The position numbers were made by a program, and so were the translations under genes. From Caldifarciminota bacterium (GTDB taxonomy: Bacteria; Hydrothermota; Tepidihabitantia; SM23-42), in assembly GCA_014859085.1 (NCBI GenBank), contig JACUUY010000006.1, positions 1 through 42,162 on the forward strand: 42,162 nucleotides of DNA, given 5' to 3'. Every line of letters starts with the position of its first letter. The stretch's first letter is position 1. This document shows, one piece after another, positions 1-42,162 of the stretch. The notes beneath the pieces are model-generated. The model was not told the DNA's origin, did no database searches, and saw only the letters and a program-made list of their open reading frames with translations.

Positions 1-2
1 TA

Positions 3-2756
3 GTGGAGTCCATTCCACCAATCACGCTCGACAGCCAAGACGTCTGGCAGGTTGCCGCGTACATAGATACACTCGCCGAGATCCAGGGGTTCGGCCTGTT
101 GGATAGCGCGAACTTCCTGCGCTATTCGTTCGCCGGCACGCAGTTGCTCAATATCAATACCTGGGTTCCCGTCTATCAGGGAGCGTTTCCCATGCGGACG
201 TGGAACCACTATCGCCTGCCGGTCGCACAGGACTGGCTCGCGTATCACGGCTATCTGCCGGTGATCACGTCGATCGTGTTCATCAACGACCGCGATTATG
301 ACCCGGATGGTGTCGTATATTTTGATGACATACTCGATATCACAGCCGACCTGCCCATGGCGCCGCAGGTAGCGATCGGATATACACAGGGTGATGTTTA
401 CCAGGACGCAGCCGGCGCGCGATTCGTCGATATTCAGTTCTACAGCACCGTAATTGATACAGATTCGTGGTACCACGACTATTTCTGGCACTTCGGCGAC
501 GGTTCGACGAGCAGCGAACCGGATCCGTTCCACACGTATGTTGTCCTGGATGATCATGACTACACGGTGCTGCTCGAAGTCGCCGACAGCACGGACCGCT
601 GGGGACGCGCCACATGCCAGGTGTCGGTCGACACCGGACCCACGACCTATCCATTGACCATCAATTTCGTCGGCGACATCATGCTCGCGCGCCGCTACGA
701 ACAGCCCGGCGGGATCATACCCACGCTCGGGGTCGAGGCGATCTTTGAGCCGACCCTGCCGTATCTGGGTGAAGCGGCCGAGATCACGGTCGCCAATCTT
801 GAAGGCCCTCTGACCAACACGGGCACGCCGCACCCAACCAAGCCGATCATATTCAGGAGTTCGCCGGCGAATGTCGCGGGGCTCGTCTATGCGGGTATCG
901 ATGTCGTTTCGATCGCCAATAATCACATCATTGACTACGGCCTTGAGGGCTTGCAGCAAACACAAGATGTGCTCGACGCACACAATATCCTCTATTCAGG
1001 CGCGGGCGCGAACTCCTATGAAGCGTACCAACCTGTTTTCGTCAATCAGAAGGGTACGAATATCGCTTTTCTCGCTTCGAGCGATCGGACCGGACAGTAC
1101 GACAACTATCAGCCGTACCTCAACGCCGGTTTCAACAAACCAGGTTTTGCCAACCTCACGCAGTTCGATGTCACGCGCCAGATCCAGGCCGTGGAAAACG
1201 AGGCCGATATCATCATTGTTGAGATGCACTCCGGCGATGAATACAACCCGCTGCCCGAGACAATGGAGCGCGATGCTCGCGACTACGCCGAAGATGAGAT
1301 GTACTCACCGTTCCTCCTCGTGCCCGGCCGGAGCGATATCGCCGACCGCAGACACGCGATCGACCAGGGAGCCGATCTCGTCATCTGCCACCACGTGCAC
1401 GTCCTGCAGGGTTTCGAAGTCTATAATGGCAAATTGATCGCGCACTCACTGGGCAATTTCACGTTCGACCTCAACTACCCGGAGACCTTTCCTTCGATGA
1501 TCCTCACCGGAAAGATCGGCAGCGCCGGCTTCTACGATTACCGTGTGGCGCCGGTATACATCGATGATTACATTCCCCGGCGCGCAAGGGGCGAGCTGGG
1601 ACTGCACATCCTTGATTACCTCGCGCGCCGCAGTCGGGACCTGGGCACCTACCTCGTTGTCGACCGGGACAGCGTGGCCGCGCAGGTCATCCTCGATACG
1701 CTCGGCCTCACGTCGACGACGACCTTCCACACGGATACGGTCCAATTGCGCCAGGAGAACGGCCAGTGGGTTTCGACCCCGCTCCGCCTTTCCAGACGGG
1801 GTGATATCTCTTCGCTCATCTCGATCGATCCTGGGGCCGACTGGCAATTCAGGCTGGGCCGGGAGACCGTCTGGTTCGGCAATTTCGAAGACGAAGGCTG
1901 CACGATGTGGTTGCTTGACCATCCGGATGAGTTCTTTGATGACAGCATTTTCTATGCCGGCGCACGGTCCCTGTGCCAATTCCGCTCGCAGCAGAATGTC
2001 ACCATCGCCACCCACTTCGAGAACCGCCTTGTCTGCTATTCAGATACCATCGGGTACACCTTGTACGGACACATCCGAACCGACAACGGGAATAATGCCG
2101 AGGTGCAGGTCAGATTCTATCAGTCGCGAACGACCGGTTTTTCGATCGGTTCCGAAGCCACGGAGCAGGTCAGCGGCACGAACGAATGGGCTCTCTACTA
2201 TAAGAACTTCTTCCCGGCCAACGGCACGAACTTCGTTGATGTCTGGCTGCGAAGCGCCGGACCGCAAACCGGTGACGGTTACGCGTGGTTTGACAACGTC
2301 GGCATCATCGAATGGGAGGCATGGCAGCCGCTCAGCCCGGGGCTTTCCTTTGCCAGGCCTTATGATTACTCGTGGATCCAGGTTCGCACCCAGGACCAGA
2401 TCTATCAAGCCACGCTGTCGTACGAAGAAACAGAATACAATCCAGGCACCGCGCTGCGGGAAGTGATTGCGAAACTTCCGGCGTTCACTTCATTGCAGTG
2501 TTATCCCAATCCGACGAACGCGGCGATCACCATTCAGTACTCGCTGATCGAGACGGCCAAAGTAACGATGAAGATCTACAATGTTCTGGGACAGGAAGTT
2601 AAAACACTGGTCGACGGACCCCAACGCGCCGGGTACAAGACAGTCACGTGGGATGGACTTGACAACTGGAACCAGACCCTCAGCGCCGGAATATATTTCT
2701 GCCGGGTCCGGACTGCAACAGACGCGCGCACGATCAAGTTAGTGCTGCTCAGATAG
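3..2756 (+). CDS. Secreted multidomain protein: PKD-like domain, CapA/PgsA-type metallophosphatase domain, C-terminal FlgD/T9SS-type sorting domain; probably 5'-truncated by the window edge
   Basis: ORF open to the window start; motifs NFVGDIMLARR...ANLEGPLT...SIANNHIIDYG (CapA), WHFGDGSTSSEPDPFHTY (PKD), LQCYPNPTNAAITIQYSL...IYNVLGQEVKTL...GIYFCRV (sorting domain). Confidence 0.88.
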   Translation: MESIPPITLDSQDVWQVAAYIDTLAEIQGFGLLDSANFLRYSFAGTQLLNINTWVPVYQGAFPMRTWNHYRLPVAQDWLAYHGYLPVITSIVFINDRDYDPDGVVYFDDILDITADLPMAPQVAIGYTQGDVYQDAAGARFVDIQFYSTVIDTDSWYHDYFWHFGDGSTSSEPDPFHTYVVLDDHDYTVLLEVADSTDRWGRATCQVSVDTGPTTYPLTINFVGDIMLARRYEQPGGIIPTLGVEAIFEPTLPYLGEAAEITVANLEGPLTNTGTPHPTKPIIFRSSPANVAGLVYAGIDVVSIANNHIIDYGLEGLQQTQDVLDAHNILYSGAGANSYEAYQPVFVNQKGTNIAFLASSDRTGQYDNYQPYLNAGFNKPGFANLTQFDVTRQIQAVENEADIIIVEMHSGDEYNPLPETMERDARDYAEDEMYSPFLLVPGRSDIADRRHAIDQGADLVICHHVHVLQGFEVYNGKLIAHSLGNFTFDLNYPETFPSMILTGKIGSAGFYDYRVAPVYIDDYIPRRARGELGLHILDYLARRSRDLGTYLVVDRDSVAAQVILDTLGLTSTTTFHTDTVQLRQENGQWVSTPLRLSRRGDISSLISIDPGADWQFRLGRETVWFGNFEDEGCTMWLLDHPDEFFDDSIFYAGARSLCQFRSQQNVTIATHFENRLVCYSDTIGYTLYGHIRTDNGNNAEVQVRFYQSRTTGFSIGSEATEQVSGTNEWALYYKNFFPANGTNFVDVWLRSAGPQTGDGYAWFDNVGIIEWEAWQPLSPGLSFARPYDYSWIQVRTQDQIYQATLSYEETEYNPGTALREVIAKLPAFTSLQCYPNPTNAAITIQYSLIETAKVTMKIYNVLGQEVKTLVDGPQRAGYKTVTWDGLDNWNQTLSAGIYFCRVRTATDARTIKLVLLR

Positions 2757-2785
2757 GAAAGTAATAAGGACACCAGATACCGCCC

Positions 2786-2818
2786 GCGAAAATTGTCAAA
2801 TTGTCAAGCACCGTCCCC
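2786..2818. repeat. Single arm of the GGGGAC(A/G)G + tandem-octamer repeat family (minus orientation)
   Basis: Reverse complement GGGGACGGTGC TTGACAAT TTGACAAT TTTCGC; same layout as arms at 21429 and 30809. Confidence 0.6.
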
Positions 2819-2909
2819 GAAGGAATATTTTGACGCAAAATCGCAGTAAACCCTTCTGCCGCGGCGGTGTCTTAAGTATAGCAAATAATAAGCGCAATCA
2901 CAGTTACGA

Positions 2910-2934
2910 ACCGGGCGCGGGCTCGGTTTTGTTT
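2910..2934 (+). terminator. Candidate intrinsic terminator of the CapA/PKD gene
   Basis: ACCGGGC-gcgg-GCTCGGT followed by TTTGTTT. Confidence 0.55.
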
Positions 2935-2987
2935 ATTAGCTATACGTTATTGTGTCAGAGCTGAATAAGCCGCGACACGAGGAGGAT

Positions 2988-3605
2988 ATGACAATGAGGA
3001 AAGTCGTACCAATAATTGCCGAGGGAATTGCCATTTGCGTTATCTCAATTCTCTTCTGGCAGATGATCGTCATGCGCAACAATCTTCGCGAGAAGATCGG
3101 CATGATGAATATGATGATCTCCAGATACGAAGCAAAGGCGCAATTCCTCGAGGATTACCTGCCGATGGTGAGCGCGTACACCGGCTCTGATATCACGGCC
3201 AAACGCATTCTCGCGGCCGTTTACGAGAACAGCCGTCAGTATGACCTGGCGCCGGAGCTGTTATTGTCAGTCATTCAGGTCGAATCTGAATTCAATCCCC
3301 GGGCATACAGCAGAGCCGGAGCGATCGGTTTGATGCAGATCATGCCGGTCACCGGCATCTATGTCGGCCGGACCCTCGGACTGCGAATCGACAATGAACA
3401 GGATCTTTACGATATTGAGAAAAATATTCAGATCGGTGCCGTATTCATCAAAGAATGTATTGAGCGTATGGGCGAGCAAAGGGGGCTGGGCTATTATTAT
3501 GCCGGACGCCATACGCAGCATTATCCAATTTACACAAGGAAGATTGCGGCCGCCAAGGAGTTGTGGCTCGCTGCGGTCGCCGATCCAAACTACAGCATGC
3601 AGTAA
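2988..3605 (+). CDS. Membrane-anchored lytic transglycosylase (SLT domain)
   Basis: N-terminal TM, then LLLSVIQVESEFNPRAYSRAGAIGLMQIMPVTG; ATG at 2988 preceded by GAGGAGG, so the ORF-track start at 2952 is probably too early. Confidence 0.9.
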   Translation: MTMRKVVPIIAEGIAICVISILFWQMIVMRNNLREKIGMMNMMISRYEAKAQFLEDYLPMVSAYTGSDITAKRILAAVYENSRQYDLAPELLLSVIQVESEFNPRAYSRAGAIGLMQIMPVTGIYVGRTLGLRIDNEQDLYDIEKNIQIGAVFIKECIERMGEQRGLGYYYAGRHTQHYPIYTRKIAAAKELWLAAVADPNYSMQ

Positions 3606-3620
3606 GTGCGGCGCACTGTC

Positions 3621-4340
3621 TCAGAATATCTCTTCGAGCGCCGCTTCGGTCACCCAACCGCCAATGCCGCCGGACAGCTGGATCAGTGCGTAACCATTCC
3701 TCGTTTCACGGATCCATGCTTCTGCTCCGTCATGCAAGAGAATGATCACTTTGTAATCGTCGGCCGGGCCGCTCAGAACACTGACCTCGGGCCCCGTAAC
3801 AACCGCGTGGCGCCCTGTTTTCTCGCCCAGCCAGACCTGCCAGTTGATGAAGAAAAATATACACAGAACCGCAGCCGTGATGGCAGCATAGCCGAAGACG
3901 CGTATCCGAAAGATGAGGTGGAGTGACAGCAGAACGGATGCAGCCACGAAGAAGAACGTTGTCAGGATCTGCGTTTCATACAATGAGAAGTAGTGAAACA
4001 AGGCATCGAGAATGCTGATCAGGGGACTCGCGGCCAGCTGGACCTTGTCAACCCGGTAATTGCGCACGAACTCAAGGTTATGCGTGATGTCCTGGTCCCG
4101 GGGCGCAAGAAAGTGTGCGACGCGGTAGTGCAAGACGGATTTGCCCAGCATGCCCTTCTTGAAATACGCGTTACCGAGATTGTAATGGATACCGGCACTG
4201 CGGACCATTTGAAGGGCCTGCTCGTAGGCAGCGATCGCCTCGCTGTACCGCCCCTGCAGAAAGTACTCATTGCCCCGGTTATATGACTCCGTGGCATCGA
4301 GTTCGAACTGCGTGATGGAGAGGATAAGAAGGATCATCAT
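3621..4340 (-). CDS. batE: BatE-like protein: TPR, two TM helices, C-terminal SH3-like domain
   Basis: SYNRGNEYFLQGRYSEAIAAYEQAL TPR, TM pair, SH3-like tail; last gene of a bat operon; ATG ATG ATC start overlaps the upstream gene. Confidence 0.82.
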   Translation of the reverse strand: MMILLILSITQFELDATESYNRGNEYFLQGRYSEAIAAYEQALQMVRSAGIHYNLGNAYFKKGMLGKSVLHYRVAHFLAPRDQDITHNLEFVRNYRVDKVQLAASPLISILDALFHYFSLYETQILTTFFFVAASVLLSLHLIFRIRVFGYAAITAAVLCIFFFINWQVWLGEKTGRHAVVTGPEVSVLSGPADDYKVIILLHDGAEAWIRETRNGYALIQLSGGIGGWVTEAALEEIF

Positions 4341-6073
4341 AGACCGCTTATCAGTTCCTTGGCCTTTTGCAGGAGCAACCGGGGATTCTCGGTCCTGATC
4401 TCCGGCAGGAAACGCAGGTCGCACTCCATCAATAACTCGCTCAATCTCTTCGTGTTATCCGCGCTCACGCCCCTCTTTTCCAGTTCTCCAATAAGATCCC
4501 CGGTCGTAAGAGACCCGACATCGAGATTATATCGGTCACCGATATACCCCAACAGAACTCTTGACAACGCACCATAGAATCCCTTTTCATTGCGCTTTTT
4601 CAACTCATTCTCGGCCTCTCTCATGCGGTTCCTGAGCAGTCTGCTCGATCTGATTTTGCGGGCATAAGCCCGGTCGTTGATAAGCCGGGTTTGGTGCCTT
4701 CGATAGGTCAATGCCAGTCCGATCATAAACAGGGATGCGATGTACGGCATCCAGAGCCATTGGCCAGCCGATAGTCCCTGCTCCTTCAACCTTCTGACGT
4801 CCGGTTTGATATAACGCACATCCGTGCCAATTACCCTGAGGCCGCCGGCTTGCGCCGTCTCACCCGCCGTCGACGTCTGGATCGCGGTGAATTTCAGTCT
4901 CTCGGTCGTGACCGTGTGGTACTTCTTGTCAACCGGATCAAAGTACGCGATCGCAATGGCCGGCACGACATGTTCGCCATCGGTCTGCGGGATGAGCGGA
5001 TAGCGGAACTCCTTGTATCCCCTGAAAGTCGTTCCCGGAAAATCAACGCTGGTTCTGGTCTCAGGATCGAGGACCCTCACGCCCGGGATAGAGGGGATCA
5101 AAGGTTTCTCGACCAGTTTGATGTTGCCTGACCCGGTGATCCGTATGAGCAGGTCGATCGGCTCAGCACCTTCCGAGACCGTCCGGTCGAGCGCGCCGCT
5201 GATCGAAAATTCGCCAACGCCGCCCGTGAAGACATCGGGCTTTCCTTCAACCGGCAATGGTATCACCTCCACGTAGTGACGGTCGGATTGAAGAGGCACA
5301 ATGCTGGGCCGGCTGAAAACATCGAAAAAGTCGCGCGGTGAGCGGACAACGGCGACATTGAGCTTCATCGACGCGACCTGCAACCGTCCGCTGGTCACCG
5401 GGAATAGTGCCGACTTCTTCAGCACGCAATAGTCATAAACCTTCCCGTCAACCGGCTTGCGCTGAAATTCGATGCGCTGGGCATCGTATATCGGTTCGAC
5501 CCAGAAACCGCTGAACGAGGGAGCCGACGCAAGGTTGATATCGGCAAGCCTCAACCTCGTGTAAAGGGTATATTCGACGAACACCGGCTCGCCCACGTAG
5601 ACGGTTCTGCGATTCACGGTCGCCACCAAACGGAGATCTTCGGCGACCGCGATACCCGGGTCTTGGGGCACGGGCGCTGGCTGGCCACCCTGGATAACCT
5701 TGATGGCGATCGGCTCGGTCTGGTAGGTCTCGCCCCTCCACTCGAGCCGGCATGGACCGATCGCGGTCTCGCCCGGTGCGCGCGGATAGAGCGTGTAAAT
5801 GAAGTTGATGAACTGCCGGCGGACCGTCTTTCCGCCCGCAACCTGAATGCTCGTCGATTGTGACGTTGAAGTACCTCCGATATCGAACGCCGGCAGGTCG
5901 GGCAGCTGCGGCGCAGGCACCTGCCCGATGTCTTCACCTTCGACCGACACGGTCAACAGGAACGGGTCGCCGATCCTCACCTCGGTGCTGCTGACCGATG
6001 CAACGAAATTCAGCGCGCTGCCCGGAAGCAGGGCAACCAGGCAGAAGAAAATCTTACCAATCCTTGTCAACAT
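4337..6073 (-). CDS. batD: BatD-like oxygen-tolerance protein
   Basis: Signal peptide, beta-rich N-terminus (VRIGDPFLLTVSVEG), late TM, helical C-terminus; position in bat operon. Confidence 0.87.
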   Translation of the reverse strand: MLTRIGKIFFCLVALLPGSALNFVASVSSTEVRIGDPFLLTVSVEGEDIGQVPAPQLPDLPAFDIGGTSTSQSTSIQVAGGKTVRRQFINFIYTLYPRAPGETAIGPCRLEWRGETYQTEPIAIKVIQGGQPAPVPQDPGIAVAEDLRLVATVNRRTVYVGEPVFVEYTLYTRLRLADINLASAPSFSGFWVEPIYDAQRIEFQRKPVDGKVYDYCVLKKSALFPVTSGRLQVASMKLNVAVVRSPRDFFDVFSRPSIVPLQSDRHYVEVIPLPVEGKPDVFTGGVGEFSISGALDRTVSEGAEPIDLLIRITGSGNIKLVEKPLIPSIPGVRVLDPETRTSVDFPGTTFRGYKEFRYPLIPQTDGEHVVPAIAIAYFDPVDKKYHTVTTERLKFTAIQTSTAGETAQAGGLRVIGTDVRYIKPDVRRLKEQGLSAGQWLWMPYIASLFMIGLALTYRRHQTRLINDRAYARKIRSSRLLRNRMREAENELKKRNEKGFYGALSRVLLGYIGDRYNLDVGSLTTGDLIGELEKRGVSADNTKRLSELLMECDLRFLPEIRTENPRLLLQKAKELISGL

Positions 6074-6680
6074 CTCCCTTGCTCTCCTGACGCCGCGACT
6101 TCTCGAGATCCTCTTTCTCCTTGTCCTGCAATGCCTGGAGGATCCGTTCTGCCTCTTCCCCGCTTATTTCACCTTCCTGCGGCTCGGGTCGCGGCTGCTC
6201 TTGCTGCTCATCCTGCCCGGTCGAATCGCTCTGCGCTTGGTTCTCGATCTGCTTCTTCACCTTAAGGCAGAACTCGAGGTTCTGTTTCGCATCGAGGTCC
6301 TTTGGATCCACAAGCAGCGACATTCTATACGCCTCGATCGCCGCGTCAAGCTGTCCTTTTCTGAACTGGCTGTTCCCGATATTATAAAAGATATCCGCGT
6401 GGAAACCCATATCCTTCTCCAGGAAGCCGAGCTGAAACTCACTGATCGCCTCATCGTATTCTTGCATCCGGTAAAGCACGCGGCCTATGTTGTAATGAAT
6501 CTTCGGATTGTCCGGCTCCTGCACCAACGCCTCCTGATAATGCCGCAGCGCCTCGGCGTATTCACCTTTTCGCTCCAGGCGATTGCCGCGCCGCATACTT
6601 GCGCCGACATCAGACCAGCCGAGAGCACCAAGAATGAGCACACCACACAGCAGGAATTTTGCCGGACGATCAGAGATCAT
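6054..6680 (-). CDS. batC: BatC-like TPR protein
   Basis: Repeated TPRs (YAEALRHYQEALVQEPDNPKIHYNIGRVLY) and charged tail; position in bat operon. Confidence 0.85.
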   Translation of the reverse strand: MISDRPAKFLLCGVLILGALGWSDVGASMRRGNRLERKGEYAEALRHYQEALVQEPDNPKIHYNIGRVLYRMQEYDEAISEFQLGFLEKDMGFHADIFYNIGNSQFRKGQLDAAIEAYRMSLLVDPKDLDAKQNLEFCLKVKKQIENQAQSDSTGQDEQQEQPRPEPQEGEISGEEAERILQALQDKEKEDLEKSRRQESKGDVDKDW

Positions 6681-7680
6681 ACCACCACCCCTTCCGGTCG
6701 TTCAACAGCGCTCCCAGCAGTACGAGCGCAAATGCCGGCAACAGGAAGTACTGATACCTTTCCTCGTATTCGACGTACTCGCCGGCGCCGATCTCTTTTC
6801 TCTTTATCCGGTCGAGTTCGGCGACCAGGCGGTCCACGTAAGCACCCTCGCTGCGGAAATACCGGCCATCGGCCGCCTTTGCCAGGACAATGAGCAATCT
6901 CTCGGAGAGCCGGGACATCACGATCTTGTCGTCCCGGTCTTTCTTGTAGGACACGAAATTCCCGTGTGGATCAAACTCGGGCACGGGCGAGCCTTCAACC
7001 GTCGCAACGCCGACCGCGAACAACTTCGTACCCTGATCCCGGATCTTGTTCACAACCGCCACGGGATCGCCGGAGAGATTATCACCGTCCGTGAATAGAA
7101 CGAGCGCCTTGTGAGTATCTTCACCGGGATCGAACAACGAGTTTGAAACCGTTATTGCTCTTTCCAGGTCGGTGCCGGGTCTGGGCACGACATCCGGCGA
7201 TATTATATCGAGGAAAAGCTTCGCCGCATCGATGTCGGTCGTGAGCGGGCACATTACATAGCATTCGCCGGCGAATGCCGTGATGCCCACCCGGTTCCCT
7301 CTCAGGCTCTCGAGCAGCAGCGAAATCTCGGTCTTCGCCCGGCGCAGACGATCCGGTTTCAGATCCTGCGCAAGCATGCTCTTCGATGCATCGAGCGCGA
7401 TCACGACATCAATACCCGCGCCCTTGTAGACCTGTAATCGTTCGCCCCACTTGGGACGGGCAAGGGCGATTATCAAAAAGACGAAGCCCGCGACGAGCAG
7501 CACGTGCTGCGCGGCCTGCAAGCGGACGCTCACCGAGTCGGTTATTCTCGGCACGATCGCCGGATCTACGAACTTCCTGAGCCGCCGGCTGCGGCGTGCC
7601 ATGTGCCAGAGAAACCCGATGATGAAGACCGGTGCAAGGAAGAACAGGTAGAGGTATTGAGGGGCGGCCCACTTGATCAC
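6670..7680 (-). CDS. batB: BatB-like von Willebrand factor A membrane protein
   Basis: MIDAS DVVIALDASKSMLAQDLKPDRL, terminal TM helices. Confidence 0.9.
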   Translation of the reverse strand: MIKWAAPQYLYLFFLAPVFIIGFLWHMARRSRRLRKFVDPAIVPRITDSVSVRLQAAQHVLLVAGFVFLIIALARPKWGERLQVYKGAGIDVVIALDASKSMLAQDLKPDRLRRAKTEISLLLESLRGNRVGITAFAGECYVMCPLTTDIDAAKLFLDIISPDVVPRPGTDLERAITVSNSLFDPGEDTHKALVLFTDGDNLSGDPVAVVNKIRDQGTKLFAVGVATVEGSPVPEFDPHGNFVSYKKDRDDKIVMSRLSERLLIVLAKAADGRYFRSEGAYVDRLVAELDRIKRKEIGAGEYVEYEERYQYFLLPAFALVLLGALLNDRKGWWYDL

Positions 7681-8654
7681 GGCAACCTTCTGAAGACGAC
7701 AAGGACCAGCGCAAAATTCGCAATCAGCAATAGGGCCGCGGGCAGCATCAGATCCCCGCTCTTCTCGGCATAGACCGTATGCTGCAATGTCTTGAAGCTC
7801 GTCGGTTCCATCCGGTCGATCTCATCGTAGACCGTCTTCAATGCCGCACCGTCGGACGCCAGAAATGCGCGGCCGCCGGTTATCTGCGCTATCTCATTCA
7901 ACGTGTTGATGTCAAAATCGATCTCCACCTGAGTGTACCGGCGTCCATATACCGGATGATCGACCGGATAAGGAACCATGCCCTTGGTGCCCACACCGAT
8001 GCAGTACACCTTGATCCCGTACGTCCGGGCGATCTGCGCGGCACTGACCGGGTTTATTTCGCCGCGGTTGTTCACGCCGTCCGTGAGCAGGACTATCGTC
8101 CGGTCGCTGGCGCGCGAGTCCTTCAACCTTGTGACCGCAGTCGCCAGCCCCGTGCCGATCGCCGTGCCGTCTTCCAGAATGCCGAAATCCACATAGTCAA
8201 GCAGGTCTTTAAGTATGACGTGGTCGGTTGTCAGGGGACACTGGGTCAGGGCATCAGCCGCAAAAACAACGAGCCCGATCCGGTCGCCCTTGCGCCGTTC
8301 AATGAATTCCTTTGCCCGTTCCTTGGCGACATGCAGCCGGTTCTTGGGCACGAAATCCTCAGCCCTCATGGAAGTCGAAATATCCAGGCAGAGCATGATA
8401 TCGATGCCCTGGGTCTCGATCTCTTCGTACAGCCGGCCGCGCTGCGGCCTGGCCAGGGCGAGGACGATCAGAACGAGGAGAACACAGATCAGGCAGAATG
8501 GAATACGGCGCATGATCATTCCCCGGTTGCGGGCGGTCTTGAAGTAGGACGTGTCCGAAAACCTTATTGAAGACCGCCTCTTCTTGAATTCGAGGTAGAC
8601 GAGCGGGACCATAAGCAGCAGCAACAGCAAGTAGAGGGGATTCGCGAGAATCAT
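7677..8654 (-). CDS. batA: BatA-like von Willebrand factor A membrane protein
   Basis: MIDAS DIMLCLDISTSMRAEDFVPKNRL, LTDGVNNRGEI, terminal TM. Confidence 0.9.
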   Translation of the reverse strand: MILANPLYLLLLLLMVPLVYLEFKKRRSSIRFSDTSYFKTARNRGMIMRRIPFCLICVLLVLIVLALARPQRGRLYEEIETQGIDIMLCLDISTSMRAEDFVPKNRLHVAKERAKEFIERRKGDRIGLVVFAADALTQCPLTTDHVILKDLLDYVDFGILEDGTAIGTGLATAVTRLKDSRASDRTIVLLTDGVNNRGEINPVSAAQIARTYGIKVYCIGVGTKGMVPYPVDHPVYGRRYTQVEIDFDINTLNEIAQITGGRAFLASDGAALKTVYDEIDRMEPTSFKTLQHTVYAEKSGDLMLPAALLLIANFALVLVVFRRLP

Positions 8655-9529
8655 TGATCACCCCTGGTTGCCGGCTCGGGTCTGGTCATGTTGACGAGTT
8701 CTTTTGCCGCAAGGAGCGCGCCGCTCATCTCATCGAGCGGCGGCACGTATTTTGCATACTTAACCATGTCGGCGCGGGTGAAGAACCTGCTGAATTCTTC
8801 ACGCTGGGGTATCTTGTGCACCTTGAGACTGGCGACGATCTCAGAGGTCGTCTCTTCGGCCGCATTGAATCCGTAACGCCGCTCAAGATAACGCTTCAAG
8901 ATCTCGCTCATTGAATAGTAGTATTTCTTGAACAACCCCCTGGCCAGCCAATCACCGGCCGGGATATTCTCCAGCGCGATGATCGCTTCGATCCACGGCG
9001 GCGGCAGCGGTTTTTCACCCGCCCGCACCTTGGTCAGCCGCCTCAGGTACCGATATGCCGCGTAACCGATAACCGCGGCCGCGATCATGGCCGCGGCAAT
9101 GATCAACGGCAGGAAGTTGGGGAATTCGACTGCTTTCTTTATGTCGTTGATGTCCTGCATATCCTCGGGCAGAACGCTGGCGACGGACAAGCTGATCGCG
9201 GCGCTCGACAGCGTATCGACCGTGTCGCCCTTCCGGCGCAGAAATCTGAATTCCGGCACGCGCAAACTGCCCGTGCCGAACGGCACGAGTTTCATCTCGT
9301 AGGTATTCCTGACCGTGCCCTCGTGCTCGACGATCTCATTCTTCTGATCCACAATTATAAATGGCTCGAGCGAATCGACAAAGGGTTCTGAAAGCTCCGT
9401 ACCTTTTGGGTAGGCGGCGGTCAACGTTATTTCGAACGGGTCGCCGATCATCAGCTCCTTGCCCCGGTATTCCGCCTTGAGCTCGGCCGTGATCTCGACC
9501 TGGGCGATGAATAACAGGAGAACGATCAC
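8651..9529 (-). CDS. BatD-like short protein (signal peptide, beta domain, TM, helical DUF4381-like C-terminus)
   Basis: IGDPFEITLTAAYPKG parallels BatD IGDPFLLTVSVEG; one TM then a helical tail; lies between DUF58 and BatA. Confidence 0.7.
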   Translation of the reverse strand: MIVLLLFIAQVEITAELKAEYRGKELMIGDPFEITLTAAYPKGTELSEPFVDSLEPFIIVDQKNEIVEHEGTVRNTYEMKLVPFGTGSLRVPEFRFLRRKGDTVDTLSSAAISLSVASVLPEDMQDINDIKKAVEFPNFLPLIIAAAMIAAAVIGYAAYRYLRRLTKVRAGEKPLPPPWIEAIIALENIPAGDWLARGLFKKYYYSMSEILKRYLERRYGFNAAEETTSEIVASLKVHKIPQREEFSRFFTRADMVKYAKYVPPLDEMSGALLAAKELVNMTRPEPATRGDQ

Positions 9530-10419
9530 CGGTATCTCCGCGCGCGCTCCTGGAAGAACTTGTGGAGCCCGGGTGTTATCTCTTCTGAAGTGCAGAGTTC
9601 GATGCTGTCTATTCCATGGGATTTCAGGAGCCGGCGGCGTCCATCGATGTGCTGCAGACGGTGGGCGCGATATGCATCGAGCAGTCCCTGGTCATCGGTG
9701 TCGACCGTTACGATATCACCGGTCTCCGCGTCCTCCAGATCGAGCAACCCGATCTTCGGCAGCGCATCCTCGACCGGATCGGTTATCGTGATGGACACGA
9801 AATCATGGCGCCGCGCCATCACGCCGAGCGGAATACGCAGTGTGTCGGTTTCGAAACCCTCACCGAGAAAGTCGCTGATGAAGAATATTATGGCCCGGCG
9901 TTTCATGATATGCATCAGATATTCGAAAGCCGCGGCCGGATCAGTGCCCTTCCTTTCCGGCTCGAAGTAAAGAATATCGCGGATCAGGCGCAGCACGTGG
10001 AACCGGCCTTTCTTGGGCGGGATGTACTTCTCGACACGGTCGGTGAAGAATAGGAGTCCGACCTTGTCATTGTTGCGGACCGCGGAGAACGCCAGCGTCG
10101 CCGCGATCTCGGCCGCCTGTTCGATCCGCAGCTGCCGGCGCGTGCTGAACTTGCCCGAACCCGAGGCGTCGACGCAGAGAATGACCGTCAGCTCCCGATC
10201 CTCGGCATATTTCTTGACATAGGGCTTGCCCATGCGGGCCGTGACCTTCCAGTCGATCGTGCGCACGTCGTCACCGGGCAGGTATTCCCGCACGTCGAGG
10301 AATTCCACACCCGTGCCCTTGAAGGTCGATTTGTACTCGCCCGCAAACATCGTGTTCACGAGCTTCTTGGTCCGGATCTCGATCTGCCGTATCTTTTTCA
10401 GGAACTCTGCCGACAGCAT
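9526..10419 (-). CDS. DUF58 domain protein
   Basis: GEYKSTFKGTGVEFLDVREYLPGDDVRTIDWKVTARMGKPYVKKYAEDRE motif; next to MoxR. Confidence 0.93.
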   Translation of the reverse strand: MLSAEFLKKIRQIEIRTKKLVNTMFAGEYKSTFKGTGVEFLDVREYLPGDDVRTIDWKVTARMGKPYVKKYAEDRELTVILCVDASGSGKFSTRRQLRIEQAAEIAATLAFSAVRNNDKVGLLFFTDRVEKYIPPKKGRFHVLRLIRDILYFEPERKGTDPAAAFEYLMHIMKRRAIIFFISDFLGEGFETDTLRIPLGVMARRHDFVSITITDPVEDALPKIGLLDLEDAETGDIVTVDTDDQGLLDAYRAHRLQHIDGRRRLLKSHGIDSIELCTSEEITPGLHKFFQERARRYR

Positions 10420-10442
10420 GTCGTTATATAGTGAACTCTGGA

Positions 10443-11441
10443 CTACGGCACTTCGACGCCGGCTAAGATCTTCTGGATGACATCATCGGTTGTTATCTCC
10501 TCGGCTTCGGCCTCGTAAGTCAGGATGATCCGGTGCCGCAACACGTCCGGGGCCAACTCCTTGATATCCTCGGGTATGACGAAACCCCGGCGCTTCAGAA
10601 AAGCCATCGCCCTTGCCGTCGTGGCAAGATAGATCGAGGCCCGCGGTGATGCACCGTACCTTATCAGACCGGTCAAGTCACTCAAACCGTATTCTGCGGG
10701 TTGCCGTGTGGCAAAAACAATATCGAGTATGTAGTCCTTGATCTTCTCATCAATGTAGATCTTCCGGCACAATTCACGGGCATTGATGATGCTCTTAGGA
10801 TTGACGACCGGCTTGATCTGCGGCTCACCGGCAACCGCGATCTGTTCCATGATCGCCCTCTCCTCATCTTTGTCCGGGTATGTTATCCTTACTTTCATCA
10901 GGAAACGGTCAACCTGTGCTTCAGGCAATGGATAAGTGCCTTCCTGCTCGATGGGATTCTGCGTCGCGAGGACGAGAAACGGGTCATCCAGCCTGAAGGT
11001 CACCTCACCGATCGTCACCTGCCGCTCCTGCATTGCCTCGAGCAGCGCGCTCTGCACCTTGGGTGGTGTCCGGTTGATTTCGTCGGCGAGGATCAGATTC
11101 GCAAAAATTGGTCCCTTGCTGACCGTGAATTCGTTTGTTCTCTGATTGTATATCATGGTCCCGATGATATCGGCCGGCAGGAGATCGGGCGTGAACTGAA
11201 TGCGGTGGAAGGCGGTCTTGATCGCCTGCGCCAGCGTCCGGACCGAGTAGGTCTTGGCAAGGCCGGGCACGCCTTCGATCAGGATGTGGCCGTTGGCCAG
11301 CAGGCCGACCAGGAGCCTTGAGATCAGGTATTTCTGGCCGATGATCGCTTTGCTCACTTCACTGGTAATGGTCTGGACAATGATGCTTTCCTTCTCTATC
11401 TGCTCGTGTATTTTCTTTATCTCGTCCTTAACTTCTTCCAT
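10443..11441 (-). CDS. MoxR-family AAA+ ATPase
   Basis: IEGVPGLAKTYSVRTLA (Walker A), LADEINRTPPKVQSALLEAMQERQVT; GAGGAGG upstream of the start. Confidence 0.95.
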   Translation of the reverse strand: MEEVKDEIKKIHEQIEKESIIVQTITSEVSKAIIGQKYLISRLLVGLLANGHILIEGVPGLAKTYSVRTLAQAIKTAFHRIQFTPDLLPADIIGTMIYNQRTNEFTVSKGPIFANLILADEINRTPPKVQSALLEAMQERQVTIGEVTFRLDDPFLVLATQNPIEQEGTYPLPEAQVDRFLMKVRITYPDKDEERAIMEQIAVAGEPQIKPVVNPKSIINARELCRKIYIDEKIKDYILDIVFATRQPAEYGLSDLTGLIRYGASPRASIYLATTARAMAFLKRRGFVIPEDIKELAPDVLRHRIILTYEAEAEEITTDDVIQKILAGVEVP

Positions 11442-11577
11442 TATACCTCCTCATAGTGCCATTCCGCCACCCGTAAGAATGTCTGTGTGATATTTCGCCT
11501 TCAATTTCGACACAAAAAATTTCACGGGGTTTAGCGAAACATTGTCCTTATCCCGTATCGACTGCGCTTCTAATGAA

Positions 11578-11602
11578 AGCCCTGCGCGTCACGCGCAGGG
11601 CT
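11578..11602 (-). terminator. Perfect 11-bp hairpin, candidate terminator or REP-like element upstream of the MoxR operon
   Basis: AGCCCTGCGCG-tca-CGCGCAGGGCT. Confidence 0.5.
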
Positions 11603-11667
11603 CACGACGACATTCCGACAGTGAACTTTTCAGATATCAAGTTCTGCGACGCATCCCGCCATCAGGT

Positions 11668-11742
11668 TCAGCGCGCGCGGTCCCAGGCAACGCCCGATTG
11701 AGCGCCCACCGATAGCCAGGATGTGACCAGGACAATTCTCAT
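11668..11742 (-). CDS. Possible 24-aa small ORF (MRIVLVTSWLSVGAQSGVAWDRAR)
   Basis: ATG preceded by strong SD (acaggaggacaca); not in the ORF track because of length. Confidence 0.25.
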   Translation of the reverse strand: MRIVLVTSWLSVGAQSGVAWDRAR

Positions 11743-11773
11743 TGTGTCCTCCTGTGTGGAATTGCCGTTGTCC

Positions 11774-12121
11774 TCACTCACTACTCTTCGTTGTCGTGAC
11801 TTCTAATTGTGCCTTCCTCTTTCCTGAGATGTTACAGTATGCTTCGACCGTGAACTTATCGCCCACTTTGGCATCTATCACCTTGTAGAACACCTGCTGC
11901 TTTTCCTTATCAATCTGACTCCTGAAGCTCTGCTCGATGAGCTTGGTGCCGTTGAGCTCAACCTCCACTTCATTGACATAGTGCTTGGATGCATCGCTCA
12001 CGCCATGCACAACCTCGACCGTGAGTATTCCTGTCCCTATATCATACTCAAGTTCAATGCTCTTCGGAGGGTGCGCAACAAGGGGCGACAGCAACATCAA
12101 TGCAAGAATGACTATTCTCAT
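11774..12121 (-). CDS. Small secreted desulfoferrodoxin/SORL-like protein
   Basis: Signal peptide then HPPKSIELEYDIGTGILTVEVVHGVSDASKHYVNEVEVELNG...EAYCNISGKRKAQLEV, resembling class II SOR-like domains; ATG at 12121 preceded by GGGAGG. Confidence 0.6.
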   Translation of the reverse strand: MRIVILALMLLSPLVAHPPKSIELEYDIGTGILTVEVVHGVSDASKHYVNEVEVELNGTKLIEQSFRSQIDKEKQQVFYKVIDAKVGDKFTVEAYCNISGKRKAQLEVTTTKSSE

Positions 12122-12134
12122 GCAACCTCCCTTT

Positions 12135-12317
12135 TTAGAAATAGTTGAAATAGACAACGAGCGCCGCATGCGCCGTGGCGCCTATGAGACCAGCGAGCCC
12201 GATCAGTTTGTGTTGTTTCACCCTGAGTGTGATGACGCGCGCCCCGGTCAGGGCGGCGAACAGCATCAACGAGTAGCTGATTATCCCAAGCGGTCTAATA
12301 AGATCGTGCAGTTCCAT
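12135..12317 (-). CDS. 60-aa two-TM membrane protein with two His residues
   Basis: MELHDLIRPLGIISYSLMLFAALTGARVITLRVKQHKLIGLAGLIGATAHAALVVYFNYF; GAGGAGG upstream; co-directional with the SORL-like gene. Confidence 0.65.
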   Translation of the reverse strand: MELHDLIRPLGIISYSLMLFAALTGARVITLRVKQHKLIGLAGLIGATAHAALVVYFNYF

Positions 12318-12355
12318 AGAACATACCTCCTCACGTGAACCTATTCACCAGGCGG

Positions 12356-12916
12356 CTACTTGCCTTTTATGAGCGAGAAAGCTTCAGCCCGCGTTGCGGC
12401 GGACCGCATCACGCCACGGATCGCCGAGGTTACGGTCAGGGTCCCCGGTTTCTTGACGCCGATCATCGACAGGCAGAGATGCTCGGCTTCGATCACGACC
12501 AGCACGCCCATCGGCGCGAGATTCGTCATCAGGAAATCGGCGATCTCGTGGGTCAACCGTTCCTGCAGCAGCGGCCGCTTGGCCATGACATCGATCACGC
12601 GGACCAGGCTGGAAAACCCGGTGATCTTATTCTGCTTGGGGATGTACACGACGTGCGCCTTGCCGAAGAACGGCAGCAGATGGTGTTCGCACACCGAATA
12701 GAAAGGAATGTCCTTAATGATGATCATCTCGTCTTCGTTCTTCGTCTTGTACGTCTTCAGTTCTTTCTTTGGATCCTTGCGCACGCCGGAGAAGATCTCC
12801 TCGTACATATCGGCGACCCGTTTCGGCGTGTCTTTGAGTCCCTCGCGCTGCCGGTTCTCGCCGATCGCCGAGAGAATATCGCTAACTGATTTTTCTATCT
12901 TTTTTTTGTCGATCAT
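12356..12916 (-). CDS. folE: GTP cyclohydrolase I
   Basis: [22 protein letters not shown] and [19 protein letters not shown]. Confidence 0.96.
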
Positions 12917-14735
12917 TTTTCAGGATATTGTCTATCTCCTCGCCGGACAGTATCTCTTTCTCGAGCAACGCCTGCGCCAGCGACTTCAATTTGCTCACGT
13001 TCTTCTTTATTATGGATTCAGCATTCGCCTCGGCCTCATCCACGATCCGTTTCACCTCTTCATCGATCTCCCGCGCCGTAGTCTCGGAATAATCACGGTG
13101 CATGCCGATCTCCCGGCCGAGAAAGATCTCTTCCTGCTTTTCGCCGTAGGTGAGAGGGCCGAGCCGGTCGCTCATGCCCCATTCACAGACCATCTTTCGG
13201 GCCAATTTAGTCGCCTTCTCGATATCATTGCCGGCTCCGGTCGAGAGATCACCGAGCACGATCTTCTCCGCCGCGCGGCCGCCAAGCATGGACGCCAGCT
13301 GGTTCAGACAGTAGGTTTTCGAGTAGGTCCTGCGTTCATCGATCGGCAGGGCCTGGGTCAAACCCAGCGCCATGCCGCGGGGGATTATCGTGACCTTGTG
13401 GATCGGATCCATACCCGGCAGGGATTTTGCGACAAGCACGTGACCGCACTCGTGGTAAGAGGTCAGTTTCTTCTCGTCCTCGGAGATCAAAAGGCTCTTC
13501 CGTTCGACTCCCATGAGGATCTTGTCTTTTGCCTCTTCGAACTCGGCCATGGTGATCTTCTCTTTGTCGTGGCGCGCGGCAAGCAGTGCCGCTTCATTGA
13601 CCATGTTCGACAGGTCAGCACCCGAGAATCCCGGCGTGGCGCGTGCCAGCACGTCGAGATTCACTCCATCATCGAGCGGTGTCTTGCGCGTGTGGACCTT
13701 GAGGATACCCAGCCGTCCGCGGATATCGGGCCGGTCCAGAACCACTACCCGGTCAAATCTGCCGGGCCGCAGGAGAGCGGGGTCAAGGATATCCGGTCGG
13801 TTCGTCGCCGCCATCAATATCACGCCCTCGTTGGCCTCAAATCCGTCCATCTCGACGAGCAGCTGATTGAGCGTCTGTTCGCGCTCGTCATGGCCGCCGC
13901 CGAGGCCGGCGCCGCGCAATCTTCCAACGGCGTCGATCTCATCGATGAATATTATGCACGGTGAATTCTTCTTCGCCTGGTCGAACAGATCCCGCACGCG
14001 GGAAGCGCCGACGCCCACGAACATCTCGACGAAATCGGAGCCGCTGATCGAAATGAAGGGCACGCCCGCTTCACCGGCCACGGCCCGCGCCATGAGGGTC
14101 TTGCCCGTGCCGGGCGGACCGAGCAGCAGCACACCCTTGGGGATGCGGCCGCCCAGACGCGTGAATTTGCGGGGCGCCTTGAGGAATTCGATCACCTCGG
14201 TCAACTCCTCCTTTGCCTCGTCCACGCCGGCAACATCCTTGAACGTGACGTTGAGCCGGTTCTCGAGCTGTACCTTGGCGCGGCTGCGGCCGAACCCGAG
14301 AGCACGGTTCTGGCCCGACTGCATCTGGCGGATGAAGAATACCCAAACACCGATCAATAACAGCCAGGGCAGCACGCTCACGAGGATCCCTCCCCAACCC
14401 GACGGCTGCTTGACCGTTACTTCAACATTGTATTTGACGAGCTCGTTGGCCAGGGCCGGATCATCGAAGGGGATCAGCGTTGCGAATTCAGAAAAAGTAC
14501 CTTTGCCTTCGATATTGATCGGCGTCTTCAGCTTGCCTTTGATCGATCTCTCGACCAGGGTGACCTCGGTGACGTTCTTCTGCCGCAGTTCCTGCAAGAA
14601 GAGGGAATACGGAACGTCGACGCTCTTGGAACCGCGACCGGAAAATTGCAGAACAACATACAACGGGATGGCAATGATGAACATCCATACCAGGATCGTC
14701 GTCAATGCATTCCGTTTTATTTGCGGACTATTCAT
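12882..14735 (-). CDS. ftsH: ATP-dependent zinc metalloprotease FtsH
   Basis: [25 protein letters not shown] region, HECGH zinc motif. Confidence 0.98.
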
Positions 14736-15231
14736 TATCCAGAACTCCTATATATTTCAAATTGCGGTAACGGTTGTCGCAGTCCAGACCGTAACCGACG
14801 GCAAACACACCGGGTATCGTGAAACCCGAATAGGTCAGCGGCACCTCGATCAAACGCCGTTCTGCCTTGTTGAGCAATGAACATATGACGAGGCTGCGCG
14901 GCTTCCGGGTACCAAGATTATCGATTATGTAGCTCACGGTGCGCCCTGTATCAATGACGTCCTCGATCAGCAGCACGTCCCGGTTCTCGATATTGAGCGA
15001 AAGATCATGTGTGATCCTCACGACACCGCTCGATTCAGTCCCCTCATAACTGTGGATCGATAGAAAATCGACTTCCACGGGGATGTCGATCTCCCTCAAC
15101 AGGTCAGCAAGGAAGACAAAGGCTCCCTTGAGGACGCCGATGAGAACGGGTTTCCGGTTCCGGTAATCGATACTTATCTGCCGGCCGATCTCCTGCACCT
15201 TCTCTCTTATTGCCTTTTCGTCAATCAACAC
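14728..15231 (-). CDS. hpt: Hypoxanthine phosphoribosyltransferase
   Basis: [35 protein letters not shown] start at 15231 proposed, since the longer ORF extends deep into tilS. Confidence 0.93.
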
Positions 15232-16591
15232 GTTCAAATTCCACCGCCAGTGCTTTTTTCGTTTTCCCGCTGATAAACCCGCGATAGGCACGAACGAAAC
15301 CAATGACCCACAAAACGCCTTGCTGATCACAAAGCAGGAGCGTGGCTCCGCGCTTGCGCGGAACGATCCGCTGCTCGCTGTAGACCTTTTTCAGCCGTTT
15401 CCGGCCGATCTTCGTCTCGATCCAGTCCCCGGGCTTCTTGTTTCTCACATACAGCGGCAGGTGTAACTTATCCAGGTCGAAGACCTCACGATTGGTGCAA
15501 GGTTCCTTCACAAAAGGCCCTCTCCCCAGTTTCAATCTGAGCACGTGATCCCCGATCGCGACCGAACCAGCATTGATGTCAATAGGCACTTCGATCGGCA
15601 TGCCCGGTCTGACCCGACCGATCACAACATTATCGCGTTCGCGCTGAGCATAAATACCCTTAGGCAGACTAATTTTTTTGCTGTGCTCTTTGGCCGTTAG
15701 ACTGACGATCGCCTGGTAATGTTTACTTTCATACCCATCGAGGCTGCCGCTCAGGTCTGCTATTGCTTTCATTACTAACCGGCTGATGACCGACGGATTA
15801 TAACTCATCATCGTATTAATGTCAAGGAGAATACAGTCTTTTTCCTGTTTTGCCGCCCGGGCATAGATTTCGCCCGCCTGCTGCCGGATGTATTCGTCAT
15901 CACCCTTGAGGATCTGAGCGGCCCGCCGGATCGTCTGGTGGATCTCCGGATTGATCGAGCGCAATACCGGTACGATCTTCATCCGGATGATATTACGCCG
16001 GTGATCGAGCGACCGGTTGGTGCGGTCGATCGCATAGGACAACCGCCGGGCTTTCAGGTAATCCAGAATGTCCTTCTTCTCGCAGTCGATGAGCGGCCGA
16101 ACATAGGGCAGCCGTTTGGCCGGCATCGATGCCAGACCGCGCAAGCCGCTTCCCCGGACCATGTTGAGCACGAATGTTTCGACAAAATCGTCGAGATTGT
16201 GGCCAAGTGCGATCCGCTGAGCATGACCCTGCTCCATGTAAGATTCCAGCGCACGGTATCTGGCTTGCCTTGCCGCGGCCTCAGCGCCCACTCCTTGGTT
16301 CCTCACGCGGACGCGGAGGATCTTGCATCCGGCTCCATAGCGGGCCGCATAGGCCCGGGTCTTTGCTTCCTCCCGGCGCAACACGGTTGCCGGCCGCATG
16401 CCGTGGTTAACGTAGACCAGTTCAAACTCCATTTTGCCCGCGTAGAGGCGGTGGAGCACGTCAAGGAGACAGATCGAATCCGGGCCGGACGAGAAAGCAA
16501 TAAGAACCTTGGACGCGCCGTCGAACATCCGGTGTTCTCCAATCGTCGCCTCGACCGTGCGGATCAGGCGTTCACTTTTCTTGATCATCAT
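15221..16591 (-). CDS. tilS: tRNA(Ile)-lysidine synthetase
   Basis: VLIAFSSGPDSICLLDVLHRL PP-loop, ALGHNLDDFVETFVLNMVRGSG; upstream of hpt-ftsH as in many bacteria. Confidence 0.95.
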   Translation of the reverse strand: MMIKKSERLIRTVEATIGEHRMFDGASKVLIAFSSGPDSICLLDVLHRLYAGKMEFELVYVNHGMRPATVLRREEAKTRAYAARYGAGCKILRVRVRNQGVGAEAAARQARYRALESYMEQGHAQRIALGHNLDDFVETFVLNMVRGSGLRGLASMPAKRLPYVRPLIDCEKKDILDYLKARRLSYAIDRTNRSLDHRRNIIRMKIVPVLRSINPEIHQTIRRAAQILKGDDEYIRQQAGEIYARAAKQEKDCILLDINTMMSYNPSVISRLVMKAIADLSGSLDGYESKHYQAIVSLTAKEHSKKISLPKGIYAQRERDNVVIGRVRPGMPIEVPIDINAGSVAIGDHVLRLKLGRGPFVKEPCTNREVFDLDKLHLPLYVRNKKPGDWIETKIGRKRLKKVYSEQRIVPRKRGATLLLCDQQGVLWVIGFVRAYRGFISGKTKKALAVEFERVD

Positions 16592-16599
16592 GGCAGGTA

Positions 16600-16627
16600 A
16601 TTATACACGACTTTGCATTCCTGACAA
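16600..16627 (-). promoter_or_regulatory. Sigma70-type promoter of tilS
   Basis: TTGTCA-N16-TATAAT, 8 nt to ATG. Confidence 0.7.
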
Positions 16628-16659
16628 CAAATGTTTTGCCTTAATATATCATGGCGTCC

Positions 16660-18060
16660 TTATTGTCTGAGCCAGTCCGGGTATTCTTTGTTCAGATATG
16701 CGAGGGCCTTCTGCGCCTTGTTCGCGTCGTTCATCTTGTCCTTGAACAGGGAGTAGATGCGGTGGATCGCCTTTGGCCTTGCCGGGCTCGTGCGGTGGAT
16801 CTGGATATACACACCGAACAATCTTGCCGCCTCTTCATAGCGGCCCGTCGCTTCAGAGTAATTTGCAAGGTTGTACAGATTTTTTTCCGAAAGGTCCTTC
16901 AAATGATCCTTTTCTTCTATTTCATCGTGCAGCGATGAAATGATATCCTGGTTTTCGGTCCGGAGGCCGATCCCGACCGCGCGGTCATACATTAGAGCGG
17001 CATCTTCGCACCGGCCTGCCGCGTCATAAAGACGCGCCAGGACAAGCGGTGCCTCGTGATTGTACCGCTCCTCTGCGGTGATCTGGGCCAGCAGGGGCAG
17101 CGCCGCTTCGGTATTGCCGTCATCCAGCAACTTGTATGCCTCCTTCATCCTCGGCGACACTTTCAGCTTCTCGAGACTTTCTTCGACCATCGGTTCGATA
17201 TACTGCTCTTCGATCCCCAGGAATTTGAATGAAGCGCCGGTTGCTGCGCCGAAGACAAAACCGCCGATGTGCGCCCAGTAAGCGGTCCCTGACTCGGCGC
17301 CCCAGACCGCACCGAGCACCTGCTGCGCCATCCATATCGGCAGAGCAACACCGGCGTAGACCGAGAAAGTGCCGAAGTAGGGCCGGATGAACAAGAAAAC
17401 GAAATAGGCGAACCGGATCTTGGTCTTGTAGTGGCGTATCATGAACGCGCCCATGATGCCGGCGATCGCGCCGGATGCGCCGATCAGCGGCACCTGGCTG
17501 CCGGGAAATGCCAGCGCATGAAAGATCCCGGCGACGAGTCCGGACGCCAGGTAGAGGCCGAGGAACACTTTCCAGGTCCAGTCATCCTCGATATTGCACC
17601 CGACCAGCCAGAGAAAGAGCATATTGAAGAGCAGATGGAAGAAGTTCGCATGCACGAACATCGAAGAGAACAGCTGCAAAAGGTTGAAGCGGGCAGGCGT
17701 CACCCCGAATCGGCTGAAGACGAGCTGGCTGTTCTTCTGTAGGTATATCTCGTAGAGGTTGTTCCAGCGCTGGTAGTCCTCGGTCCCGAGCGGTATGATG
17801 TCGCCGTCACGGATGCGCTCCCGGACCCGGTCATAATCGGCCTCGTCGAGCAACGCAGGGTCGGTTGCGACGATCTGGTATGTATAGTACGTTTCGATCT
17901 CGAGCATCCGCGCGTGGAGTTGCTCGAGCTCCTTTACCTGGCCGGACAGAACCATGCTCGTGATGATCCAGATGATCGTGTTGATCGCGATCAGACCGAT
18001 CGTCACATAAGGCAGCCGCCTGACCCCCTCTTCACTGCCGACCGGGATGATGAAAAACAT
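16660..18060 (-). CDS. Rhomboid-family intramembrane serine protease with C-terminal TPR-like region
   Basis: HANFFHLLFNMLFLWLVG, PLIGASGAIAGIMGAF (catalytic GxSG), YWAHIGGFVFGAATG; ATG at 18060 preferred because of promoter spacing. Confidence 0.9.
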   Translation of the reverse strand: MFFIIPVGSEEGVRRLPYVTIGLIAINTIIWIITSMVLSGQVKELEQLHARMLEIETYYTYQIVATDPALLDEADYDRVRERIRDGDIIPLGTEDYQRWNNLYEIYLQKNSQLVFSRFGVTPARFNLLQLFSSMFVHANFFHLLFNMLFLWLVGCNIEDDWTWKVFLGLYLASGLVAGIFHALAFPGSQVPLIGASGAIAGIMGAFMIRHYKTKIRFAYFVFLFIRPYFGTFSVYAGVALPIWMAQQVLGAVWGAESGTAYWAHIGGFVFGAATGASFKFLGIEEQYIEPMVEESLEKLKVSPRMKEAYKLLDDGNTEAALPLLAQITAEERYNHEAPLVLARLYDAAGRCEDAALMYDRAVGIGLRTENQDIISSLHDEIEEKDHLKDLSEKNLYNLANYSEATGRYEEAARLFGVYIQIHRTSPARPKAIHRIYSLFKDKMNDANKAQKALAYLNKEYPDWLRQ

Positions 18061-18067
18061 GGGCACA

Positions 18068-18095
18068 AATATAACACAATCAGCAAACTTGTCAA
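18068..18095 (-). promoter_or_regulatory. Promoter of the rhomboid gene
   Basis: TTGACA-N16-TATATT, 7 nt to ATG. Confidence 0.75.
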
Positions 18096-18103
18096 TCAAT
18101 TAC

Positions 18104-18131
18104 TTGACTTACCCGCATCTTTCTGTATAAT
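18104..18131 (+). promoter_or_regulatory. Promoter of the tRNA-Asp locus
   Basis: TTGACT-N16-TATAAT, then 7 nt to the first G of the 5' tRNA-like fragment at 18139. Confidence 0.75.
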
Positions 18132-18138
18132 GTGGCAC

Positions 18139-18243
18139 GGGGTCGTAGTTCAGCCTGTCCCATAACTTCCGAAAGCTTGTCTTTCGTGAAGTTGATGAGG
18201 ATCCCGTTTTGTGAAGGCAAAACGGGAGTTAGAACGCCTGCCT
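18139..18243 (+). pseudogene. Truncated tRNA-Asp 5' fragment interrupted in the D-loop by a 70-nt two-hairpin element (18158..18227)
   Basis: 18139-18157 GGGGTCGTAGTTCAGCCTG and 18228-18243 GTTAGAACGCCTGCCT match the intact tRNA contiguously; the insert begins TCCC and ends GGGA. Confidence 0.8.
18158..18227. repeat. Two-hairpin inserted element, copy 1
   Basis: TCCCAT-AACTTCCGAAAG..CTTTCGTGAAGTT-GATGAGGAT-CCCGTTTTG..CAAAACGGG-A. Confidence 0.7.
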
Positions 18244-18282
18244 CTCGTATTACATCGGGACGGCGTAGAAGCAATAGCAAAC

Positions 18283-18357
18283 GGGGTCGTAGTTCAGCCT
18301 GGTTAGAACGCCTGCCTGTCACGCAGGAGGTCGCGAGTTCAACTCTCGTCGGCCCCG
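18283..18357 (+). tRNA. tRNA-Asp (anticodon GTC)
   Basis: Full cloverleaf: GGGGTCG/CGGCCCC acceptor, CCTGC-CTGTCAC-GCAGG anticodon arm, GCGAG-TTCAACT-CTCGT T arm; CCA not encoded. Confidence 0.95.
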
Positions 18358-18370
18358 CTTTTTGGCGATA

Positions 18371-18457
18371 GTCGCGAGTTTCCCGTCCCGCAACGCGGGA
18401 CGAGGATCCTCGTTCGAGTCGATAAGACTCGAACGGGACAACTCTCGTCGGCCCCGC
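18371..18457 (+). pseudogene. tRNA-Asp 3' fragment interrupted in the T-loop by a 58-nt two-hairpin element (18381..18438)
   Basis: 18371-18380 GTCGCGAGTT and 18439-18457 CAACTCTCGTCGGCCCCGC+ match the intact tRNA contiguously; the insert begins TCCC and ends GGGA. Confidence 0.8.
18381..18438. repeat. Two-hairpin inserted element, copy 2
   Basis: TCCC-GTCCCG..CGGGAC-GAGGATCCT-CGTTCGAGTC-gataa-GACTCGAACG-GGA. Confidence 0.7.
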
Positions 18458-18472
18458 TCTCCTTCGGAGATA

Positions 18473-18560
18473 GATGCCGCTGATGAAAGACCACGATTAC
18501 AATGATGGAAACGACAGATTACTGCGATACACACATAAGATTACAGCGATAACAACGAAC
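18473..18560. repeat. Four degenerate tandem 22-bp units (GATTACNNYGATRRAAACRACA-like)
   Basis: GATGCC/GATTAC starts at 18473, 18495, 18517, 18539, exactly 22 bp apart. Confidence 0.6.
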
Positions 18561-18570
18561 AGGGTCTATT

Positions 18571-19101
18571 TCATGTCTTGTGGTATTTTGATTCGGTGAG
18601 GATCGAATGATCCCGTAGCCGGTATATACGCGCCAACATTTTGTCGATCGTCAGCTCGATGCAGCCGAAGCACGGCGGAAAACCCCTCTTGTCCTCATTC
18701 TTCAGGTGGCCGGGATTGAAAAACACGATGCCGCGCTCCTGCTTTATCTCCGGCACATGGGTGTGACCGTATAATACAACATGTATCTGCCGCGCCTCGA
18801 TCAAGGCTTCGGGTTTCGCATCGCCGGGCAGGTCATTGGCGTGCGCGCTTAACGTGTGGGTCAGCAGGAACCGCCAACCCGCGAAATTCTCGATCAGCCG
18901 GTTGCGTATCTTCTTGTCCTGATAGGCATCGCAGAACACACCCGGCACGCGTATGGCATCGTGTTCACCGATCTCATCCATGTCTCCGTAATCATCACCC
19001 AGATGGATCAGTTTATCGACACCGGCCTCTTTCAGATAAAGGACCGCGCTGGACAGGTTGGCGATGTGCTTGTGCGTATCACTGATAACACCTATTTTCA
19101 T
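18571..19101 (-). CDS. YfcE/MJ0936-family metallophosphoesterase
   Basis: MKIGVISDTHKH, IHLGDDYGDMDEI, LTHTLSAHAND, LYGHTHVPEI. Confidence 0.92.
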   Translation of the reverse strand: MKIGVISDTHKHIANLSSAVLYLKEAGVDKLIHLGDDYGDMDEIGEHDAIRVPGVFCDAYQDKKIRNRLIENFAGWRFLLTHTLSAHANDLPGDAKPEALIEARQIHVVLYGHTHVPEIKQERGIVFFNPGHLKNEDKRGFPPCFGCIELTIDKMLARIYRLRDHSILTESKYHKT

Positions 19102-19153
19102 CTTACACCTCTGCTCCCCTGAAAATCACGACATCCCTGTATGATCATACACT

Positions 19154-20332
19154 TCATGCGAGGAATACCGAAATTAATAATACGGTGAGAAGAACGATCA
19201 GTGTCGGAACAATGAGCAATCTGAGGAAATTCTTCATGGGTACATTGAAGTACTCCAAAGAAACACCGACGCACGGGTGCACGGGCGATATCACGTAGCC
19301 GAAGAACACGCTCGTGTAGATCAAGGCAAAGACCAACGGCGTGATCGCGCCGAACGTCAGGTAGACCGGCAATACGATCGATGCCGGCAGCAGGACCCGG
19401 CCCGTGGCAACACCCAGGGCAAAGCCAGCCACCACGCACAGCGTCACCGGCGGCAGCGGGATGGAGCCGATCCGCGCCGCGGCATCGGATGCCTTGAAGA
19501 TATTCAAGAATATGAACATCCCCAATATAATCAGGGAAAAATTCCACGGCCGCATCTTGCGGGCAACGTCTGCAATATCCAGTCTGACCTTGCTCAGTAA
19601 ACAGGATAGTGAGAATGCGCAGGAGACCGCGATCACGGTCGCCAGTTCTTGCACGGGCAGTGTAAAGAGTCTCTTCAGCGAGAAATCGAGAACCGGCGCG
19701 ACCAATACAACGCTGAGCGGCAGGAGAAGCCCCCGCAACGAAAATCCATCCGCATATTTTAGCTCACCCTTGATCTTTCTTATGAAGAAAATGTACCCCA
19801 GCAGAATCGCAAAGAAGAAAGTAGGCATCAGATAGACCATTGCACTGTATACGCTGAGGCTGGCGATCTTCGCCGAGGCGATGAGTTCGGAACTCAGAGG
19901 ATATATTAGAATGAAAAGATGTCTGAACCAGTCATTGATGGCGACCTTGAGATCATCCGCAACTCCGGCACCGCCCTTTTCCAGGATCGGCGCCGAGAGC
20001 AAGGCGCCGCCCGGCATCGGCAGCAAACCCATGATCGCGGGCGACAGGGCAAGCAAGCCCCTCTTTCCGATACGCAGGTTGTTCACGAGATCATCTATCT
20101 GACCGCTTCTCTTCATGACGCCGCCGATCATCGGTATCACACCCATGGCAATCGCCAATAACAGCACCGAAGCGTCCGTCAGGGTATGGACGATCTTCTG
20201 GAGAACCTCAAGCGGTGTCAGTGTAAAAAAACCCAGGATCAGTGCGCCGCTCAGGAGGGCCAGCGGCAGATTCCGGCGCGCGATAATAAGGATAGCTGCC
20301 AGAGAAATGATCAGGCCGACCCAGGTTAGCAT
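19154..20332 (-). CDS. DUF401-family integral membrane protein
   Basis: Many TM helices; SPAIMGLLPMPGGALLSAPILEKGG motif. Confidence 0.82.
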   Translation of the reverse strand: MLTWVGLIISLAAILIIARRNLPLALLSGALILGFFTLTPLEVLQKIVHTLTDASVLLLAIAMGVIPMIGGVMKRSGQIDDLVNNLRIGKRGLLALSPAIMGLLPMPGGALLSAPILEKGGAGVADDLKVAINDWFRHLFILIYPLSSELIASAKIASLSVYSAMVYLMPTFFFAILLGYIFFIRKIKGELKYADGFSLRGLLLPLSVVLVAPVLDFSLKRLFTLPVQELATVIAVSCAFSLSCLLSKVRLDIADVARKMRPWNFSLIILGMFIFLNIFKASDAAARIGSIPLPPVTLCVVAGFALGVATGRVLLPASIVLPVYLTFGAITPLVFALIYTSVFFGYVISPVHPCVGVSLEYFNVPMKNFLRLLIVPTLIVLLTVLLISVFLA

Positions 20333-20383
20333 GTGGTCAATGGGTATTCGGCTTTCTTGAGTACCGCGGCGATCGCATGCACG

Positions 20384-21379
20384 CTATGCAGGCAAGAGCT
20401 CGGCGATCTGCACCGCGTTGAGCGCCGACCCCTTGCGCAGGTTGTCGCAAGCGATCCACATTGACAGGCCGTTGTCAAAGACCTTGTCCGCGCGCAGCCG
20501 TCCAACGAATACTTCGTCCTTGCCCACGACACTCTCCGGCATCGGGTATTCGTCGTCGTGCTTCACTATTGTGACGCCCGGCGCCTTTTTCAGTATGTCC
20601 CTGACCTCGACCAGAGGAGTCTTCCGCTCAAAACCCGCGCTGACGGCCAAACAATGGCCGCGCCGCACCGGTGCCCACACCATGGTTGCTGATATCTTGA
20701 TGTCAGCGGTCCCGAGCATCATCGATACTTCTTTTGCCAGGACTGCCTCTTCTTCGGTATCACCCTGACGCGCAAAATCTCCGACCTGCGGTATCAGATT
20801 GCCGCCGATCGTGTGCGGAAAAACGCTGCCTTCGCATTTCTCGATGTTCAGCCCCGTGGCCAGATACTCGTACTCATATGACAATTCATCGACCGCGTCC
20901 CAGTCAAGATCGGAGACCGCGGCCAGACCAACCACGTGCAAATGCTTCAGCTGAAAATTCACATGGAGCGGATGCAGCACCATCAGCAACTGTATCGTCA
21001 TTGACCAGGGGTTCGTGACCAGGTTATGCTGTTGCATCAGTACCTCCCCGTTTATCTCGGGGATGACGCAGGGCACGCCCGGCGTAGAACTGAAGGCCCT
21101 GGCGCAATCTATGAACAGCGCCTTCTTCTTGAATTTCGATGCGGCCGACCTGGCCTGCACCCGGTCCAGGCAGCAGAACACGATGTCGACGTTGTCCGCG
21201 AACGCATCGTAGTTATTTTGCAGCCTGACCTCTTTATCCTTGAAGAAAGTCTCTTCGCCGCCGGTATCGCCGGGAGCCGTGAAATACACCTCACCCGCCG
21301 GAAAATCACGCTGTTCGAGTATCTTTATCAACTCGCTGCCGATCATGTTGCGAACGCCCAGCACCGCGATATTCTTCAT
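20384..21379 (-). CDS. asd: Aspartate-semialdehyde dehydrogenase
   Basis: MKNIAVLGVRNMIGSELIKILEQR; LVTNPWSMTIQLLMVLHPLH; VPVRRGHC-like WAPVRRGHCLAVS. Confidence 0.8.
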   Translation of the reverse strand: MKNIAVLGVRNMIGSELIKILEQRDFPAGEVYFTAPGDTGGEETFFKDKEVRLQNNYDAFADNVDIVFCCLDRVQARSAASKFKKKALFIDCARAFSSTPGVPCVIPEINGEVLMQQHNLVTNPWSMTIQLLMVLHPLHVNFQLKHLHVVGLAAVSDLDWDAVDELSYEYEYLATGLNIEKCEGSVFPHTIGGNLIPQVGDFARQGDTEEEAVLAKEVSMMLGTADIKISATMVWAPVRRGHCLAVSAGFERKTPLVEVRDILKKAPGVTIVKHDDEYPMPESVVGKDEVFVGRLRADKVFDNGLSMWIACDNLRKGSALNAVQIAELLPA

Positions 21380-21385
21380 CGGGCT

Positions 21386-21413
21386 ATTATAGAATAATAA
21401 TGTAGCAAGTCAA
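21386..21413 (-). promoter_or_regulatory. Promoter of asd
   Basis: TTGACT-N16-TATAAT, 6 nt to ATG. Confidence 0.8.
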
Positions 21414-21428
21414 TATCGGCAAGACACC

Positions 21429-21567
21429 GGGGACAGGCATACACTTTTACACTTTTGCACTGATTTTCACATGCAAAATCGTGGCTTTCTACTGGCGGAT
21501 TTTTTGAAATAATCTCGGAAATTTATAAGTTGGAATTTACTCTGCTTTTTCTTCAGGGTCTGTCCCC
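21429..21567. repeat. 139-bp element with GGGGACAG / CTGTCCCC ends; the right end lies inside the CapA CDS
   Basis: Left arm GGGGACAGGCA + TACACTTT x2 + TGCAC; right end CTGTCCCC at 21560-21567. Confidence 0.55.
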
Positions 21568-22670
21568 GAGAGCAGTATTATGCCTTCCTCCGTGATCTGC
21601 GGCGCGGAGAGAGGAAAGTCCTCGGCGGACAATCTTGCGATCAGCCTTGCGGCCCGGTGGAGCGAGTCCACGATGAGCGGTTGGTTTGCCGTCTGGAGCG
21701 CGGAGATGATCTCACCGTGCATGAATACGCCGGTCGTGTCGAGCACGGCCTTGAGTATAGGAGCATAGCCCAGTTCACCGCTGATATTGAAGCCGTACGT
21801 GCAGAAATTGCCGAGGCTGTACGCGATCAACCGGTCCTTGTACATTTCCATGGCCCGCGGCACGTGCGGTCCATGACCCCACACAAGATCGGCGCCGCTG
21901 TCGACCACGGCCCGGGCAAATGCCACGACATTGCCGCGCGGCGTGCCCAGGAAGTACTCGAAAGTATCGCGCGTGTGCAGACAGCCCAAACCTTCGGCGC
22001 CGCCGTGAAACGAAACAATAACGATGTCATTATCCCGGGCGAGGCCCGCGACTTTCTGCTGCGCCTTTTTGATATCGAAGATCAGGTCTGCGCCGGGCGA
22101 GGTCGCAAAACACGCGATCGAAACCCTCAGCGTGTCTGCACTAACCACATTCCCAGCACTATCCGCGCGCCCGGTACTATCTGTACTACCGGCAACATCC
22201 GCACTATCCATGCGGACTATCCTGAACGTGCCGGTCCTTCCCTCCGGTCCGCCGTATTCGATGCCAAGGGCTTCTAGACTTTCTTTCGTGGACTGGATGC
22301 CTGCTAGACCGAAGTCATTCATGTGATTATTCGCCAGGTTCAGGAAATCAAAACCGGCGTCGGCCAGGTACCGCGCATACGAGGTCGGGGTCCTGAACGC
22401 ATAGACTTTTCCTTTCGATGGATTCTTCGCGCACACGCCGCCATCGAGTAACACGCCCTCGAGATTGCCCAGGGTCAGATCGGCCGATCTGAGAATATCA
22501 GCGACATTGGTGAAGAGACCGCTTCCCTGATCCGGCGGCAGCCGGCTTGCAGGAAAGTCCGAGCCCATCATGATGTCGCCCACGGCAATGACCGTGACCG
22601 AGCCGCCATTGCCGAGCGAACAGAACAGCAACAGGATAACTGCGGTATGGAGTGCGGTGCGGTCAGTCAA
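21537..22670 (-). CDS. CapA-family (poly-gamma-glutamate biosynthesis type) metallophosphatase, secreted
   Basis: VIAVGDIMMGSDFP, TLGNLEGVL, LNLANNHMNDFG, DLVWGHGPHVPRAMEMYKDRLIAYSLGNF. Confidence 0.92.
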   Translation of the reverse strand: MTDRTALHTAVILLLFCSLGNGGSVTVIAVGDIMMGSDFPASRLPPDQGSGLFTNVADILRSADLTLGNLEGVLLDGGVCAKNPSKGKVYAFRTPTSYARYLADAGFDFLNLANNHMNDFGLAGIQSTKESLEALGIEYGGPEGRTGTFRIVRMDSADVAGSTDSTGRADSAGNVVSADTLRVSIACFATSPGADLIFDIKKAQQKVAGLARDNDIVIVSFHGGAEGLGCLHTRDTFEYFLGTPRGNVVAFARAVVDSGADLVWGHGPHVPRAMEMYKDRLIAYSLGNFCTYGFNISGELGYAPILKAVLDTTGVFMHGEIISALQTANQPLIVDSLHRAARLIARLSAEDFPLSAPQITEEGIILLSGTDPEEKAE

Positions 22671-23583
22671 ATATTACGTCGGCGGTACTGATGTATTTGT
22701 TTGGATTGATCTTGATGCCCGAAACGCGGACCTCGTAGTGCAGGTGGGGCGAGATCGACCGTCCGGTCGATCCGACCCTGGCAATAACCTGACCGCGCTT
22801 CACAGGTTCGCCCGGCTGGACGAGTATTTGCTGGCAGTGCGCATATGCGGTTTCAAAGGCAAAGCCATGGTCGATGACAACCGTCAAGCCGTAGCCACTC
22901 ACCCAAGACGCTGAATTGACAACACCGTCGGCCGTTGCGTGCACGCTCGCTCCTCTCGGCGCGCCGATATCAACGCCCGTATGCATGCGGACCTTCCGGT
23001 CGATCGGGTCGACCCGGTAACCGAACCCGGAACTGATCCTGCGCCCGGGCAGGGGGTGGATCGACGGGATATGCGCCCACAGATACAGGTTGTCTTCGAG
23101 CTCGGCCCGGATCTCATCCAGACTCGTCTTGCGCAGGTAGTACTTGCCTTTGAGCACATCCATCGATTCATTGATCTCATTGATCATGCGCTCGGTGTTC
23201 CGGTTGACGACCTGCGGTAACGGCTCCACCTGCTTGCCGCCGATACCCATTGACCAGACGTCGGGATGAATGTATGCCATCTGCATGTAGGTCCGCTCGC
23301 GGTTGTCAAGGGCAATGTGGTCGTCGAACACCTCCTGCGCCTTTCTCAATAGAATATTGATCGAATCCAGCTTGGCGACCAGGCTCCTGTTATCACGCTC
23401 CCCTCTCGTCAGGTTCATCCGGACAAAGGTACGGCGGGTGCTGTTCACGAACAGGACGATCGTCGATATCGTGGCCGTGACGAGAAACCCGGCAATGAAA
23501 TAAAGAAGCACCATGGGCAACTGCAGGTTTTTGTAGAACTTATGTTTTCTCGATATGAAGATAGCCTGGATGCGGTCAGCCAT
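22663..23583 (-). CDS. M23-family peptidoglycan endopeptidase (LytM domain), membrane anchored
   Basis: RISSGFGYRVDPIDRKVRMHTGVDIGAPRGASVHATADGVV...SISPHLHYEVRVSG; start moved to ATG 23583 by promoter position. Confidence 0.94.
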   Translation of the reverse strand: MADRIQAIFISRKHKFYKNLQLPMVLLYFIAGFLVTATISTIVLFVNSTRRTFVRMNLTRGERDNRSLVAKLDSINILLRKAQEVFDDHIALDNRERTYMQMAYIHPDVWSMGIGGKQVEPLPQVVNRNTERMINEINESMDVLKGKYYLRKTSLDEIRAELEDNLYLWAHIPSIHPLPGRRISSGFGYRVDPIDRKVRMHTGVDIGAPRGASVHATADGVVNSASWVSGYGLTVVIDHGFAFETAYAHCQQILVQPGEPVKRGQVIARVGSTGRSISPHLHYEVRVSGIKINPNKYISTADVIFD

Positions 23584-23589
23584 TGTGCG

Positions 23590-23617
23590 ATTATACGCAG
23601 AAATATACATCTGTCAA
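23590..23617 (-). promoter_or_regulatory. Promoter of the M23 peptidase gene
   Basis: TTGACA-N16-TATAAT, 6 nt to ATG. Confidence 0.8.
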
Positions 23618-23740
23618 GTACTTTATGCTTAAGTCTCGTATGTTGTGTGTAAATATCTTGATATCCTGTGCTTTTATCGACTATTTTGCCGTCCGTTCAC
23701 TCGCGTCCAGTCGGCGGCGCGCGCGCCAGATGGACAGCCG

Positions 23741-23768
23741 TTGACAAATCAAACCCTGACGGTATAAT
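23741..23768 (+). promoter_or_regulatory. Promoter of the uppS operon
   Basis: TTGACA-N16-TATAAT, 6 nt to ATG. Confidence 0.8.
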
Positions 23769-23774
23769 AGCACG

Positions 23775-24485
23775 ATGCCGGATATCACGCACGTCGCGAT
23801 CATCATGGATGGGAATGGACGTTGGGCAAAGAAGCGCGGCCTGCCGCGGGTCATCGGCCACCGGCAGGGAGTGGAATCGGTCCGCGCGATCGTTAAGAAA
23901 TCAACCGAGGTCGGCGTTAAATATTTGACCATGTACACCTTTTCGACCGAGAACTGGGAACGGCCGGCCGAGGAAGTGAACACGCTCATGAACATGCTCG
24001 AAGAAATGCTGGCGAAAGAGACGCCTGAACTCCACAAGAACAATGTCCGGATCAATGCGATCGGACGCCTGGAAGGCCTGCACGATAATGCGCGCCGCGC
24101 TCTGCAGGAATCCCTTGAATTAACAAAAAACAACATCGGCCTGGTGCTGACCCTCTGCCTGAACTATGGAAGCCGTAGTGAGATCGTCGATGCGGTGAAG
24201 AAGATCCTCAGGCAGGACCGCGAAGCGCGCATCGATCTTGCCAATTTCGGCGAGAACGAATTCGCCGGGTACCTCTACGACCCGGCGCTGCCCGAGCCCG
24301 ACCTCCTGATCCGCACTGGCGCCACGAAACGTGAGCGGATATCCAATTTCCTGCTCTGGCAGATCGCATATACCGAGGTCTATTTTACCGAAACCCTCTG
24401 GCCCGATTTCCGCGAGAAAGAGTACCTCAAGGCCATCGATTCGTTCAAGAAAAGGGAGCGCCTCTTTGGCCGCGTCCAACCTTAA
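23775..24485 (+). CDS. uppS: Undecaprenyl-diphosphate synthase (cis-prenyltransferase)
   Basis: HVAIIMDGNGRWAKKRGLPRVIGHRQGVES, LLIRTGATKRERISNFLLWQIAYTEVYF. Confidence 0.96.
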   Translation: MPDITHVAIIMDGNGRWAKKRGLPRVIGHRQGVESVRAIVKKSTEVGVKYLTMYTFSTENWERPAEEVNTLMNMLEEMLAKETPELHKNNVRINAIGRLEGLHDNARRALQESLELTKNNIGLVLTLCLNYGSRSEIVDAVKKILRQDREARIDLANFGENEFAGYLYDPALPEPDLLIRTGATKRERISNFLLWQIAYTEVYFTETLWPDFREKEYLKAIDSFKKRERLFGRVQP

Positions 24486-25269
24486 GAAGCGAACCCTGAC
24501 CGGCCTGATTCTAATGGTCACGCTCGTGGTCTTCATCTGGCTGGACCGTATCATCCTGCCCATTTTCATGCTCACGTTCGTGACCTTTGCCAGCAACGAG
24601 TATTTCAGGTTCTGGCACCGCAAGGACGTCTACCCCCATACCCTGGCCGTGCTCTTCCCGATCTACGCGATCACGCTCCTTATTTACTACGAAACACCGC
24701 TTCTTCTCCCGATGTTCATCCTCTTCATCTTTGTCTGCTTGCTCTCGATCATGCGCTACCCGGGTTCGCGCCGCACCCATAATTTTCTCACCGAGATCGC
24801 GGCGGGTTTTCTGGGGTCGGTCTACCTCTCGATCCTGCCGGTCACGATCGTCCTGCTGCGCAAGATCAGCTTCACGATCTGCCTGATGCCCTTTATCCTT
24901 ACATGGCTGTACGACACATTCGCCTATTTTGCCGGCAGCGCGCTCGGACAACACGGGCTGGCGCCCAAACTCAGCCCGAAGAAGACCTGGGAAGGGACGA
25001 TTCTCGCCCTGCCTCTGACCCTCCCGTTTACACTGCTCCTGAGCCGGTTATGGTATCCGGATTTCAGCGTGATCGATGGTATCTGGATCACGGCCGGCAT
25101 CGGCGTGCTCGGCACGCTGGGCGACCTCTTCGAATCCGGGATGAAGCGCGAGGTCGGGCTCAAGGACTCCTCCGGTGTCTTCCCGGGCCACGGCGGTTTT
25201 CTCGACCGCATCGACTCGCTCATTTTCAGCGTCCCCTTCTTCTATATGTATTTGATCACGATGCGATGA
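24466..25269 (+). CDS. cdsA: Phosphatidate cytidylyltransferase
   Basis: LAPKLSPKKTWEGT, GDLFESGMKREVGLKDSSGVFPGHGGFLDRIDS; TTG start proposed at 24466. Confidence 0.93.
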   Translation: MAASNLKKRTLTGLILMVTLVVFIWLDRIILPIFMLTFVTFASNEYFRFWHRKDVYPHTLAVLFPIYAITLLIYYETPLLLPMFILFIFVCLLSIMRYPGSRRTHNFLTEIAAGFLGSVYLSILPVTIVLLRKISFTICLMPFILTWLYDTFAYFAGSALGQHGLAPKLSPKKTWEGTILALPLTLPFTLLLSRLWYPDFSVIDGIWITAGIGVLGTLGDLFESGMKREVGLKDSSGVFPGHGGFLDRIDSLIFSVPFFYMYLITMR

Positions 25270-26474
25270 CCGGAAAAACACCACTCGCCGACCGCGTGCG
25301 CCCTGAGCGATTCGAGGATATCCTCGGCCAGGAGCATCTGCTCGGCACGGGCCGGCCCATACGGCGCCAGGTCGAAGAGAAGAGCCTCTTCTCGATGGTC
25401 TTGTTCGGTCCGCCGGGCAGCGGCAAGACCACAATCGCACAGCTCCTGGCAAGCAATATCTCGGCTGATTTCGTCTCGTTTTCCGCCGCCACGAGCGGCA
25501 TCGTCGAAATAAGGAAGTTCATGGAGCAGGCGGCCCAGCGCAAGAAGCTGTACAACCGCGACACCGTCATCTTCATCGACGAGATCCACCGCTTCAACCG
25601 CGCGCAGCAGGACGCATTCCTGCCGTACCTGGAAAAAGGCACGATCACGCTCATCGGCGCGACCACGGAAAACCCCTCGTTTGAGTTGAACTCAAGCCTC
25701 GTCTCCCGGGTGAAGGTATATATGCTACACCCGCTCTCCATCGAGCATATCAAGGCGGTGCTCACGAAAGCGATCGGTTCGGAAAAGGGGCTCGGCGGCA
25801 AGTCGTCGATCGACGACCAGGCGCTCGACTTTATCGCGAACATCGCGGACGGCGATGCCCGTGTTGCCCTGAACGCGCTCGAACTGGCCAGCATGGCATC
25901 GGACAGTGCCATAGTCGACCTGAAGACGGTCGAACAGGTGGTCCAGCGCAAAGCCCTGCGCTATGACAAGGCCGGCGAAGAACACTACAACCTTATCTCG
26001 GCCCTGCACAAATCACTGCGCGGTTCAGATGCCGATGCGGCTCTCTACTGGCTGGCGCGCATGCTCGAAGCCGGCGAAGACCCGTTGTACATTGCCCGCA
26101 GACTGGTGCGCTTCGCGGTCGAAGATGTCGGCATGGCCGATCCCCAGGCGCTGCTCATTGCGATCGCGGCCCGGGACGCGATCGATTTCATCGGCCGGCC
26201 TGAAGGTGACCTCGCGCTGGCCGAATGCGCGGTCTATCTGGCGCGCGCGGCCAAGAACAACCGGCTCTATGTCGCCTATGAGGCGGCCAAGAAGGACGCA
26301 CTCGAGACCCTGGCCGAGCCCGTCCCCCTGCACATCCGCAACGCGCCCACGCGCCTGATGAAAGAGCTCGGCTACGCAGAGGGATACAAGTACCCGCACG
26401 ACTTTCCGGACGCCCGGGTCGACCAGGACTACCGGCCCAAGAAACTGCAGGGCAAGAAGTACCTCAAAGAATAA
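25266..26474 (+). CDS. rarA: Replication-associated recombination protein A (RarA/MgsA AAA+ ATPase)
   Basis: PLADRVRPERFEDILGQEHLLG, LFGPPGSGKTTIAQLLA, FIDEIHRFNRAQQDAFLPYLE; ATG at 25266 overlaps the cdsA stop. Confidence 0.95.
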   Translation: MTGKTPLADRVRPERFEDILGQEHLLGTGRPIRRQVEEKSLFSMVLFGPPGSGKTTIAQLLASNISADFVSFSAATSGIVEIRKFMEQAAQRKKLYNRDTVIFIDEIHRFNRAQQDAFLPYLEKGTITLIGATTENPSFELNSSLVSRVKVYMLHPLSIEHIKAVLTKAIGSEKGLGGKSSIDDQALDFIANIADGDARVALNALELASMASDSAIVDLKTVEQVVQRKALRYDKAGEEHYNLISALHKSLRGSDADAALYWLARMLEAGEDPLYIARRLVRFAVEDVGMADPQALLIAIAARDAIDFIGRPEGDLALAECAVYLARAAKNNRLYVAYEAAKKDALETLAEPVPLHIRNAPTRLMKELGYAEGYKYPHDFPDARVDQDYRPKKLQGKKYLKE

Positions 26475-26478
26475 CCCC

Positions 26479-27627
26479 GTGTCCGCGAAACAGAGATTTG
26501 ACGTGGTTGTGGTTGGCGCCGGTCCGGCCGGCGCCTGTGCCGCCGCGGCCGCGGCCGAGAACGGCGTTTCTGTGCTGCTGCTCGAGGAACATGCCGAGGT
26601 CGGCGTGCCCCTGGCCTGCGCCGAAGGATTGTCGCGGAGCACGATCCAGGGATACCTCGAGGTCCAGCCCGGCTGGGTGGCGCGATCCCTATCCGGCTCG
26701 ATCGTCAGAAGCCCCCGGGGCCGTGAATTCACGATCGAATATCCGAATGTCGGCTGGGTCATGGACCGGAAAGTATTCGACCCGGCGCTTGCTGAACGGG
26801 CTCAGCAAAGGGGCGCGGTCGTCAAGCTATCTTGCCGGGCAACCGGGATCGAGGATAATGAGATTTCTGTTGAAGAAAACGGCAAGACGGTCAGGTATCA
26901 ATGGAAATACCTGATCGGTGCCGACGGGGTCGCGACGCATGTCGGGTCCTGGATGGACATTGATACGCGGCTTGGACCGGCTCAGATCGAAATATGCGCG
27001 CAATACCTGCTCAGCAATATCATGATCGACGCCGATCGCGCCTATCTCATATTCGGCCGCAAGTACGCGCCGGGCGGCTATGCCTGGATATTCCCCAAAT
27101 CGGCGACCTCGGCGAATGTCGGGCTCGGCCTGTCGCCGGTCAAAACAAAAGAGAAGCCGAAAACGCTCCTTGACCACTGGGTAATGGAAGAATTCCCGGC
27201 CGCGAAGATCGAAGAACGGGTCTTCAGCGGCGTCCCGGCAAAACGGCTGAAGCGGTTTTCAGGCAGTAATTTCTGCCTGGTCGGCGACGCGGCACGCTTT
27301 ACCGATCCCCTGAGCGGCGCCGGCATTGCTAACGCCATCAAGTCCGGGACCATTGCCGGCCGCAACGCGGCGAGGGTAATCAGGGGCCAGAAGCACGATC
27401 TGGAAAACGAAATAAAGAAAGAGATCCTCGATGAACTCGACTGGCATTACCGTGTGCGCAACGTCTATCTAAGACTTGATGATGAGAAATTCGAGGACAT
27501 ATTCCGGGTCGCCGAAAAGATATTCCACGGCAGCATCATTACCGATATTAATACGCGGCGCCTCGTGAAACAGATCCTCCTTTACTCACCGCACCTGCTG
27601 AAAGTGGGTTTCCGGCTGCTGTTTTAG
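26479..27627 (+). CDS. Geranylgeranyl reductase-family FAD-dependent oxidoreductase
   Basis: DVVVVGAGPAGACAAAAAAENG, YAPGGYAWIFPKSATSANVGLGL, LVGDAARFTDPLSGAGIANAIKSG. Confidence 0.88.
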   Translation: MSAKQRFDVVVVGAGPAGACAAAAAAENGVSVLLLEEHAEVGVPLACAEGLSRSTIQGYLEVQPGWVARSLSGSIVRSPRGREFTIEYPNVGWVMDRKVFDPALAERAQQRGAVVKLSCRATGIEDNEISVEENGKTVRYQWKYLIGADGVATHVGSWMDIDTRLGPAQIEICAQYLLSNIMIDADRAYLIFGRKYAPGGYAWIFPKSATSANVGLGLSPVKTKEKPKTLLDHWVMEEFPAAKIEERVFSGVPAKRLKRFSGSNFCLVGDAARFTDPLSGAGIANAIKSGTIAGRNAARVIRGQKHDLENEIKKEILDELDWHYRVRNVYLRLDDEKFEDIFRVAEKIFHGSIITDINTRRLVKQILLYSPHLLKVGFRLLF

Positions 27628-27674
27628 TTTCGAACCTGTAGTAACTGCCCTATCCGCTCAAAGCGGATCAACTT

Positions 27675-28052
27675 CTATTTCTTCTTTTCCGGCTGTTTTT
27701 CTTCCCTCGACGGTGCCTCGCCCGGTTTCTTCTCTGGCGGCGCAGGTTCTTTGCGGCCGAAGAGATCCTTGTGCCGCGACTTTCTCGTCTTTATGCTCTG
27801 GAAATCATCCTCGCGCCGGTCATTGACGCCGTCCGAATTCTTGTCTTGGAACTGGTCACGCTGCTTTTCTTTGCTCTGGACAGTGGTCCGGCTTTCCTGC
27901 CTCACCGCCGGCGAGCTGCTGCGCGGCTCGAGCCTCTTCGCTTCATTACTCGTGTCTGATTTCTCGTTTACTGCCGCATTCGACTGACGCGGCACCTGCT
28001 CGATCGCGAGCAGGAAACTCGCCATGAATAGAACTAAAATAAATCTCTTCAT
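27675..28052 (-). CDS. Small secreted highly charged protein with a thrombospondin-3/dockerin-like Ca-binding loop
   Basis: Signal peptide; DKNSDGVNDRREDDF; Lys/Glu/Pro-rich tail. Confidence 0.65.
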   Translation of the reverse strand: MKRFILVLFMASFLLAIEQVPRQSNAAVNEKSDTSNEAKRLEPRSSSPAVRQESRTTVQSKEKQRDQFQDKNSDGVNDRREDDFQSIKTRKSRHKDLFGRKEPAPPEKKPGEAPSREEKQPEKKK

Positions 28053-28067
28053 CTCATACCTCGCATG

Positions 28068-28095
28068 ATTATAAGTGAATAAACTATCATGTCAA
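28068..28095 (-). promoter_or_regulatory. Promoter of the 27675-28052 gene
   Basis: TTGACA-N16-TATAAT; 15-nt leader containing GAGGT. Confidence 0.7.
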
Positions 28096-28101
28096 CCCTG
28101 T

Positions 28102-28713
28102 TCACAACCGGACAAAAACCTTGCGCTTCTCACCGGGTTCAAGACTGACGCTGCGCTTCAGAGAACGGAACCCCGCTCTCTTCATCTCGACGACATATTC
28201 ACCCGGCTTGAGCACGATCGCCCGCGGTGTTTCGCCGACATACTCTCTTGAACCAGATGCTTTTTCGGTGATGTATATCCGGCAATTGCGCGGTTCGGAA
28301 ACGATTATCAGTTCTGCCGGCTCTGACTCCTTGATCTGAATGTCAAGGAATGCGGTCACGATATCCGGACCTTCGTCGTGCAATTCCGGCAGCCGTTGGG
28401 TCGACGCAACGCAGATGATCGTCTCGGTGCCGGCCGGACCGCTCACCCGGTAGTCGTAGTCCGCGTCATCGGGCGGCAGCTGATAGGTCTGCCCGCCCCG
28501 GATCCAGCCATCGTCCCCCTGTGGGGGGAAGAGTCGAGTGACTCCTCCCCCCTGCTCAACATTGTACACGGCAAGATAACACGCTCGATCCGCTTTGAAA
28601 TAGATGGTCAGCACCTCGCCCGGATAATAGACCGCGTTGTCACGGTCGGTCCAGAGCGAGATCTCGAGCGCGCTGCCGGCCGAAACCAGCGACAGAAGGA
28701 GCGCGAACACCAC
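28102..28713 (-). CDS. Secreted DUF4384 + PEGA-like domain protein
   Basis: ISLWTDRDNAVYYPGEVLTIYFKADRACYLAVYNVEQGGGVTRLFP (DUF4384-like); PGEYVVEMKRAGFRSLKRSVSLEPGEKRKVFVRL (PEGA-like). Confidence 0.75.
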   Translation of the reverse strand: MVFALLLSLVSAGSALEISLWTDRDNAVYYPGEVLTIYFKADRACYLAVYNVEQGGGVTRLFPPQGDDGWIRGGQTYQLPPDDADYDYRVSGPAGTETIICVASTQRLPELHDEGPDIVTAFLDIQIKESEPAELIIVSEPRNCRIYITEKASGSREYVGETPRAIVLKPGEYVVEMKRAGFRSLKRSVSLEPGEKRKVFVRL

Positions 28714-28715
28714 GG

Positions 28716-29897
28716 TTACCTCTCAGTCCCGGGTGCGCGTGAATTAGGATCATCCGGCGCGCGCTCGCGAGTTTCAACCGGGTTTCGCTGGAGCTGTCTT
28801 GCCGGCGCAGGCGGGTTCCTTTTTTCGCCGCCTTCGTGCTTCTCGCTCTCGACCTGTGCCTTGCCGGCTCCGGGAGTCGTCTTCTCACTGTCACCTGGCC
28901 GCTGCACGCCTTGTGACGGAGCGGTTGTCTGGCCCGGCCGTCCGGGCTCCACGCGGCTGGACGAGCGGTTCGCAGAAGAAGGAGCTGTATTGGCACGGCC
29001 GGTCGATTCGTTCTTGTCTTGTTTCTGGATGCGCGACGTGCTGGTTCCGGACTCGGCCGGACGGGACGGCGCGGTTGTGGCGCGGCTGTTCGGCGCGTTC
29101 TTATCTTCTTTCTGGATGCGCGACGCGCCGGTTCCGGACTCGGCCGGACGGGACGGCGTCTCGATGCGTGATTGCTCGTTGCGGCTGGCCACGGGCTGGC
29201 TCGAGCGCGCGGGCTGGGACATGCGCACCGGGTTCTCAGTACTCGTCCAGGCGATCGGTTTCTCTCGATTTACCAGCTGATTGATGTCGATCGCCCGGCT
29301 CTCTATGCCGTGTTCCCGGTTCTTCGTCGCGATCTCATGGTTGACCTGTTTGACATACTTCGTGCGCATCTGTTCGAGGTTGCCGCTGCGGTGCTCGCGT
29401 TCGACGCGGGCATAGAGTTCCGGATCGTTCTGCCGCACAAGGGTCATGACTGTATTTTCCCGGTAAGGCAGGTTAACCTCGCGCGGCGGTTTATCCGGGA
29501 GATAGATGCCCTGGGTTCTTGCCTTGACCCGCAGCACGGCGTACGAGTATGGCAGGCGGTACCTTACATACTGGCCGTAACGCGGCCTGTACCACCACGT
29601 GCCGTGATCGTACCAAACAACATAGAATCCGGCATAGAAGAAATCCCAGTGGAAGCGATGGCACCAATAACACCGTGCCCAGTACCAATCCCACCACCAC
29701 GGATACCACCACACAAAGCGGACGCAGTAGTATCCATACGGCATGTAGACCCAGTAGCCGTCATACCAGTAGTCGCTGTACCAGTACTCGTCGTAGTATC
29801 CGGGATCGTAATCATAGCCGTAGTAGACAAAATTCGTATTGTCGGCAAACACCGGTACAACGGCAAGGGTCAGCAGTACGAATAACAGACGTTTCAT
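28716..29897 (-). CDS. Secreted Tyr/Trp-rich protein with Ser/Pro/Arg-rich repeat region
   Basis: Signal peptide; YGYDYDPGYYDEYWYSDYWYDGYWVYMPYGYYCVRFVWWYPWWWDWYWARCYWC; tandem PSRPAESGTxxSRIQKxDKN repeats. Confidence 0.75.
   Translation of the reverse strand: MKRLLFVLLTLAVVPVFADNTNFVYYGYDYDPGYYDEYWYSDYWYDGYWVYMPYGYYCVRFVWWYPWWWDWYWARCYWCHRFHWDFFYAGFYVVWYDHGTWWYRPRYGQYVRYRLPYSYAVLRVKARTQGIYLPDKPPREVNLPYRENTVMTLVRQNDPELYARVEREHRSGNLEQMRTKYVKQVNHEIATKNREHGIESRAIDINQLVNREKPIAWTSTENPVRMSQPARSSQPVASRNEQSRIETPSRPAESGTGASRIQKEDKNAPNSRATTAPSRPAESGTSTSRIQKQDKNESTGRANTAPSSANRSSSRVEPGRPGQTTAPSQGVQRPGDSEKTTPGAGKAQVESEKHEGGEKRNPPAPARQLQRNPVETRERAPDDPNSRAPGTER
29011..29157. repeat. In-frame tandem repeat, 87-bp period (29 aa), within the Tyr/Trp-rich gene
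   Basis: 60-nt near-identical blocks at 29011-29070 and 29098-29157. Confidence 0.8.
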
Positions 29898-29898
29898 G

Positions 29899-30690
29899 TT
29901 AGCCTCCTTGATGCTCTACTGTCTGAACCGTCATCAACTCCGGGTTACCAGGATCGATCTGATAAGCCCAGTCAAAGATCACCGAGACCGAACCCAGGGC
30001 CGTCACGCGGAACTTCGCATAATGGTTGTCCCACGTGTGCATGATATAGGTATGCCCCGGTATCGCCTCAACCCGGCCGGTCTGCGACCAGCCCTGTTGC
30101 GGCGCATAGGTTATCTCATCGAGCGACGAAGTGTAGCCGAAATCCTGGATCAGACCGGCCGGATGGCCGACCCGGAAGTAGTAAGCCTGGATATTGCCAT
30201 CATACCCGAAGTAGAAATCGCACGTCGGGTTGTCGTATGCTACAATATTGTAGGCGCTGAACTTCCAGCCGGCAAAATCGGGATACGTTGTATAGACAAA
30301 TATCTGCGCGCCGTAGCCCTCGGGCCGCGGCGTGTCGTAGACGATCTCATAGGAGAACTCGCTCTCGTTGCCCGCGTGGTCGAAGGCGGTTACCGCATAG
30401 TAATAGGTCTGGCCGTTGATCAGGCCATAGTCGAGAAAGTAATCGAGATTCGTTTCCGCGATCTCGTAGTAGAGGCCGAGCGGCTGGAGGCTGCGGTAAA
30501 TGCGGTATCCGGCAAGGTCGTGTTCGGTGTTCTCGTACCACACGAGCAGGACTTCGCCGTCGCCGGTTATGGACCGCAAACCCCTGGGCACTGCGGGCGG
30601 TTCGCTGTCACGGCCCTCAAGGCAGCAGCCAGCCATGCCCACGAGGATTGCGAGGATTGTCAGATTGAGAAGGACTCTTATTCTTTTCAT
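29899..30690 (-). CDS. Lipoprotein with a fibronectin type III domain
   Basis: Lipobox-like ILVGMAGCC; PPAVPRGLRSITGDGEVLLVWYENTEHDLAGYRIYRS. Confidence 0.85.
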   Translation of the reverse strand: MKRIRVLLNLTILAILVGMAGCCLEGRDSEPPAVPRGLRSITGDGEVLLVWYENTEHDLAGYRIYRSLQPLGLYYEIAETNLDYFLDYGLINGQTYYYAVTAFDHAGNESEFSYEIVYDTPRPEGYGAQIFVYTTYPDFAGWKFSAYNIVAYDNPTCDFYFGYDGNIQAYYFRVGHPAGLIQDFGYTSSLDEITYAPQQGWSQTGRVEAIPGHTYIMHTWDNHYAKFRVTALGSVSVIFDWAYQIDPGNPELMTVQTVEHQGG

Positions 30691-30808
30691 GTCATCACCT
30701 CTGCCCCATATGATTGCATAATGCGTGCCAGGCAGAATTACTGAAATTACGGGCTAAATTGTGACATCACTGCACAAATCCTGTACCCTCCGCACAAAAA
30801 TTGTGCAC

Positions 30809-30948
30809 GGGGACAGGCATAAACTTATAAACTTTTGCCGTTCGTATATCCATCAGTCAATGTCTCTGGATCTTGTATTATTTGAGGACTACGGTTGAAC
30901 GAATATCCACCGCGGGGATCAGAAGTTTAGAAGTTTATGCCTGTCCCC
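30809..30948. repeat. 140-bp element with long terminal inverted repeats (GGGGACAGGCATAAACTTNTAAACTT)
   Basis: Left arm 30809-30836 and right arm 30921-30948 are inverted and nearly identical. Confidence 0.8.
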
Positions 30949-30954
30949 CGGGGG

Positions 30955-31593
30955 TTAGCGGAGGCCGAAGACCTGGAGCAGGAAAGTAAGGCGGCCGATG
31001 AGGAGCGAGATCCTTGCCATGACCGTGTAGCCGAACGACGCGCCGAACCCGATCATGAGAAAGACAATACCGATCTTCGAACCGACTTTGAGCGCGCCCT
31101 TGTGCTCGCGCGAAAAGTAGAAATAGAGCAGGGCGCAGATCACGCCGACGAGGATGACGATATTGTTGATCGATTGCCCGACCGTCTCGGCGGTCGTAGC
31201 GCCGATCGAGACCACGGGCAAGAGCGTGGCCTGGATCTGCGGAATGATATAGCCCTGGACCTGGGCCGTAAGCGCCAGGCCGGCCGCGATGCCGACCGTG
31301 AATGATATCGGCCACCTTGAAACCCATGCCGCGGCCGGGAACCACCGCGCCATCATCATGAGCCCGAAGACCGCGGGGATGACGAGCAACCATTTCTCAA
31401 TACCGACCTGGCGCAGGAACTCGTCGACGAGCATCGGCTGTACATCAAAGGCCCAGATGTAGATCACCCAGTAGCCGGCCGAAACGCCGACAAAGAGGTG
31501 TTCGGCGAATTTGTAGAACGGATTGTCCCGGTACAAGAAGGAAAGAATGGCGATGGTCAGGCCGGCCGCGATCCACGTGCCGAGCAGGTTCAC
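30955..31593 (-). CDS. Uncharacterised polytopic membrane protein
   Basis: Multiple TM segments; proposed GTG start (VNLLGTWIAAGL) overlaps the upstream stop; the longer ORF start lies out of frame inside the neighbouring gene. Confidence 0.75.
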   Translation of the reverse strand: MNLLGTWIAAGLTIAILSFLYRDNPFYKFAEHLFVGVSAGYWVIYIWAFDVQPMLVDEFLRQVGIEKWLLVIPAVFGLMMMARWFPAAAWVSRWPISFTVGIAAGLALTAQVQGYIIPQIQATLLPVVSIGATTAETVGQSINNIVILVGVICALLYFYFSREHKGALKVGSKIGIVFLMIGFGASFGYTVMARISLLIGRLTFLLQVFGLR

Positions 31594-32408
31594 TTCTTCC
31601 TCCTCGTGATGAAGAAGCCGATGTTGCCGAAGACGATGAACGCGAGGATGAAGAGGTGGGCGATCGACTGGGCCGGCATGCCAAAGGCCGCGCTCTCGGG
31701 CTGGCCGACGAGCACCTCGTATTCGGCCGCGCCCTGCAGGCCGCCGATGATGCCCGTGATCTGGCCGGACTGGAGGTATGTATATAATGTCGGCGCCATG
31801 ACCCCGGTCACGCACGCGAACATCTTTACGCCGAACCTCGAGACCACGTACTGGATCCAGTATTCCGCGGTCTGGCCGTGCGCGAAGTCAACGATCAGCG
31901 CGATATCGCTGTAGTTGTGAATATCCTTCATCATCGGGAAGCTATCGACCGGCACGCCCTTGTAGTCGACCGCGAAGAAATCCCGTATTTCCCGGCCGAT
32001 GCCGATCATGACCGCGGTGAAGCCGGGCCGGTAGCCGAGATTAATGTAGTCCACGCCGTACACGGCGCCGCATTCCTCGGTCACCGCGTCGAGATCGAAC
32101 TGCGCCAGGGGCATGCCGATCGCCAGGTGGCCGGTATAGACGACCTTCAGTTTGTTGCGGAAACACTGCCGCAGGAACGAACGGAACATCGGCGTCAGTT
32201 CGGGCGCGCTCGTCGCGTCGTAATCCATCGACGCCAGGACGACTGACCCCTCGGGGAGGTTCTCGATCGTCTCGTAGGCCGACCTGACCTCACTGCTGAT
32301 CCGGATCGGCATCTTGATCTTCAGGATGATCGGCACGGCTACGGCCAGTCCGATCACGAGGAATATCAGCCGGCGGTCGAGGTTGGCGAGACGGTCGAAT
32401 ATTCCCAT
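31590..32408 (-). CDS. Uncharacterised membrane protein, N- and C-terminal TM with a soluble middle
   Basis: LIFLVIGLAVAVPIILKI TM, long soluble region, LFILAFIVFGNIGFFITRRKK TM. Confidence 0.8.
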   Translation of the reverse strand: MGIFDRLANLDRRLIFLVIGLAVAVPIILKIKMPIRISSEVRSAYETIENLPEGSVVLASMDYDATSAPELTPMFRSFLRQCFRNKLKVVYTGHLAIGMPLAQFDLDAVTEECGAVYGVDYINLGYRPGFTAVMIGIGREIRDFFAVDYKGVPVDSFPMMKDIHNYSDIALIVDFAHGQTAEYWIQYVVSRFGVKMFACVTGVMAPTLYTYLQSGQITGIIGGLQGAAEYEVLVGQPESAAFGMPAQSIAHLFILAFIVFGNIGFFITRRKK

Positions 32409-32415
32409 GGTCGCC

Positions 32416-33048
32416 CTATGTCAGGTAGGTCCGTTCGATGCCGAGGATGATGCGCAGTGACATGACCACGCCGCCTAAGTACACGCCGACCTGGATGCCG
32501 CGTTTGGCCGCGAGCTGGGGTACATTGAGGAGCCAGTCCGAGCGGAGCGGGATCTTGTCCGATATCATCTCGCCGATCGGCACCCGGCCGAGCATGACGA
32601 TCGCGGCCGCGATAAGGAGGAGCGTCGCCTCAAAGGTCCGCGCCCGGAAAGCGCGGTACGCCGACGAAGAAATGAAAAAGGCGAGGAGGGCGAACATCGT
32701 CGCCTGGAGCGGCACGATGATGTGGATGTATGAATACATGAAGGAAGACCGGAGCTCGAAAGGCGTGTTGTACTTGAACCAGGATTGGAACCCCGTGACC
32801 AGCACGAGCGCGAGGCCGAAGAGCAGCACGTAGCTGTACTGCCATCCCGGTTTGTGCTGCGTGATCTTCTTGACGTTGTATTTCACGAGGCTATCCAGAC
32901 CCAGGATCATGGTGAAGCCGGCCACGATCGCGTACCAGACCAGGAACCGCTGCTGCAAATCGCCGAAGGGCGGGTGCGGGATGAAGAACGCGATGACGCA
33001 CAGGAAACCGGTCAGAAAAGTGATGATGAGCGGGATGTCACGCTTCAT
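32416..33048 (-). CDS. Uncharacterised polytopic membrane protein
   Basis: Several TM segments; co-directional with neighbours. Confidence 0.78.
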   Translation of the reverse strand: MKRDIPLIITFLTGFLCVIAFFIPHPPFGDLQQRFLVWYAIVAGFTMILGLDSLVKYNVKKITQHKPGWQYSYVLLFGLALVLVTGFQSWFKYNTPFELRSSFMYSYIHIIVPLQATMFALLAFFISSSAYRAFRARTFEATLLLIAAAIVMLGRVPIGEMISDKIPLRSDWLLNVPQLAAKRGIQVGVYLGGVVMSLRIILGIERTYLT

Positions 33049-33060
33049 TAATTCTCCTCT

Positions 33061-34221
33061 TTAGAACGTGTTGAACCACTGGACAACGTTCTCGAACAGA
33101 ACGTTAAGTCCGTTGTAGTCAAAGAAATGGCTCGAAAGAACGCCGGCCGTGCCCAGGACCGCGGCGCCGGCCAGGAACACCAGAATCATCGCCTTGGTGA
33201 GGTCCTCGCCCTTCAGACTGCCGAGCATCTGCGGATCGGGCCTCAGATAGCAGGACGCGGCATACATTTCTTCGCCGATCAGCGTGTAGTCGCAGGCCAC
33301 GACAAAGAAAGGTATCTGCTCGACCGAGGTCGTGCCCGCGATCTGGATCGCGCCGACCGAGTGGCCGGTCTCGGCCAGAATGAGCGATTCGGCATAGAAG
33401 TAGCCCTGCCAGAAGACCGCGCCCGGTCTCTCCCGCATCATCATGCCGTCGACGCCGGCCGCGTAGCCGAACTGGTCCGCCGTGAGGAACGGGCTGTCCC
33501 GTTCGTCGTAGAGATCGGGCCGGCCCGCTTCCGCGTAGGCCTGTTTGACCGTCTCCTGGGCCGCGGACATCACCAGTGGGTCGTAGTGCGGAACGAGCAA
33601 GCGCGTGGAATACTCGGCGCATTTCTCCGCCACGCGGTGGAGAATGGAAAGCGAGGCCAGGGTCCAGACCTCGTTGAGATAACTCAGGCCGAACGAATAA
33701 AGTATGGGCTTGCCCATCTCGGTCGAGCGGCCGACCGCGTCCTCGATCGCGTCGAGACCGGCGATCTTGCGCACGAAAAGTCGGTCACCGGCGCGGGCGC
33801 GCCGTATGTAATATATCACCAGTGCGGAAATGAGCAGGGTGATCGCCAGGACGTTCACCCGCTGCGTGTTGAACCATTGCGCGCTCGATGCGACCGGGCC
33901 GGCCACCGGTGAGTCTTCGTGCCCGGAACTGGTGAGGGCCCGAACAACATAGAAATATTCCTGACCATCCTGGATGTCCGTGTTGCTGTCATCGAACCTT
34001 GTCGCGCCCGCCGCCGCGAACCCGACGCACTTGAATTCACCGGTCGGGGTATCGCTCCGGTATATCTCGTAGCCTCGGAACAGAAACAGATTGCCCGAGT
34101 CAGCGGGCGACGGTTCCCACGTTACGGTGATCGAAGAGCCTTCGTCATTGGGCGTATCGAATGCTGCAACATTGGCCGGAGGCTGCGCGAGCAACCCCAG
34201 GATGAAGATCGATTGAAACAT
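33061..34221 (-). CDS. FnIII-domain membrane protein with a DUF6754-like domain
   Basis: FnIII (NVAAFDTPNDEGSSITVTWEPSPADS...YEIYRSDTPTGEF) + TM + domain with KPILYSFGLSYLNEVWTLASLSILHRVAE. Confidence 0.72.
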   Translation of the reverse strand: MFQSIFILGLLAQPPANVAAFDTPNDEGSSITVTWEPSPADSGNLFLFRGYEIYRSDTPTGEFKCVGFAAAGATRFDDSNTDIQDGQEYFYVVRALTSSGHEDSPVAGPVASSAQWFNTQRVNVLAITLLISALVIYYIRRARAGDRLFVRKIAGLDAIEDAVGRSTEMGKPILYSFGLSYLNEVWTLASLSILHRVAEKCAEYSTRLLVPHYDPLVMSAAQETVKQAYAEAGRPDLYDERDSPFLTADQFGYAAGVDGMMMRERPGAVFWQGYFYAESLILAETGHSVGAIQIAGTTSVEQIPFFVVACDYTLIGEEMYAASCYLRPDPQMLGSLKGEDLTKAMILVFLAGAAVLGTAGVLSSHFFDYNGLNVLFENVVQWFNTF

Positions 34222-34240
34222 CCAGTTCCCTTGTCTGCCC

Positions 34241-34684
34241 CTAATTCAGCTCGATCTCCACGGGATAGCTTATCTCGCCCAGCACGGTGCTGACGTATGC
34301 CCGCGCGCCGATGCGGTAGGCGGCCGAACCCAGCTTCATCGCTTCGACCAGCGCCTGGCCGATCTTGGTGTACTCGAGCGTGATCGTGGTCGTGAATTGC
34401 TCCGAATCCCTGGCCTTGATGTTCAACGTCTTGCCGGTCGTGCCCGAAAAGACGTCGGCGTTGTTCGCGTAGAACGTATAGACCAGCTTGTCGAGCACCG
34501 CGTCGACCGAATTAGGGTTGTCGACCTTGATATCAAAATCCAGCTGGAGGTTCGAGAAAGTGAATGTATGAGGAGTAACCGACAGGAGCGCGAACTTGCA
34601 TTCCTTGATGGCGAGACGCTCCCTGAGGCTGGCGCACGAAAGGACCAGGGACAATAGAACTATGGAGGCCATTATTCTCTTCAT
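34241..34684 (-). CDS. LEA type 2-like lipoprotein
   Basis: Lipobox-like VLSCAS; FTFSNLQLDFDIKVDNPNSVDAVLDKLVYTFYANN. Confidence 0.82.
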   Translation of the reverse strand: MKRIMASIVLLSLVLSCASLRERLAIKECKFALLSVTPHTFTFSNLQLDFDIKVDNPNSVDAVLDKLVYTFYANNADVFSGTTGKTLNIKARDSEQFTTTITLEYTKIGQALVEAMKLGSAAYRIGARAYVSTVLGEISYPVEIELN

Positions 34685-34690
34685 GCGGTT

Positions 34691-34718
34691 ACTATACTAA
34701 CACTTAAAGAAAAGTCAA
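34691..34718 (-). promoter_or_regulatory. Promoter of the LEA2/FnIII/TM cassette
   Basis: TTGACT-N16-TATAGT, 6 nt to ATG. Confidence 0.75.
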
Positions 34719-34759
34719 TGCTGCAGGATATGATATACCTGCGTTACAATCTGCGTGCC

Positions 34760-34794
34760 AAATCCTAAATCCCAAATCTCAAATCTCAAATTCC
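34760..34794. repeat. Five tandem heptamers AAATYYY
   Basis: AAATCCT AAATCCC AAATCTC AAATCTC AAATTCC. Confidence 0.85.
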
Positions 34795-34830
34795 GTAAAT
34801 GCTCAAATCTCTGATTTGACTGCATTCACG

Positions 34831-34859
34831 AGAATCCTCGTCCGACATTGTCGGACGGG
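34831..34859. repeat. Hairpin related to the tRNA-inserted elements
   Basis: AATCCTCGTCCGAC-att-GTCGGACGGGACAAC; compare GATCCTCGTTCGAGTC..GACTCGAACGGGACAAC at 18405-18441. Confidence 0.6.
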
Positions 34860-34908
34860 ACAACACCAGAGCACTAATATCAAAATCACAAACGAGAAAG
34901 AAGTGGGA

Positions 34909-34924
34909 CAAGGCTTTGGCCTTG
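34909..34924. repeat. Small perfect hairpin
   Basis: CAAGGC-tttg-GCCTTG. Confidence 0.5.
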
Positions 34925-34972
34925 CAGGCTGTGTCTTAAACTTGAAAATCTGCCCTACGTTTCCGGGTCGTC

Positions 34973-34995
34973 ATTCCCCGACTAGATCGGGGAAT
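34973..34995. repeat. REP-like hairpin of the gtcATTCCCC...GGGGAATcc type
   Basis: ATTCCCCGA-ctaga-TCGGGGAAT. Confidence 0.65.
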
Positions 34996-35044
34996 CCAGA
35001 CTGCTCACTTTCATTTGGCATATGACCTGTAAAGACTGGCCTGG

Positions 35045-35178
35045 ATCGTCCGATTCCCGTTACTTAACGTCAGTGACGCACTCCAACACGTGAATTCGTG
35101 CCTGTGCCGTAGGTACGTAACGGGACTGGCAAGTCGGACGATGACCGATAAGTATGGAACCGGCACAGAGTGCGTAAC
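35045..35178. repeat. Two interleaved inverted repeats (pseudoknot-capable intergenic structure)
   Basis: A: ATCGTCCGA..CCCGTTAC (35045-35063) with GTAACGGG..TCGGACGAT (35117-35142). B: GTGACGCACT (35073-35082) and CTGTGCCG (35102-35109) with CGGCACAG/AGTGCGTAAC (35161-35178). Confidence 0.75.
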
Positions 35179-35185
35179 ATTGACC

Positions 35186-35213
35186 TTGTATTTCTAAAGT
35201 ACTTGCGTATAAT
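35186..35213 (+). promoter_or_regulatory. Promoter of the EIIA-transporter gene
   Basis: TTGTAT-N16-TATAAT, 11 nt to ATG. Confidence 0.6.
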
Positions 35214-35224
35214 ATGTACAACAT

Positions 35225-37168
35225 ATGATTCGCATCCGCGATTTCGTCAAATTAGAAAACATCTTTGAACTGCCGGCGGAAAAATCTGAAAACCTTTTCG
35301 CGTTCGTTGCCGACAAACTTAAGCAGAAAGGGTATATTCAGAACACGCCGCAGTTGGTTAAAGACCTGCTTGAGCGCGAGAAAAAAGGTTCAACCGGCGT
35401 GGGCGACGGCATTGCCCTGCCCCATACAGTCATCCCGGGCATTGAGAAGCCGGTCGTCATTACGATCCTGCTGCGCAAAGCGATCGATTTCAACGCGATC
35501 GACGGCAAGCCGGTGCGCATCCTCTTCTTTGTCCTGGCGTCCGAGCAGCAGCGGGATGATTACCTGAAGATCCTCGCGCGGCTCGCCACGGTCCTGCACC
35601 ACGAAGACGTCAAGCGGCGCATAGGCAAAGCGCATAACAAAGAAGACCTTTTTGCGAGTCTCACCGAAATAAAACCCGAGAGTTTCTTCTACAAGTACCG
35701 GAGTTATTTCTACCTTGCCGGTGTGGTCGCCGGCGCTTTCTTGTTTGCCCTGTATTTCTTCAACCACGTGCACATACCCGATACCGCGAGCGCGGCAGAA
35801 CTGGGATACTTGCAGTTCAATCTGCCGATCTGGGTGACCAGGCAGATCGCCACTTTCACGATATTCCTCGCCACGGTGGTCGGCACGCTCCTTTTCTGGC
35901 GCTACCGTGTTGCCGTTGCTTCGGTCGGATTGGGGATATTGTTGATCTCCGGCGTGATGGACCTCGAGACGACCGTCAAATTCATGAGCATTCCGACGAT
36001 CCTTTTCATCATCTGCATGATGGTCGTCGTTGCCTGGCTCGAAAGCAACGGCGTGTTCGATTTCGTCGTGACCAGAGTCGTGAAGCAGACCGGCCCGCGT
36101 CCGCGGCGCCTCTACCTCTACCTGCTCCTGCTCTCGGTCGTCCTGGGCGGCCTGACCGGCGAGGTCACCGGTATCATCATCACGGTCACACTGGCCGTGA
36201 ACCTGGCAAGACGTTTTGGCATCAAACCGTTTCCGTACGTAATCGGTCTGGTCTTCGCGACGAATATCGGCTCGGCCCTGACCTTGATCGGCAACCCGAT
36301 CGGCATATATATTGCATTTGCCGGCCGGCTCAGTTTCATGGACTTTTTGCGCTGGGCAACCCCCATCTCCCTTATCGCATCCATTGCCATCGCCTACTTC
36401 ACGCTCGTTGCCTTTCGCGGCCAGATACCCCAGACGGTGAAAGCAGGACTGGGCCGCATGGACGAATGGAGCAAGGTGCGCGACCGCCGGGAATTCTACG
36501 TTTCCATCGCGGCATTCGTGGCTTTAGTATTATTGATCGGCCTGCATCGTTATTTCGAATCTATCCTTCAACTAAAAACAACAACGATGATCGTTGCGGC
36601 GCCCCTGATCTTCGTCGGCATCATCCTCTTTCTGAACAAGGAGCGCGGCAAGAGGTTTCTCGTGAGCGACGTCGACTGGTGGACCATACTCTTTTTCATG
36701 TTCCTTTTTGCCAAAGCCGCGTGTCTTGAATACACCGGTGTCACGGCAAAGATCGCATACCTGCTCGAGCACGTCGCCCAGCAGGTAAACCTGCCATTCG
36801 TGCCGGCCGAAGTGCAGACAACGGTCGTGGCCGCGCTGCTGTTGCTCTTCTTCTCGGCGATCGCCTCGGGCTTCGTGGACAACCTTCCGATCGTGGCAGC
36901 ACTCGTGCCGATCGTCATGGACCTGAAAGATATCGGACTGCCCCATGCCAGCATACTGTGGTGGGCGCTGCTGTTCGGCGGCTGTTTCGGAGGCAACCTC
37001 ACGATGATCGGATCAAGCGCCAACGTCGTTGCCCTGTCCAAATATGAAGAGATCACAGGCCGGACAATGCGCTTCGGTCAGTGGTTCAAGTACGGCTTGC
37101 CCGTCGTCATTCTCTCGCTCGTCATTGCCGCGGTCACCCTGATCCTCCAGGTGAGACTCGCTCCCTAA
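35225..37168 (+). CDS. PTS EIIA(Ntr-like) domain fused to an ArsB/NhaD (ion transporter superfamily) permease
   Basis: EIIA active-site region GVGDGIALPHTVIPGIEKPVV; polytopic C-terminus with GGLTGEVTGIIITVTLAVNLARRFG, NIGSALTLIGNPIGI, SGFVDNLPIVAALVPIV, GGCFGGNLTMIGSSANVVAL. Confidence 0.9.
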   Translation: MIRIRDFVKLENIFELPAEKSENLFAFVADKLKQKGYIQNTPQLVKDLLEREKKGSTGVGDGIALPHTVIPGIEKPVVITILLRKAIDFNAIDGKPVRILFFVLASEQQRDDYLKILARLATVLHHEDVKRRIGKAHNKEDLFASLTEIKPESFFYKYRSYFYLAGVVAGAFLFALYFFNHVHIPDTASAAELGYLQFNLPIWVTRQIATFTIFLATVVGTLLFWRYRVAVASVGLGILLISGVMDLETTVKFMSIPTILFIICMMVVVAWLESNGVFDFVVTRVVKQTGPRPRRLYLYLLLLSVVLGGLTGEVTGIIITVTLAVNLARRFGIKPFPYVIGLVFATNIGSALTLIGNPIGIYIAFAGRLSFMDFLRWATPISLIASIAIAYFTLVAFRGQIPQTVKAGLGRMDEWSKVRDRREFYVSIAAFVALVLLIGLHRYFESILQLKTTTMIVAAPLIFVGIILFLNKERGKRFLVSDVDWWTILFFMFLFAKAACLEYTGVTAKIAYLLEHVAQQVNLPFVPAEVQTTVVAALLLLFFSAIASGFVDNLPIVAALVPIVMDLKDIGLPHASILWWALLFGGCFGGNLTMIGSSANVVALSKYEEITGRTMRFGQWFKYGLPVVILSLVIAAVTLILQVRLAP

Positions 37169-37171
37169 ATC

Positions 37172-37582
37172 ATGAAGATACTGCTCGTCATCCTGCCGCC
37201 GTGGCTCTCCCCCGCAAGCAGCGACTTTGTGATCAAGATAACCAGGTGCCTCAATGCCGGCGCAACTGTCCTCGGCGTGATCGACATGAGCCGGATCGCA
37301 AGGACCGCGTCGAACGAAGGATCAAGCAAGGAAGCGGCACAAGAGAACTACGTGCAGGAGGCTTACGAAAATCTCTACTCGACCGAAGAACGGTTCAAAA
37401 AAGAATCCGTGGAAGTGAGCATAAAAATCAAAGAAGTGACGATCCCCGAAGAACTGCTGACCGAGATAAAGCGGAACAACGCGGACATCGTGTGTCTCGC
37501 CGGCTCCTTCGATACGCTCTGGCTTGAAATAATCCGGGGTTCCCTGACCGCGCCAATCCTGCTCGTCCCCCAGGAAAGATAG
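37172..37582 (+). CDS. Universal stress protein-like small protein
   Basis: 136 aa alpha/beta pattern; IVCLAGSFDTLWLEIIRGSLTAPILLVPQ resembles the UspA C-terminus; 3 bp after the transporter. Confidence 0.6.
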   Translation: MKILLVILPPWLSPASSDFVIKITRCLNAGATVLGVIDMSRIARTASNEGSSKEAAQENYVQEAYENLYSTEERFKKESVEVSIKIKEVTIPEELLTEIKRNNADIVCLAGSFDTLWLEIIRGSLTAPILLVPQER

Positions 37583-37594
37583 CCGCCGACTTCC

Positions 37595-37622
37595 TTGACT
37601 TGGGTTTTTCTCCGGATATAAT
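37595..37622 (+). promoter_or_regulatory. Promoter of the P5CDH-glnA operon
   Basis: TTGACT-N16-TATAAT; 19-nt leader with AAGGAGG. Confidence 0.8.
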
Positions 37623-37641
37623 GGAGACCTAAGGAGGAACG

Positions 37642-39246
37642 ATGAAACCTTTCAAACCCGAGAAATACACCGATTTCAGCAAACCTGCGAACAGGAAACT
37701 GATGGAAAAAACCCTGGCCAAGGTCGCATCAGAATTCGGCAAGGAATACAGCATAATCATTGGTGGCGAACGTGTTAAGTTAGCGAAAAAATTCCATTCG
37801 TACAACCCTTCGAAAAAAGGTGAGATCGTCGCCACTTTCCAGAAGGCGGATGAAGCAACGGCCGAAAAGGCGATGGGAGTCGCGCTCAAGACATTCGAAT
37901 CCTGGCGTTACACGCCCGCCAAAGTGCGGGCCGGTTATCTTTTCAAGGTGGCCGAGATCATGCGCAAGCGGCGCCATGAACTGAGCGCCTGTATGATCTA
38001 CGAGACGGGCAAGAACTGGCTCGAAGCCGACGCCGACGTTGCCGAGGCGATCGATTTCTGTGATTACTACGCGCGCGAGGCCCTGCGTTATGACAAGGGG
38101 GCGAAATTGATCCAGTATCCGGGTGAGCGCGACACCCAGACCTACATCCCGCTCGGCGTCTGCCTGGTGATCCCGCCCTGGAATTTCCCACTCGCGATCC
38201 TGGCCGGCATGACGACCGCGGCCTTTGTTGCGGGCAACACGGTGATCCTCAAACCCTCGAGCGACTCGCCGTTCATTGGGGCTAAATTCATGGAGATCGT
38301 GGAACAGGCACAGGTCCCGGTCGGCGTCGTGAACTTCATGCCCGGACCGGGCGCACTGGCCGGCGACTACCTTGTGAGACATCCCAAGACACGGCTCATT
38401 GCCTTCACCGGATCAAAAAGTGTTGGTCTGCACATCGTCGAACTCGCCGGCAAGACCCAGCCCGGACAGCTCTGGATCAAGAGGGTGATCGCGGAAATGG
38501 GCGGCAAGGATGCCATTATCGTCGACTCGGAAGCGGACATCGACAGCGCAGTGTACGGCGCAAGGGTTTCGGCCTTTGGTTACCAGGGTCAGAAATGCTC
38601 GGCATGCTCGCGCCTGATTCTCGATGACAGGATATACGACAAGTTCATGGCAAAATTCATTCCGACGGTCGAGGCGATCAAGGTCGGACCGGTCAAACAC
38701 TACGAAAATTACATGGGACCGGTGATCAATGAGAGCGCCTACCACTCAATGCTCGAATACATCGAGATTGGCAAGAAAGAAGGCCGCCTCGTGTGCGGCG
38801 GCGAGCCGGCCGAAGGCGATGGCTGGTTCATCCGGCCGACGGTCTTCGGCGATGTCGACTCCAAGGCAAGGATCTTCCAGGAGGAGATCTTCGGGCCGAT
38901 CCTGGCGGTCTCACGGGCGCGCGATTATGACCATGCGATCGAACTCGTCAACGACACTGAATACGGGCTCACCGGCGCCGTCTACACAAAGAACTCCAGG
39001 AAGATCGAGAAAGCGAAGCGCGAGTTCTTCGTGGGGAATCTGTACATCAATCGCAAGTGCACCGGCGCCCTGGTCGGCGTGCACCCGTTCGGCGGATTCA
39101 ACATGTCCGGGACCGATTCCAAAGCCGGTGGACCCGACTACCTCATGCTCTTCACCCAGGCCAAAGCGATCGCGGAATACATTGGCCCCAAGAAGAAGGC
39201 AGCAAAGAAACCGGCGCCCAAGGCTAAGAAGCGACGAAAGAAATAA
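37642..39246 (+). CDS. 1-pyrroline-5-carboxylate / L-glutamate gamma-semialdehyde dehydrogenase
   Basis: [84 protein letters not shown]. Confidence 0.93.
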
Positions 39247-40562
39247 TGCCCGGATCCATTCTCAAGACCGTCGAGAAAGAGAAAGTCAAATTTCTCGATC
39301 TCTGGTTCTCTGATATCCTCGGCTCGGTGAAGAACGAAACGATCCCGGTCCAGCATCTGAAGAAAACGCTGAACGACGGTATCTGGTTTGATGGTTCTTC
39401 GGTCGAGGGTTTTGGCCGCATCTGTGAGAGTGATATGTATCTCGTGCCTGATCCTGCGACGTTCGCCATCATGCCCAAAGAAGATGAGAAGACGGCGCGT
39501 TTCATATGTGACGTTTACGCACCCGATCACAGACCGTCGCCGGTCGATCCCAGATCAATATTGAAGTCCAATCTGGAATTGCTGCGCAAAAAAGGCATGG
39601 AATTCTATGTCGGTGCCGAACTGGAATTCTACCTTTTCAAACGGGATGGGGACACAGTGCTTACCCTGCCCCATGACCGGGTTGGATATTTTGACCTGGG
39701 TGGTGATCTGGCGCGGCGAATCCGAAAGACCATGTGCGACCGGCTCCAGGAATTCGGCATCGAGATCGAGGCGGGGCATCATGAAGTCGGAAAGGGGCAG
39801 CATGAGATCGATCTCTTGTATACCAATGCCCTCAAGCTTGCCGATAATATCATTACCGCGCGTATGGTGATTAAGCAAGTTGCCGAAGAATACGGCCTCT
39901 ACGCGACATTCATGCCCAAGCCGATCTACGGCGCAGCCGGCAACGGCATGCACATTCACCAGAGCCTCTTCAAAAACGGCCGGAACCTATTTGCTTCGGC
40001 CAGCGACGGTTACGGCCTGTCGCCATTAGCCTATAACTACCTTGCCGGTGTTCTCAAGCACATACAGGAGATATGCGCGATCGCTTCACCGCTGGTCAAT
40101 TCCTATAAGCGGCTCGTATCTGGATTCGAAGCGCCGGTCTATATCTGCTGGGGACGCATGAACCGGTCAGCGTTGGTCCGGGTTCCGAAGATCAGCCGCA
40201 AAAAGTACAAGAGCACGCGCGTGGAGCTCCGTTCCTGTGATCCTTCGGCAAATCCTTATTTGCTGTTCGCTACCGTACTAAGATCGGGTCTGGAGGGCAT
40301 TGAGAAGAAACTGAAACCGCCGGCATCGGTCGAGGAAAATGTATACGCACTCGAAACAAGTGTGTTAAAGAACAAAGGCATTGATCTTCTGCCGCGTTCG
40401 CTCTACCAGGCATTGGAATACTTTAGTCAGAGTAAAATCGCCCGGAGCGCACTGGGTGACACGCTATTCCAGAGGTACTACGATATCAAGATGAAGGAAT
40501 GGGATGAGTATTCGATCCAGGTGTCCAAATGGGAGGTGGACAAATACCTTGAGCTATATTAG
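39246..40562 (+). CDS. glnA: Glutamine synthetase type I
   Basis: IWFDGSSVEGFGRICESDMYLVPDP, AGHHEVGKGQHEIDL, GNGMHIHQSLF; start codon overlaps the upstream stop (TAATG). Confidence 0.95.
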   Translation: MPGSILKTVEKEKVKFLDLWFSDILGSVKNETIPVQHLKKTLNDGIWFDGSSVEGFGRICESDMYLVPDPATFAIMPKEDEKTARFICDVYAPDHRPSPVDPRSILKSNLELLRKKGMEFYVGAELEFYLFKRDGDTVLTLPHDRVGYFDLGGDLARRIRKTMCDRLQEFGIEIEAGHHEVGKGQHEIDLLYTNALKLADNIITARMVIKQVAEEYGLYATFMPKPIYGAAGNGMHIHQSLFKNGRNLFASASDGYGLSPLAYNYLAGVLKHIQEICAIASPLVNSYKRLVSGFEAPVYICWGRMNRSALVRVPKISRKKYKSTRVELRSCDPSANPYLLFATVLRSGLEGIEKKLKPPASVEENVYALETSVLKNKGIDLLPRSLYQALEYFSQSKIARSALGDTLFQRYYDIKMKEWDEYSIQVSKWEVDKYLELY

Positions 40563-40630
40563 CTCCATGATTCCGATGATAAGAGAATAGCTTCCTCTCG
40601 TTCCACTCCTCTCAAAATTTTCGAGACACT

Positions 40631-40667
40631 GATTATTGTTGCTGAATCAAAGATTTGGACAATAATC
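40631..40667. repeat. Inverted repeat downstream of glnA
   Basis: GATTATTGT ... ACAATAATC, 9-bp perfect arms. Confidence 0.6.
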
Positions 40668-40694
40668 GTGACGGCGATAACGAAATACAACAAG

Positions 40695-40727
40695 CGTGGC
40701 AGTCTAAAAGATGCCACGTTTTGTTTT
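40695..40727 (+). terminator. Intrinsic terminator downstream of glnA
   Basis: CGTGGCA-gtctaaaaga-TGCCACG followed by TTTTGTTTT. Confidence 0.75.
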
Positions 40728-40770
40728 CTGAATACAGCAATGCAATTTGCTTGCAACCTGTGTTATGGGT

Positions 40771-41340
40771 TCAGTAGCGCTCGCCGAACCTGTTATGGGA
40801 TACGATATCTTCCAGGGTCTTGCGCGGCGTGGCCGGGATGCCGCCGATCGCCTCTTCGGTCGACGGCTCGGCCGGATAGCCCATCACCAGCAGCGCCACG
40901 GCTTTGTACTTTCGCGGCAGTTTCAGAAGATTACGCAGGCGCGATTCGCCAAACCATCCCACCCAGCAAGTACCGATCCCCAGCCCGGTTGCGGCAAGGG
41001 TCATCTGGGTCATGGCGATCGAAACATCGATGAGATGATTCTCATGACCGGTCAGTTGGGCAAGGTAGTGAGTCAGTGCCTTGGTGCAGCAGCCGACAAT
41101 GACCAGCGGCGCTTTGCCGACGAAAGAAATTATGCGGCGCGTGCCAGCCGGCGCCGTATCCGGTATCTGTTCGATGAGCGCCGGGGCGTCCACGACCACG
41201 AAATGCCATGCCTGGCGGTTGCTCGAGGACGGCGCGAGCCGTCCGGCCTCCAGGATTTGCAGTATCTTTTCGCGCTCGATCTTCTGCGCGGAGAACGTGC
41301 GCACGCTCCGCCGCCTTCTTATCGCCTCAAAAACATCCAT
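40771..41340 (-). CDS. Nitroreductase-family flavoprotein
   Basis: MDVFEAIRRRRSVRTFSAQKI, LEAGRLAPSSSNRQAWHFVVV, GLGIGTCWVGWF. Confidence 0.93.
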   Translation of the reverse strand: MDVFEAIRRRRSVRTFSAQKIEREKILQILEAGRLAPSSSNRQAWHFVVVDAPALIEQIPDTAPAGTRRIISFVGKAPLVIVGCCTKALTHYLAQLTGHENHLIDVSIAMTQMTLAATGLGIGTCWVGWFGESRLRNLLKLPRKYKAVALLVMGYPAEPSTEEAIGGIPATPRKTLEDIVSHNRFGERY

Positions 41341-41441
41341 TGTTCACCCGCCCTCATTCAACAACTTAAGCGTGATTAGCGACTTAAACATCCCACCCGA
41401 TCAACACCAAAAACAAATTACATAGGACAAAACACAACTCC

Positions 41442-41467
41442 GGCATTCTGGTAATTACCAGAATGCC
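41442..41467. promoter_or_regulatory. Perfect 26-bp palindrome, candidate operator downstream of the ArsR-like gene
   Basis: GGCATTCTGGTAATTACCAGAATGCC. Confidence 0.8.
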
Positions 41468-41470
41468 AGC

Positions 41471-41779
41471 CTACCATTTCTTGACCCGCATCCGCGCGAC
41501 ATACTTCTCGATATCCATCAGCACCCGCACCAACAACCGGTCTTTAAGGAAATAAACCTTTGTATTTCTCTTCGTAGTATATCTGACGAGATCAATCTGC
41601 CGTAGGTTACGCAGCGTTTCCGAGACCGTCTTCACGGATAACCCGATATCCCCGGCAAGATCGGTCGGCGTCTTCTCTGATGTCGAAAGTACCTTGAGTA
41701 TTTCATAGGCCGTGGGGTTGCCCAGTACGCGGCAAAACCGCGAAGCACGGTAGCGGGTTTCGAGCATTTTCTTTCTCAC
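41471..41779 (-). CDS. ArsR-type winged-helix transcriptional regulator
   Basis: AYEILKVLSTSEKTPTDLAGDIGLSVKTVSETLRNLRQIDLVRYTTKRNTKVYFLK; start GTG 41779 or ATG 41767. Confidence 0.88.
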   Translation of the reverse strand: MRKKMLETRYRASRFCRVLGNPTAYEILKVLSTSEKTPTDLAGDIGLSVKTVSETLRNLRQIDLVRYTTKRNTKVYFLKDRLLVRVLMDIEKYVARMRVKKW

Positions 41780-41784
41780 GTTGA

Positions 41785-41812
41785 ATTATACAAATTTACA
41801 ACAGCGTGTCAA
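41785..41812 (-). promoter_or_regulatory. Consensus promoter of the ArsR-like gene
   Basis: TTGACA-N16-TATAAT; the -35 abuts and overlaps the palindrome by one base. Confidence 0.85.
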
Positions 41813-41847
41813 TTCTGGTATTCTGGTAATTACCAGAATACCAGAAT
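41812..41847. promoter_or_regulatory. Perfect 36-bp palindrome (two nested half-sites), candidate operator
   Basis: ATTCTGGTATTCTGGTAATTACCAGAATACCAGAAT. Confidence 0.85.
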
Positions 41848-41951
41848 GGGTATTTCTGATATCTGAAGGTTCTCGGGAGATTACTTAGCCGGCGGGTATG
41901 GCGGTCGGTGAAGGTCGCCTTTTCCTGGAATCTGACCACGTAAATAGTAGC

Positions 41952-41979
41952 TTGATTTTCTGAATATCTCACGTACAAT
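41952..41979 (+). promoter_or_regulatory. Promoter of the truncated right-edge CDS
   Basis: TTGATT-N16-TACAAT, 18 nt to ATG. Confidence 0.5.
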
Positions 41980-41997
41980 CTAATTGAGTGCAATACC

Positions 41998-42162
41998 ATG
42001 GTTGCTGATAGCATTTTGCGCTGGATCCTGTTCAAGCAAGAAAGCACGAAATTCCCGTTTCGGTTATATATCGAGGAAAAAAAGAATGATTTCCTGGTGA
42101 TGAACGTTCAGGACCGCTGGCCAGGACCCGGACACAGGATTTACTGTACCCTCGAGAGCAAA
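41998..42162 (+). CDS. Hypothetical protein, 3'-truncated by the window edge
   Basis: Open frame from ATG to the window end: MVADSILRWILFKQESTKFPFRLYIEEKKNDFLVMNVQDRWPGPGHRIYCTLESK; absent from the ORF track because it has no stop. Confidence 0.5.
   Translation, partial: MVADSILRWILFKQESTKFPFRLYIEEKKNDFLVMNVQDRWPGPGHRIYCTLESK

Follow-up and report, generated by a model that had tools for sequence, protein, structure and literature searches.

Double-hairpin elements in tRNA gene loops and the duplicated tRNA fragments that accompany them in WOR-3 and other bacteria

The intact tRNA-Asp gene of a candidate division WOR-3 (Stahlbacteria) MAG, designated here G000, lies between two fragments of the same tRNA, and each fragment is interrupted in a loop by a short insert composed of two hairpins. 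Such inserts, referred to below as double-hairpin elements (DHEs), form a family of short non-coding palindromes, and those lodged in tRNA loops are marked by a diagnostic duplication of the outer tRNA segment next to the intact gene. On balance we favour, with moderate confidence, the view that DHEs are mobile elements inserting at TT|(n)AA-like sites and that the tRNA fragments stem from a rescue of the interrupted gene by template switching. The outer fragment would then probably be a record of the switch that saved the tRNA, and it would need no function of its own.

The tRNA-Asp locus

The window, i.e., the whole stretch of 42,162 nucleotides that was analysed, carries the locus on its plus strand. 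It begins with a predicted sigma-70-type promoter at 18104–18131 (TTGACT at 18104–18109, 16 nt, TATAAT at 18126–18131), which agrees with the consensus at 11 of 12 bases; no second plus-strand promoter-like site is present in 18040–18600, this pair being the sole one. The predicted +1 falls at or near 18138–18139, so that transcription would begin about where a 5′ tRNA-Asp piece starts; this piece comprises the acceptor 5′ strand and the first half of the D arm (18139–18157, identical to 18283–18301). In the D loop this piece is cut by the 70-nt DHE 1 (18158–18227), whose two hairpins (18158–18201 and 18202–18227) are conserved in the genus and show paired changes. The tRNA-Asp sequence continues after the insert at 18228–18242. 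The whole remainder of this 5′ module (18228–18265) completes the D arm and opens an anticodon-like arm; it consists of the D-stem 3′ strand and a hairpin at 18235–18265 (CGCCTGCC..GTATTACAT..GGGACGGCG) that replaces the anticodon arm and is kept in G001–G004, G006, and G007. An unconserved 17-nt spacer (18266–18282; mean pairwise identity 0.44) precedes the intact tRNA-Asp(GTC) at 18283–18358, identified by ARAGORN and by the Rfam tRNA model (66.5 bits). The 3′ module follows 12 nt past the intact tRNA and contains, by comparison with the intact copy, a 10-nt stub of the T-arm 5′ strand (18371–18380), the 58-nt DHE 2 with a two-hairpin fold in the T loop (18381–18438), and the T-arm 3′ strand with the acceptor 3′ strand (18439–18458, identical to 18340–18359). 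The identities of the tRNA pieces to the intact tRNA-Asp amount to 21/21, 20/20, 18/19, and 10/10.

This layout had been described in a first-pass annotation made from the sequence alone, and its promoter with the +1 at the 5′ fragment was confirmed base by base, as were the 70-nt cut of the D loop, the start of the intact tRNA at 18283, and the 58-nt cut of the T loop. The two hairpins within TCCC...GGGA ends that it saw in both inserts are also real: the inserts are abutting hairpins of the form [TCCC..AGGA][TCC..GGGA], with folding energies of −33.7 and −39.0 kcal/mol and z-scores of −6.9 and −6.3, and none of 200 shuffled sequences was equally stable. The first hairpin of DHE 2 is nested, a hairpin within a hairpin (TCCCG[TCCCGCAACGCGGGA]CGAGGA). 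The annotation noted no target duplication, and there is indeed no short one at the insert; viewed over a longer range, the outer stretch of tRNA is a duplication in its own right. Among the known RNA families in Rfam, tRNA alone reaches the gathering threshold at the locus; a sub-threshold resemblance to mir-5681, at 25 bits where 88 would be needed, was disregarded.

An assembly artefact was ruled out, the same layout being present in independent MAGs, of which two are single-contig chromosomes (CP070802 and CP070664). In G002, tRNA-Asp module sequence occurs at two places beside runs of N (L060 and L008), which is probably a scaffolding error. It had also been suggested that the intact tRNA relies on the promoter of the fragment. 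Such read-through is plausible, because the predicted promoter precedes the 5′ module in several relatives and stands directly before the tRNA in G005, which has no module.

The DHE family and its insertion sites

DHEs were defined as TCCC-hairpin-GGATC-hairpin-GGGA sequences of about 45–95 nt with the ends TCCCG/CGGGA and the centre GGATC; the surveys are pattern-based and miss degenerate copies. In G000 the pattern TCCC-N-GGATCC-N-GGGA marks about eight real places and the reversed control pattern none; pattern searches of this genome gave 12 matches versus one for the control, and in a second search 20 versus none. The DHE is therefore a short palindromic repeat dispersed within one genome, and relatives hold many further copies. 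The DHEs of WOR-3 and Omnitrophota have in common only the ends, the centre, and the architecture, and they may be convergent. Presence of the elements varies among related genomes, and it is from this polymorphism, together with the dispersal, that we infer mobility; at close range, no two strains were found that differ by the presence of one particular insertion.

A mobile hairpin element aimed at tRNA loops was one of two origins put forward in the first-pass annotation. The proposal is well supported: the inserts belong to a dispersed family that, in three or more phyla, occupies many different tRNAs, in the T loop, the D loop, or the anticodon loop. Its target was drawn too narrowly: tRNA loops are only part of the range, which also takes in a CGAAG|CAATCTC repeat in WOR-3 and in-frame sites within protein genes in Omnitrophota. 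The other proposed origin, an insertion process at the RNA level, received no positive support.

As judged from the junctions, the insertion sites appear to resemble TT|(n)AA. Within tRNAs the examples include GTT|CRA in the T loop, GTT|CAG or GCT|CAA in the D arm, and sites in anticodon loops, and at every site T-rich sequence meets A-rich sequence in a short junction such as GTT|CAA, TT|CAA, TTC|GAA, or TTT|AAA. On C40, C93, and C243 of G000 (L313, L318, and L314, respectively) DHEs are located at one point of another dispersed repeat, AAG|CAATCTC. This repeat has the sequence GTCATTGCGAGGAGCGAAGCGACGAAG-CAATCTC or a variant of it and is cut at CGAAG|CAATCTC. Targeting of any hairpin loop was considered and dropped, the joined flanks of non-tRNA copies giving a mean stem of 3.36 versus 3.14 after shuffling. 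Hairpin loops are no commoner at these sites than expected by chance, and what the sites seem to share is a preference for a short sequence.

The enzyme mobilising DHEs was not found among the genes inspected, which included 15 Y1/RAYT-type loci. One explanation would combine chance duplications of tRNA ends with REP/BIME elements mobilised by RAYT (Y1) transposases. DHEs do resemble BIMEs, being paired palindromes inserted without target duplication, and Y1 genes are numerous, with 12 in G000 alone. However, none of the 15 loci has a DHE beside its Y1 gene, the ends there read GGGGTCAAATCT..AGATTTGACCCC, the targets of the DHEs are different, and the geometry of the tRNA duplications, described below, is far from random; we regard this explanation as highly improbable. 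The RAYT-like genes of WOR-3 (L076, L077, L079, L081–L083, L098, and L101), flanked by ends of the GGGGTCAAATCT / AGATTTGACCCC type, represent a separate palindromic system.

tRNA modules in other genomes

When the genome and its relatives were searched as the first-pass annotation had advised, both the inserts and the fragment layout were found again; the inserts are not unique, and homologous loci carry the pattern. The 3′ module consists of 8–12 nt of the T-arm 5′ strand, a DHE in the T loop, the T-arm 3′ strand, and the acceptor strand. Relatives in the same family, closed chromosomes among them, have it downstream of an intact tRNA for Pro (three anticodons), Leu(CAG), Gly(GCC), Val(CAC), Ser(CGA), or Asp; at these loci it mostly matches the tRNA next to it. 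A search of 27 genomes for T-loop modules beside intact tRNAs yielded 16 matches, all flanking tRNAs, versus none for the control. Across approximately 85,000 bacterial and archaeal species the pattern GGTT|TCCC..GGATCC..GGGA|CRANYCC has 39 matches. Thirty of them are modules next to a tRNA, in WOR-3, Omnitrophota, and Patescibacteria (Kerfeldbacteria, Buchananbacteria, Gottesmanbacteria, Blackburnbacteria, and Microgenomates); the remaining nine have no tRNA nearby and are about as many as chance would give, our own estimate, made beforehand, being roughly 6–7.

The T-arm stub usually measures 8–12 nt in both WOR-3 and Omnitrophota, that is, it corresponds to the hairpin base, and the gap between the tRNA and the module is usually 5–110 nt. 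Tandem modules are present at L138, L144, L157, L258, L276, and L064, with two-unit arrays in G007 and G021. In G022 (L135) the unit carries a copy of the spacer together with the start of the downstream gene, and hence the outer part is a real duplication. Modules are absent from the nearby species G005, G010, and G012.

Position of the fragments and the proposed rescue

To avoid circularity, the tRNA was left out of the pattern in a further survey, in which the element alone was sought in 13 Omnitrophota and Patescibacteria genomes, 12 of them with matches. For 34 of the 78 DHEs the flanks, once the insert is skipped, can be aligned with an intact tRNA close by; of 537 randomly chosen positions at these loci, 8 gave such an alignment. 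The genomes had been reached via T-loop matches, and the share is thus not a genome-wide rate for their phyla. The type of loop goes together with the side of the fragment. All 12 D-loop copies (Glu, Gly, Arg) lie upstream of the intact tRNA, while of 16 clear T-loop cases 15 lie downstream and one upstream, the exception (L288) being an almost full-length copy ahead of the intact gene; a doubtful T-loop row matched to a distant tRNA-Ile (L301) was left out of the count. Anticodon-loop copies occur on either side, three upstream (Ala, Gly, Arg) and two downstream (Cys, Glu). For the D and anticodon loops this left/right rule is independent of the T-loop-based choice of genomes, and the window obeys it, its single D-loop module lying upstream of the intact tRNA and its single T-loop module downstream.

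An intact tRNA accompanied by a 3′ fragment is also the classical outcome of integration (PMC9897764), and the 3′ fragments could be att-site remnants of larger tRNA-integrated elements, with or without a GIY-YIG gene; DHEs would have landed later in the redundant T loops of these fragments. A GIY-YIG ORF is indeed located between tRNA-Asp and the fragment in G008 and G021, although the short gap between tRNA and module usually holds neither integrase nor cargo. Integration at the 3′ end yields no upstream D-loop or anticodon-loop fragments, the fragments start at the T-arm base in several tRNAs, and tandem modules also count against att remnants, so that we consider this origin improbable. 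Integration scars share with DHE loci the combination of a complete and a partial tRNA copy, but the latter have no island or integrase, bear fragments on both sides, and contain a hairpin insert in the loop; such scars (PMC9897764) leave both the inserts and the upstream fragments unaccounted for. The GIY-YIG protein as the mobiliser of DHEs was likewise rejected, its gene standing between tRNA and module in G008 and G021 only. GIY-YIG nuclease genes are also located directly downstream of what by eye resembles a tmRNA 3′ end at L115 (G005) and L112 (G007).

In the tRNA fragments DHEs sit between adjacent tRNA bases with no short target duplication. Under the template-switch rescue that we prefer, such an insertion would destroy the tRNA gene. 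Replication would copy the extended hairpin, leave at its base, and switch to the sister copy without the insert. Insertion into the T loop would then give [intact tRNA]-[T arm with DHE + acceptor strand], insertion into the D loop [acceptor strand + D arm with DHE]-[intact tRNA], and insertion into the anticodon loop a fragment on either side. The switch predicts a stub that ends at the hairpin base, which matches the stubs of WOR-3 and Omnitrophota. Afterwards the modules would amplify in tandem and drift.

Copies in protein genes

Most of the Omnitrophota copies located outside tRNAs lie inside ORFs of more than 100 codons. The length of 22 of the 28 non-tRNA DHEs inspected is divisible by three (p ~ 1e-6 versus an expectation of one third). 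Among the inserts of the T-loop modules, lengths divisible by three are not favoured (15, 17, and 9). Two frames recur, giving ..FSR..GGIPPEAGK.. or ..NFPAK..AGSRP..RREK... The host genes include those for leucyl-tRNA synthetase (LeuRS) and an ABC-F protein; in an alignment of the latter, the extra peptide encoded by the DHE corresponds to a gap in the solved relatives. Orthologous insertions are common to related MAGs in the pairs L260/L270, L262/L267, L250/L278, and L266/L280. The in-frame loci are L235, L238, L250, L252, L254, L257, L260, L262, L265–L267, L270, L278, and L280. In-frame insertion is established for the Omnitrophota copies, with WOR-3 outside that result.

Conservation of the modules and nested tRNA halves

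The modules could instead be functional RNA, the 5′ module serving as a structured leader or both modules together as an outer tRNA-like frame, with paired acceptor strands and with D and T arms lengthened by hairpins, that surrounds the intact tRNA and takes part in its processing or regulation. Most of the genus (G001–G004, G006, and G007) has retained the tRNA-Asp 5′ module, as has G008, and the three parts of this module have mean pairwise identities of 0.93, 0.76, and 0.83 in five genomes, compared with 0.44 for the spacer. This conservation above the adjacent spacer, together with two-sided changes in some hairpin pairs, suggests that the 5′ module is under constraint, unlike a neutral relic. 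The two-sided changes concern only 4 of 31 predicted pairs, however, and quasi-palindrome correction, which can keep palindromes perfect without selection, could also have preserved the hairpins. The outer acceptor strands are complementary in the window and at L170, L175, L179, and L184 (p 0.00–0.05 each, by shuffling), T-stem pairing is retained in most of the diverged modules, and the E. coli RtT, discussed below, is annotated as an sRNA or cis-regulatory RNA. On the other hand, most loci carry one module only, the number of modules varies, G005 and other relatives possess the same tRNA with no module, and the DHEs in protein genes indicate that the insert needs no RNA role. A functional role of this kind seems to us unlikely, albeit worth keeping in view.

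The outer 3′ acceptor strand of the Patescibacteria loci disagrees with the inner tRNA. At L170, L175, L179, and L184 it is instead complementary to the upstream 5′ tRNA half (7/7, one with a G-U pair), and since the outer halves are complementary to each other, the intact tRNA sits between two halves of another. A second tRNA gene may have been the source of these halves, or they may still join in one RNA; simple rescue of the same gene does not predict them without a further step. In an extended form of the functional explanation, the intact tRNA would be enclosed, in both WOR-3 and Patescibacteria, by another tRNA-like RNA that is split in two, has pairing acceptor strands, and carries the hairpin elements in its D and T loops; its halves would not be relics, and this tRNA-in-tRNA would mature or control the inner tRNA. 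We find this extended form somewhat more doubtful. In Kerfeldbacteria the upstream 5′ halves at L170, L175, and L179 have another type of D-arm hairpin (CCCCGCAC..GCGGGG) that recurs at Leu and Val loci. At L178 long inverted repeats (CCCGCCCGCCTTGCTTCGCC / AAGGCGAAACGGGCGGG) enclose an intact tRNA-Val(TAC), all of it within the D arm of a surrounding tRNA-like copy.

Comparison with known systems

The E. coli tyrT repeats, or RtT (L212, 601–1041), have a T-arm stub, a 68-nt structured T-loop insert, and the tRNA 3′ end; the unit junctions read AAGGTTCG|ACTCGAGC..GTTGAGT|AATCCTTCCCCCACCACCA and the insert ends are ACTC/GAGT. Like RtT, the modules are tandem tRNA-3′-end units with a structured insert downstream of an intact tRNA. 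The inserts are, however, unrelated in sequence, the comparison covers RtT for tRNA-Tyr in one lineage only, and no module matched the Rfam RF00391 covariance model, which gave 135 bits with L212 as a positive control. How RtT arose may be explained by its parallel with the WOR-3 modules.

Rickettsia palindromic elements (RPE) are short palindromic repeats inserted in frame in protein genes. The Omnitrophota DHEs are in-frame palindromic insertions as well, but they occur in other phyla, differ in sequence, and consist of paired hairpins, and DHEs have tRNA loops with flanking fragments as their main class of sites.

The mitochondrial double-hairpin elements of Allomyces (DHE) and the sponge RHE are composed of two abutting short hairpins, are dispersed, and are thought to be mobile by a mechanism not known (PMC2800124). 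The window inserts likewise have two adjacent hairpins per element. The mitochondrial elements differ in their setting, being organelle sequences found between genes and within rRNA genes, and the passages describing them mention no tRNA-fragment geometry (PMC2800124). In style, the mitochondrial double-hairpin elements and RPEs are the nearest relatives of the DHEs.

Significance

A search of the open-access literature, with most subscription journals outside its reach, found no description of the arrangement of tRNA fragments and DHEs. Here, short palindromic elements appear to have repeatedly entered the most conserved sites that a genome offers, the loops of tRNA genes, and a fixed left/right geometry would record how a working tRNA was kept. 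In a number of uncultured phyla of bacteria this points to a little-known type of mobile DNA that can enter indispensable RNA genes and leave the cell alive. It also provides a comparative handle on how non-coding palindromic elements (RPE, DHE, REP) move and on the nature of the E. coli tyrT/RtT repeats, which have the same anatomy with a different insert. Finally, it is a warning that tRNA fragments are not always the scars of integrated islands.
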